Position numbers and translations under genes: made by a program
Shown: positions 1 to 41,551 of the stretch, in pieces
Position numbering within the stretch: position 1 is the first letter of the stretch
Layout of the letters: each line of letters begins with the position of its first letter
Source of the DNA: a bacterium
GTDB lineage: Bacteria > Patescibacteriota > Saccharimonadia > Saccharimonadales > JAGQNK01
Direction: 5' to 3'
Assembly (NCBI GenBank): GCA_029557815.1
Contig: JAKQHX010000038.1
Coordinates: 1-41,551, forward strand
DNA length: 41,551 nt
The notes under the pieces: generated by a model
Databases searched by the model: none
What the model was told of the DNA's origin: nothing
The model's input: the letters and a program-made list of their open reading frames with translations, nothing else

Positions 1-2
1 CT

Positions 3-209
3 TCCGTAAACGGACTACAAAGTCCAGATTTGTATGTCGATGGTCCAATCCATGCGCTTCAACAAGAACTCGAGGAGGGCGAACTCCGAGATGAGCTGGC
101 TTTTATCACAGAACTGCCTGAAGGGCGTGGCTGCTGGCATATTAGTGCCAACCCGCATCTAGCGGACGATAGTATTGGCCGGGATATATTTTGGCCAGAA
201 TCGGTATAA
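3..209 (+). CDS. C-terminal end of an unknown protein (partial)
   Basis: An open frame enters from the left edge and runs 68 codons to a TAA at 207-209. The visible part is acidic (a run LQQELEEGELRDEL) and ends in GRDIFWPESV. It has no membrane segment or motif I recognise. The other two forward frames hit stops early, so this frame is the likely coding one, and it ends 52 bases before leuS. Function unknown. Confidence 0.55.
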   Translation, partial: SVNGLQSPDLYVDGPIHALQQELEEGELRDELAFITELPEGRGCWHISANPHLADDSIGRDIFWPESV

Positions 210-249
210 CGATAGAAATGCGAATTTTCTGTCTCTCTGTTAATTAGGG

Positions 250-255
250 TATAAT
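250..255 (+). promoter_or_regulatory. -10 box (TATAAT) for leuS, leaderless type
   Basis: A perfect TATAAT lies 6 bases before the GTG at 262 and 9 bases before the ATG at 265. Transcription would start at or within about 3 bases of the start codon, leaving no room for a ribosome binding site. No convincing -35 box is visible. Confidence 0.7.
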
Positions 256-261
256 GCGCAG

Positions 262-3162
262 GTGATGAAAAGATACAATCCTAAAGACATTGAGCCGAAG
301 TGGCAACGAACTTGGGCTGAGCAAAAACTCTATAAGGCAGTTGACTTTGACGAAAAACGGCCAAAGTTCGTTATGCTCACGGAGTTTCCCTATCCCTCAG
401 GCGACGGTCTGCACCTAGGGCATGTTCGCGAGTATACGCTTGGTGACATCATTGCCCGTCACAAACGTATGACAGGACATAATGTGCTTTACCCGATGGG
501 ATGGGATGCATTTGGGCTGCCAACAGAAAATTACGCAATTAAAATGAAAGTTCCACCCCAACGTGTGACCAAGCAAAACGTTGATAATTTCTACGGACAA
601 ATGGTGTCACTCGGGCTTTCATTTGACTGGTCCCGGGCGGTAGATACTACTGATCCAAGCTACTATAAGTGGACACAGTGGCTTTTCCTGCAGTTTTATA
701 AACACGGCTTGGCGTACCAGGACGAAATTGCCATCAACTGGTGCCCGAAGTGCAAGACCGGCCTCGCCAATGAGGAAGTAGTCAATGGTAGACACGAGCG
801 TTGTGATACGCCCGTCGAAAAAAAGACGCTCGAACAATGGGTGCTAAAGATTACCGAGTATGCCGAACGTCTGATCGACGGTCTGGCAACGGTTGACTAC
901 CCCAGTCGCATTGCCGACCAACAGATTAACTGGATTGGACGCAGTGTCGGCGCAGAGATTGACTTTAAGGTTGAAGGCAAAGAAGATGCCGTGCGTGTTT
1001 TTACTACGCGCCCAGATACGCTCTTTGGCGTAACGTTTATGGTACTTGCACCAGAACATCCGTTGGTAGAAGTAATTACGACGCAGTCGCAAAAAGCAAA
1101 AGTTGATGAATACAAAAAAACAACACAGGCCAAAAGCGAAATAGAACGTCAAGACACCAACCGGGAAAAAACGGGTGTCTTTACAGGAGCGTACGCTGTC
1201 AACCCGGTAAATAACGAACAGATACCCATTTGGATCGCTGACTACGTTCTATACGGTTACGGAACGGGTGCCATTATGGCCGTCCCTGCCCATGATGAAC
1301 GCGATTTTGAGTTTGCTAAAAAGTTTGATTTGCCTATTAAACAGGTGGTTATGCCTTGTGATGATGACCTCACGAATCCACCTCGTGATGAATTTGAGGA
1401 AGTAGAGCGAGAAACGGTCATTGTCCATCTGCAAGATAAATCAACAGGGAAGTTTGCGCTGCTCGACTGGCACGGAAGCCTGGAGGGAATTACCACCGGT
1501 ATCATGGGCGGCGTGGAGGATGGCCAGACACCGGAACAAGCGGCCCTTACTGAAATCAAAGAAGAGGCAGCTATTGAAAACGCAGTTATTACGAAGCGAC
1601 TACGCTGGACTACGGCCGCCCGCTACTGTGCTTCGCACAAAAAGCAAAATCGCAAAGCGATTACCCATGTTTTGCTGGCCCAAGTCGATAGCCTTGAAAG
1701 ACAAGGTGCTATTGCGGACTCCGAACAGAAGCTCCATACATTGGTCTGGGTTGATAAACAAGACGTACTCAAACGAATTACGCCTAGTCACCAGAGAATG
1801 GTGTGGGAGCAGCTCTGGCATGAATCGCCACTAGGTGGGGAGGGTGAGTTGATACACTCAGGGCCATATGACGGTATGTCCACCTTTGAGGCCCGAGAGA
1901 AAATCGTGGCCGACCTTATACAAAAAGGCTCAGCAAAAGAAAAAATCAACTACAAGCTACGGGATTGGATTTTTAGCCGCCAACACTACTGGGGTGAACC
2001 CATACCTATTATTCACTGCGCGGAGCACGGAGCGGTAGCGGTCCCGGATGATCAGTTACCGGTCGTCCTGCCGGAAGTTGACCATTATGAACCGACTGAT
2101 ACGGGTGAGAGCCCACTTGCGGATGTGACGGAGTGGGTGAACACCACATGCCCAACCTGTGGTAAGCCGGCCAAGCGCGAAACAGACACCATGCCAAACT
2201 GGGCAGGTAGCAGCTGGTATTACCTGCGTTACTACGACGCACATAACGACCAGGTGTTTGCCGACCCTGAGAAGTTAAAATACTGGGGAGAGGTTGACCT
2301 GTACTTGGGTGGCATGGAACACACGACGCTCCATCTGTTATATAGCCGATTCTGGCACCAATTTTTCTATGACCAGGGCTTGGTCCCGACGCCAGAACCT
2401 TACAGAGCAAGACGTGGCCAAGGAATTGTTCTGGCCGCCGATGGCTCAAAAATGAGCAAGAGCAAGGGCAACGTTGTCAATCCGGACGAAATCCTGGATC
2501 AGGGCTATGGTGCAGACGCTATCCGTATGTCTATCGCCTTCTTGGCGCCGTATGACCAGACGACCCCGTGGAATCCTGAAGGTGTGGCGGGTACATATCG
2601 TTTCCTGCAGCGTTTCTGGACGCTCGCACAGGAGCACATAGATGCAGGTGGCGGTTCTTTGCAAACAGATGCCGACAACTCACAGTTGCTGCGAGTGACA
2701 CATAAAGCCATCAAGCGTATAAGTGAAGATTTGCATGAAATGGGCTTCAATACAGCCGTTGCGGCACTCATGGAAGCAGTAAATGAACTCTACAAGCTGA
2801 AGCTCGAGATACCCCTCGGTAGCCAGGCTTGGCAAGAAGCGCTTACCACAATCACCAAGTTATTGGCTCCGTATGCACCGCATATTACCGAAGAGCTATG
2901 GCTTCAGCTTGGACATGAAGGCTCAGTCCATGCAAGTGATTGGCCGGTGCATGACGAAAAGTATTTGATGAGCAGCACAATGAAGATTGTCATACAGGTC
3001 AACGGCAAGTTTCGTGGTGAAGTCGAAGTTGACAAGAGTACGGATGAGGCGACAGTTGTTGCGAAAGCCAAAGAAGTGGACAAGGTGCAGCAGCACCTGG
3101 CGGGCAAGAAAATAGCCCGGGAGATTTACGTCCCGGGCCGACTCATCAACTTCGTTGTGTAG
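262..3162 (+). CDS. leuS: Leucyl-tRNA synthetase with a NUDIX-like insertion in the CP1 editing domain
   Basis: Charges tRNA-Leu with leucine using ATP in the cytoplasm. The class I signatures are present: HLGH at residues 51-54 and KMSKS at 730-734. A CPKC zinc-ribbon half lies near residue 155 and a second CPTC near 632. The CP1 editing domain shows its threonine-rich strand (TTRPDTLFG) and the VPAHDERDFEFA segment that holds the conserved editing aspartate. At 966 residues it is about 100-150 longer than most bacterial LeuRS. The extra length is an in-frame block at about residues 380-520 resembling a NUDIX hydrolase, with a NUDIX-box-like stretch at 416-438; see findings. After it the usual LeuRS sequence resumes (ELIHSGPYDGM). 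The start is GTG 262 or the adjacent ATG 265; both follow a TATAAT closely, so the mRNA is probably leaderless. The synthetase call is firm. Confidence 0.97.
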   Translation: MMKRYNPKDIEPKWQRTWAEQKLYKAVDFDEKRPKFVMLTEFPYPSGDGLHLGHVREYTLGDIIARHKRMTGHNVLYPMGWDAFGLPTENYAIKMKVPPQRVTKQNVDNFYGQMVSLGLSFDWSRAVDTTDPSYYKWTQWLFLQFYKHGLAYQDEIAINWCPKCKTGLANEEVVNGRHERCDTPVEKKTLEQWVLKITEYAERLIDGLATVDYPSRIADQQINWIGRSVGAEIDFKVEGKEDAVRVFTTRPDTLFGVTFMVLAPEHPLVEVITTQSQKAKVDEYKKTTQAKSEIERQDTNREKTGVFTGAYAVNPVNNEQIPIWIADYVLYGYGTGAIMAVPAHDERDFEFAKKFDLPIKQVVMPCDDDLTNPPRDEFEEVERETVIVHLQDKSTGKFALLDWHGSLEGITTGIMGGVEDGQTPEQAALTEIKEEAAIENAVITKRLRWTTAARYCASHKKQNRKAITHVLLAQVDSLERQGAIADSEQKLHTLVWVDKQDVLKRITPSHQRMVWEQLWHESPLGGEGELIHSGPYDGMSTFEAREKIVADLIQKGSAKEKINYKLRDWIFSRQHYWGEPIPIIHCAEHGAVAVPDDQLPVVLPEVDHYEPTDTGESPLADVTEWVNTTCPTCGKPAKRETDTMPNWAGSSWYYLRYYDAHNDQVFADPEKLKYWGEVDLYLGGMEHTTLHLLYSRFWHQFFYDQGLVPTPEPYRARRGQGIVLAADGSKMSKSKGNVVNPDEILDQGYGADAIRMSIAFLAPYDQTTPWNPEGVAGTYRFLQRFWTLAQEHIDAGGGSLQTDADNSQLLRVTHKAIKRISEDLHEMGFNTAVAALMEAVNELYKLKLEIPLGSQAWQEALTTITKLLAPYAPHITEELWLQLGHEGSVHASDWPVHDEKYLMSSTMKIVIQVNGKFRGEVEVDKSTDEATVVAKAKEVDKVQQHLAGKKIAREIYVPGRLINFVV
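3115..3138. other. GC-rich inverted repeat at the 3' end of leuS
   Basis: GCCCGGGA (3115-3122) and TCCCGGGC (3131-3138) form a perfect 8-bp stem with an 8-base loop, within the last codons of leuS. No T-run follows, so a classic intrinsic terminator is not supported. It may slow or protect the 3' end of the transcript. Confidence 0.35.
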
Positions 3163-3245
3163 TCTGAAAAAGCGTCTACTTGCCGCGCTAACCTGACCGG
3201 TTGTGCGATACCGTCGTCAGCATGTATTTCGCGTGCCAAGTGGTA

Positions 3246-3560
3246 CTACTGGTTGTCTGACTGTCGCGCCGGTAATTCTTGCAGGTAGTTGACGACGGTC
3301 GGGTCAATCTTCCCGTCCCGTTCGAATCCTGCAAGCCCGATAGTACCGATTACAGGCGCCAAGCCTTCTTGATGCGCAGTCGGCGTTTCTACATCTGTGG
3401 TTTCTTCGGCAAGTTCACTCACCCCTTCTTGCTCCCAGTCAAAAACCTTTGCAGGCAAAGGCTTCACTCTCACGTGTGAGATTGGTTCTCGAAGGTGAAT
3501 GTCGGGCAATGCAGGTAATGGTTTAAACTCAAAACCGGTCTTTCGTCTAAATATACTCAT
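3246..3560 (-). CDS. Small hypothetical protein
   Basis: A 104-residue protein I do not recognise. The N-terminus is basic (MSIFRRKTGFEFKPLP), the middle is acidic (SELAEETTDVETPT), and there is no membrane segment. A GGAGG lies 9 bases before the ATG. It sits 21 bases downstream of another minus-strand unknown gene (3582-3956), so the two are probably one operon driven by the promoter at 3964-3992. It converges on leuS. Function unknown; being conserved only within the lineage is a guess. Confidence 0.6.
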   Translation of the reverse strand: MSIFRRKTGFEFKPLPALPDIHLREPISHVRVKPLPAKVFDWEQEGVSELAEETTDVETPTAHQEGLAPVIGTIGLAGFERDGKIDPTVVNYLQELPARQSDNQ

Positions 3561-3581
3561 AATAGTTAGCCTCCGTTATTT

Positions 3582-3956
3582 TTACGACCCTTGATTGAGC
3601 TCGCTTAAGCAGACTTCTATGTCTGCATAAATAGATTCAGGTTGGATAAGTCGGTCACTCTTTGGATCTGTCTGAAGTTCTACAGGGTGTCCTACTCTTC
3701 CCTCGACGCACAACTCGAGCGCATCAATACGTTTCTGCTGGGCATCATCAAGTCTGTCCAGCCCAACCAGTGCACTCACTACAGCTACGGGTGCAAGTAC
3801 GGCTGCAATACGGCGTTTCCCGTAGGCTCTTGCTTCCTCGTCGCTTACCTCCCGGCCTAAGGCTCTTTCTGTTCCCAGGCGCCCTATAGTTGTCGTAAGC
3901 CGTGAAAACAGGCCTGTTTCCCGAGTTAAACCAGTAGTATCTTCGTACCTCTTCAT
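3582..3956 (-). CDS. Hypothetical protein with one membrane segment
   Basis: A 124-residue protein of unknown function. A basic, helix-prone N-terminal half is followed by one likely membrane span near residues 50-68 (IAAVLAPVAVVSALVGL), then an acidic soluble tail. The start is fixed by an almost ideal promoter: TTGACA, 17 bases, TATAAT, then 7 bases to the ATG, implying a leaderless transcript. It is the first gene of a two-gene minus-strand unit with 3246-3560. Confidence 0.65.
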   Translation of the reverse strand: MKRYEDTTGLTRETGLFSRLTTTIGRLGTERALGREVSDEEARAYGKRRIAAVLAPVAVVSALVGLDRLDDAQQKRIDALELCVEGRVGHPVELQTDPKSDRLIQPESIYADIEVCLSELNQGS

Positions 3957-3963
3957 AAAGTGA

Positions 3964-3992
3964 ATTATAACAAATTGTTAAACATTTGTCAA
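3964..3992 (-). promoter_or_regulatory. Consensus sigma70-type promoter, leaderless
   Basis: On the minus strand TTGACA (3992-3987) and TATAAT (3969-3964) are separated by exactly 17 bases; both boxes are perfect. The ATG at 3956 is 7 bases past the -10 box, so the first transcribed base should be at or next to the start codon. This is the clearest example of the leaderless layout in the window. Confidence 0.88.
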
Positions 3993-4091
3993 TACCCCTA
4001 TAACTAGAGCCGCTTGAGTTATATCTGTTTTTGCGGTATCATAGAGCGTAATATTTATCAGATAATCGAAAAACAGGAGTAGTTTTCATAT

Positions 4092-4238
4092 ATGGGTAAG
4101 CCCAAGAAACGAACCAGTCCACGTCGTACGGGTGCGCGCCGTAGCCATTTGGTCCTCAAGCTGGCACGTGCCGTCAACGCAAAGTCACCGGTAAAAGTCC
4201 GCACCACTGCCAAAGAAACCGGCAAAAAAGCAGCCTAA
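4092..4238 (+). CDS. rpmF: 50S ribosomal protein bL32
   Basis: A 48-residue, very basic protein that starts [19 protein letters not shown]. It matches the family's N-terminal pattern (PKxRTSxxRRxxRRSH). It would sit in the large ribosomal subunit near the peptide exit region. The four zinc-binding cysteines of many L32 proteins are absent; there is no cysteine at all, so this is the zinc-free form. A GGAG lies 13 bases upstream of the ATG. It precedes nusB and rnc, and the rpmF-rnc neighbourhood is common in bacteria. Confidence 0.88.
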
Positions 4239-4294
4239 AAAGTTGTCTGCCAGTAGCGTATACTGGTACTAGAACTCAAAAAGGAATTAACAAT

Positions 4295-4774
4295 ATGGCC
4301 TCGAACCGCCACCTCGGACGTATCATAGCTCTCCAGACGCTGTACGAGCAGGAATTTCGTATCGAGTGCAAAGACAAGACCTTTGACCTCAACGAAGTGC
4401 TGAAACGGAACATCAGCCGTTACCGGGATATGGTAGAGGATCAGGAGTTCATCGCCGCGTTAGTCAAAGGTGTAGACAGCAAACGCGATGAGCTGGATGC
4501 GGTTTTGCAGCCCATTGCACCGGAGTGGCCGATAGACCAGATTGCCCGCATGGATCGCATCGTCCTGCGCATCGGGGCATACGAGCTTTTGTTTGGTACG
4601 AATGTGCCTCCGAAAGTGGTCATCAACGAAGCAGTGGAGCTTGCTAAAGGCTTTGGTGGCGAGAATTCCAGTAAGTTCATTAATGGCGTGCTCGGCACGG
4701 TACTGAGAGAAAGCGGCAACGATTCAGAGGAAGCAAACGCCGCAAGCAAGCCCAAGAAAGCCAATAAATTATGA
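4295..4774 (+). CDS. nusB: Transcription antitermination factor NusB
   Basis: A 159-residue all-helical protein of the NusB family, which binds boxA RNA with S10 to prevent early termination in rRNA operons. Typical features are [13 protein letters not shown] at the N-terminus, the [20 protein letters not shown] stretch, and [26 protein letters not shown]. The last 20 residues form a charged Lys/Ala tail. An AAGGA lies 8 bases before the ATG. The TGA stop overlaps the ATG of the downstream NUDIX gene (ATGA), showing translational coupling. Confidence 0.95.
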
Positions 4775-5292
4775 AGAAGCCCAAACCACCTAAATCATTC
4801 CAAAAGCCGATACAGGGCTTTAAAAAGCTGGTGAGTAAACGCCGCCCAGCCATCAGCGAAGTGGTGCGAGAACCAACTGCTGGCGGTATCATTTTTCGTC
4901 GCAACCCGAAGAGTAAGGATATAGAAATCCTGCTGATTCAGGACGCCAAAGACCGCTGGACAATTCCGAAAGGCCACATTGAGGAAGGTGAGACCGCCAA
5001 AGAGACGGCTGAGCGCGAAATCCGCGAAGAAACGGGCCTCCAAGAGATGAAAGTACTGAACTGGCTTGGCAAAATAAATTTTCGTTATCGGCGCGGTTCT
5101 AGTTTGGTGCTCATGACAACGGAGATTTTTTTGGTGCAGGGCAAGGGTGATACCGATCGCCTCAAGCCCGAAGACTGGATGAATGGCATCGAATGGTTTC
5201 CCGCTACAGAGGCGCTTGATAAAATAGAATATGAAGACATAGGCAAAATTATACTGTTGGGACTGAAGAAGATTCGCCAAGCCGGACTCTAA
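4771..5292 (+). CDS. NUDIX hydrolase
   Basis: A 173-residue protein with a complete NUDIX box at about residues 70-92: it begins [13 protein letters not shown] and continues with REIREETGL, holding all the metal-binding glutamates. The family cleaves nucleoside diphosphates linked to another moiety. The layout ([21 protein letters not shown]) resembles the diadenosine-polyphosphate / (di)nucleotide hydrolase group, but the substrate cannot be read from sequence. A basic N-terminal arm of about 35 residues precedes the domain. It overlaps nusB by 4 bases and is 5 bases from rnc, so it is part of that operon. Confidence 0.9.
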
Positions 5293-5297
5293 GCTAT

Positions 5298-5993
5298 ATG
5301 GATTTTAGTACGTATCAGGACTTCGCAAAAACAAAATTAGGCGTGACATTTAACCAGCTCGACCTGCTGGTAACGGCCTTTACGCACCGTTCGTACGTGA
5401 ATGAGCACAAAAAGACAGCGCGGGAACACAATGAGCGGTTAGAGTTTCTTGGCGACGCGGTGTTGGAGTTGGTCGTGACGGAATATCTGTATGCAAATTT
5501 CGATGAACCGGAGGGCGTGTTGACCAACTGGCGCAGCGCACTGGTGCGTACGGAAAGCATCGGTGCGGCAGCTGCCCGGCTGGACTTTGAGCCGCTACTC
5601 CGGCTGAGCCGGGGCGAAAAGCGCGGTACCGCCAGAGCCCGTGCCCAGATATTGGCAAACTCTTTCGAAGCGGTCATCGGTGCACTCTATCTGGACCAAG
5701 GATATGATGCGGCAAAGGCGTTCATCGAGAAAAATCTGCTTGTTACTTTCGAGGAAATCCTAAAATCCGGTTCTTGGATGGACCCGAAATCCCGTTTGCA
5801 AGAAGTGGTACAGAGTCAAGAAGGGCATACGCCGCAGTACAGGGTACTCGAAGAGACTGGCCCTGATCATGAAAAGGTATTCACGGTCGGCGTATTCGTT
5901 GGAAGTGACTTGCGGGGACGCGGTACGGGGCCGAGCAAGCAAAATGCTCAAGTTGCGGCCGCCGAAGCAGCCTTGCGGAAGCTCGCGAAGTAA
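5298..5993 (+). CDS. rnc: Ribonuclease III
   Basis: A 231-residue double-strand-specific endonuclease that processes rRNA precursors and structured mRNAs. The catalytic RNase III signature NERLEFLGDAVL is at about residues 45-56, and the second acidic site (NSFEAVIGALYLDQG) near 122-136. A double-stranded RNA-binding domain fills residues 155-230 and ends SKQNAQVAAAEAALRKLAK. The length is normal. It is the last gene of the rpmF/nusB/NUDIX/rnc group, and the rpsP promoter starts just after its stop. Confidence 0.97.
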   Translation: MDFSTYQDFAKTKLGVTFNQLDLLVTAFTHRSYVNEHKKTAREHNERLEFLGDAVLELVVTEYLYANFDEPEGVLTNWRSALVRTESIGAAAARLDFEPLLRLSRGEKRGTARARAQILANSFEAVIGALYLDQGYDAAKAFIEKNLLVTFEEILKSGSWMDPKSRLQEVVQSQEGHTPQYRVLEETGPDHEKVFTVGVFVGSDLRGRGTGPSKQNAQVAAAEAALRKLAK

Positions 5994-6000
5994 CACTTCC

Positions 6001-6029
6001 TTGACAACAGAGGTGATTGTCTGTAAAAT
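6001..6029 (+). promoter_or_regulatory. Promoter for rpsP
   Basis: TTGACA (6001-6006) and TAAAAT (6024-6029) with a 17-base spacer, directly after the rnc stop. It predicts a leader of about 40 bases before the rpsP ATG, with a purine-rich AAAGGGAAAGAGA ribosome-binding stretch. Unlike the leaderless promoters here, this gene keeps a normal leader. Confidence 0.8.
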
Positions 6030-6073
6030 TAGCCGGTATTTATAAATCCTAAAGGGAAAGAGAGTTTAGCAGA

Positions 6074-6502
6074 ATGTTAGTCATTCGTATGCAGCGTACC
6101 GGCCGCAAGGGCCACGCTCAATTCCGCGTAGTCGTCCAAGATTCACGCAGGACCCCTACCAGTGGTCGTATCGTCGCGGCCCTGGGTCATTTTAACCCTC
6201 ACACTAAAGAAGCTGCCATCGACAAAGAAAAGGCTTCGTTTTACTTAGGGCATGGTGCGCAGCCATCCGATCGAGCAGCTCGACTGCTAAAGGCAGAAGG
6301 CGTGAAGTTGCCCGGTTGGGTCAAGCTTGAGTCAAACAAAAAACGCGATATCAAAAACGTTGAGAAACTTCGTAAAAATCAGCCCAAAGAGGAAACTCCG
6401 GCTGAAGAGCCGGCTGCAGAAGTAACGGAAGAACCAGCGGCTGAAACCCCTGCCGAAGAAACCCCTGCCGAGGACAAGTCCGAAGAGAAGAAAGAAGCCT
6501 AG
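6074..6502 (+). CDS. rpsP: 30S ribosomal protein bS16 with a long acidic tail
   Basis: The first ~85 residues are a typical bS16, needed for small-subunit assembly: MLVIRMQRTGRKGHAQFRVV, RIVAALGHFNP, YLGHGAQPSDRAARLL. The protein is 142 residues against the usual 80-90. The extra C-terminal ~45 residues are low-complexity Glu/Ala/Pro repeats (EETPAEEPAAE, AETPAEETPAE) and strongly acidic, unusual on a rRNA-binding protein. It has its own promoter (6001-6029) and an intrinsic terminator (6536-6564). It precedes khpA and trmD, the conserved bacterial order. Confidence 0.96.
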   Translation: MLVIRMQRTGRKGHAQFRVVVQDSRRTPTSGRIVAALGHFNPHTKEAAIDKEKASFYLGHGAQPSDRAARLLKAEGVKLPGWVKLESNKKRDIKNVEKLRKNQPKEETPAEEPAAEVTEEPAAETPAEETPAEDKSEEKKEA

Positions 6503-6535
6503 CAAGGACCGTAAGCCCCTTGACGAAAAAAAATC

Positions 6536-6564
6536 AGCCCCGTGAAAGGATACGGGGCTTTTTT
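6536..6564 (+). terminator. Intrinsic terminator after rpsP
   Basis: AGCCCCGT (6536-6543) pairs perfectly with ACGGGGCT (6552-6559) across an 8-base loop and is followed by a run of T residues. An A-run precedes it. It separates rpsP from khpA, which has its own promoter. Confidence 0.92.
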
Positions 6565-6586
6565 CTTGGCGCATAGGCGCGTGGTG

Positions 6587-6592
6587 TATAAT
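6587..6592 (+). promoter_or_regulatory. -10 box for khpA
   Basis: A perfect TATAAT lies 31 bases before the khpA ATG, just past the rpsP terminator. A poor TTGGCG at 6566-6571 is the only -35 candidate, with a short 15-base spacer. The leader carries a GGAGGA ribosome binding site near 6607. Confidence 0.6.
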
Positions 6593-6623
6593 GAAATAGT
6601 CTGTAATGGAGGAATGACCGCAC

Positions 6624-6989
6624 ATGAGTACTATCGATCAACAGTTTATCGAATATATCGTAAAATCCCTCGTCAGTAATCCGGATGCGGTGCAAATCGA
6701 ACGGCGTATTGACGAAAAAGGCGTGTTGCTAGAGCTAACCGTGGACGGGGAAGACCTCGGCCGGGTTATTGGCAAGCGTGGCGCTACCGCCCAGAGCCTC
6801 CGCACACTTCTGCGTGCTCTCGGTACCAAGAACGACGCCCGCTACAATCTCAAGATTGTCGACACAACTGGTACGGTGACATCTACGCCGGATACGCCGG
6901 AAGACAAAGAAGACCAGGAGTCCGACGAGAGCGACGTCGTCAAAAATACCCGCAAGGAACTTGAAGATCTCGACGACCTCGACATTTAG
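6624..6989 (+). CDS. khpA: KH-domain RNA-binding protein KhpA
   Basis: A 121-residue protein whose first ~78 residues are a single KH domain of the KhpA/YlqC family. These small RNA-binding proteins act in ribosome and cell-division-related RNA control, often with KhpB. The GxxG loop is visible in GRVIGKRGATAQSLR at about residues 48-62. The last ~40 residues are an acidic tail (TPEDKEDQESDESD, then ELEDLDDLDI), longer than in most homologues and echoing the acidic tail on bS16 just upstream. A GGAGGA precedes the ATG. The rpsP-khpA-trmD order supports the call. Confidence 0.93.
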   Translation: MSTIDQQFIEYIVKSLVSNPDAVQIERRIDEKGVLLELTVDGEDLGRVIGKRGATAQSLRTLLRALGTKNDARYNLKIVDTTGTVTSTPDTPEDKEDQESDESDVVKNTRKELEDLDDLDI

Positions 6990-6994
6990 GCTTC

Positions 6995-7023
6995 TTGCAA
7001 TCGAACCGCTCATGCTGTAAAGT
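6995..7023 (+). promoter_or_regulatory. Promoter for trmD
   Basis: TTGCAA (6995-7000), a 17-base spacer and TAAAGT (7018-7023), starting just after the khpA stop. It would give trmD an independent transcript with a leader of about 140 bases that contains the hairpins at 7071-7146. Confidence 0.6.
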
Positions 7024-7070
7024 AGTCTCTGGTCTAAAAAGATCAAGAACTTTCAAAAACAAAAAACTGT

Positions 7071-7146
7071 AAGCTCATTGCGAGCCACTAAATTTTAGTG
7101 GGAGCTTTATGTGAACATTAAAACCCGGGTAACTCCGGGTTTTAAT
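7071..7146 (+). promoter_or_regulatory. Structured leader of trmD (possible attenuator)
   Basis: Two stable hairpins lie in tandem. First, AAGCTC (7071-7076) pairs with GAGCTT (7102-7107), enclosing CCACTAAA/TTTAGTGG (7085-7101). Second, a perfect 12-bp stem of 7117-7128 with 7135-7146 has a 6-base loop and a T4 tract inside its 3' arm. GCTC (7073-7076) could instead pair with GAGC (7082-7085), which would change the first structure. The second hairpin could end transcription early or bar ribosomes. The ligand, if any, is unknown. Confidence 0.5.
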
Positions 7147-7169
7147 GGTTATTGGAGTAATATATAGCT

Positions 7170-7823
7170 ATGAAAATCCAAATAATCAGCCTATTCCCGG
7201 AAATGTTTGCCCCTGTGCTAGAGACTTCTATGTTATGGAAGGCGAAAGACAAGGGTGTGGTGGAGTATGAGTATATTAATTTACGGACCTATGGCCTGGG
7301 GCCCCGTAAAACAGTTGACGATACACCGTATGGAGGCGGTGATGGCATGCTTTTGAAGCCCGAACCGTTATTTGCCGCGGTTGAGCACGCTAAAATTCAG
7401 GATCCGGAGGCATTTGTATACCTCATGACACCTCGAGGCGAGCGTTTGATGCAGAAACGCGCGCGAGAACTAGCCCAAGAAGGCAAGGGCATGATTATCA
7501 TCTGTGGCCGTTATGAAGGCTACGACGAACGTATAACAACCCTGGTTGATAGACAGGTTAGCATCGGTGATTATGTGCTGACCGGTGGCGAACTGCCAGC
7601 TATGGTGCTGATTGATGCGGTAGTGCGGTTAATCCCAGGCGTATTAGGGGGCGAAAAAAGTGCCGAAATCGAAAGCTTTAGCCATGGTGACAACCTAGAG
7701 TTTCCCCAATACACCCGCCCGGAGGACTTCCGCGGTATGAAAGTGCCAGAAGTGCTACTCAGCGGCAACCATGCCGAAATCGAAAAGTGGCGCCAAGCGC
7801 AATCCGGTTCCCAGAAGGAGTAA
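7170..7823 (+). CDS. trmD: tRNA (guanine37-N1)-methyltransferase
   Basis: Methylates G37 next to the anticodon of several tRNAs with S-adenosylmethionine, which prevents +1 frameshifting. The 217-residue protein is slightly shorter than the usual 230-250. The trefoil-knot SPOUT core is clear: IICGRYEGYDERI at about 110-122, then SIGDYVLTGGELPAMVLIDAV. Other family marks are the N-terminal ISLFPEMF and YGGGDGMLLKPEP. A GGAG lies 11 bases before the ATG. In most bacteria rimM lies immediately upstream and rplS downstream; neither is here, and a structured leader fills the khpA-trmD gap. Confidence 0.96.
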   Translation: MKIQIISLFPEMFAPVLETSMLWKAKDKGVVEYEYINLRTYGLGPRKTVDDTPYGGGDGMLLKPEPLFAAVEHAKIQDPEAFVYLMTPRGERLMQKRARELAQEGKGMIIICGRYEGYDERITTLVDRQVSIGDYVLTGGELPAMVLIDAVVRLIPGVLGGEKSAEIESFSHGDNLEFPQYTRPEDFRGMKVPEVLLSGNHAEIEKWRQAQSGSQKE

Positions 7824-7871
7824 TCCTTTTCTTGATATACTAACTATGTAACTCGAGGAGGGTGTACGGGC

Positions 7872-8039
7872 ATGAGATTATCCCGGTTTGTCAGACCAGC
7901 CTATATATACTGCGACCTGCCCTATCTTGCTTACAGACCGGAGCATTTGGAAAAATTTCCGGCTTTACGTGATACATCTTGGCAAGCAAGCCACGCCGTG
8001 AGAAGGGTAAAGAAGGATGTGGATGACGCCGCGAACTAA
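7872..8039 (+). CDS. Small hypothetical protein (55 aa)
   Basis: An open frame of 55 residues beginning MRLSRFVRPAYIYCDLPYLAY and ending basic/acidic (RRVKKDVDDAAN). It has a strong AGGAGG 10 bases before its ATG, and it fills the gap between trmD and the S26-like peptidase in the same direction. No membrane segment or known motif is seen. The good ribosome binding site is the main reason to believe it. Confidence 0.55.
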   Translation: MRLSRFVRPAYIYCDLPYLAYRPEHLEKFPALRDTSWQASHAVRRVKKDVDDAAN

Positions 8040-8058
8040 AAACTACTGGACGTGATTG

Positions 8059-8403
8059 ATGAAATCACCAATGCCTCCCAAACGACCAAACCGTAGATTG
8101 CCGCTAACGATCCGGCAAGTGTACGGGCACAGTATGTTGCCGGTATTGCCGCCTGGTACAGTAGTGTACGGTTGGCGTTGGTTTCGGCGATTAAAGCCGG
8201 GTGATATTGTAATTTTTCTCCACAATGATAAAGAAAAGATTAAGCGTATCGACAAAATTAAAAACGACAAAGTTTATGTGATAGGCGATCACGAGGGGGC
8301 CAGCACTGATAGTCGACATTTTGGTTGGCTGGACAGTCGTGCAATTGTTGCGAAAGTTATCTGGCCTCACGCTCCAAAACACCGCGCTGAAGGTGTCGAC
8401 TAG
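8059..8403 (+). CDS. S26-family (signal-peptidase-like) serine peptidase without membrane anchor
   Basis: A 114-residue protein with the S26/S24 peptidase fold. The nucleophile serine is in GHSMLPVLPPGT at about residues 23-34, and a lysine general base is likely in KEKIKRIDKI near 67-76. The closing box is VIGDHEGASTDSRHFGWL. It lacks the N-terminal membrane helix of signal peptidase I and resembles the short nickel-superoxide-dismutase maturation protease type, but no sodN is in the window. Its place after trmD recalls the lepB position in many bacteria. The target is unknown. The ATG at 8059 is preferred over a TTG one codon earlier. Confidence 0.78.
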   Translation: MKSPMPPKRPNRRLPLTIRQVYGHSMLPVLPPGTVVYGWRWFRRLKPGDIVIFLHNDKEKIKRIDKIKNDKVYVIGDHEGASTDSRHFGWLDSRAIVAKVIWPHAPKHRAEGVD

Positions 8404-8410
8404 CAGGATT

Positions 8411-9625
8411 TTATAGTTCGCCGCCTTCGTACATGACGCGGGCCAGCGTGGCATCGCAGGTCGGACATGATTCTTCTTCATCATCTTCCGCAAGCCAGCG
8501 TTGCACAGCCATCCGCCATGGTTCGTAATCACGGTACGCCATAAAGTCGGCAGCACGTCGAAGCCACCAGCCAAGCCGTCCATAAATGCGTACTTTACCC
8601 CACAGCACGGCTGCCCAGCGTGACCCGGCAGGTACGACGTAGACTGGTTTTTTTGCGTGGTAGGGCACGGGATTTTCTCCGTCTGCAATGCGCCGTAAGT
8701 TCTCTGCTACGAACTTCCCGTCTTCCAGGGCGACCTGTGCCATGCCGCTGTACGGTGTGTCGGCGTTGTCCCCGATGACGTATATGCCTGGTTCAGCCTG
8801 AAGGAACTGGTCAACGCGGACCTTGTGATTTGCTGCAAGCTGGAATTTCTGGGAGCTAAAGAAGGGGTTGTTTGTGACTCCTGCGGTCCATATGACCGTA
8901 TGGCTGCGAATGGGCTTGTTGTCGACCATGAGCGCATCTGCCGTTTGAGCCTGGACGACTTTCTTAGTCATGACACGTACACCGGATTTCTTTAGATGAC
9001 GCTTGACTCTGAAGGAAATATCTTTTGGCATGCGAGGAAGGATCCGGGGCGATGCTTCGATGAGGTCTACGTGTACTTTACGTTTCGGGAGGCCGTGGTG
9101 TTTGCTGATTTTCCTGATGTATTCGGGCAATGCACCGGCTAGCTCGACACCGGTCGGCCCACCACCCACCACGACGTAGTTGGCGTCAATTTTGCCATCA
9201 TCGACGAGCTGGCGATGCAGGTGGTCTTTGAGCGCATCCGCTTCAGCCGGAGACTTGATGCCAAAAGAAAATTTCTCCAATCCTTGTATGCCGAAATAGT
9301 TGGTGGTCACGCCAAGCGCACAAATGAGCGCATGATAGCTAAGTACGTGGCCGCTCTCCGTGGAAACTGTGCAGTTCTGTCGGTCGAGCTTCGTGGCTTT
9401 GTCGATAACAAGCTCCACGCCTTTGTTCGTGAAAATTTCCGTGAGGGGAACGCTGGCAACTTTCATGCTGCCACCAGTCGCGACACGGTACAAGGTGCCG
9501 TAAATCCTGAAGTCTGCATGCGCACTGATGAGGGTGATGTGAAATTCCGGACATTTGGCCAATTCAAGGGCTGCTTTGACGCCACCAAATCCACCACCGA
9601 TGATTACGATTTTTCTTTTGCTCAA
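8411..9625 (-). CDS. ndh: Type II NADH:quinone oxidoreductase (NDH-2)
   Basis: A 404-residue FAD flavoprotein that oxidises NADH and reduces membrane quinone without pumping protons. The N-terminal FAD-binding motif is IVIIGGGFGGVKAA (residues 5-18), the NADH-binding motif VVVGGGPTGVELAGAL near 153, and the late FAD motif GIYVIGDNAD. The C-terminal part would attach to the membrane surface. The last 20 residues contain SCPTCD, a CXXC not standard for the family. The only in-frame start near the expected N-terminus is TTG at 9625. It is divergent from the flavin dehydrogenase at 9693 and next to cyoABCDE, forming a minimal electron-transport chain. Confidence 0.93.
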   Translation of the reverse strand: MSKRKIVIIGGGFGGVKAALELAKCPEFHITLISAHADFRIYGTLYRVATGGSMKVASVPLTEIFTNKGVELVIDKATKLDRQNCTVSTESGHVLSYHALICALGVTTNYFGIQGLEKFSFGIKSPAEADALKDHLHRQLVDDGKIDANYVVVGGGPTGVELAGALPEYIRKISKHHGLPKRKVHVDLIEASPRILPRMPKDISFRVKRHLKKSGVRVMTKKVVQAQTADALMVDNKPIRSHTVIWTAGVTNNPFFSSQKFQLAANHKVRVDQFLQAEPGIYVIGDNADTPYSGMAQVALEDGKFVAENLRRIADGENPVPYHAKKPVYVVPAGSRWAAVLWGKVRIYGRLGWWLRRAADFMAYRDYEPWRMAVQRWLAEDDEEESCPTCDATLARVMYEGGEL

Positions 9626-9657
9626 GTCTTTTTACATTCCTGTTTTTGCTTCTCTGA

Positions 9658-9671
9658 TATGGTATCATATT
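9658..9671. promoter_or_regulatory. Shared divergent promoter region of ndh and the flavin dehydrogenase
   Basis: The near-palindrome ATATGGTATCATAT provides TATCAT on the plus strand (9663-9668) toward the flavin dehydrogenase and TATGAT on the minus strand toward ndh. No strong -35 box is visible on either side. The symmetry also fits a regulator site controlling both genes together. Confidence 0.45.
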
Positions 9672-9692
9672 GCTAAAGGTTATGAGACAAAA

Positions 9693-11357
9693 ATGCAATT
9701 ATTTATAGATGCGCTGAAAAAGGCTGGTTTTGAAGGTGATATCGACGACTCCATAGAGCTTAGGGATGCCTATAGCCACGACGCTTCTATGTTTGAAATG
9801 ATGCCGCAGTTGGTAGTAGCGCCTCGTAATGCCGAAGATGTCCAGCGCCTCGTGGTGGTGGCTAACGAAACCAAGCCACATATCAAAAACCTGTCACTAA
9901 CGGCCCGCAGCGCCGGTACGGACATGTCAGGTGGGGCCATCAACGAATCGGTGATTATTGATTTCAAGAAGTACTTTACCCGTATCGAGCATATCGGTCA
10001 GGCGTCTGCGCAAGTACAGCCTGGTGTATTTTTCCGTGATTTTGATGCACGTGCCAAAGAAAAAGGCGTACTGATGCCCACATATCCAGCGTCACGTGAT
10101 CTTTGTACGGTCGGAGGGATGGTCAGTAACAACGCTGGCGGTGAAAAATCGATAGAGTTCGGTCAAGTGGCGAATTTTGTAAACGAGCTTGAGTTTGTGT
10201 TCGCTGATGGTATAGCCCGGAAAGTCCGGCCGCTGAAAAAGGATGAGTTGGACAAAAAGATGAAGCAGAAGGACTTTGAAGGTGAAGTCTACAGACGTGT
10301 CTTTGAACTGGTCGATAAGCACTACGATGAAATCAAAGCCGCCAAGCCCAAGGTCAGCAAAAACTCGACCGGCTACAATCTATGGGATGTTTGGGACCGT
10401 GACACAGGCGTCTTTGACCTGACGAAAGTGATCGTCGGCGGACAGGGTACGCTCGGTTTCGTGACGGATATAGAATTTCGCGTGACTCATGCCAGGTCAG
10501 ACGAAGGCTTGCTGGTAGTTTTTGTAAAAGATATGAAGCGGCTTGGCGAGCTTATCAAGGCGATCGCTGACAAAAAACCGTCGCGTTTCGAGTCTTTTGA
10601 TGACAACACGCTTATCCTGTCGATCAGATTTATGCCGTATTTCTTGAAGTTTCTCGGGCCGGTAAAGTTTATCAATCTCGTTATGCGCCTGATTCCGGAT
10701 GCACTATTACTGTTGCGCGGTGTGCCAAGATTAGTGCTTATGGCATCCATAAAGGGTGATGATCCTGAGGAGATAAAGCATCGAGTACATGCGCTGCGGC
10801 AAGAGCTGGAAGAGAAGCGCTCGTACTACGGTATCAGCGGATTTGAGGAGGCACCTTATGAGCGTCAGGGTGAAAAGTTCTGGATCATGCGCCGATATAG
10901 CTTTCAGATTCTTCGCAGCAAGGTGAAGGACAAGCACACGGCGCCGTTTATTGACGACTTGGTCGTAAATCCGGAGCATTTAGCGGAGTTTTTGCCAAAA
11001 ATCCGCAAAATCATCAAGAAGTATAAGCTGTTTGCCACGATTGCAGGGCATATGGGCGATGGTAATTTTCATATCATTCCACTCATGAACATCGAGGAGG
11101 AATCTGAACGTAAGAAAATATTGCCCGCCATGAAGGAAGTCAACGAACTTGTGCTGAAGTATGGTGGGTCACTAAGCGGCGAACATAACGACGGTTTGAT
11201 TCGCGGCCCGTGGTTGACCCAGATGTACGGAGCGAAAATGGTTGGACATTTCAAGGAAGTCAAAGACATCTTTGACCCCGAGGGAATCTTCAATCCGCAT
11301 AAAAAAGCCAATGCCACCTGGGATTTCTCCATGAAGCATCTACGGGAACACTTCTAG
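9693..11357 (+). CDS. FAD-linked dehydrogenase, D-lactate/glycolate dehydrogenase (GlcD/DLD) family
   Basis: A 554-residue protein that would oxidise a 2-hydroxy acid (D-lactate or glycolate are typical) and pass electrons to quinone. The PP-loop type FAD-binding domain covers about residues 40-260, with LTARSAGTDMSGGA and GGMVSNNAGGEKS. The FAD-oxidase C-terminal domain follows, with AGHMGDGNFHIIP and GGSLSGEHNDGLIRG. It ends DPEGIFNPHKK, as in D-lactate dehydrogenases. The ATG at 9693 matches the domain start; an upstream extension would run through the divergent promoter and the start of ndh, so I reject it. No cysteine cluster for an iron-sulfur domain is seen. The substrate is inferred from the family only. 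Confidence 0.88.
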   Translation: MQLFIDALKKAGFEGDIDDSIELRDAYSHDASMFEMMPQLVVAPRNAEDVQRLVVVANETKPHIKNLSLTARSAGTDMSGGAINESVIIDFKKYFTRIEHIGQASAQVQPGVFFRDFDARAKEKGVLMPTYPASRDLCTVGGMVSNNAGGEKSIEFGQVANFVNELEFVFADGIARKVRPLKKDELDKKMKQKDFEGEVYRRVFELVDKHYDEIKAAKPKVSKNSTGYNLWDVWDRDTGVFDLTKVIVGGQGTLGFVTDIEFRVTHARSDEGLLVVFVKDMKRLGELIKAIADKKPSRFESFDDNTLILSIRFMPYFLKFLGPVKFINLVMRLIPDALLLLRGVPRLVLMASIKGDDPEEIKHRVHALRQELEEKRSYYGISGFEEAPYERQGEKFWIMRRYSFQILRSKVKDKHTAPFIDDLVVNPEHLAEFLPKIRKIIKKYKLFATIAGHMGDGNFHIIPLMNIEEESERKKILPAMKEVNELVLKYGGSLSGEHNDGLIRGPWLTQMYGAKMVGHFKEVKDIFDPEGIFNPHKKANATWDFSMKHLREHF

Positions 11358-11430
11358 CCGACTTGAATACCCGATGGCTATCTTGGCCCGGTACGGAAGA
11401 AAAAGGTTATGCTATGATGAGGGTAAGCGT

Positions 11431-12351
11431 ATGAGCAAAAAAGTCAGAATAGCGATACCATTGCTACTCCTCGCTGGAGTGGTAGCTGTGTTGGTAGTTT
11501 TCCTGCGCAGCAATGATATTGCTATCCTGAGTCCGGCCGGGACGATCGCGGATAAGCAACGCAACTTGCTGGTCTTTGCAACGCTGCTTGGCATGACCGT
11601 AGTTGTCCCTGTCTTTGCCATGACGATCTTGTTTGCCTGGAAGTACCGTGAAGGCAACAAAAAGGCGGCGTACAAGCCGGATTGGAGCAGTAACCACGCA
11701 CTTGAGTTCATATGGTGGGGTATCCCTATCGTCATTATTGTAATCCTCTCGGTCGTGACCTGGAAAAGTTCACACGAGTTAGACCCTTACCGACCGCTTA
11801 CCTCAGAGAAGCCACCGGTTACTATTCAGGTAGTCGCTCTTCAGTGGAAGTGGCTTTTTATTTACCCGGAGCAGAATATCGCAACGGTAAACTTCGTGCA
11901 GTTTCCAGAGGATACACCGGTAAACTTCGAGATTACGGCTGATGCGCCCATGAATTCGTTTTGGATACCAAAACTTGGCGGCCAAGTATACGCCATGAAC
12001 GGCATGGTGACGAAGCTGCACCTACTGGCCCATGATCCAGGTGAGTACGAAGGTTCTTCGGCGAATATCAGTGGAGAAGGCTTTGCTGGAATGAAGTTCA
12101 TGGCGAAGTCCTCTACCCGGGCTGATTTTGACGACTGGGTGCAATCTGTACAGCAATCGGAAAATCGTTTAACACTTCAAGAGTATGAAGAACTAGCAAA
12201 GCCGAGCAAGAACAATCCCATAACAGTATATTCATCCAAGGTTTCTGATCTCCATGATACGATAGTCATGAAATACATGAACCACGCGTCCGGCTCCAGT
12301 GACGCGCAGAAGTATAATGAAGATAGCGCGCAAGAGACACATCACCACTAG
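11431..12351 (+). CDS. cyoA: Cytochrome bo-type quinol oxidase subunit II
   Basis: A 306-residue subunit with a signal-anchor helix at residues 5-25, a second and third span near 50-75 and 100-120, and a cupredoxin domain outside the membrane. The C-terminal region closely follows E. coli Cyo[20 protein letters not shown] and GEGFAGMKF. As expected for a quinol oxidase, the CuA copper ligands of cytochrome c oxidases are missing. E. coli CyoA has a lipobox cysteine; this protein has none. The ATG at 11431 is chosen because TATGAT (11413-11418) and GAGGG lie just upstream. First gene of cyoABCDE. Confidence 0.95.
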
Positions 12352-12359
12352 GGAATAGT

Positions 12360-14318
12360 ATGCTTGGAAGATTGACGTTAGATGCACTGCCAAATGATCC
12401 GATAACCATCGGCGGTGCTGTCATGATGACACTGGGTTTTGTGGGTGTTATAGGGCTGCTTCTATACTTTAAGCGTCTCAAATGGCTCTGGAGGGAATGG
12501 CTTACCTCGCTTGACCACAAAAAAATCGGTGTGATGTACCTTGTGGTCGCTGTGATAATGCTTCTCCGAGGTGTGGCTGATGCGGCCATGATGCGTGCCC
12601 AACAGGCACTGGCGGCTGATGCGCCTGGAATCGTCTCTTCAGATATGTTTCAACAGGTGTTTTCGGCACATGGCACGATTATGATCTTCTTTGTAGCGAT
12701 GGGGCTCATGTTCGGTCTTATTAATTTGATACTACCCCTGCAAATAGGGGCACGCGACGTAGCGTTTCCGTTTATGAATTCTGTGAGTTTTTGGTTGTTT
12801 GCAGCCGGTATGGTGCTCATCAATATATCGTTGGTTCTGGGTGAGTTTTCGGCTGCTGGTTGGCTGGCATATCCGCCACTGTCCGGGCTGGAGTATAGTC
12901 CCGGTGTAGGAGTTGACTATTGGATATGGGCTTTGCAGATTGCGGGCATCGGCAGCCTGCTGTCAGGTGTAAACTTTTTCGTGACGATTATAAAGATGCG
13001 TGCGCCGGGCATGACGCTCATGAAGATGCCGATGTTTGTCTGGAGTGTGTTGATAACCATGGTCATGATACTATTTGCTTTCCCGATTCTGACTGCTACG
13101 CTCGCGATGCTGGCGCTCGACCGCACGATGGGGATGCACTTCTTTACCTCGAGTTTTGGTGGCAATCCGATGATGTATATAAACCTCATATGGGCGTGGG
13201 GCCATCCGGAAGTTTATATACTGATACTGCCGGCGTTCGGTATGTTCTCTGAGATTGTGCCGGTTTTTGCCAAGAAACGGCTGTTCGGCTACGCCTCAAT
13301 GGCGTTCGCATTGGCTGCAATCGCATTCTTGTCTTTCATTGTCTGGTTGCACCACTTCTTTACCATGGGTGCGGGTGCGAACGTAAATGCCTTCTTCGGT
13401 ATCATGACCATGGTTATCGCAATCCCAACCGGCGTAAAGGTGTTCAACTGGTTGTTTACGATGTTCCGTGGCCGGATTACATTCGCATCGCCGATGGTTT
13501 GGTTTATGGGCTTTATCTTTACATTTACTATTGGTGGGCTGACTGGCGTACTGCTGGCAGTTCCCGCGATTGATTTCCAGGTGCACAACAGTTTGTTCTT
13601 GGTGGCGCATTTTCATAATATGATTATCGGCGGCGTCGTGTTTGGCTATTTTGCTGGCCTCGCATACTGGTTCCCGAAAATAACCGGCTTCAAACTAAAC
13701 GAATTCCTTGGTAAGGCGGCGGCGTGGTGCTGGATAATCGGCTTTGCGGTCGCTTTTGTGCCGCTCTACATATTGGGCCTCATGGGAGCGACGAGGAGGC
13801 TTGACCACTATGATGCGTCAACCGGCTGGCAGCCATTGTTCGTTGTAGCCGCCTTTGGTGGCCTGATAATTGCGGCTGGCATCGGACTACAGATATTGCA
13901 GGTTGCGCATGGCATTTGGTACCGCAAAAAGAACCTGGATAAGACAGGCGACCCTTGGGGTGGCCGAACACTGGAGTGGTCAACTACGTCGCCGGCGCCC
14001 TTCTATAACTTTGCCGTGATCCCTAAAGTTCATGAACGTGATGAGTTCTGGGTGCAAAAGCAATCCAAGGTAGCCGCCGAACAACCAGAATACAATGATA
14101 TACACATTCCCAAAAACAGTGGGCTAGGCGTATGTATCGCTGGGGCAAGCCTTGTGTTTGGTTTTGCGGTAGTGTGGCATATGTGGTGGTTGGCTGCAGG
14201 GGCATTATTGGCAGCCGTTACTCTTCTTATTATTCGACTGACCAGCCAGGAGACGGAATACATTGTGACGGCTGAAGAACTGGCTCAATTTGAATCAAAG
14301 AGAAGGCGATACGCATGA
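12360..14318 (+). CDS. cyoB: Cytochrome bo-type quinol oxidase subunit I
   Basis: The 652-residue catalytic subunit that reduces oxygen to water and pumps protons. Low-spin haem ligands are H104 ([11 protein letters not shown]) and the His pair in [11 protein letters not shown]. The CuB site and cross-linked His-Tyr are in [12 protein letters not shown], with the other CuB histidines in [21 protein letters not shown] keeps the D-channel Asp and Asn, so this is an A-type proton-pumping enzyme. The quinol-site pair Arg/Asp is kept in [18 protein letters not shown]. By alignment to E. coli, H98 is replaced by M96 here, while Q101 (Q99) stays. It overlaps cyoC by 4 bases. Confidence 0.97.
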
Positions 14319-14899
14319 GTCGGACATCAGTGGCACACCAGTCTGACGATACACCCATTTTCGGGCTCTGGGTATACCTGATGACAGACTGTATTTTGTT
14401 TGCCAGCCTGTTCGCAACATTCGCCGTGTTACGAAACGGTACGTTTGGCGGCCCAACCGGTGCAGAACTTTTCAGCTTGCCATTCGTACTGACTGAAACA
14501 CTTATATTGCTAACAAGTAGTTTCACTATCGGTTTGGCGTTATGGGCTGCACACCAGAGGAATAAGAAGCTCGTACTGCTATGGGTCGGCGTGACGTTTT
14601 TGCTTGGTGCAGCGTTTCTGAGCATGGAGCTGTATGAATTTACGCAGCTTGTTCGTGAAGGGCAGAGCTGGCGTCAAAACGCTTTCCTTTCGTCATTCTT
14701 TACGCTGGTTGGCACGCACGGCCTTCATATACTTGCCGGGCTGGTATGGATCACTATCTTGGTGGTGCAGATTTTTCACTACGGCCTGGATGTAGCGATT
14801 CGTAGGCGTCTAACAATGTTGAGCATGTTCTGGCATTTTCTCGATATTATCTGGATATTCATCTTCACAATCGTATACCTCCTAGGAGCTGCCACATGA
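14315..14899 (+). CDS. cyoC: Cytochrome bo-type quinol oxidase subunit III
   Basis: A 194-residue membrane protein with five likely spans, the usual size and topology for CyoC. Recognisable segments are [21 protein letters not shown] near the N-terminus, the [14 protein letters not shown] helix, and [22 protein letters not shown] at the end. The conserved Glu and His residues of haem-copper oxidase subunit III are present in these helices. It overlaps both cyoB and cyoD by 4 bases (ATGA type), so the three are translationally coupled. Confidence 0.95.
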
Positions 14900-15264
14900 A
14901 AGATAGTCGCGACGTGAACCAACAACGGACATTACGGCTGTACGCGCTTGGTTTTGCATGGTCTATAGCCCTGACGCTCGGTGCGTATGTGGCAGTTGTC
15001 AATCAGTTGCTTGGGCGCCGAGAGCTCATTATATATATCATGGTACTGGCACTTATACAGGTGTGGGTACAGCTATACTTTTTTCTCCATCTTGGCAGTG
15101 AGGCCAAGCCGCAGTGGAACGTATGGACATTTTTATTTATGACTCTCATACTTCTTATAATTGTCATCGGAAGTTTGTGGATTATGCACAATTTGAACTA
15201 CAACATGATGCCTTCTCATGAAACCGACGAGTATATGCTAAAAGAAAGCAATAAAGGATTTTGA
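14896..15264 (+). CDS. cyoD: Cytochrome bo-type quinol oxidase subunit IV
   Basis: A 122-residue protein with three membrane spans, fitting CyoD, which helps assemble the CuB centre. The typical stretch is IQVWVQLYFFLHLGSEAKPQWN near residues 53-74, followed by a span (FLFMTLILLIIVIGSLWIM) and HNLNYNMM. The start overlaps the end of cyoC, and the stop overlaps the TTG start of cyoE. Confidence 0.92.
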   Translation: MKDSRDVNQQRTLRLYALGFAWSIALTLGAYVAVVNQLLGRRELIIYIMVLALIQVWVQLYFFLHLGSEAKPQWNVWTFLFMTLILLIIVIGSLWIMHNLNYNMMPSHETDEYMLKESNKGF

Positions 15265-16133
15265 GCAGAACTGCGACAGTAAAGGCCTTCTATCGGCTGA
15301 CAAAACCTGGGGTGCTGTATGGCAACGTATTGACCGCGGCGGCCGGTTTTTTGCTGGCAAGCGAAGGGGTAATTGACACACGGCTATTCATTGCCACCAT
15401 TACAGGGACGACGCTCGTGATTGCCTCGGCCTGTGTGCTGAATAACTTCCTTGACCAGGACATCGACCAACTTATGGAGCGTACCAAGAAGCGGCCGCTT
15501 ATCACGGGTGACGTACGCGGTCGGGATGCGGTCATCTTTTTGGTCGTTTTGGGTATCAGTGGTATTTTGGTGCTGTATGCCTGGGTTAATTGGTTGGTTG
15601 TGGTAGTTGGTCTGACGGGTTTTTTGGTCTACGTGGTACTGTACGGCATGCTATCAAAACGTCTTTCCATCCATGGTACATTGGTCGGCAGTGTGTCTGG
15701 TGCGGCACCGATTCTAGCGGGATATGTTGCGGTTACGGATGCCATCGACCTGGGGGCGCTGTTAGTATTTGTGATTCTGTTTCTGTGGCAAATGCCGGAA
15801 TTTTACTCCATTGCCATTTATCGTCGCGATGAATACAAGGCGGCAGGCGTACCGGTCATATCTGTTGTTAAGGGTATACAGCACACAAAACGTCAAATAT
15901 TTGCGTACCTGTTAGCCTTCACCGTATCAGTGGTCTTGCTGACGGCTGCCGGATATACCGGTTATGTTTACTTGGTAGTTATGACAGCGCTTTGTATATA
16001 CTGGCTCTGGCTTGGTACAAAAAGCCTCAATACCAAGGACAATGACTTTTGGTCGCGGAAGGTATTTCGACACTCGCTGGTTGTCTTACTGGCCTTTTCG
16101 CTACTCATTTCAGTTGATGCCTGGCTGCCTTAA
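15261..16133 (+). CDS. cyoE: Haem O synthase (protohaem IX farnesyltransferase)
   Basis: A 290-residue polytopic prenyltransferase of the UbiA family that adds a farnesyl group to haem B to make the haem O used by subunit I. The Asp-rich active site is NNFLDQDIDQLMERTKKRPL near residues 60-79, and the second conserved loop includes YRRDEYKAAGVPV. About eight membrane spans are visible. Translation starts at TTG 15261, overlapping the cyoD stop. I see no haem synthesis genes in the window, so the haem itself may be imported. Confidence 0.94.
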   Translation: MSRTATVKAFYRLTKPGVLYGNVLTAAAGFLLASEGVIDTRLFIATITGTTLVIASACVLNNFLDQDIDQLMERTKKRPLITGDVRGRDAVIFLVVLGISGILVLYAWVNWLVVVVGLTGFLVYVVLYGMLSKRLSIHGTLVGSVSGAAPILAGYVAVTDAIDLGALLVFVILFLWQMPEFYSIAIYRRDEYKAAGVPVISVVKGIQHTKRQIFAYLLAFTVSVVLLTAAGYTGYVYLVVMTALCIYWLWLGTKSLNTKDNDFWSRKVFRHSLVVLLAFSLLISVDAWLP

Positions 16134-16143
16134 GAGATATAAT
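16114..16143 (+). promoter_or_regulatory. Leaderless promoter inside the end of cyoE
   Basis: TTGATG (16114-16119), an 18-base spacer and TATAAT (16138-16143). Only 6 bases separate the -10 box from the ATG at 16150, so the transcript should begin at or just before the start codon. It gives the next small gene expression independent of the cyo operon. Confidence 0.72.
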
Positions 16144-16149
16144 AGGTAT

Positions 16150-16428
16150 ATGTTAGTAGTCCTTCATGTGTTAGCCGCCTTTGCAAGCATCATTGCTGCT
16201 AGCACTGCTTACGTAGCTCCGTCAGTAGCAAGGCTACGGTTGACTTACGGCTTAACCATTGCCATGCTGGCGACTGGCGTCTACCTTGTGGTTCAGAACA
16301 CGGCCCATCTCCTGGAGGCTTGTATAATGGGGTTGGTATTTTTGGCTGTTATATCATTCGAAACCGTATCGGCGCGCAACAAGTTGTCCCACGCAAAGGC
16401 CAAGGCTGACAACTTGTACTTAAAATAG
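16150..16428 (+). CDS. Small three-helix membrane protein
   Basis: A 92-residue protein with three hydrophobic spans near residues 2-20, 33-50 and 55-72, and a basic tail (RNKLSHAKAKADN). I do not recognise a family. The start is set by the TATAAT six bases upstream; a longer frame reaching back into cyoE is rejected because it would put the promoter inside the gene. Its position after cyoE suggests, but does not show, a link to respiration. Confidence 0.65.
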   Translation: MLVVLHVLAAFASIIAASTAYVAPSVARLRLTYGLTIAMLATGVYLVVQNTAHLLEACIMGLVFLAVISFETVSARNKLSHAKAKADNLYLK

Positions 16429-16459
16429 CAGCTTCGCTTGCTCTTCCAGGCTTTGGTAA

Positions 16460-16479
16460 GTGCTAGCTGGAGCTAGCGC
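16460..16479. terminator. Hairpin between convergent genes, possible terminator
   Basis: GTGCTAGC and GCTAGCGC form an 8-bp stem (one G-T pair) around TGGA, at the junction of two convergent genes. No T-run follows on either strand, so termination is uncertain. Confidence 0.35.
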
Positions 16480-16741
16480 GGCCGAAAAAACTCGTGACTA
16501 CCACGAATATAGTTACCATTAGTGCCGAAGCTATGAGTGCGTTGAATATACTCGTGGGATCTAAAGACAACATGCCTTTTGTAGCGGTTGTCTCGTGCGT
16601 GAGGGTGCCGCCCAAAACGCCGCCTACTACGCCGACAAGTAAGTATGGCCGTACGCGGTCGCTCCCTTTTGTCCAGCTTGCCAAGTAGCCAATCCAACCA
16701 CTCAAAACACCAGTAGCTATCCAGAACAATATATCAACCAT
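16463..16741 (-). CDS. GlsB/YeaQ/YmgE-like (transglycosylase-associated) membrane protein
   Basis: A 92-residue membrane protein with three spans. The N-terminal ATGVLSGWIGYLASWTKG and the central LLVGVVGGVLGG follow the glycine-rich pattern of the GlsB/YeaQ/YmgE stress family. The biochemical role of this family is not established; members are often stress-induced. No clear ribosome binding site or promoter box is seen next to the ATG at 16741. Confidence 0.65.
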   Translation of the reverse strand: MVDILFWIATGVLSGWIGYLASWTKGSDRVRPYLLVGVVGGVLGGTLTHETTATKGMLSLDPTSIFNALIASALMVTIFVVVTSFFGRASSS

Positions 16742-16781
16742 AGCAAACTAACCAATTTTTATGTCACACATGTGCCACGCC

Positions 16782-16922
16782 TCAAAGGCTATGGCTACGA
16801 TCGGAGTCAAATAAGTCAATTTCAAGAACCGATGGTTCTTTGCCCTCGATGTCGAATTCCTTGAACTTCCGGCTAAGGAAGTCATTGATTCTGCGTTCAC
16901 GTTCTGCTTCTGACCGTATCAT
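16782..16922 (-). CDS. Small hypothetical protein (46 aa)
   Basis: A 46-residue open frame starting MIRSEAERERRINDFLSRKF and rich in charged residues, probably helical at its N-terminal half. A GCGGGGG stretch and a TATAAG -10-like box lie upstream of its ATG on the minus strand. It shares the direction of the GlsB-like gene 41 bases downstream. Function unknown; coding status moderately likely. Confidence 0.45.
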   Translation of the reverse strand: MIRSEAERERRINDFLSRKFKEFDIEGKEPSVLEIDLFDSDRSHSL

Positions 16923-17090
16923 GTAGCCCCCGCTTCATTACTTATACTGCTTATAGCTTGCCAGGTATCTTTTGCGGTGGCTGTAAAAAACCTTACATTT
17001 TGGCTAATGCACGGCACTTTATGTAGGCAGACTTTATGTGGCGCTTGCTATACAATAGAAATATCGCCAAGCGAACGAGGGAGACGTTAG

Positions 17091-17756
17091 TTGCTAGAAG
17101 AAGCCTTTCAGCCGTTTTTGAAAACGTTGATGACCAAGAAATTTCGACAGGGAAATATTCTGGTATATCAAGGTGAGGTGCCAAAAAGTGCATATATAGT
17201 AAAAGACGGTATCGTAAAGCTATACAATATTACAGCGCAAGGAGATGAGCGCATCGCCGCCTTCAAGCTCCCTGGCGACATGTTCCCAACCACTTGGTCA
17301 TTTGAGAAAGTCGCTTCAGCCTTTTACTACTACGAAGCCCAGACGGATGGCGAGATGTACGTCATGCCGAGCGATTCATTCCGCAAATTCATTACGGAAA
17401 ATCCCGCCGCGATGCATGCGGTTGCGGATCATTATCTAAGCAACTACGCTGGTTCGCTCATGCGGATTACCGCTCTGGAGCAGCCGAAGGCTTCCGACAA
17501 AGTCCTATATACCTTGTACTATTTGGCACAATGTTATGGTGAAGAACTGCGGCCAGGAGTCGTACGCATTAACATACGGCTCACCCAACAAATGGTCGCA
17601 GATCTTATTGGCCTGACGCGCGAAACCACTGCAGCAGAACTCGTCAAGCTTAAGAAACGAGGCGTTTTGAAATACAAAGGACGTGAATACACCATCGATC
17701 GTGCTAAATTAATCCAGAGTATTGGTGAGGATAACTTCAAGGATCTGACACTCTAG
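17091..17756 (+). CDS. Crp/Fnr-family transcription regulator
   Basis: A 221-residue regulator with an N-terminal cyclic-nucleotide-binding-like beta-roll (about residues 15-115; QGNILVYQGEVPKSAYIVKDG) and a C-terminal winged helix-turn-helix (LTQQMVADLIGLTRETTAAEL, about 163-183). The cysteine cluster of oxygen-sensing FNR is missing; only one Cys is present. Effector unknown. Translation starts at TTG 17091 with a GAGGGAGA site upstream, and a TATACA box lies near 17049. Its position just after the oxidase block makes control of respiration plausible, but no binding site was identified. Confidence 0.9.
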   Translation: MLEEAFQPFLKTLMTKKFRQGNILVYQGEVPKSAYIVKDGIVKLYNITAQGDERIAAFKLPGDMFPTTWSFEKVASAFYYYEAQTDGEMYVMPSDSFRKFITENPAAMHAVADHYLSNYAGSLMRITALEQPKASDKVLYTLYYLAQCYGEELRPGVVRINIRLTQQMVADLIGLTRETTAAELVKLKKRGVLKYKGREYTIDRAKLIQSIGEDNFKDLTL

Positions 17757-17790
17757 GTTTAGGTGTCTGTTTCGGCCTGGCGAGAGGTGC

Positions 17791-18168
17791 CTATTTCTTT
17801 TTGGTTTTCAGGAGACTGTTGACGAGTTGGATAAGCTCTTTGGGTGAAGCCCAGGCTTTCAACATGTATTTTTCGGCCCCTAGACGGTATGCTTCATCAA
17901 TTTCATGTTGCGTATCAAGGTTGCTGAATATGACGACCTTTACTTTTGGATGGTTGGCCTTGAGATTGTACTTCTTCAGGAACTCGACACCGCCCATTTG
18001 AGGCATTCGCAAATCAAGTAAGATAAGGTCAGGTTCGACGTCTTCGGTAATCTTGAGCGCCTCCGTGCCATCGTAGGCGGCGATAATCTCATGACCCTGA
18101 TGTTGCAGGATCATCTGGTAAGCTTCGTTGAGATTTCTCTCGTCTTCTACAATCAATATCGTCGCCAT
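17791..18168 (-). CDS. Stand-alone receiver-domain response regulator
   Basis: A 125-residue single CheY-like receiver. The acidic pocket is E8-D9, the phosphoacceptor D52 is in LILLDLRMP, a Ser is at 82, and the conserved lysine is K104 in YMLKAWASPKE. There is no output domain, so it would act by protein contact or pass phosphate on. The start is the ATG at 18168. An ATG three codons earlier overlaps the TATAAT box and would not be transcribed. The CHASE kinase gene lies just upstream on the same strand and is the likely partner. Confidence 0.92.
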   Translation of the reverse strand: MATILIVEDERNLNEAYQMILQHQGHEIIAAYDGTEALKITEDVEPDLILLDLRMPQMGGVEFLKKYNLKANHPKVKVVIFSNLDTQHEIDEAYRLGAEKYMLKAWASPKELIQLVNSLLKTKKK

Positions 18169-18175
18169 TGAATCC

Positions 18176-18181
18176 ATTATA
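18176..18181 (-). promoter_or_regulatory. -10 box of the receiver gene, leaderless type
   Basis: A perfect TATAAT on the minus strand, 7 bases before the ATG at 18168. It sits in the gap after the kinase gene, so the receiver can be expressed independently of the kinase. Confidence 0.7.
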
Positions 18182-18258
18182 CCTGAACTTGTCCAGTTCG
18201 CGTTACGAGCGTCTTATACGTAGGTACATGTTGCGCGCAGATAGTCCTCCTGTCCTTA

Positions 18259-20013
18259 TTATTCTGATTTGAAAACTTTCGGTATGATGACCGTAAACGT
18301 AGTGCCTTTGTCCTTGACTGACAGGACGTCTATTTTGCCGTGGTGCATCTCTACGAGTTGTTGGCTCAGGTATAGGCCTATACCGCTACCGCTGGTTTGC
18401 CGCGAAAGCTCGTTAGGAATGCGTGAAAAACGTTGAAACAGAAGAGGGATATCGTCGGCGTCGATACCTACGCCCCTATCTCTGACCAAAATACGCACGT
18501 CATCTTTGGTAGACGTTAACTTTATATTTACGGTGGTTCCTTCGTACGAGTACTTTAAGGCGTTACTGATGAGGTTTTCCAGGGCCATCCTGAGGCCATG
18601 CTCATCAGCTTCTATGTAGATATGCTTGAGGGGCATCTGGAGCCGGATTTTTTGACGGCTCTTTTTTGCCGTAACTGACAATTCTTGTGTAAGTTCACGG
18701 AGCAAGGTGTTTATATCAAGCCGGCGGGGTGTGAGCACGATACCTTTGGCATCTATCTTTGCGACATACAGTATCTCATTGATGATGTGGAGCTGGCGTT
18801 CATTGCTCTCGTAAGCTTTGTCGAGCAGGGCTTTTTGCTGCGGAGACAGTTTTCCCGCAAAGCCTTCCAAAACCATTCCGACATATTGCTTGACTGAAGT
18901 TGCCGGCGTACGTAACTGGTGAGATGCCAGAGACAGCAACTCATCTTTTGCTGACTGTACTTCCGTCTGTTTGTTGTGCGCAAGCACCCTGGTTCTCGCA
19001 ATGAGCAGCGTTAGCACAAAGCCTGATAGCAACACACTGAGCATAGTTCCAGCAACCAGTGCTCCGAGTGGCCGGTCCCGGGTTGTTTCGGCGATAATAT
19101 TTGGAGAAAATCGAAAATCAAGCATCCATTCTTGGCCGAACAATTTTATTGTTTCGATATGCCTAATCGATCGCTCATCATTTAGTGAGGCAAAGTTATC
19201 CGTCTCAAACAGGAGGTTACCCGCTTCTGCCGTTCCATCGTAAATCCTCAATCCGTGATTGGCGCTTGAGTTATGTTCGAGTGCTGTGTTGAAAAACTCA
19301 TTTGCCAGAAAAGGTGCGAACACATAGCCCTGCAAGTCTCGGTCTGCTGGAGAGCGCTTTTGCTCGGCGCTATTCCTGTTCACAGGAGAGTACATCGAAA
19401 AGCCCACACCGCTAAACGGCATTTCAGTCTTGGTGTAAAGTACCTTATCGCTGATAGTAGCCTTTCCGGTCTCTTTTGCTGACTTAAGCGCAGAGCGTCG
19501 GCTCGGATGGGAGAGCATGTTGTAACCGATTCCAGGAGCATGTTCTGGGACAAAATACATCGTTATGGCAAACTCGTTGCCTTCCAGGGAAGGGTGGATT
19601 TTGCTGTCAGGAAAGCCATCAGCATGAATTTGGCGAATGAGGTCAGGTAATTCTGCCCTGGTTGCGCTCCTCATAAACCCAAGACCCTGCACGCCCGGAT
19701 AGTTGCGCTGGATGTCGAAACTTTTGATAAACTTTTCCCATTCACTCCTCGTTACTTCGTCAGAAGAAACAAACAGCCCAGAGGCTCCAAGCAGAACAAG
19801 CCTATATGATTCGAGCCTGTCCGTTATGCTGCTTTTTGTTTCGGAGACAGTACTGCTGATGGACGACTGCCGTTCGGCGTTGTAGGCCTGATCCGCGTTG
19901 CGCCAGCTCAAAAGTGTTAGACCGAGCATGGTAATGAGCACCGCGCCTGCCGGAAGTAAATGCAATAGGAAAGTATTAGAAGTCAGCTTCTTGCGCGTAT
20001 TTATGAAATACAT
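18259..20013 (-). CDS. CHASE-domain sensor histidine kinase
   Basis: A 584-residue membrane kinase. A first span lies near residues 14-36. Then comes an extracellular CHASE domain of about 250 residues (EWEKFIKSFDIQRNYPGVQGLGF, split here as EWEKFIKSFDIQ then NYPGVQGLGF) and a second span near 315-340. The HisKA helix carries the phosphorylated H365 in SHQLRTP. The ATPase part shows the N box NLISNALKYS, DRGVGID and GSGIGLYLSQQL. CHASE domains bind small extracellular ligands; the ligand is unknown here. The start at ATG 20013 is set by TATACT 8 bases upstream; a frame beginning earlier would include the promoter. Confidence 0.9.
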   Translation of the reverse strand: MYFINTRKKLTSNTFLLHLLPAGAVLITMLGLTLLSWRNADQAYNAERQSSISSTVSETKSSITDRLESYRLVLLGASGLFVSSDEVTRSEWEKFIKSFDIQRNYPGVQGLGFMRSATRAELPDLIRQIHADGFPDSKIHPSLEGNEFAITMYFVPEHAPGIGYNMLSHPSRRSALKSAKETGKATISDKVLYTKTEMPFSGVGFSMYSPVNRNSAEQKRSPADRDLQGYVFAPFLANEFFNTALEHNSSANHGLRIYDGTAEAGNLLFETDNFASLNDERSIRHIETIKLFGQEWMLDFRFSPNIIAETTRDRPLGALVAGTMLSVLLSGFVLTLLIARTRVLAHNKQTEVQSAKDELLSLASHQLRTPATSVKQYVGMVLEGFAGKLSPQQKALLDKAYESNERQLHIINEILYVAKIDAKGIVLTPRRLDINTLLRELTQELSVTAKKSRQKIRLQMPLKHIYIEADEHGLRMALENLISNALKYSYEGTTVNIKLTSTKDDVRILVRDRGVGIDADDIPLLFQRFSRIPNELSRQTSGSGIGLYLSQQLVEMHHGKIDVLSVKDKGTTFTVIIPKVFKSE

Positions 20014-20021
20014 ATGTATAT

Positions 20022-20027
20022 AGTATA
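20022..20027 (-). promoter_or_regulatory. -10 box of the kinase gene, leaderless type
   Basis: TATACT on the minus strand, 8 bases before the ATG at 20013. No ribosome binding site fits in between. Confidence 0.62.
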
Positions 20028-20106
20028 CCCAGCTATCCAGTAGCACATAAGATGTTTAGCGTGGCATATCCTTACATCATACAAGCACAGATGAGGGCTG
20101 CAGCCA

Positions 20107-20595
20107 TTATCTCCCTAAGTCGTCAAGCATGTTCGCAAGTTCCGGGGTCGGGAGTGTCGAACAGTCGATATTTTTTTGCAGGGCTATGACGTAACCTTGT
20201 AAAATTCGTTTAATCTTTAGGGCGTCACGTCGATGCAGAAAACTTACGGTGTAAGGTTTGTCGGTGCTGAAGAAACGGGTGAAGATCTTTAGAGACCCGA
20301 AAAAGGGTCCTACGTCGGCGGTCACGTTCAGTATGTCTTCAATCCGGATACTCATGACTTCGCTAGTCCAGAAGAACTCGCGATGGGCGATAGTCAGCTT
20401 GGCCCGATCGAGGGTCACGGTGTCAGGAAAGAGAGTAAACGGAAAGACGGTCGTGGCTGTGACAAGTATTTCGTGAGAGCTGTTTATCGTCTGCGCCAGT
20501 TCAAGCGCAGATTCATCCATCGCTTTATGTTTGCGAATCTGACTTGGTGTGGGAACGGTACTGCTGGCATTCGTGGTGGAGTAGTTCTTGTCCAT
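20107..20595 (-). CDS. Hypothetical protein with a bacterial PH-like domain
   Basis: A 162-residue soluble protein. The central part (about residues 45-135) alternates short beta strands (ILVTATTVFPFTLFPDTV, SIRIEDILNVTADVG, PYTVSFLHRRDALKIKRILQG) in the manner of bacterial pleckstrin-homology domains, ending in the usual helix. The N-terminus is Ser/Thr-rich and probably disordered. A GGAGG lies 10 bases before the ATG. The domain assignment is from pattern only; the function is unknown. Confidence 0.6.
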   Translation of the reverse strand: MDKNYSTTNASSTVPTPSQIRKHKAMDESALELAQTINSSHEILVTATTVFPFTLFPDTVTLDRAKLTIAHREFFWTSEVMSIRIEDILNVTADVGPFFGSLKIFTRFFSTDKPYTVSFLHRRDALKIKRILQGYVIALQKNIDCSTLPTPELANMLDDLGR

Positions 20596-20711
20596 AACAG
20601 GCTAACCTCCTTTGCATTATCTACTGTAGTGCAAAAGAAAAAAGAGGTCTGTAAGAATTACCCCTGTTTGGTCTACGCTTACACCTTGAGTCTTTATTTT
20701 CTTATATAAAA

Positions 20712-20900
20712 TTACTGCTTCATGGCATCCCGGACGTCGTATGGCGTCGTAAAGTAATCATACGGTAGCTCTTGGATTGCCCGGACGACGTCAGCGTGTG
20801 CTCCGTTGCGACGTGCGTGAGCAGCCAGTTCATCCCGACTGCATGGATACGCCAGGCTCGTGATATATTTTTGTACTTCTGCCGTTTTCGTTTGTGTCAT
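20712..20900 (-). CDS. DUF2795-type small protein
   Basis: A 62-residue protein matching the DUF2795 pattern: VQKYITSLAYPCSRDELAAHA, then GAHADVVRAIQELP and YFTTPYDVRDAM. These proteins are short, helical, common in Actinobacteria and related groups, and of unknown role. A GGGAG ribosome binding site lies 6 bases before the ATG. Confidence 0.72.
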   Translation of the reverse strand: MTQTKTAEVQKYITSLAYPCSRDELAAHARRNGAHADVVRAIQELPYDYFTTPYDVRDAMKQ

Positions 20901-21033
20901 AGTTGTCTCCCTTTTGAGTTTGCATGTTCTACTATCTCGTACTTCTTTTCTGCTAACTGTGAAGTTTTTTACAAATCATTCATTTCATTCGTTCTATACT
21001 TCGGAGTGGTTAGCCTAACGAAACGGACGATGC

Positions 21034-21282
21034 ATGAAGAAAGCGACCAAGGTATTGCGCAAGCTGGTAGTTGGCCTTATCGGCTTTCCCTTACTGATAG
21101 TTGGTATCGTACTGGTTCCGCTCCCTGGACCCGGAGTACTCATAAGCTTACTCGCGTTTTTCGTTTTGTCACTTGAATTTGATTGGGCAGAAAAAGGGTT
21201 TCATGAAGCTACGGCGGTTATCAAGAACATATATAAAGCAGCCAAAGCCCGCGCCGCCAAAATCGATAACAGCCTAAAATAG
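21034..21282 (+). CDS. PGPGW-type small membrane protein
   Basis: An 82-residue protein with two closely spaced hydrophobic helices (LVVGLIGFPLLIVGIVLVPL and VLISLLAFFVLSL) joined by the LPGPG motif, the hallmark of the PGPGW transmembrane family. Here the last residue of the motif is Val rather than Trp. A basic C-terminal tail follows. The function is not established. A TATACT (20995-21000) is the likely -10 box, giving a leader of about 27 bases. Confidence 0.68.
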   Translation: MKKATKVLRKLVVGLIGFPLLIVGIVLVPLPGPGVLISLLAFFVLSLEFDWAEKGFHEATAVIKNIYKAAKARAAKIDNSLK

Positions 21283-21361
21283 CATGGGCAGCTGCTGTGT
21301 AATATCTCGCTGTTTTTGTGGCGGCTTATCTCAATAATAAGAATCGTAGTGGAGGATTTAC

Positions 21362-22315
21362 ATGACACGATTTGGCTATACGCTGTACTGCGAAGGTAAC
21401 GATCCTCGGAGCCTGATAGAGCAGGCGGTTATGGCAGAGAAGGCTGGGTTTGACTTTCTTATAATTTCGGACCACTACCACCCGTGGCTGTCCGAGCAGC
21501 AACATGCTGCTTTTGCATGGTCAGTGCTCGGCGCTGTGGCACAGGCAACGGAGAGGATAGAACTCGCGACGATGGTAACTTGTCCGATCATACGGTATCA
21601 TCCGGCCATCGTGGCGCAAATGGCGGCAACTGTCGGTGTCATAAGCGGCGGACGCTTTACACTTGGGCTTGGCGCAGGCGAACGGTTGAATGAGCATGTT
21701 GTTGGCATGGGTTGGCCGGCTGTTCGTGTGCGACACATGATGCTGCGCGAAGCGATTGATATAATCCAGGCGCTTTGGAGTGGCCAGTACGTTTCACATT
21801 ATGGAGATTTCTTTACCGTAGAAGATGCACGCATCTTTGATTTGCCAGATGATCCGATAGAAATATTTGTAGCGGCGAGCGGGAAGGTCTCTGCGAAACT
21901 AGCCGCCGAAAAAGCTGATGGGCTTTGCACTTCTGACCCAGAAAAGCAGATAGTCAGTGCATACTTGCAAAGCGGCGGGAATAAAGGCTCTGTATGGTCA
22001 CAGGTCGTCTTGGCGTGGGGTAAGTCCAAGGAAAAGGCCGCAAAAGAACTGCATAGCAACTTCCGGTTTTCTGCTGGTGGCTGGAAGGTGCAAGCTGAGC
22101 TGCCGAATCCCGTGAACTTTGATGCAGCTACAAAAACGATTACGCCCGAAGACATGAAGGCAGACGCAGGCCCTGATGCGCAGCTACATGTTAAGAAAGC
22201 GAAGCACTACCTTGAGGCAGGTGTCAACAATCTGGCTGTGGCGTATCCCGGCAAGGACCATGCGGGGTTCATGAAATTTTGGCAAAAGGAACTGAAGCCG
22301 GCACTGCTCCCGTAA
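21362..22315 (+). CDS. LLM-class (F420-dependent type) oxidoreductase
   Basis: A 317-residue TIM-barrel protein of the luciferase-like monooxygenase family, closest in pattern to the F420-dependent glucose-6-phosphate-dehydrogenase-like group. Diagnostic stretches are AEKAGFDFLIISDHYHPW, IELATMVTCPIIRYHPA and SGGRFTLGLGAGERLNEHV. The end (AKHYLEAGVNNLAV) also fits. Use of coenzyme F420 rather than FMN is inferred from family resemblance, and the substrate is unknown. A GGAGG lies 6 bases before the ATG. It is a lone gene; the LCP gene next to it converges. Confidence 0.82.
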   Translation: MTRFGYTLYCEGNDPRSLIEQAVMAEKAGFDFLIISDHYHPWLSEQQHAAFAWSVLGAVAQATERIELATMVTCPIIRYHPAIVAQMAATVGVISGGRFTLGLGAGERLNEHVVGMGWPAVRVRHMMLREAIDIIQALWSGQYVSHYGDFFTVEDARIFDLPDDPIEIFVAASGKVSAKLAAEKADGLCTSDPEKQIVSAYLQSGGNKGSVWSQVVLAWGKSKEKAAKELHSNFRFSAGGWKVQAELPNPVNFDAATKTITPEDMKADAGPDAQLHVKKAKHYLEAGVNNLAVAYPGKDHAGFMKFWQKELKPALLP

Positions 22316-22349
22316 GGGATGGGTGGTACGGAAATCGGCAAGGACCTAT

Positions 22350-23507
22350 CTACTGGAGTCGCTTAATAGCCGCCTGAATATCTGTATAGTCATCTATGCC
22401 GGCAGCCGGAATCAGCGCAGATTGTGCGGATGGTGTCGTGTAGCCCACCAGAAAGTTTTTGCCACCTATGTCACTCAGCGTTACTGGCTTCAGGTTGCCG
22501 TTCGGAACGCTGGTAAGCAGTCGGTAGAATGGTATCACCTCGCTAATGGCCAGGTCGGTTTTTATGTTGGCGCCGGCAGCCGCGAATATTTCACCGTTGG
22601 TGCGCGGGTCGAGTACGAGTTTCCAGTCGAGCTTATGTTTGATTGCGCTAAACACTTGCTGTTGGTTTTGGGTACGATTGAAGTCAGATCGGGGAAAGCC
22701 ATACGAACCGTAGGTGGCACCGCGGGCACGAGTCAGCCGCAGGGCAGTCTGACCGTCGATACTATGCGTGCCATTCGTGAGCCGCAGCGGACCGCCCTGA
22801 GCTTTTGGAAAATTCGGGTCATATATGCCACGCTCATCATCGCTTTTGATAGTCACATCAATACCACCAAGGGCATCGACGACTTCTTTTACGGAAGTGT
22901 AATTAATGAGTGCATAGTAGTGGAGTTCGATGTCAAAGGTATCACCGACGACTTTTTGCAGGAGCCCCATACCGCCACGGGGCCGGCCGGTTTCGCGGAA
23001 TTTCATATACTCGCCGGCTTGATAGGCTTCATTTATTTTGGCGGCTCCATAGTCGGGGATATTGACGTACAGATCGCGTGGCACGCTTAACATGTAGCCA
23101 GACTGGTCTGTTTTATCGAGACTCAGGATGAGTATTGAGTCAGTGAGTGTCGCACCTGCGTGCCCCGGATCATCAGCAGAGTAGCCGACGAGCAGGATAT
23201 TAGTCCGGCCACCAGGAGTGCTCTGTAGCTCTGTGGTACGAAAGACCTCCCATGCATTGTCTGTACCGAAGAGTTTTTTGCTAGCCACCGAAAAATTACG
23301 AATATCCCACACCACAATCGTGACCAGGAGCGCCAGGATAATAGCCAGCACTAAGAGGATCATTTTTTTCCACGGTGAACGGCGCCGTATTGACGGTTGG
23401 CGTTCGGGCTGTGGCGGCTCGGGTTTGCTGGGTTGGTACGATGTTGTCGTAAGGGCGTGAAAGTTTTTGGGTTGAGGTACCGCTGCTTTTTGAGTGTCTT
23501 TTCGCAT
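22350..23507 (-). CDS. LytR-CpsA-Psr family cell-envelope ligase
   Basis: A 385-residue protein that would attach anionic or other polymers from lipid carriers to peptidoglycan outside the membrane. A proline-rich cytoplasmic N-terminus (about 45 residues) precedes one span (MILLVLAIILALLVTIVVW). The LCP domain shows TDSILILSLDKTDQ, MLSVPRDLYVNI, and the arginines ALRLTRARGATYGSYGFPRS and FNRTQNQQ that bind the pyrophosphate. It begins 18 bases after the preceding minus-strand membrane gene and is probably co-transcribed with it. Confidence 0.9.
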   Translation of the reverse strand: MRKDTQKAAVPQPKNFHALTTTSYQPSKPEPPQPERQPSIRRRSPWKKMILLVLAIILALLVTIVVWDIRNFSVASKKLFGTDNAWEVFRTTELQSTPGGRTNILLVGYSADDPGHAGATLTDSILILSLDKTDQSGYMLSVPRDLYVNIPDYGAAKINEAYQAGEYMKFRETGRPRGGMGLLQKVVGDTFDIELHYYALINYTSVKEVVDALGGIDVTIKSDDERGIYDPNFPKAQGGPLRLTNGTHSIDGQTALRLTRARGATYGSYGFPRSDFNRTQNQQQVFSAIKHKLDWKLVLDPRTNGEIFAAAGANIKTDLAISEVIPFYRLLTSVPNGNLKPVTLSDIGGKNFLVGYTTPSAQSALIPAAGIDDYTDIQAAIKRLQ

Positions 23508-23525
23508 GCTGTTCCAAAGATGAAT

Positions 23526-24209
23526 TTAGTTCAAAATACTGACCGACCGGGCCAAGATAAGCGCGATAGTAAATACTGAGACCAGTGCCTGGATTCCCAT
23601 GAGGGCTTTGGCCTGTGAAGTGATTGGCTTGCTGTCGGCCGGCGCAAAGTTGATTGCGTTGGTGACAGACAGGTACAGGTAGTCAATAAAAGTCGGTTGC
23701 CAGTCAGGAAACTCGTTAGGCATATCTTGTTGCGTAAACTGGAAGTCTTTATGATGGACGGACCATTTCCTGCCGGTTAAACCCGGACTGTCGATTTCCC
23801 AATACCACAGGGCAAACACGATGATGTTCGTCAGGAAAATCGCAAGTGCTGACACAATCAGTTCACGCCCCGACAATACTTGGCCTTCAGTCAGAAGAAG
23901 CCGGATAACCAAGAAAAAGGAGTCGACGTTGGCCAGGGAAATGATACCGAGCAGTACGATTGACAATGTTCGGTATAAGGAGCTCGGACGAAGGTGACGA
24001 GTGCTTGCATTGAGCCCGATGATAACGAGCAAGGCTACTTCGGTCATGATGATAAAGCCATGGGGGCCATACGACAGTTCCGGGCTTAGTTTCCATGATG
24101 CGATCTGCAAAAGTATGGCAAAAATCAAGGCTCCCTGGGCAAACCAGAGCTCAGCGCGGCTTATCGGATGAACCTTCATACTTCCAAGCATACTATACTT
24201 TTTGGCCAT
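23526..24209 (-). CDS. Polytopic membrane protein, DUF1345-like
   Basis: A 227-residue protein with about five to six spans. The last two spans flank a loop (FIDYLYLSVTNAINFAPADS) resembling the DUF1345 / two-helix channel-like pattern, in which a polar loop precedes the final helix. That resemblance is weak, so the transport role is only a guess. I chose the ATG at 24209 (MAKKYSML) with a TAGGA site; the frame extends further upstream into the divergent regulatory region. It leads the LCP gene in an operon. Confidence 0.65.
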   Translation of the reverse strand: MAKKYSMLGSMKVHPISRAELWFAQGALIFAILLQIASWKLSPELSYGPHGFIIMTEVALLVIIGLNASTRHLRPSSLYRTLSIVLLGIISLANVDSFFLVIRLLLTEGQVLSGRELIVSALAIFLTNIIVFALWYWEIDSPGLTGRKWSVHHKDFQFTQQDMPNEFPDWQPTFIDYLYLSVTNAINFAPADSKPITSQAKALMGIQALVSVFTIALILARSVSILN

Positions 24210-24244
24210 GGTCCTACGTTCTGGACAAAACGCAAGATATCTTA

Positions 24245-24273
24245 TTGACGAAAAGTAGATAACAACATAACAT
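24245..24273 (+). promoter_or_regulatory. Leaderless promoter of the ArsR/SRPBCC operon
   Basis: TTGACG (24245-24250), a 17-base spacer and TAACAT (24268-24273). The ATG at 24282 is 8 bases past the -10 box, so the mRNA begins at or next to the start codon. Confidence 0.68.
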
Positions 24274-24291
24274 TCAACCACATGGTTGAAT
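24272..24291. promoter_or_regulatory. Perfect palindrome over the start codon, likely ArsR-type operator
   Basis: ATTCAACCA, CA, TGGTTGAAT: two 9-base arms that match perfectly. It overlaps the end of the -10 box, the predicted transcription start and the ATG of the ArsR-family gene. A 9-2-9 symmetric site at this place fits autorepression by the dimeric regulator encoded right there. Confidence 0.62.
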
Positions 24292-24635
24292 ACGTTTCTG
24301 ACATAGATTTAGTCTTCCAGTCGCTTGCCGATCCTACCCGACGGGATATATTAGCGCAGGTTTCTCAGTATTCGTTATCGGTTGGCGAGATTGCTAAACA
24401 ATACGATTTGACGTTTGCCGCGGTGTCTAAGCACATACAGGTAATGGAAAGGGCGAAACTGGTTACCAAGCAGCACCGCGGGAAAAAGCGGATCGTGAGT
24501 GCGGTACCGGCCACACTTCATGGCGCATTGGATTATCTGAAACGGTACGAGATTGTGTGGAACGAACGTTTTGATTCGTTAGATAGGTATGTAAAGAATA
24601 ATCCTCGGGAGGAGAAAAGATATGGACGATACTAA
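24282..24635 (+). CDS. ArsR-family winged-helix transcription regulator
   Basis: A 117-residue small regulator. It opens VFQSLADPTRRDILAQVSQ, the typical start of the ArsR fold, and the recognition region is LTFAAVSKHIQVMERAKLVTKQ, split as LTFAAVSKHIQV and MERAKLV. No cysteine metal site is visible, so it belongs to the metal-independent group often paired with SRPBCC proteins. Its stop overlaps the next gene's start by 14 bases. The 20-base palindrome over its own start codon suggests autorepression. Confidence 0.88.
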   Translation: MVEYVSDIDLVFQSLADPTRRDILAQVSQYSLSVGEIAKQYDLTFAAVSKHIQVMERAKLVTKQHRGKKRIVSAVPATLHGALDYLKRYEIVWNERFDSLDRYVKNNPREEKRYGRY

Positions 24636-25122
24636 ATTTACCAAGGACAGGGCAACTAAATCACTGAAGATGGAGCGGGTATTTGACGCACCGCGCAGCC
24701 GCATCTGGCAGGCCTTTACGACCGACGAAGTCAACCAATGGTGGGGTCCACGAGGATGGAAAACCACCAGCAAGCACATGGATTTCACGCCTGGCGGCTA
24801 CTGGCATTATGGCATGAAGTGTGTCGATGAAAGCCAGGGTGAGTGGTTCGGGCAGGAGTCTTGGGGTAAAGCCGAGTACCTAGAAATTGATGAACCGAAC
24901 AAATTTGTCTACAAAGATTACTTTGCCGATGCTGACGGCAGGGTGAACGAAGAGATGCCTGCGACAACCACTACTATGGAGTTTATCGAAGAAGCAGGCA
25001 AGACCCGTATCATAAGCACGACCGTATTTGAGGATGAAGAAGGCTACGATAAAGTCATCGCTATGGGTGTCGAGCAGGGTTCTGCCGAGACATGGGACCG
25101 CCTATCTGAGCACCTTCAGTAA
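24622..25122 (+). CDS. SRPBCC-domain (AHSA1-like) protein
   Basis: A 166-residue START/SRPBCC-fold protein of the Aha1-C-terminal-like group. It shows MERVFDAPRSRIWQAFTTDE, QWWGPRGWKT, DFTPGGYWHYGM and the final MGVEQGSAETWDRLSEHL. Such proteins bind hydrophobic ligands in a deep cavity, but the natural ligand is not known. It has GGAGGA 8 bases before the ATG, inside the end of the ArsR gene. This ArsR-plus-SRPBCC pairing is common in bacteria and supports both calls. Confidence 0.88.
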   Translation: MDDTKFTKDRATKSLKMERVFDAPRSRIWQAFTTDEVNQWWGPRGWKTTSKHMDFTPGGYWHYGMKCVDESQGEWFGQESWGKAEYLEIDEPNKFVYKDYFADADGRVNEEMPATTTTMEFIEEAGKTRIISTTVFEDEEGYDKVIAMGVEQGSAETWDRLSEHLQ

Positions 25123-25181
25123 TTTCCAGCCCAAGAAGTGAGACTATGGTTCAACGAAGAAGCGAGGAAGCAATCTCCGGC

Positions 25182-25210
25182 TTGACATTGGGCAGCAGTA
25201 CTGTTTAATA
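25182..25210 (+). promoter_or_regulatory. Promoter for the Pro/Gln-rich anchored protein
   Basis: TTGACA (25182-25187), a 17-base spacer and TTAATA (25205-25210), 36 bases before the ATG at 25247. Confidence 0.6.
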
Positions 25211-25246
25211 AAAACTAACGGTTAAAACAAAAAGTAAAGGTATACC

Positions 25247-26719
25247 ATGAACCCACAGCAGAATTCGTCGCCGGACAACAGTGCCGATGCTGCGCCGTCG
25301 CAGCCTCAAGTGTTCGGACCACAACAAACGCAACCGGCTGCCCCGCCCGCCACTCCGGCTCAACCGGAGGCATTCGGCCCTCAGCAGCCTCAGCGGACAG
25401 AAGTACCCGTGCAAACACCTCCGGGACCACAGGTGCAGAGTGCACCGATGAACCCACAACCGGTTTCAACATCGTCGCAGCCTCAAGTGTTCGGTCCACA
25501 ACAGACACAGTCTGCATTCCCTACTCCTGCTTCAACGCCGAACAATGTGGTAAGTGGTGGGCAGCCTCCCATAACGCCCGGATTAATGAGTGCTACGCCT
25601 CAAGCGGGCACCCCGCAGCCACTCGAGGCTACCAAGAAGCGGCGTCCAGGTAAAAAACTTATCGCTATCGTGGCAGCCGTGATGGTTCTGGGGCTCGGGG
25701 GAAGCGCTTTTGCATATGTCGCCATTATGAACAACTCACCAGAAAAGGTTCTGGCTGATGCGCTGGCAAATACCATGACAGACGTGCTCGACAAAAAGCC
25801 ATACCAGCTGGCAAGTACGATGAAGTTTGAGTCAAAAAAAGCTGGAAATCCGTATTCGGTATCGATTGATATTGATGCCAAACAGGTGGGCGAGAACGGA
25901 GAAGTAGGCGCTACCGTCCATCTGGAGGCAGGCGAGCAGATGGACCTGTCAGTTACGGGTAGTATTATCACCGAAGGCACAGACGCCGTCTATATAAAGT
26001 TGGATAACCTACAGAAGACGGTTAACGATGTAGTAGGGATGAGTCCGGATATTGCACCCATGGCAAACAAGGTCAAGCCCCTCATCCAGAAGATCGATGG
26101 CCGGTGGATAAAGATTGACGAAAAAAGTCTGGCCAGCTACGGGTTAGTCGAATCCGAGCAAAAGGTAGATGCCTGTACCGAAGAGGCGAAAAAACTGCGC
26201 ATATCCAAAGCAGACAAGAAGCGGGTCAAAGAAATATTCATAAACAACCAGTTTGCCATTGCCTCCGAAGAGCTGCCCGGTGAAACAGTTGACGGCGACA
26301 AGAGCTTCCACTATAAGCTAGATCTCAACGAAGAAGCTGGCCTCAAGTTTGTAAAGGAATTTGTGGAGCTTGAATCATTCGCAGGGGTCAAAAAAGCCTG
26401 TGATATCAAGCAAGAGAGTATAGACAAGGATCTCAAAAAGTTGCAGGAGCAAAAAGACGAAGAAGTAGCAGAGAAGCCTGTCCTGGAGCTATGGGTGAGT
26501 GAAAAGACACGTTATCCAACCAAGGTGAAAGTTACGTTTGACGACAAAGAGTTTACGATGGAGCAAATAACCACCGTCAAGATAGATGCGCAAAATATCG
26601 CAGTAGACATTCCAAAAGACTTCATGACACTCGAAGAGCTCCAGGCTGAGATAGAAAAAACATTGAGCGCGGCTTCCGGTGCTGGCATGACGCAGGGCTG
26701 GAGTTCCTGGCGTCGATAG
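25247..26719 (+). CDS. Membrane-anchored protein with Pro/Gln-rich repeats and an extracellular domain
   Basis: A 490-residue protein. The first ~125 residues are Pro/Gln/Ala-rich and contain three copies of a FGPQQ(T/P)Q unit (two as SQPQVFGPQQTQ). A basic KKRRPGKK then leads into one span (LIAIVAAVMVLGLGGSAFAYVAIM). The rest, about 340 residues, is a lysine/glutamate-rich domain outside the membrane with a Cys pair that could form a disulfide. Its layout, with a long domain containing FESKKAGNPYSVSIDIDAK and ending IAVDIPKDFMTLEEL, recalls LppX/LolA-like or YhcN-like carriers, but I cannot assign a family. Function unknown. Confidence 0.6.
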   Translation: MNPQQNSSPDNSADAAPSQPQVFGPQQTQPAAPPATPAQPEAFGPQQPQRTEVPVQTPPGPQVQSAPMNPQPVSTSSQPQVFGPQQTQSAFPTPASTPNNVVSGGQPPITPGLMSATPQAGTPQPLEATKKRRPGKKLIAIVAAVMVLGLGGSAFAYVAIMNNSPEKVLADALANTMTDVLDKKPYQLASTMKFESKKAGNPYSVSIDIDAKQVGENGEVGATVHLEAGEQMDLSVTGSIITEGTDAVYIKLDNLQKTVNDVVGMSPDIAPMANKVKPLIQKIDGRWIKIDEKSLASYGLVESEQKVDACTEEAKKLRISKADKKRVKEIFINNQFAIASEELPGETVDGDKSFHYKLDLNEEAGLKFVKEFVELESFAGVKKACDIKQESIDKDLKKLQEQKDEEVAEKPVLELWVSEKTRYPTKVKVTFDDKEFTMEQITTVKIDAQNIAVDIPKDFMTLEELQAEIEKTLSAASGAGMTQGWSSWRR

Positions 26720-26724
26720 GATGA

Positions 26725-26736
26725 CCCCATATGGGG
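26725..26736. repeat. 12-bp palindrome between convergent genes
   Basis: CCCCATATGGGG lies in the 28 bases between the ends of two convergent genes. It could be a small transcription stop or a protein site. There is no T-run. Confidence 0.35.
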
Positions 26737-26747
26737 GAGTGAACTAG

Positions 26748-27758
26748 CTACCGAGCAGTATAGTCAACCGACCCACTCGATGGCAGTACGGCAAACCAGG
26801 TATCGCCACGGTTGAGGCCGACTTGGTTGCCCTGGGCGTCGGTCAGGATGATACGCGTCTTGTAGCTGGACTGTTTCCAGGTAACTGTTTGGACGTTGCC
26901 GTCTTTGAAGACAAGGGCGCTACCGCTGCCGATGGCCTGGATAGTGTTCGATGGCATCGTTATAACGACCAGGTTCTTAACGGTAACTGGTTTATTGGTA
27001 GCCGCATCGATATCAGGCGAGCCGGCAAGATAGCGTGTGTATACGTTCCTGTCTTTTTGGTAGTGAAACTCTGCAAGGTAGTCTGCACCGGAGAAGTTGA
27101 TAGTAACTTTTCCGGCTTCTGGTGATGGGCTAGGGGTGTCTGCGGTGCGTGGGATTTCCTCGAACTGCGCAGTCTTGTGGCCGAGCTTACGTTGTAATTC
27201 TTGTAGGGCTTTCGTAGAGACATACATATTATGCGGGGCTTCGCGGCTACCTACCCGGTGGTAGGGTTCGGGGTATGTAAATTGGCTGAGCGATTTTGCT
27301 CCGCGACTGCTCAGGAGTTCAAGGGCGTCAGCACTACCGCCTACGTGTGTGATAGATGCGTCAAACCCCATCACCCAGTTAACGTATTGCGACCGTACAC
27401 TCCGAATAGGACCCAGCTCTTCAGGCAGGTTTTCCTGGTAGAGTGCAAGATAGCGTGTAATACCGCCTTCTGTTACGGTCTCGAACACTATTCCGGCGGC
27501 ATCAAGCCCGGTTTGTGGCCGGGCGGCGGGATGGTTTTCTATCATGACACCGAGGATAGGACGTTCGGCAATGTCGCTCGCCACCCTTGTGCCTGTCAGT
27601 TGAGAGTAGGCTGGCGTTGGCGGTATTGTCGGCACTTCTCGGTTTTTGAATAAACGCAGCGAAACCACAGTAGCCAGAACGAGTAGTACGATACCGGTCG
27701 CAGCTATGATAAGGCGCTTTTTACGAGACAATAGTCTTTTGAAAGAAAGTTTTTTCAT
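26748..27758 (-). CDS. DUF3048 family (YerB-like) anchored protein
   Basis: A 336-residue protein with a basic start and one span near residues 13-32, the rest outside the cell. It follows the DUF3048 pattern: PILGVMIENHPAARPQTGL, EGGITRYLALY, GPIRSVRSQYVNW and ASITHVGGSADAL. The C-terminal part includes FSGADYLAEFHY and ends with a beta-rich subdomain. The biochemical role of DUF3048 is not established; the location suggests the cell envelope. The ATG at 27758 is chosen because TACAAT lies 7 bases upstream. An upstream extension of 29 residues is rejected. Confidence 0.85.
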   Translation of the reverse strand: MKKLSFKRLLSRKKRLIIAATGIVLLVLATVVSLRLFKNREVPTIPPTPAYSQLTGTRVASDIAERPILGVMIENHPAARPQTGLDAAGIVFETVTEGGITRYLALYQENLPEELGPIRSVRSQYVNWVMGFDASITHVGGSADALELLSSRGAKSLSQFTYPEPYHRVGSREAPHNMYVSTKALQELQRKLGHKTAQFEEIPRTADTPSPSPEAGKVTINFSGADYLAEFHYQKDRNVYTRYLAGSPDIDAATNKPVTVKNLVVITMPSNTIQAIGSGSALVFKDGNVQTVTWKQSSYKTRIILTDAQGNQVGLNRGDTWFAVLPSSGSVDYTAR

Positions 27759-27765
27759 ACCATCA

Positions 27766-27771
27766 ATTGTA
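27766..27771 (-). promoter_or_regulatory. -10 box of the DUF3048 gene, leaderless type
   Basis: TACAAT on the minus strand, 7 bases before the ATG at 27758. No -35 box of quality is seen. Confidence 0.58.
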
Positions 27772-27896
27772 TGAAACATTGCCATAGCGCGCCAGTACGA
27801 GCCTGAGCCGCTCCAGCGAATCCACGTACAAAATGATACTTGCATCCCGCTTGTGTTTTTGCAAAGATGTAAGCAACTTTAAAAATAGGTACCCCA

Positions 27897-29780
27897 ATGC
27901 CAACCACAAAGAAAACATCAAACAGAAAAACAAACAACACAAAAGCAACCAGTAAGAAAGCCGGCAGGCTCGGCACATTGCTCGGTAACAGGTTCTTGGT
28001 GTTTGCACTGGTCTTCGTAGCGGTCGGTGCATTTGTGACATACAAATACTCGATGGCGGCAACCCCGCCACCCGTGGGTGACGTGAAGGGAGTCGGGGCA
28101 TTGGTGTGGTCGGACGAGTTCAACGGGTCCAGTCTCAATTTAACCAAGTGGCAACCTAACTGGCACGGCGGGAGTGATACGGCGGTCACGGAACCAATTA
28201 ACACTGGTGAAGAGAGTTGTTACGATCCGAAACAAGTTTCGGTTAGCAACGGTACCGTCAAACTTACCGCAGAAGCAAAGACATTCTCTGGCTGCAATAC
28301 ACGCAATGGCCGCGCAAGCTACGTCTCTGGTATTATCATGTCCAAGAAAGAAGACTTTAGATACGGCTACTATGAAGCCAGGGTTTTTATACCTGGAGAC
28401 GGTCGGTATGGGTATAACTTCCCTGCATTCTGGACAAACGGCCAACACTCCCGGGGCTGGGCTCAGGACGGTGAGATAGATATCTTTGAAATCCTAGGTG
28501 GCGGTTCAAAAGGTGAACTTGATTGGCACTATCACTATGGCATTGAGCCAAATAACCGTAATATCAGCACCACCGATCCGCAAATGACCCGCCATGATGG
28601 CTGGCATACGTTTGGGCTCAAGCGGGAGGCCGGCAAACAGACATTCTACTATGATGGCAAAGAAGTGGGTAGCAACTCAAGTAATCTGACAAGCTCACCG
28701 CACTATGTAATCTTCAACAACGGCATCTCTTCAGAACACGGTGGTACAAAGAAGGTGCCAGCAACGATGGAAGTTGATTACTTCCGCTTCTGGGAACTTG
28801 GCAGTGGATCAGGCGATGGCGGAACCGGGGACACTGGCGGAGGTACGGTCAACGCGCCGCCAACAGTATCGCTAGCAAGCTTAAACAGCACCTATACGGC
28901 ACCTGCGAATGTTACCTTGAGTGCTACCGCGAGTGATGCTGACGGGATAGCCAAGGTTGAGTTTTATCGGGGTAGCACCAAGCTGGGCGAAGACACTACG
29001 GCTCCTTATAGCTTCGCGTGGAACAATATACCTGCAGGTACCTATAACGTGACGGCGCGGGCGATTGACAAGAAAGGCTTGTCAACTACGAGCAGTGATC
29101 GGACCTTTACGGTAAGCCAACCTGGCGCGCCAGTGCCAGAGCCGGATACTCCAAGCCAGTCAAATGGCTCACCTGTCGTATCATTCGGTACACTTAGCCA
29201 GACCTATACGGCTCCGGCGACGGTAAATGTTACGGTAAGTGCAACCGACAGTGATGGAGTGAACAGGGTTTCATTCTACGACCAGAATGACCAATGGCTT
29301 GGTACTGATTCGACCGCGCCTTATACCGCAACGATGCGGGAGCTGGGTGAAGGTACCTATTCGGTCTATGTGCGGGCAACTGATGAACGGGGAAACACAA
29401 CCACGAGTCCAAAGAAATCATTCAAGGTAGCAAAGGGCACGAGTACGGGCGGAACGGGTGAGAGCGACAAACAAGCTCCCAGTGTCCCGACTGGCTTGTC
29501 CCGATCCCTCAATATCGAGTGGATGCGCTATATCCTTAGGCTAAACTGGAAAGAGTCTTCTGATAATATTGCCGTAAAAGACTACATAGTTGATATATCT
29601 TCCGTAAAAGGAAACGAACGGTTTGTCACGACTTCACTGGGTTACGGATATGCAAATATGCAACAGGGTGTGAAGTACAATATTTCGGTTCGGGCTCGCG
29701 ATGCCGCTGGGAATATCTCCGGTGCTGCTACATCCACAGCAACCGCACAGTGTACCTGGATATTCTGTAGCTTGCAGTAA
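27897..29780 (+). CDS. Membrane-anchored GH16 glycoside hydrolase with Ig-like and FN3-like domains
   Basis: A 627-residue surface enzyme. A basic Lys/Thr-rich N-terminus of ~30 residues precedes a single span (FLVFALVFVAVGAFVTYKYSM). The GH16 domain (about residues 65-300) has the catalytic motif EIDIFE at 193-198, with E193 the likely nucleophile and E198 the acid/base. GH16 enzymes cut beta-glucans or galactans; the substrate is not readable here. A Gly/Asp linker follows. Then come two Ig-like repeats (each with FTV or ATASD-type strands and a DTTAPYSFAW/DSTAPYTATM motif) and a fibronectin-III-like domain (SVPTGLSRS ... SVRARDAAGN). No sortase signal is seen. It precedes the tail-fibre-like genes. 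Confidence 0.9.
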   Translation: MPTTKKTSNRKTNNTKATSKKAGRLGTLLGNRFLVFALVFVAVGAFVTYKYSMAATPPPVGDVKGVGALVWSDEFNGSSLNLTKWQPNWHGGSDTAVTEPINTGEESCYDPKQVSVSNGTVKLTAEAKTFSGCNTRNGRASYVSGIIMSKKEDFRYGYYEARVFIPGDGRYGYNFPAFWTNGQHSRGWAQDGEIDIFEILGGGSKGELDWHYHYGIEPNNRNISTTDPQMTRHDGWHTFGLKREAGKQTFYYDGKEVGSNSSNLTSSPHYVIFNNGISSEHGGTKKVPATMEVDYFRFWELGSGSGDGGTGDTGGGTVNAPPTVSLASLNSTYTAPANVTLSATASDADGIAKVEFYRGSTKLGEDTTAPYSFAWNNIPAGTYNVTARAIDKKGLSTTSSDRTFTVSQPGAPVPEPDTPSQSNGSPVVSFGTLSQTYTAPATVNVTVSATDSDGVNRVSFYDQNDQWLGTDSTAPYTATMRELGEGTYSVYVRATDERGNTTTSPKKSFKVAKGTSTGGTGESDKQAPSVPTGLSRSLNIEWMRYILRLNWKESSDNIAVKDYIVDISSVKGNERFVTTSLGYGYANMQQGVKYNISVRARDAAGNISGAATSTATAQCTWIFCSLQ

Positions 29781-29847
29781 CAGTAGTGGTGGCTAAGGGT
29801 GTGGGCTATTGTTCGTCGTGTGAGGGTATGGCTGCCCCAGCGCTCGA

Positions 29848-29876
29848 TTGCAAGTTGGTCTGTAATTAGTTATGCT
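29848..29876 (+). promoter_or_regulatory. Promoter of the tail-fibre-like gene cluster
   Basis: TTGCAA (29848-29853), a 17-base spacer and TATGCT (29871-29876), about 48 bases before the ATG at 29925. It lies in the 144-base gap after the GH16 gene and would start a transcript for the cluster. Confidence 0.6.
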
Positions 29877-29924
29877 TGATATGAATATACGCGGGGTAAT
29901 GTGGAGTAGAAACAAAGGCTAAAC

Positions 29925-30257
29925 ATGGCATATACACCCAAAGTGCTCTATCCATCAAACACGCCGGCGACAGGCGGAGGTGTGCTATATACCGTACCGA
30001 CTGCAACCTCTGCTATCGTCAAAAATATTGTGATGACTAATGTAACGTCAAGCGAGGCCAAGATCACGCTCTCGGTGGTGCCTAGTGGCGGTTCTCCGAG
30101 TACGAGTAATCGGATACTATCCGAATTTGCGGTGCCACCCAATGGTATCTCCACGTTAGATATGAGCCTGGTCATGTCTGCTGGCAGCTTTCTGCACGGT
30201 GCAAACCAAACAAGCGGAGCAATCGTTGTGGCTATATCTGGAGTAGAGGTAGCGTAG
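29925..30257 (+). CDS. Phage tail/fibre-like small beta protein
   Basis: A 110-residue, Ser/Thr/Val-rich protein, entirely beta-prone and with no signal peptide. It resembles the short beta-sandwich proteins found beside phage tail fibres: a segment VLYTVPTATSAIVKNIVMTN followed by regularly spaced strands. AAAGG precedes the ATG. It opens a run of six co-directional genes with gaps of only 3-74 bases. Specific function unknown; a structural adaptor or virion-like part is an inference. Confidence 0.6.
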   Translation: MAYTPKVLYPSNTPATGGGVLYTVPTATSAIVKNIVMTNVTSSEAKITLSVVPSGGSPSTSNRILSEFAVPPNGISTLDMSLVMSAGSFLHGANQTSGAIVVAISGVEVA

Positions 30258-30262
30258 GGTCT

Positions 30263-30754
30263 ATGTCGATCTCATCAAGCCTTAATTCAGTTGATCCCCG
30301 TCCACGCGCAGCTAGGGTGCGGGCTTATTCAAGCGGCTTGACTATCTCGACTATCAACTACACCCAGGGGGATACGCTTGGCACACAGCTAACTTTTAGT
30401 GGAGTTACGCGTTACAGTGGTGCGGGTGGGACGATTGCAAGTGCTTCGTTGGTAGACAAGTCCAACAGTATAGGGGCGGTTGATTTACATCTTTTTTCTC
30501 AGCCTGCGACACCTACGCTTGATAATTCCCAGGCAGGGTTTGCGGATGCGGATATGGATCACTACGTTGGTACAATCTCTTTTCCTGCACCAATTCAATT
30601 TACGAATAGCCAGGCGGTTTCTTTGCCGGCCGTTGGACTGACGTTCATTGCTGATTCACAGAACCTCTATGGATACCTGGTCACGCTTACCAATCATACC
30701 TATTTCAATAGCGTGGACGATATTCTGATAAGTTTGGTTGTGTACCAGTATTAG
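30263..30754 (+). CDS. Hypothetical beta-rich protein of the tail-fibre-like cluster
   Basis: A 163-residue protein, rich in Ser, Thr and Gly, with no signal peptide, membrane segment or cysteine. Beta strands alternate with short polar loops (ISTINYTQGDTLGTQLTFSG). It starts 5 bases after the previous stop and ends 3 bases before the next start, so it is tightly coupled in the cluster. I do not recognise the family; context suggests a virion- or fibre-like part. Confidence 0.55.
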   Translation: MSISSSLNSVDPRPRAARVRAYSSGLTISTINYTQGDTLGTQLTFSGVTRYSGAGGTIASASLVDKSNSIGAVDLHLFSQPATPTLDNSQAGFADADMDHYVGTISFPAPIQFTNSQAVSLPAVGLTFIADSQNLYGYLVTLTNHTYFNSVDDILISLVVYQY

Positions 30755-30757
30755 CTC

Positions 30758-31996
30758 ATGGCAGGCATTAATTTTCCATCGCTACCAATACGAGGCGCAG
30801 ATGATTACTCGCGCTTCTTGTCTCGCGGGTTGCTATTAGCGTACCTGATGCATGAAGGGACTGGCGACACGGTCAAAAACTACGGTAGCTGGGGGGCGGC
30901 CGCAAACCTGACCCCTGCGAACGTATCATGGACCAGACGTGGAAGCGGTTTGTATGGGCTTCACTTCAATAATAATTTGGCTGTCGTCAGCAATACCACG
31001 CTTAGTAAACAGATACCCGAGGAGTGGAGCTATGCAGTTTGGGTACAGAGCGATATCGCTCAGAGCGGAGTGCGTGACATCTTTTCATTCCATGATTCCG
31101 GCCTACCACAAGTACGTGCCCATACAGACGTCGTGGGCGTATGGAGCTGGCAGAAGCGAAGCATAGCTGATACATACACTGTTTTGCCGCCCGAGGATTA
31201 TCCTGATGATGGCGTACGCTTGATAGTGAGCGTCTTTAACGGCATTGGCATACCGCCTGTTCAGCTCAGAACCGAACGTAACCTGGGCGGGCTGCCACGA
31301 AAGCCTGATAATTACCAGACTTTTAACAGCGGGCAGGGACTACAGAGTAATATTGCGAGTAGTATTTTTCTGGGTAATAACGAAGGCTTGACAGCTCCAT
31401 GGAAGGGTACGATCGGGCCATTTTATTTCTGGGATCGGGCGTTGTCCGAAGAAGAAGTCTGGGCATTGAAACAAGACCCTTACGCACCTTTCCGCCGCGA
31501 TACAGCACAAATACTCGTTCCTGCGGCGCTGATTTCGCAGATGAGTACCCAGTTCCACCCGACTGATGATCCGGGCTCGGGGATTACCCTCAGTAGTGAC
31601 AATGACTTATTTATCTTTATCAAAGACGACTTCCAGTACTTGAACGCTCCGGCAGATGTGATGGTGGCCCAGGATACTCCCGTGCTAAATCTGTTCGCCA
31701 CCGAAACCTACACATACCTTGCGACCCCGACAGACGAAGCATCTTCTCTCACGATTGCAAATCCGGTCATAGAAATCAACGAGGGTTATACCTACCTGGC
31801 AGCCCCGACTGATGAGGCGTCTTCTCAATATGTGGCCATACCGGTCATAGAAGTCAGTGAAGGCTATACATACGTAGCTTCACCTGCAGATCAAGTAGTG
31901 TTTTATGATGCTCAAGTGCCGGTTGGTATTTCTATAGACGACGAGTACACATATCCCGATGTGCCAACAGAATCAACGGGACATACGTTAACCTAA
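30758..31996 (+). CDS. LamG/concanavalin-like protein with C-terminal repeats
   Basis: A 412-residue protein. Residues ~20-245 look like a concanavalin A-like (LamG) binding domain: LLAYLMHEGTGDTVKNYGS, EEWSYAVWVQSD, GTIGPFYFWDRALSEEEV. The last of these is the usual LamG closing strand seen in phage fibre and adhesin proteins. After it, from about residue 315, there are three to four repeats of ~26 residues (motif EGYTYLAAPTDEASS with PVIE). No signal peptide is visible. A role in binding glycans is inferred from the domain. It has no detectable enzyme motif. Confidence 0.65.
   Translation: MAGINFPSLPIRGADDYSRFLSRGLLLAYLMHEGTGDTVKNYGSWGAAANLTPANVSWTRRGSGLYGLHFNNNLAVVSNTTLSKQIPEEWSYAVWVQSDIAQSGVRDIFSFHDSGLPQVRAHTDVVGVWSWQKRSIADTYTVLPPEDYPDDGVRLIVSVFNGIGIPPVQLRTERNLGGLPRKPDNYQTFNSGQGLQSNIASSIFLGNNEGLTAPWKGTIGPFYFWDRALSEEEVWALKQDPYAPFRRDTAQILVPAALISQMSTQFHPTDDPGSGITLSSDNDLFIFIKDDFQYLNAPADVMVAQDTPVLNLFATETYTYLATPTDEASSLTIANPVIEINEGYTYLAAPTDEASSQYVAIPVIEVSEGYTYVASPADQVVFYDAQVPVGISIDDEYTYPDVPTESTGHTLT
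31705..31980 (+). repeat. Tandem 26-codon repeats at the 3' end of the LamG-like gene
   Basis: The protein motif (E)xYTYLAxPTDEASSxxxAxPVIExx recurs at a spacing of 26 residues. The first two copies are close at the protein level and the later ones are degenerate (YTYVASPADQ, YTYPDVPTE). The DNA copies have diverged, so the array is not recent. Confidence 0.65.
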
Positions 31997-32051
31997 CGAG
32001 TAGCCATGTACCAAGCGCAAGCATTTTTGTATACTAAAGTAAGTAAATCCT

Positions 32052-33455
32052 ATGTTTAGAGAAAAGATCAATATCGGTTCTGGCCTTGACAAAATCGAGG
32101 GTATCATTACGCTTGAGCTGAACAATGCAAAGACCGGCAAACTGGAGCAGAAGATAACCTCCAAAAACTTCATTGCGCCGCCAGCTCTCAGGCGTCATCA
32201 GTGGGCTCAGCGTAACTACTTCAAAAATGGTATATACACGTTACAAAACGACAGGGATGGCGACTACCAGCCAGCCAGCATGTTTGACACGCTATACTTG
32301 AGCAGCAGTACCCAGGCGGAAGATCCTGGGAATGAATACATCGTACCTGGGCAAATTATAGGTTACGCAACCAAGTCGACTTACTCCGGAACGAGTATAT
32401 ATCGTGGATCGCCGAATGGCACGGCATCCGAGGGAACAACAACGTATACAAAATGGGTATTTAACTGGCCTGCGATTGCGGCGAACGGCACGATCGGTTC
32501 GGTAGGATGGATGGGTGGACTCGCCCACGATTCGTATACGGCGCTCTCTCCCCTGAACGGAACTGCTACCGTTGCTGATACGTGGAATACCCCTGGTACC
32601 TGGGGTTACTTTGCGCAGGCAGGTACGAACCAGGCTTTTGGAGTGGGGGCGGGCAGCACAGGTGCAGCCGACGCAGGGACGACTATCAGTGTGCTCAACA
32701 ACGAGTATGCACTTGCCTCAACCTTTGTAGTGAGTGGTAACTTTACCCATGTAAGGGGCTTGGCGTGGGATGGTGCAAACTCCCGACTCTGGGTGATTGG
32801 CCGAAACAATACGAATTACTTTATTGCCGCCTATAACGCGAGCGGCACTAACACCGTTACCCCTGTTGCTATTGCCTCCAGGGACTACAGAACGCTTGCT
32901 TTTGACGGGACTAACTTGTGGAGTGCGGTCCAGAGTGGCAATACCGTTACGATGTACCGGATAAACCCTAGTGATGGTAACGATGTGAGTAACTTTAGCT
33001 ATACGCTCTCGCCAGCCGCTAACACGGCCGACCTGCATGCCGGGTTATGTTGGCACCCAGACCGACAGCAATTATGGGTACGTATAAATACTAGGCGTGT
33101 TACATCTAATTCCGCGAACTGGCATTTTCCAAACGGAAGGCTGATTGGGTTTGATACTGCGGGTAACGTGACAACAGGAGCGGTTGGTCTTGAGGCCTGG
33201 CTGCCGGCCTATACAGGAACCCGCGTCGTGCGCGTGGGCCCACAGTATTACCTGACGGATTTCGACTATTATGACAGAGATCATTTTTCGCTTCCGAGCG
33301 CTTCCACATATGCTAGTAGTACCAACGTTGTGACTTTGCTGCACCCCGATAGCCTGGGCTCACGTTCTTTGCTGCCGAGTACTATAACCAAGACTGACCA
33401 GCAGACCCTGACGGTGACGTATCAAATTAACTATCCTTATCCGGGGTCATACTAA
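32052..33455 (+). CDS. Beta-propeller-like surface protein, copy 1 of a tandem pair
   Basis: A 467-residue protein with no signal peptide. The N-terminus (GIITLELNNAKTGKLEQKI) resembles virion-type proteins. From about residue 215 there are blade-like repeats: VRGLAWDGANSRLWVIGR, LAFDGTNLWSA, LCWHPDRQQLWVR. These have the Trp/Asp spacing of beta-propellers. The next gene is a clear paralogue over the whole length. A TATACT at 32030-32035 gives a short leader of roughly 10 bases. Ligand unknown. Confidence 0.6.
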   Translation: MFREKINIGSGLDKIEGIITLELNNAKTGKLEQKITSKNFIAPPALRRHQWAQRNYFKNGIYTLQNDRDGDYQPASMFDTLYLSSSTQAEDPGNEYIVPGQIIGYATKSTYSGTSIYRGSPNGTASEGTTTYTKWVFNWPAIAANGTIGSVGWMGGLAHDSYTALSPLNGTATVADTWNTPGTWGYFAQAGTNQAFGVGAGSTGAADAGTTISVLNNEYALASTFVVSGNFTHVRGLAWDGANSRLWVIGRNNTNYFIAAYNASGTNTVTPVAIASRDYRTLAFDGTNLWSAVQSGNTVTMYRINPSDGNDVSNFSYTLSPAANTADLHAGLCWHPDRQQLWVRINTRRVTSNSANWHFPNGRLIGFDTAGNVTTGAVGLEAWLPAYTGTRVVRVGPQYYLTDFDYYDRDHFSLPSASTYASSTNVVTLLHPDSLGSRSLLPSTITKTDQQTLTVTYQINYPYPGSY

Positions 33456-33456
33456 T

Positions 33457-34851
33457 ATGAGAGACGATAACAGGACCTTGCCACTTCACCATGAAGGTAC
33501 GCTTACCCTGCAGCTTCATAATGCACGTACGGGCAAATTAGAATACCAGGAGACTATCAAAAACTTTGCCAGCAAAGCGACATATAGGCGTATGGAGTGG
33601 GAGATAAGAGGCGCATACCACAACGGATTGGTTAGTATCGCTGCGTCGGTGAATGATAAAGCGCCAAAAAGTCCCTTTGGTGCAATTGTGCTTACCGACT
33701 CGACACTACCGGAGGACGCAAGTAACGAGTGGATGATGCCTGGCAAAACTATCGGCTGGGCAAACGGAACGGCTTACGCCGGTATTGACACGCTGCGCGG
33801 CACGCCAAGCATAACCGAACTGGACGCTCAGGAAACGTACACAAAGTGGGTGTATACGTGGCCGGATATTGCCGCCAATGGCACTATTGGCTCGGTGGGC
33901 TTTTGTAACGCCTATGATCCAACGGTTATACCAAACGGGCCGCGATCGATGTTTCCCCTCACGGGAACTATCGAGCAGAAGTGGGCCACTACAGTTGAGT
34001 GGTATTACTTTGCTCGGGCCAGCAGCAGCTTGTCTTTTGCACATGATGGAGGGACTGGTCTCTCGGTTGTTAGATTAGACGGGGACTATGCTCCCACGCT
34101 TGCTTCGTTCAGTGTTTTCCCGTACTTCACTCGAATACGCGGACTGGCATGGGATTCCGCCGGACAGTTTTTGTGGGTAATCGGGGAGTCAAATGCCAAC
34201 AAAGTAATTGCCAAGTTTGACTCTGACGGCGTATTACAGGAAGGCCCCTACAACACGACCAACCGCGATCATCGTTACCTAGCGTTTGACGGAACGAACC
34301 TGTGGAGTACAACGCAGGCTGGCGGCACTATGACCGCTTGGTGCATAAATCCATCCAACGGTAATGATATCAACAATTTTGCCTATGACTTGTATGTGGG
34401 CCAGAGTGGCCAATATGTATGTGGTCTATGTTGGGAACCAACTTATCAACGTCTTTGGGTCCGCACGACAATGTCGGCATACGATGGGTACAACTCAAGC
34501 CAGAGTTTCTACTACTTGTACAACAGAGCCACCTTGTTGAGCTTTAATACGTCAGGCGAAGAGCAAACCCCAGAAGTAAGCTTGTGGGGGTATAACCTTG
34601 AAAATGCAAGCCACGTATATTTGTCGGCCCAAGATACAAATGATAGCGCTCGATACCATGATTTTGATGTTATCGATGCCTACCAGTTTGCATTGCCGGC
34701 TTATAGTACTGCCCTGGGCGCCTCCCCATATCGTTTTGTGGTGCGGTTTCGGCCGGATGGCATGGCTACACGTGCCCGGCTGAGTACTCCGGTTACCAAA
34801 AATAACACCCAGACGCTCAAAGTCGTGTACCAAGTCGACTATTCCGTCTAA
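33457..34851 (+). CDS. Beta-propeller-like surface protein, copy 2 of a tandem pair
   Basis: A 464-residue paralogue of the preceding gene, one base after its stop. Shared landmarks are GTLTLQLHNARTGKLEYQE, ETYTKWVYTWPDIAANGTIGSVG, IRGLAWDSAGQFLWVIGE, LAFDGTNLWST and LCWEPTYQRLWVR, each with a counterpart in copy 1. The tips (loops and C-terminal part) differ most, as expected if the pair binds different targets. No signal peptide or anchor. Confidence 0.6.
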   Translation: MRDDNRTLPLHHEGTLTLQLHNARTGKLEYQETIKNFASKATYRRMEWEIRGAYHNGLVSIAASVNDKAPKSPFGAIVLTDSTLPEDASNEWMMPGKTIGWANGTAYAGIDTLRGTPSITELDAQETYTKWVYTWPDIAANGTIGSVGFCNAYDPTVIPNGPRSMFPLTGTIEQKWATTVEWYYFARASSSLSFAHDGGTGLSVVRLDGDYAPTLASFSVFPYFTRIRGLAWDSAGQFLWVIGESNANKVIAKFDSDGVLQEGPYNTTNRDHRYLAFDGTNLWSTTQAGGTMTAWCINPSNGNDINNFAYDLYVGQSGQYVCGLCWEPTYQRLWVRTTMSAYDGYNSSQSFYYLYNRATLLSFNTSGEEQTPEVSLWGYNLENASHVYLSAQDTNDSARYHDFDVIDAYQFALPAYSTALGASPYRFVVRFRPDGMATRARLSTPVTKNNTQTLKVVYQVDYSV

Positions 34852-34925
34852 TAGCTTGACCAATTGGATTAAAGCTGCAAAAATAGACTTTAGGTTTTCT
34901 AAAAACAAAAAATCAAAAATAAAAA

Positions 34926-35333
34926 ATGGCACGGTTACCGAAAGAAGGACAGGATATAGGTCAATGGGGTGGTATCCTCAATGACTTTTTGCGCGTCGGG
35001 CATAACGAGGACGGTACGCTCAAGTTGCCAGAGATTCCAGACGCTACCCCTGATGCTACTTCAGAGATAAAAGGGAAGCTCAGGCTCCATGGTGATTTGG
35101 GGGGTACGGCAGACGACCCTCTTGTGACCTCAACGTCCCTTCTGGCGCCTTTACCACTCAACCAAGGTGGCACGGGCGAAAGCACAGCGCCAGCAGCGCT
35201 TCAGGCGTTACTGCCTGATCAGGCGAGCCATAGCGGGCATGTTCTGACGAGTGATGGCACCTCCAGCTCTTGGCAGCCTGTGCCACAGCCAAACTTTGAT
35301 GACATCCACGCTATGATTTGGATGGAAGTCTAA
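34926..35333 (+). CDS. Phage tail-fibre-like protein
   Basis: A 135-residue protein. The N-terminus MARLPKEGQDIGQWGGILNDF follows a motif common at the start of fibre proteins. The middle LPLNQGGTGESTAPAALQALLP and HVLTSDGTSSSWQP are textbook tail-fibre/collar segments seen in phage genes. It ends the run of six genes and its stop overlaps the opposite gene by 3 bases. An A-rich leader of about 70 bases precedes it. No head, sheath or tape-measure genes are nearby. Confidence 0.75.
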   Translation: MARLPKEGQDIGQWGGILNDFLRVGHNEDGTLKLPEIPDATPDATSEIKGKLRLHGDLGGTADDPLVTSTSLLAPLPLNQGGTGESTAPAALQALLPDQASHSGHVLTSDGTSSSWQPVPQPNFDDIHAMIWMEV

Positions 35334-36217
35334 CCAGTAGTCTTATAGTCAGTCAGCTTGTATGAGATAGGCTCGATAACAATCACTTCATACTCTCCTG
35401 CCGGAAGGTGGAGAATCGGGGCCAGCTGTGCATGTCCGTCCTGAAAACGGGGGCGCAAGATTGTCTCGTACATATGCTTCGTAATACTTGTATCGGTTTC
35501 GACGTGAGCAATTCCGTCGAGTTGCATCGTCTGCATGCGGTTAGCATCTGTAACTGTAAAAGCTACATACGGATACCTATCAATGTCCTTGGCTTTTGTT
35601 GTTTGATCCTTCGTGACGACGTATATGAAGCTGTTTTTGTCACTTGCATAGTATACGGTTGCACCATGCGGCTTGCCTTCTTCGCCGACGGTCGAAAGCG
35701 TTGCGATTTCATGTGTCGCCAGAAACGCCTTTGCTTCTTTTGTTAGCTGGGAAGTACTTGGCTGAGGAGCTGGCGGGGTAGGGTCGGGTAGTGAGAGTTC
35801 TTTTGGCGCCAGAGATTGTTCCGTTTCGATTTGACGCGCTTCGATATACTTCACAAATCGTTTTGCACAGGTGCTATTTACAAATCGTAACTTGAAATTG
35901 CCAAGCCTCGTATGTAGTACGATGCCGGCAAATCTCCCCTGGTAGTTGTAGCTTACGCCACTCACCACGTCGTATGTAAGTTCATCTGTTTTATGGAAAA
36001 GTACTTTGTGGTCCAGGTAAAGAACCCGTCTGTCAGTAGCGACAATCATCGCAGAATCACGTTCGGTCAAACCATACGCAATACCATGTATATGTTCGTC
36101 TTCGTGGATTATCTTTGGCAAGTGGGCTGCTTCGCGCTTCAGGAGCCCATACCTGGTAATTCCCGCCGCTACTAGTTCGTCATGGATTCTCTGGGAGTGT
36201 CTATCGTTCACCTTCAT
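35330..36217 (-). CDS. Fusion of a PH-like domain and an FMN-binding split-barrel domain
   Basis: A 295-residue cytoplasmic protein. Residues ~20-135 look like a bacterial PH-like (YokE-type) domain, with ATDRRVLYLDHK and VSGVSYNYQGRFAGIVLHT. A proline-rich linker (~145-160) leads to a pyridoxamine-phosphate-oxidase-like split barrel (~165-290): FLATHEIATLSTVGEEGKPH, VYYASDKNSFIYVVTKDQ and YPYVAFTVTD. The barrel family binds FMN, F420 or haem; which one is used here is open. The ATG at 36217 follows a TATAAT by 6 bases, so the mRNA is probably leaderless. Confidence 0.75.
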   Translation of the reverse strand: MKVNDRHSQRIHDELVAAGITRYGLLKREAAHLPKIIHEDEHIHGIAYGLTERDSAMIVATDRRVLYLDHKVLFHKTDELTYDVVSGVSYNYQGRFAGIVLHTRLGNFKLRFVNSTCAKRFVKYIEARQIETEQSLAPKELSLPDPTPPAPQPSTSQLTKEAKAFLATHEIATLSTVGEEGKPHGATVYYASDKNSFIYVVTKDQTTKAKDIDRYPYVAFTVTDANRMQTMQLDGIAHVETDTSITKHMYETILRPRFQDGHAQLAPILHLPAGEYEVIVIEPISYKLTDYKTTG

Positions 36218-36223
36218 ACTGTG

Positions 36224-36229
36224 ATTATA
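36224..36229 (-). promoter_or_regulatory. -10 box of the PH/split-barrel gene, leaderless type
   Basis: A perfect TATAAT on the minus strand, 6 bases before the ATG at 36217. Confidence 0.7.
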
Positions 36230-36310
36230 GCAATAATCAGATATTCATTTGCTAGAGATATGTGCTCTTGCTCTTTCTGGCGCTTTTTAAGCCTGGTGTA
36301 AATCCCTCAA

Positions 36311-36340
36311 AATAAAAAAATCGGCAGAAATGCCGATTTT
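36311..36340 (-). terminator. Intrinsic terminator of tRNA-Gln
   Basis: AAAATCGGCA and TGCCGATTTT (36317-36326 and 36331-36340) form a 10-bp perfect stem with a 4-base loop. On the minus strand it ends in a run of T residues (complement of 36314-36320), placing it correctly 60 bases after the tRNA. Confidence 0.88.
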
Positions 36341-36400
36341 ACTTTACGTCTACCGGACTAAGCAGACGTGAACCATTAACGTCTCATGTAATGAAATTCC

Positions 36401-36475
36401 TGGCTAGGGTGGAGGGATTCGAACCCCCGAATGACGGGACCAGAACCCGTTGCCTTACCACTTGGCGACACCCTA
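36401..36475 (-). tRNA. tRNA-Gln (anticodon CUG), CCA encoded
   Basis: A complete cloverleaf on the minus strand. The 7-bp acceptor stem TAGGGTG/CACCCTA is followed by a discriminator G and an encoded CCA. The D arm is GCC...GGC, the anticodon stem ACGGG/CCCGT with loop TTCTGGT, and the T arm contains GGTTCGAATCC. The anticodon CTG reads CAG glutamine codons. The sequence closely follows known bacterial tRNA-Gln. A TATAAT lies about 50 bases upstream on the same strand, and an intrinsic terminator follows. Confidence 0.96.
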
Positions 36476-36563
36476 CTATTCCGGTTGTTGGATATCTGAC
36501 AGTCGTCAGACAACTTCGGTGATTATACTAAAGTTGCTAACAAATTTCCAGAAAGAGGTTGGT

Positions 36564-36794
36564 ATGGCAAAGAATTCTACCGTCAGTGATATTGAAAAAC
36601 AGCGAAGCTACGAGCTGTGGGAGCTTACTATCGAGGAACTGACAGGGCACAATATAGAAACTCAAGGCCGCGAAGAGGTCAACAAGCTACTTAAGGAAGG
36701 CTGGATATTGTTGCATATGTATACGCTAAAGTACCGCGAAGACGACACCTGGCGAGAGCGACCGATGGCAATACTCGGAAAGCCAAAAAAGTAG
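36564..36794 (+). CDS. Small hypothetical protein (76 aa)
   Basis: A 76-residue, charged protein. The second half (GREEVNKLLKEGWILLHMYTLKY, split as EEVNKLLKEGW and ILLHMYTLKY) resembles the short DUF4177/DUF1737-type fold, in which a helix is followed by a beta hairpin, but the match is weak. The ATG at 36564 is selected with an AGAGG 5 bases upstream. A longer frame reaching back through the tRNA is rejected. Confidence 0.6.
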   Translation: MAKNSTVSDIEKQRSYELWELTIEELTGHNIETQGREEVNKLLKEGWILLHMYTLKYREDDTWRERPMAILGKPKK

Positions 36795-36796
36795 CC

Positions 36797-36824
36797 TTGC
36801 ATTATACGTGAACCGCGTGATAAT
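36797..36824 (+). promoter_or_regulatory. Candidate promoter for the SAM riboswitch-metK transcript
   Basis: TTGCAT (36797-36802), a 16-base spacer and GATAAT (36819-36824). An alternative, TTGAAT with TATAAA (36826-36855), would start transcription inside the first riboswitch helix, so the upstream one is preferred. Confidence 0.4.
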
Positions 36825-36853
36825 CTTGAATGGCTTAACAATTTAAAGATATA

Positions 36854-37051
36854 AAGAGTGCGGCGAGAGAACTAGCTCTACGACCCGCCAGCAACCTGTC
36901 TTAACTTTGCAGCTCGGGAAGAGCAACCGGACAAAATGTATTCCATTTTGCTCGCGTGATGAGAAACCCTGAAAGGGTGTCTCATAAGGCGAAGCCGCGG
37001 ATAAGGTGCTTCATCTAGTCCCGTCAGGCGGGAAAGATATCGCATACTCTT
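36854..37051 (+). ncRNA. SAM-I-clan riboswitch with an enlarged P3 region
   Basis: The order of conserved elements matches SAM-I. The 5' side of P1 (AAGAGT, 36854-36859) pairs with ACTCTT (37046-37051). Next are the GGCGAGAGA region, GCAACC (36891-36896), AAGGTGCT (37003-37010), a P4 hairpin (TCCCG/CGGGA, 37019-37033) and AGATAT (37035-37040). Unlike typical SAM-I aptamers, about 106 bases separate GCAACC from AAGGTGCT; two extra hairpins fill this space (AAAATG/CATTTT near 36933-36949 and ATGAGA/TCTCAT at 36959-36985). It lies directly upstream of metK, as expected. Whether it is SAM-I or a SAM-I/IV variant cannot be settled by eye. Confidence 0.85.
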
Positions 37052-37054
37052 GCA

Positions 37055-37090
37055 ATCCTTTCCCAACGTATTCGGGGGAAGGATATTTTT
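37055..37090 (+). promoter_or_regulatory. Expression platform: hairpin covering the metK ribosome binding site
   Basis: ATCCTTTCCC (37055-37064) pairs with GGGGAAGGAT (37075-37084), a 10-bp stem with one G-T pair, followed by ATTTTT and the metK ATG at 37091. The 3' arm GGGGGAAGG is also the ribosome binding site. The hairpin could thus hide it, end transcription at the T-run, or both. Confidence 0.7.
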
Positions 37091-38212
37091 ATGTCAAGAA
37101 ATAAAAAACTCTGGCTGTTCACGAGCGAGTCAGTGTGCGCCGGTCATCCCGACAAGATATGTGACGCAATCAGTGATGTAATCCTGGATGCCGCATTGGC
37201 GCAGGATCCACACGCCCGGACCGGTATCGAAACGGTAGCTGGAGCGAATCAGATTTGCCTCTTTGGCGAAATCAAAACTACGGCGAAGTTGGACTACGAG
37301 GCTATTGCTCGGGCAAAGGTAGCGGAGTTGGGATATACCAACCCGGCATGGGGTTTTTCCCAGGAATCGAGCTTTAGTAACAATCTTCATGAACAATCGC
37401 CCGAAATAGCTCTTGGGGTGGACCAAGACGGCGCGGGCGACCAGGGAATGATGTTCGGCTACGCCTGCGATGAAACGCCAGAACTAGTACCGCTGCCTAT
37501 CACGCTTGCTCATGCTATTACACGCAGGATTGACGAAGCCCGCCAACAGGCTGAACTCAAATGGCTCCGACCTGACGGCAAGGCCCAGGTGACGGTACGT
37601 TACGAAGGTGACAAGCCGGTTGGTATAGAAAAGCTCGTGGCGGCTGTGGCGCACGACGAAAAAGCCAGCCCACGGCGTGTGCGGGCAGATGTTATTGAGC
37701 ATATCTTTGCACCAGTCCTGGAGGAGTACGGCTTTTTGCTGCCGCCCGAGGAGGATATTGTGGTGAACGGCACCGGCTTGTGGCATATTCCGGGGCCGGA
37801 AAGCGATGCCGGCCTGACGGGACGGAAAATCGTGGTTGATACGTACGGCGGTTATGCTCGGGTAGGTGGAGGTGCCTTCAGTGGTAAAGACCCGAGCAAG
37901 GTCGACCGTTCTGGTGCGTATGCTGCACGTTACATTGCCAAGAATATCGTAGCGGCAGGGTTAGCGACCAAATGTGAGGTCGGGCTGGCATATGTGATCG
38001 GTAAGCCGCAGCCGCTCATGCAGACGATTGAAACATTTGGGACGGCGACCGTGGGTGACGGCGAACTTTACGCCTACAAAGACAGGCTCATTGACACGTC
38101 CGTGAAGGGCGTCATAGACGCGTTGGATTTGGCCCGGCCAATTTACAGCCAAACCAGCGCCTACGGCCACTTTGGCAAAACCGGCCTGCCGTGGGAGGAA
38201 GTGGTATCGTGA
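37091..38212 (+). CDS. metK: S-adenosylmethionine synthetase
   Basis: A 373-residue enzyme making S-adenosylmethionine from methionine and ATP. The ATP-binding GHPDKICDAISD is at residues 18-29, GAGDQGMMFGYA near 117-128, and the P-loop-like GGGAFSGKDPSKVDRS near 257-272. The C-terminal third ends GHFGKTGLPWE. The length is close to the family norm of ~380-400. It follows a SAM riboswitch and its last bases overlap the start of the MetA-like gene (GTGA), so the pair is one feedback-controlled operon. Confidence 0.98.
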   Translation: MSRNKKLWLFTSESVCAGHPDKICDAISDVILDAALAQDPHARTGIETVAGANQICLFGEIKTTAKLDYEAIARAKVAELGYTNPAWGFSQESSFSNNLHEQSPEIALGVDQDGAGDQGMMFGYACDETPELVPLPITLAHAITRRIDEARQQAELKWLRPDGKAQVTVRYEGDKPVGIEKLVAAVAHDEKASPRRVRADVIEHIFAPVLEEYGFLLPPEEDIVVNGTGLWHIPGPESDAGLTGRKIVVDTYGGYARVGGGAFSGKDPSKVDRSGAYAARYIAKNIVAAGLATKCEVGLAYVIGKPQPLMQTIETFGTATVGDGELYAYKDRLIDTSVKGVIDALDLARPIYSQTSAYGHFGKTGLPWEEVVS

Positions 38213-39069
38213 GCGAAACGCTTGCCATTGATCGCCCGCGCCTCGGCCTGCTAAACCTCATGTCTTCTCCGGTTTTCGTCAAAACCGAACACCAATGGCG
38301 TGACGGCTTTCGTGGTCTGGCGGATGTCGTGCCGGTGCGGTTTGACGAAGACCCTCGCCACCACAACGGATCGTCGCAGTGTTTGCAGGGCTATGCGCCA
38401 ATCAGCGAGGTTGCGGATGGGCTTGACGGACTCATCGTGACGGGCGCCAACCTGGAGCGTCAGCCAGACGGTTCGCCGTTTCCATTTACGGACATACGTT
38501 ACATAGGCCAGTTGCGTGATGTGGTTGACTGGGCAGAAAGCCAGACCCGTCTTACGGTATATTCATGCCTGGCCAGTCATATTGCACTTGATCATTTATT
38601 TGGTATCAAGCGGGATATCCTGCCTCAAAAGGTGTTTGGTGTTTTTTGCCATGAAGCCGTTGATGCACCCCTGACTAGGGGTCTGGAGTGGCCACTGCAA
38701 TCACCTCACTCCAGATGGGGAAATGTACCGGCTAAGCTACTTCGTGATGCGGGTGTAGAGGTGCTAGCCGAAGGTTTTGAGCCGGGCTGGCTTCTAGCCG
38801 AGCGGCAGCGCTCGACGGGTACGACAGTCTTCCTGCAGGGACATCCCGAATACGAACGCGACGACTTGGCGGCTGAATATCGGCGCGACCGGGTTCATGG
38901 CCAAGCGGTGCCGCACAAGTACTATCCCCAGGACGACCCGTCCCGTGTGCCTGCTTATGCGTGGCATCGTACGACAACACAGCTTTTTCGTAATTTGACG
39001 GCGTGTATTACAGCAAACTCGACCCGGCCAGTTCCACCGTCTGACTTAGTGCGGAAGGCTACGGCTTGA
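38209..39069 (+). CDS. Homoserine O-acyltransferase (MetA-like)
   Basis: A 286-residue protein of the class-I amidotransferase-like homoserine acyltransferase family, which activates homoserine for methionine synthesis. The family landmarks are LIVTGANLERQPDGSPFPFTDI, split as LIVTGANLERQ and PFPFTDI; the catalytic Cys in TVYSCLASHIALDHLFGI; VFGVFCHEA; and His-Glu in FLQGHPEYERDD. Whether it uses succinyl- or acetyl-CoA depends on a few residues that I do not assign, so no metA symbol is given. GTG 38209 is chosen because it overlaps the metK stop, with a GGGAGGAAG ribosome binding site inside metK. Confidence 0.85.
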   Translation: MSETLAIDRPRLGLLNLMSSPVFVKTEHQWRDGFRGLADVVPVRFDEDPRHHNGSSQCLQGYAPISEVADGLDGLIVTGANLERQPDGSPFPFTDIRYIGQLRDVVDWAESQTRLTVYSCLASHIALDHLFGIKRDILPQKVFGVFCHEAVDAPLTRGLEWPLQSPHSRWGNVPAKLLRDAGVEVLAEGFEPGWLLAERQRSTGTTVFLQGHPEYERDDLAAEYRRDRVHGQAVPHKYYPQDDPSRVPAYAWHRTTTQLFRNLTACITANSTRPVPPSDLVRKATA

Positions 39070-39421
39070 ACCGCCGAGTAACCTGTTCGATGTCAACGTG
39101 ATACTTATCAACCAGGACAGCGGTCGCCGCATACGAAAGTATCAGCAGACCGACGGTTACCTTGACTGCCGTGTCGGTTGAGAGGTCGAGCAGGCTATAA
39201 AAGCCGTACAACAAGCCGACGACAATCAGAAAGAGTATGGTCGAGAGTGCATATGACTTGGCACGGGTGTCGATTTTGAAGGGCAGCTCCTTGAATGGTT
39301 TTTTGTCCATATACGCAACGAGTCGCGCGACTTTTTCCCGGATACCTTTTACTTCGATGACGTTATGGAGTAGCTCGTTAGTGGCAAGTGCGAGCATAAG
39401 TGTGACAAGTGACCGTTCCAT
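39059..39421 (-). CDS. Membrane protein with two C-terminal spans
   Basis: A 120-residue protein. The N-terminal half is soluble and helical (GIREKVARLVAYMDKKPFK). Two closely spaced spans follow near residues 57-75 (ALSTILFLIVVGLLYGFYSLL) and 86-105 (VKVTVGLLILSYAATAVLV). GGAGA precedes the ATG. Its end overlaps the end of the MetA-like gene by 11 bases. No family recognised. Confidence 0.6.
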   Translation of the reverse strand: MERSLVTLMLALATNELLHNVIEVKGIREKVARLVAYMDKKPFKELPFKIDTRAKSYALSTILFLIVVGLLYGFYSLLDLSTDTAVKVTVGLLILSYAATAVLVDKYHVDIEQVTRRFKP

Positions 39422-39447
39422 ATAATTCTCCTCGTTATATTGATAGC

Positions 39448-40626
39448 TTACTTGAAGAAATCTTCGCCGGCCAGTTCCGGAGGCAAAAATCCCTGCGGAT
39501 GCTTAAAGCCCGCTTCCCATTTGGTGCCTTTTTGATAGCCAAGGTCTTTCATGAGCTTGGTGGGTGCGTTGCGTAGGTGTAGTGGTACGGGTAGGTCAGG
39601 GTATTCGCGGGCAGCAGTCAGGGCGCCATTCATGGCATCGGGGATGACCCGGGACTTGTCTGTTTTGGCTAGTACGGTCGCGCAGTGAAATAGACTGTAC
39701 TGACACTCCGGCATACCGATACGTTCAACCGCCATAAAGGTCGAGATCGCCAGGTTGAGTGCGGCTGGTGCGGCAATACCCACATCTTCGCTCGCAAATA
39801 CTACCATCCTTCGGGCGATGAACTTCGGGTCTTCACCGGCTTGGATCATCCGGGCCAGATAATATAAGGTTGCATTCGGATCGCTGCCACGCATGCTCTT
39901 GATAAACGCACTGATGATGTTGTAGTGCTGTTCGCCCGCCTTATCATAGCCGGGCACACGTTTCTGGGCGGCTGTTTTGATAATTTCCGGAGTAATGGAC
40001 CCTTTGGCTAGCTGTTTGGCCAATTCCAGGTTGCCAAGCGCAACCCGGGCATCGCCGCCGGAAAGCTCCGCTAGCAGGTCAATACTTTTGGCGGGCAGTA
40101 CCTTGGCGGTGAGTTTCTCTATCTTGGCTGCTTTTTTGAGAATCTGGATGATATCCTTTTTGCTGAGTGGCTCTAGTACTAAAACCCGACTGCGGCTAAG
40201 GAGCGGAGTAATGACTTCGAAACTGGGGTTTTCGGTAGTTGCGCCAATGAGTATGATGGTGCCATCTTCTACGTGAGGCAAAAAAGCATCTTGCTGGGCT
40301 TTATTAAACCGGTGGATCTCATCTACGAACAGAATTGTCTGCATGCCAAGTCGTTGGTTGGCTTCGGCGAGTGACACGACTTTTACGACATCGGCTTTAC
40401 CGGCGGTGACGGCACTGAGTTCTACGAATTCGGCTCCGGTTTCTTTGGCGATAATCCGCGCCAGGGTTGTCTTGCCAGAGCCGGGCGGCCCCCAGAGTAT
40501 GAGGCTTGTTGGTTGCTTTTGCTCAATGATTTCACGAATGATTTTGCCGGACGCGACTAGATGCTCTTGGCCGATTACATCGGCAAGCTTTTCGGGTCTC
40601 ATCTTTTCAGCGAGCGGTTGCATCAC
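39448..40626 (-). CDS. rarA: AAA+ replication-associated recombination protein RarA (MgsA)
   Basis: A 392-residue ATPase of the clamp-loader-related RarA/MgsA/WRNIP1 family, which acts at stalled replication forks. It begins with QPLAEKMRPEKLADVIGQEHL. Walker A is GPPGSGKTT (about residues 46-54), Walker B ILFVDEIHRF, sensor 1 IGATTENPSF and the arginine-finger region LLSRSRVL. The C-terminal RarA-specific helices include KSMRGSDPNATLYYLARM. The start is GTG 40626 or ATG 40623; TATACT is 7 or 10 bases upstream, so the transcript is leaderless or has a 3-base leader. Confidence 0.96.
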   Translation of the reverse strand: MMQPLAEKMRPEKLADVIGQEHLVASGKIIREIIEQKQPTSLILWGPPGSGKTTLARIIAKETGAEFVELSAVTAGKADVVKVVSLAEANQRLGMQTILFVDEIHRFNKAQQDAFLPHVEDGTIILIGATTENPSFEVITPLLSRSRVLVLEPLSKKDIIQILKKAAKIEKLTAKVLPAKSIDLLAELSGGDARVALGNLELAKQLAKGSITPEIIKTAAQKRVPGYDKAGEQHYNIISAFIKSMRGSDPNATLYYLARMIQAGEDPKFIARRMVVFASEDVGIAAPAALNLAISTFMAVERIGMPECQYSLFHCATVLAKTDKSRVIPDAMNGALTAAREYPDLPVPLHLRNAPTKLMKDLGYQKGTKWEAGFKHPQGFLPPELAGEDFFK

Positions 40627-40633
40627 AGTCCTT

Positions 40634-40639
40634 AGTATA
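40634..40639 (-). promoter_or_regulatory. -10 box of rarA, leaderless type
   Basis: TATACT on the minus strand, 7 bases before GTG 40626. As at leuS, a GTG-ATG pair follows the box. Confidence 0.6.
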
Positions 40640-40673
40640 CGCGTGTGTGATTACGATTCCAGATGATATCTTG

Positions 40674-40679
40674 TATAAT
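40674..40679 (+). promoter_or_regulatory. -10 box of the zincin gene, leaderless type
   Basis: A perfect TATAAT, 7 bases before the ATG at 40687. Confidence 0.72.
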
Positions 40680-40686
40680 AGTTTAC

Positions 40687-41058
40687 ATGTTAAGCATTAG
40701 CGATGAAGAGTTTGAGAAACTAATTAGTGAACAACTTGATACTTTGCCGGAAAAGTACGTCAAAGGGCTCAACAACGTCCTCATCACTTTTGAAGACGAA
40801 CCAACCCTCGAGCAGCGCGATGAACTGAAGCTTCACTGCAACCAAACGCTTTTCGGCTTGTATCAAGGTATCCCGCGTACGCAGCGCAGCAACGGCTACA
40901 ATATGATTGTGCCTGACAAAATTACGATTTTTAAGAACCCGATCCTCTACTATGTCCATGATGTGGCCTCGCTGAAAGAACAGATTCGGCATACATTATG
41001 GCACGAAATTGCCCACCACTACGGGTTGGATCATGAACGTATCCATGCTCTTGAGTAG
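40687..41058 (+). CDS. Zincin-type metallopeptidase-like protein (MMP family, PF06262-like)
   Basis: A 123-residue protein. The C-terminal motif HEIAHHYGLDHERI is a complete extended zinc-protease signature (HExxHxxGxxH) at about residues 107-120. The N-terminal half (ISDEEFEKLISEQLDTLPE, then NVLITFEDEPT) matches the small bacterial zincins annotated as acetylglutamate-kinase-neighbour or MMP type-1. Substrate unknown; it has no signal peptide, so it acts in the cytoplasm. The start is decided by the TATAAT seven bases upstream. Confidence 0.85.
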   Translation: MLSISDEEFEKLISEQLDTLPEKYVKGLNNVLITFEDEPTLEQRDELKLHCNQTLFGLYQGIPRTQRSNGYNMIVPDKITIFKNPILYYVHDVASLKEQIRHTLWHEIAHHYGLDHERIHALE

Positions 41059-41068
41059 ACCGGTCGAC

Positions 41069-41074
41069 TATACT
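41069..41074 (+). promoter_or_regulatory. -10 box of pcm, leaderless type
   Basis: TATACT, 6 bases before the ATG at 41081, in the 22-base gap after the zincin gene. Confidence 0.62.
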
Positions 41075-41080
41075 GGTAGT

Positions 41081-41551
41081 ATGACCATTGACGAAGCTTT
41101 TGAGGCCGCTCCCAGAAAAGGTTTCTTGCCTCTGACAGAACAAGGGGCTGCTGACTGGGATGTGCCGCTGCCGATCGGCTATGGCCAGACAAACAGCCAA
41201 CCGACAACGGTCCGTATGATGCTGGAATGGCTTGATATCCGTACCGGCCAAAAGGTGTTGGATGTAGGCTCGGGATCCGGTTGGACGAGTGCCTTGGTAG
41301 CTTGTTTGGTCGGCAGGGAAGGCAAGGTCATTGTGGTAGAGAAAGTACCTAGGCTGGTACGGTTCGGGCGTGAAAATTGTGAAGCGCTGAAAATAAGTAA
41401 CATTGAATTTCATGAAGCAGGCGAAGAATTTGGCTGGCCGCCAGCGGCTCCATATGACCGCATACTGGTCAGTGCGGCAGCAGACAGGTTGCCACAGGGG
41501 CTCGTAAAGCAGCTGGGCAGCGGTGGCAAGATGGTGATACCGGTCAACAAC
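41081..41551 (+). CDS. pcm: Protein-L-isoaspartate O-methyltransferase (5' part)
   Basis: 157 codons open to the right edge of the window. The enzyme methylates damaged isoaspartyl residues with S-adenosylmethionine so that they can be repaired. PLPIGYGQTNSQPTTVRMML is the family's substrate-side motif. VLDVGSGSGWTSALVA is the SAM-binding motif I, and ILVSAAADRLPQGLVKQL the later conserved block. The C-terminal end is missing because of the window edge. Its need for SAM fits the nearby metK, but they are not in one operon. Confidence 0.93.
   Translation, partial: MTIDEAFEAAPRKGFLPLTEQGAADWDVPLPIGYGQTNSQPTTVRMMLEWLDIRTGQKVLDVGSGSGWTSALVACLVGREGKVIVVEKVPRLVRFGRENCEALKISNIEFHEAGEEFGWPPAAPYDRILVSAAADRLPQGLVKQLGSGGKMVIPVNN

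Follow-up and report, generated by a model that had tools for sequence, protein, structure and literature searches.

A predicted operator centred on the start codon of a cysteine-free ArsR repressor that precedes an AHSA1-family gene

Genes for an ArsR regulator and a protein of the Aha1/START group (COG3832) have been described as a two-gene module, with a non-uniform distribution resembling that of toxin–antitoxin systems, several copies in some genomes, and ArsR components devoid of metal-binding motifs (PMC2701414). The START superfamily comprises lipid-binding proteins and also CalC, a protein that loses its activity in the act of disarming calicheamicin (as cited in PMC2701414). No operator for the pair is described in that paper, the main text of which contains no palindrome and mentions an operator twice, in connection with other matters. 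The ArsR autorepressor Rv2034 of Mycobacterium tuberculosis, encoded ahead of the polyketide_cyc2 gene Rv2035, was footprinted on a 20-bp dyad beside its own start codon, with the coding strand protected from −30 to +3, and its authors suspect a signal other than a metal ion (PMC3338718). Leaderless repressor genes have been reported as well. The autorepressor operon acuR–acuI–dddL of Rhodobacter sphaeroides was shown by 5'-RACE to begin without a leader; its downstream genes carry Shine-Dalgarno sequences, and acuR is translated at a lower level than they are (PMC3017554). CvkR, a small MerR-type repressor of CAST elements, is produced from a leaderless mRNA, is associated with a palindromic motif and represses cas12k and tnsB (PMC9938897). 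In Brucella, autorepression by ArsR6 is accompanied by a footprint, and the text of that article mentions neither a motif nor a palindrome (PMC8509827). The ArsR–AHSA1 module and leaderless autorepressors are, in short, already known.

The arsR gene described here lies in a 41,551-nucleotide stretch of Saccharimonadales DNA (the window; Table 1). It is directly followed by a PF08327 gene, and the locus thus presents the same gene pair as the ArsR–COG3832 module and shares its lack of a metal motif (PMC2701414). By analogy, the best experimental counterpart is Rv2034–Rv2035, although the Rv2034 operator, CCGTAAGT-N4-ACTTACGG, precedes the ATG, whereas the dyad of the window is centred on it and has different arms (PMC3338718). 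The acuR operon is similar in having a leaderless repressor gene (predicted, in our case), a Shine-Dalgarno sequence on the downstream gene and an operator over the promoter; AcuR is, however, a TetR-family protein, and its operator, TAATAGAC-N6-GTCTATTA, is described as overlapping the promoter and not as centred on the ATG (PMC3017554). Unlike the ArsR of the window, CvkR belongs to the MerR family, and no start-codon-centred dyad is described in the accessible part of its report (PMC9938897). The open-licence literature, a scope that leaves out most subscription papers, yielded no description of an ArsR operator centred on a start codon, and the literal core AACCATATGGTT occurred there in a single, unrelated taste-receptor paper.

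Table 1. Features of the arsR–AHSA1 locus (positions in the window)
Feature	Position	Strand	Basis or remark
−35 hexamer TTGACG	24245..24250	+	Promoter scan
−10 hexamer TAACAT	24268..24273	+	17-base spacer after −35; last two bases within dyad
Operator dyad ATTCAACCA-CA-TGGTTGAAT (predicted)	24272..24291	.	Axis between 24281 and 24282
ATG start codon	24282..24284	+	Inside dyad
ArsR-family repressor, 117 aa, no cysteine	24282..24635	+	Pfam, NF033788, fold
Codons 2–3, GTT GAA (Val-Glu)	24285..24290	+	Most of right half-site
Recognition helix, residues 45–57	24414..24452	+	AlphaFold; residue 46 = 24417–24419
Shine-Dalgarno GGGAGGAG of AHSA1 gene	24607..24614	+	Within arsR 3' end
AHSA1/SRPBCC (START superfamily) gene	24622..25122	+	PF08327, 76.6 bits; 14-base overlap with arsR

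We consider it very probable, from the sequence comparisons described below, that the dyad is the operator of a self-repressing, cysteine-free ArsR, a dimer of which excludes RNA polymerase from the promoter of a two-gene AHSA1/SRPBCC operon with a leaderless start. In this model, the ArsR dimer would occupy the 20-bp dyad, which overlaps the downstream edge of the −10 hexamer, the point where transcription is predicted to start and codons 1–3, and bound ArsR would keep the polymerase from the promoter. The operon would hold its own expression low until a signal frees ArsR. The transcript would begin at or beside the ATG, with arsR translated without a leader and the AHSA1 gene from its own Shine-Dalgarno sequence. 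Autorepression from a site over promoter and start codon had been proposed in a preliminary description of this DNA; the axis found in orthologues, the covarying arms and the fixed promoter register all argue for it. That description also had the bound dimer cover the first codons. As a matter of DNA geometry this holds, but a separate block of translation does not follow from it, and exclusion of RNA polymerase would be the more sensible reading.

Assignment of the regulator to the ArsR family is based on matches to Pfam HTH_20 (39.1 bits) and HTH_5 (33.7 bits), both above cut-off, and to NF033788 (62.8 bits, cut-off 55). It is not a member of the SdpR subfamily NF033789, for which it scores 62.1 bits against a curated cut-off of 100. 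None of its 117 residues is a cysteine, which leaves it without the cysteine-based metal site of the metal-sensing ArsR/SmtB proteins; the classical thiol metal site is hence absent. An AlphaFold model (pLDDT 91.5) has the winged helix-turn-helix fold of ArsR proteins and places residues 1–4 outside any helix. The nearest solved folds are 2oqg (TM 0.82) and 3f6o, ArsR-like proteins of Rhodococcus RHA1 with which the likeness drawn here is one of structure only; both are among the six solved sequences matched by the ArsR sequence.

The dyad itself, ATTCAACCACATGGTTGAAT at 24272–24291, consists of two fully complementary nine-base arms around a central CA. It had initially been taken for a perfect 20-base palindrome within a span, 24245–24291, that begins at the −35 hexamer. 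The palindrome is real, but the dyad proper starts at 24272 and its central C/A pair is unmatched, so that nine of ten pairs match. Its reported overlap with the start codon and with the last bases of the −10 box was borne out, the ATG lying inside the dyad with the axis immediately 5' of its A. No other axis in the 41.5-kb window has all nine outer pairs, and first-order Markov simulations gave a mean of 0.075 such dyads per window (maximum 1 in 40 simulations). At up to three mismatches, the sequence matches once in the window (shuffles, 0.02), with no second copy upstream of arsR; the genome search that had been suggested for the same palindrome returned likewise one match in the 933,395-base assembly. 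A ten-base palindrome, AAGATATCTT, spotted by eye only, adjoins the −35 hexamer at 24234–24243 and is unlike the operator. A terminator scan flags the dyad on the minus strand (one found; shuffles, mean 0.2), and the inverted repeat might on that account end minus-strand transcripts as an intrinsic terminator. Only three G-C pairs occur in its 10-pair stem, however, and in homologues the dyad is kept in fixed register with the ATG while the orientation of the upstream ORF changes, which makes a terminator extremely unlikely.

Is the position of the dyad a property of this single locus? ArsR homologues were gathered solely by protein similarity, with the window's own gene excluded. The 193 loci obtained were reduced to 171 by dropping 19 with weak or absent local matches and three at contig edges; at most 30 best-scoring loci were taken per search, and close relatives are therefore over-represented among the 193, while 22 of the 171 genes come from eight named genomes picked for carrying the motif. 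In each gene we took the start closest to the counterpart of the window's ATG, and counted outwards from the point just before it how many pairs (k = 2..9) were complementary, calling a dyad when at least six of the eight matched; mechanical, uncurated ATG ORFs of at least 80 aa from the same loci served as controls. A dyad lies on the exact axis in 74 of 171 homologues (72 at an ATG, two at other start codons), or 60 of 149 without the eight motif-picked genomes, compared with 5 of 1,383 control starts. Sliding the axis gives 74 genes at shift 0 against two each at −1 and +1 and a mean of 1.88 at other shifts (maximum 7, at −40).

The dyad is present in 31 of 43 genes of the Sacch set, from the window's own order, in 14/22 of the eight motif-picked genomes, 10/29 of the class of a Phyllobacterium (Alphaproteobacteria), 11/29 of the Acidobacteriota set, 6/10 of the class of a Luteibacter (Gammaproteobacteria), 1/8 of the Verrucomicrobiota set, 1/28 of the Chloroflexota set and 0/2 of the Bacillota set. 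The palindrome is thus found with orthologous genes, both in the order and overall, where its absence had been named beforehand as grounds for giving up the operator. The start-codon-centred layout is not universal, some groups, such as Chloroflexota, being largely without it. Five distant same-order homologues (L011, L026, L170, L171 and L176) have a TTAAC...GTTAA-like dyad off the start codon. The gene is patchy in the order: 24 of 60 relatives, the window's own genome included, match at E 1e-3, many of them weakly, and 43 of 392 match at E 1e-12; the one same-genus genome has no ArsR match. Plasmid relatives were found in 502 of 72,556 records at E 1e-6, and no relative was confirmed in the viral contigs scanned with the ArsR sequence.

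A search that started from the DNA led to the same family. The 18-base core TTNAACCATATGGTTNAA occurs in at least 118 stretches of genome contigs, and in at least 63 of them (63 of the 118 matches listed) an ArsR ORF begins at the central ATG. Among the matches listed, these 63 ORFs represent at least 17 named phyla, including Pseudomonadota (33), Bacillota (5), Verrucomicrobiota (3), Planctomycetota (2), Acidobacteriota (2) and Chloroflexota (2). An ArsR-like ORF lies no more than 500 bases from seven of the remaining 55 listed matches (six at E ≤2e-6, one at 0.0098). About 60 chance matches to the core are expected across the whole collection at 50% GC, and many of these 55 may be of that kind.

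The locus also has a divergent neighbour. A gene for a DUF1345-like membrane protein, below the Pfam cut-off, lies on the minus strand at 23526–24209, 72 bases from arsR, and a similar divergent neighbour occurs at L029; the site could accordingly serve this gene, or another regulator, in place of arsR. Among the 31 dyad-bearing orthologues of the order, however, the largest mechanically called ORF within 500 bases upstream lies on the same strand in 21 and is divergent in 10, with differing proteins; the axis moreover keeps a base-exact register with the arsR ATG, and changes in the operator go along with changes in the recognition helix of ArsR. A role for the dyad in the control of the neighbour rather than of arsR is, given these data, very unlikely. 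The site appears instead to travel with arsR, since the upstream ORFs of the orthologues differ in strand and identity. The DUF1345-like frame remains open as far as a GTG at 24281 that mirrors, within the dyad, the ATG of arsR.

The promoter of the window is a moderate match to consensus in both hexamers, with 9 of 12 positions matching in TTGACG-17-TAACAT, and is one of two promoter-like sites in the 301 bases scanned (shuffles, mean 0.5). Transcription typically starts some seven bases downstream of a −10 hexamer. From this spacing and the position of TAACAT, the start point is predicted at the ATG or within about two bases of it, and no Shine-Dalgarno sequence was found ahead of arsR in the window. 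The arrangement recurs among the 72 dyad genes that start with ATG. In 57 of them TTGAC begins between −38 and −34 (at −37 in 33, −36 in 14, −35 in 6, −34 in 3 and −38 in 1), in 56 the first base of TANNNT is at −14 (29 genes) or −13 (27 genes), and a Shine-Dalgarno-like tetramer starting between −16 and −6 occurs once, at −15; the same test on 97 non-dyad genes gave 30 occurrences, counted as occurrences and not as genes. The proposal that arsR is leaderless gains from this fixed distance between hexamers and ATG and from the near-constant absence of a Shine-Dalgarno sequence, both read from the DNA.

Of the window's 41 listed ATG ORFs of 100 aa or more, a further one, at 3582–3956 on the minus strand, combines TTGAC near −36 with TANNNT at −13. 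This second start of leaderless type reads TTGACA-17-TATAAT-TCACTTT-ATG, with an inverted repeat, TAACAATTTGTTA, lying between the hexamers and reaching into them; the 124-aa product has no Pfam match. A gene for a CHASE-domain histidine kinase (PF03924, HisKA, HATPase_c; 18259–20013, minus strand), in what is a small genome, has TANNNT at −14 and no Shine-Dalgarno sequence.

In 12 of the 72 dyad genes a second, similar dyad lies 38–41 bp upstream of the first, or 48 bp in one case (L186, L192, L195, L200, L207, L208, L213, L230, L235, L267, L270 and L273), and in eight of these the TTGAC of the −35 box falls inside its right arm. The second dyad is present even at L200, where the arms are quite different (AAGGCA/TGCCTT). 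A second operator some 40 bp upstream points to a possible two-site design of repression. These copies also bear on whether the dyad acts in RNA. An inverted repeat that surrounds the start codon could, given an upstream transcription start, fold into a hairpin at the 5' end of the message and hide the codon from ribosomes. The position of TANNNT nevertheless puts the likely start at or beside the ATG, which would leave the left arm untranscribed, and the second copies would lie outside such a transcript; an RNA hairpin is in our view highly improbable, and a DNA operator is the reading that we retain.

If the dyad is an operator, its two arms should be linked to each other across homologues. 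In all 171 genes, 573 of 1,026 pairs (k = 4..9) match, compared with a mean of 349.5 and a maximum of 401 when right arms are swapped between genes (2,000 swaps). For the 123 genes in which codons 2–3 do not begin with GTTGA, 315 of 738 pairs match (swaps: mean 196.7, maximum 241). The test on the 72 dyad genes alone (385 of 432; swap mean 318) is inflated by selection, for which reason the version with all 171 genes is preferred. Individual genes illustrate the linkage. Where codons 2–3 are GTAGAA the upstream arm reads TTCTAC (two of two genes), with CTTAAC it reads GTTAAG (one of two) and with GTTCAG it reads CTGAAC (two of two); GTTCAC and GTTGTG are accompanied by GTGAAC and CACAAC. Of the 29 dyad genes in which codons 2–3 are not GTTGAA, 11 have an exactly complementary six-base arm; in the others it has one or two mismatches, a limit guaranteed by the selection of at least six pairs in eight.

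Codons 2–3 encode Val-Glu in most close orthologues, and one could suppose that these residues are conserved for the sake of the protein and matched by the upstream arm through chance. Several observations speak against this. Val2 is encoded by GTT in 60 of 65 dyad genes, compared with 74 of the 446 other valine codons of these genes; for genes from outside the window's order the figures are 31 of 34 and 29 of 257, and Glu3 is GAA in 46 of 47 dyad genes as against 289 of 637 glutamate codons elsewhere. Valine is the second residue in 65 of the 72 dyad genes, as against 7 of the 97 that have fewer than six pairs. Paralogues differ at codons 2–3 (Leu-Asn, Val-His, Ala-Gln, Pro-Tyr), with the upstream arm changing in step, and the first four residues are outside the predicted helices. 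In the pattern-selected set, Val2 is forced by the search pattern, and its invariance there is no evidence. Conservation for the protein with a chance match upstream has, on this record, next to no likelihood. Because of the synonymous bias, the tie of Val2 to the dyad and the non-helical state of residues 1–4, residues 2–3 of ArsR appear to be set by the operator and not by the needs of the protein.

The regulator varies together with the site. Among the dyad genes, no alignment column is more strongly associated with operator class than residue 46, near the start of the recognition helix, which again ranks first for base +7 in the pattern-selected set. In the protein-selected set, the window included, a G at +7 goes with Ala46 in 45 of 50 genes, an A with Pro46 in 15 of 17 and a C with Thr46 in all five, and the only T goes with proline; the exceptions are five of 50 genes with G and non-alanine and two of 17 with A and non-proline. 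In the pattern-selected set (59 of the 63 ORFs among the matches listed, four short ones being dropped), G goes with alanine in 36 of 41 and A with proline in 12 of 17; the one C there is accompanied by alanine. On a tree built without the helix there are three well-supported independent contrasts, of which 2.8 on average point in the same direction, too few for significance. The association of residue 46 with base pair 7 speaks for ArsR itself being the protein that would bind the dyad, and we offer this pairing as a candidate recognition rule.

Taken by itself, the site in the window is an ordinary autoregulatory operator; it is the general, start-codon-fixed pattern across phyla for which the open-licence literature gave no description. 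We lean towards the view that a large, phylum-crossing branch of AHSA1-linked ArsR proteins carries a promoter/operator/ATG cassette of approximately 47–50 bp, with its axis fixed at the ATG and residues 2–3 of the protein dictated by it, and that operator and recognition helix codiversify between paralogues, mostly as G-Ala, A-Pro and C-Thr. If so, leaderless translation would make the cassette functional in whatever host it reached, a possible explanation for its spread, and a start-codon-centred operator may be one reason for the leaderless state of certain repressor genes. The N-terminus of a protein would here be shaped by DNA binding, not by protein function. The start codon of such an ArsR gene could mark its operator, making binding sites readable from the ten bases on either side; for arsR–AHSA1 modules, which are widespread and poorly characterised, the palindrome would become a readable code.

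The partnership with the AHSA1 gene is independent of operator layout, since arsR homologues with the dyad (65 of 72) and without it (83 of 99) are alike in mostly having an AHSA1 relative downstream. The Shine-Dalgarno sequence of the AHSA1 gene gives a mixed picture: with a rough, automatic choice of starts, it is present in 38 of the 60 operons with a dyad and in 49 of the 77 without. Could the two proteins act on the operator jointly, as a toxin–antitoxin-like pair? Makarova et al. 2009 list ArsR–COG3832 as a two-gene module of that type, yet judge antibiotic resistance its most plausible function (PMC2701414), and nothing in the present analysis points to toxicity or to a need for AHSA1 in DNA binding; we regard joint action as unlikely and repression by the ArsR dimer as the better account. 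As the START superfamily includes lipid-binding proteins and CalC, a small organic molecule or a drug-like stress would be a reasonable guess, by analogy, for the inducer. Elsewhere in the window and its incomplete assembly, the best match to CofD reaches 28.8 bits against a cut-off of 257, in a search whose control list includes E. coli, and an F420-dependent LLM oxidoreductase (TIGR03557, 432.7 bits) is encoded at 21362–22315 on the plus strand.
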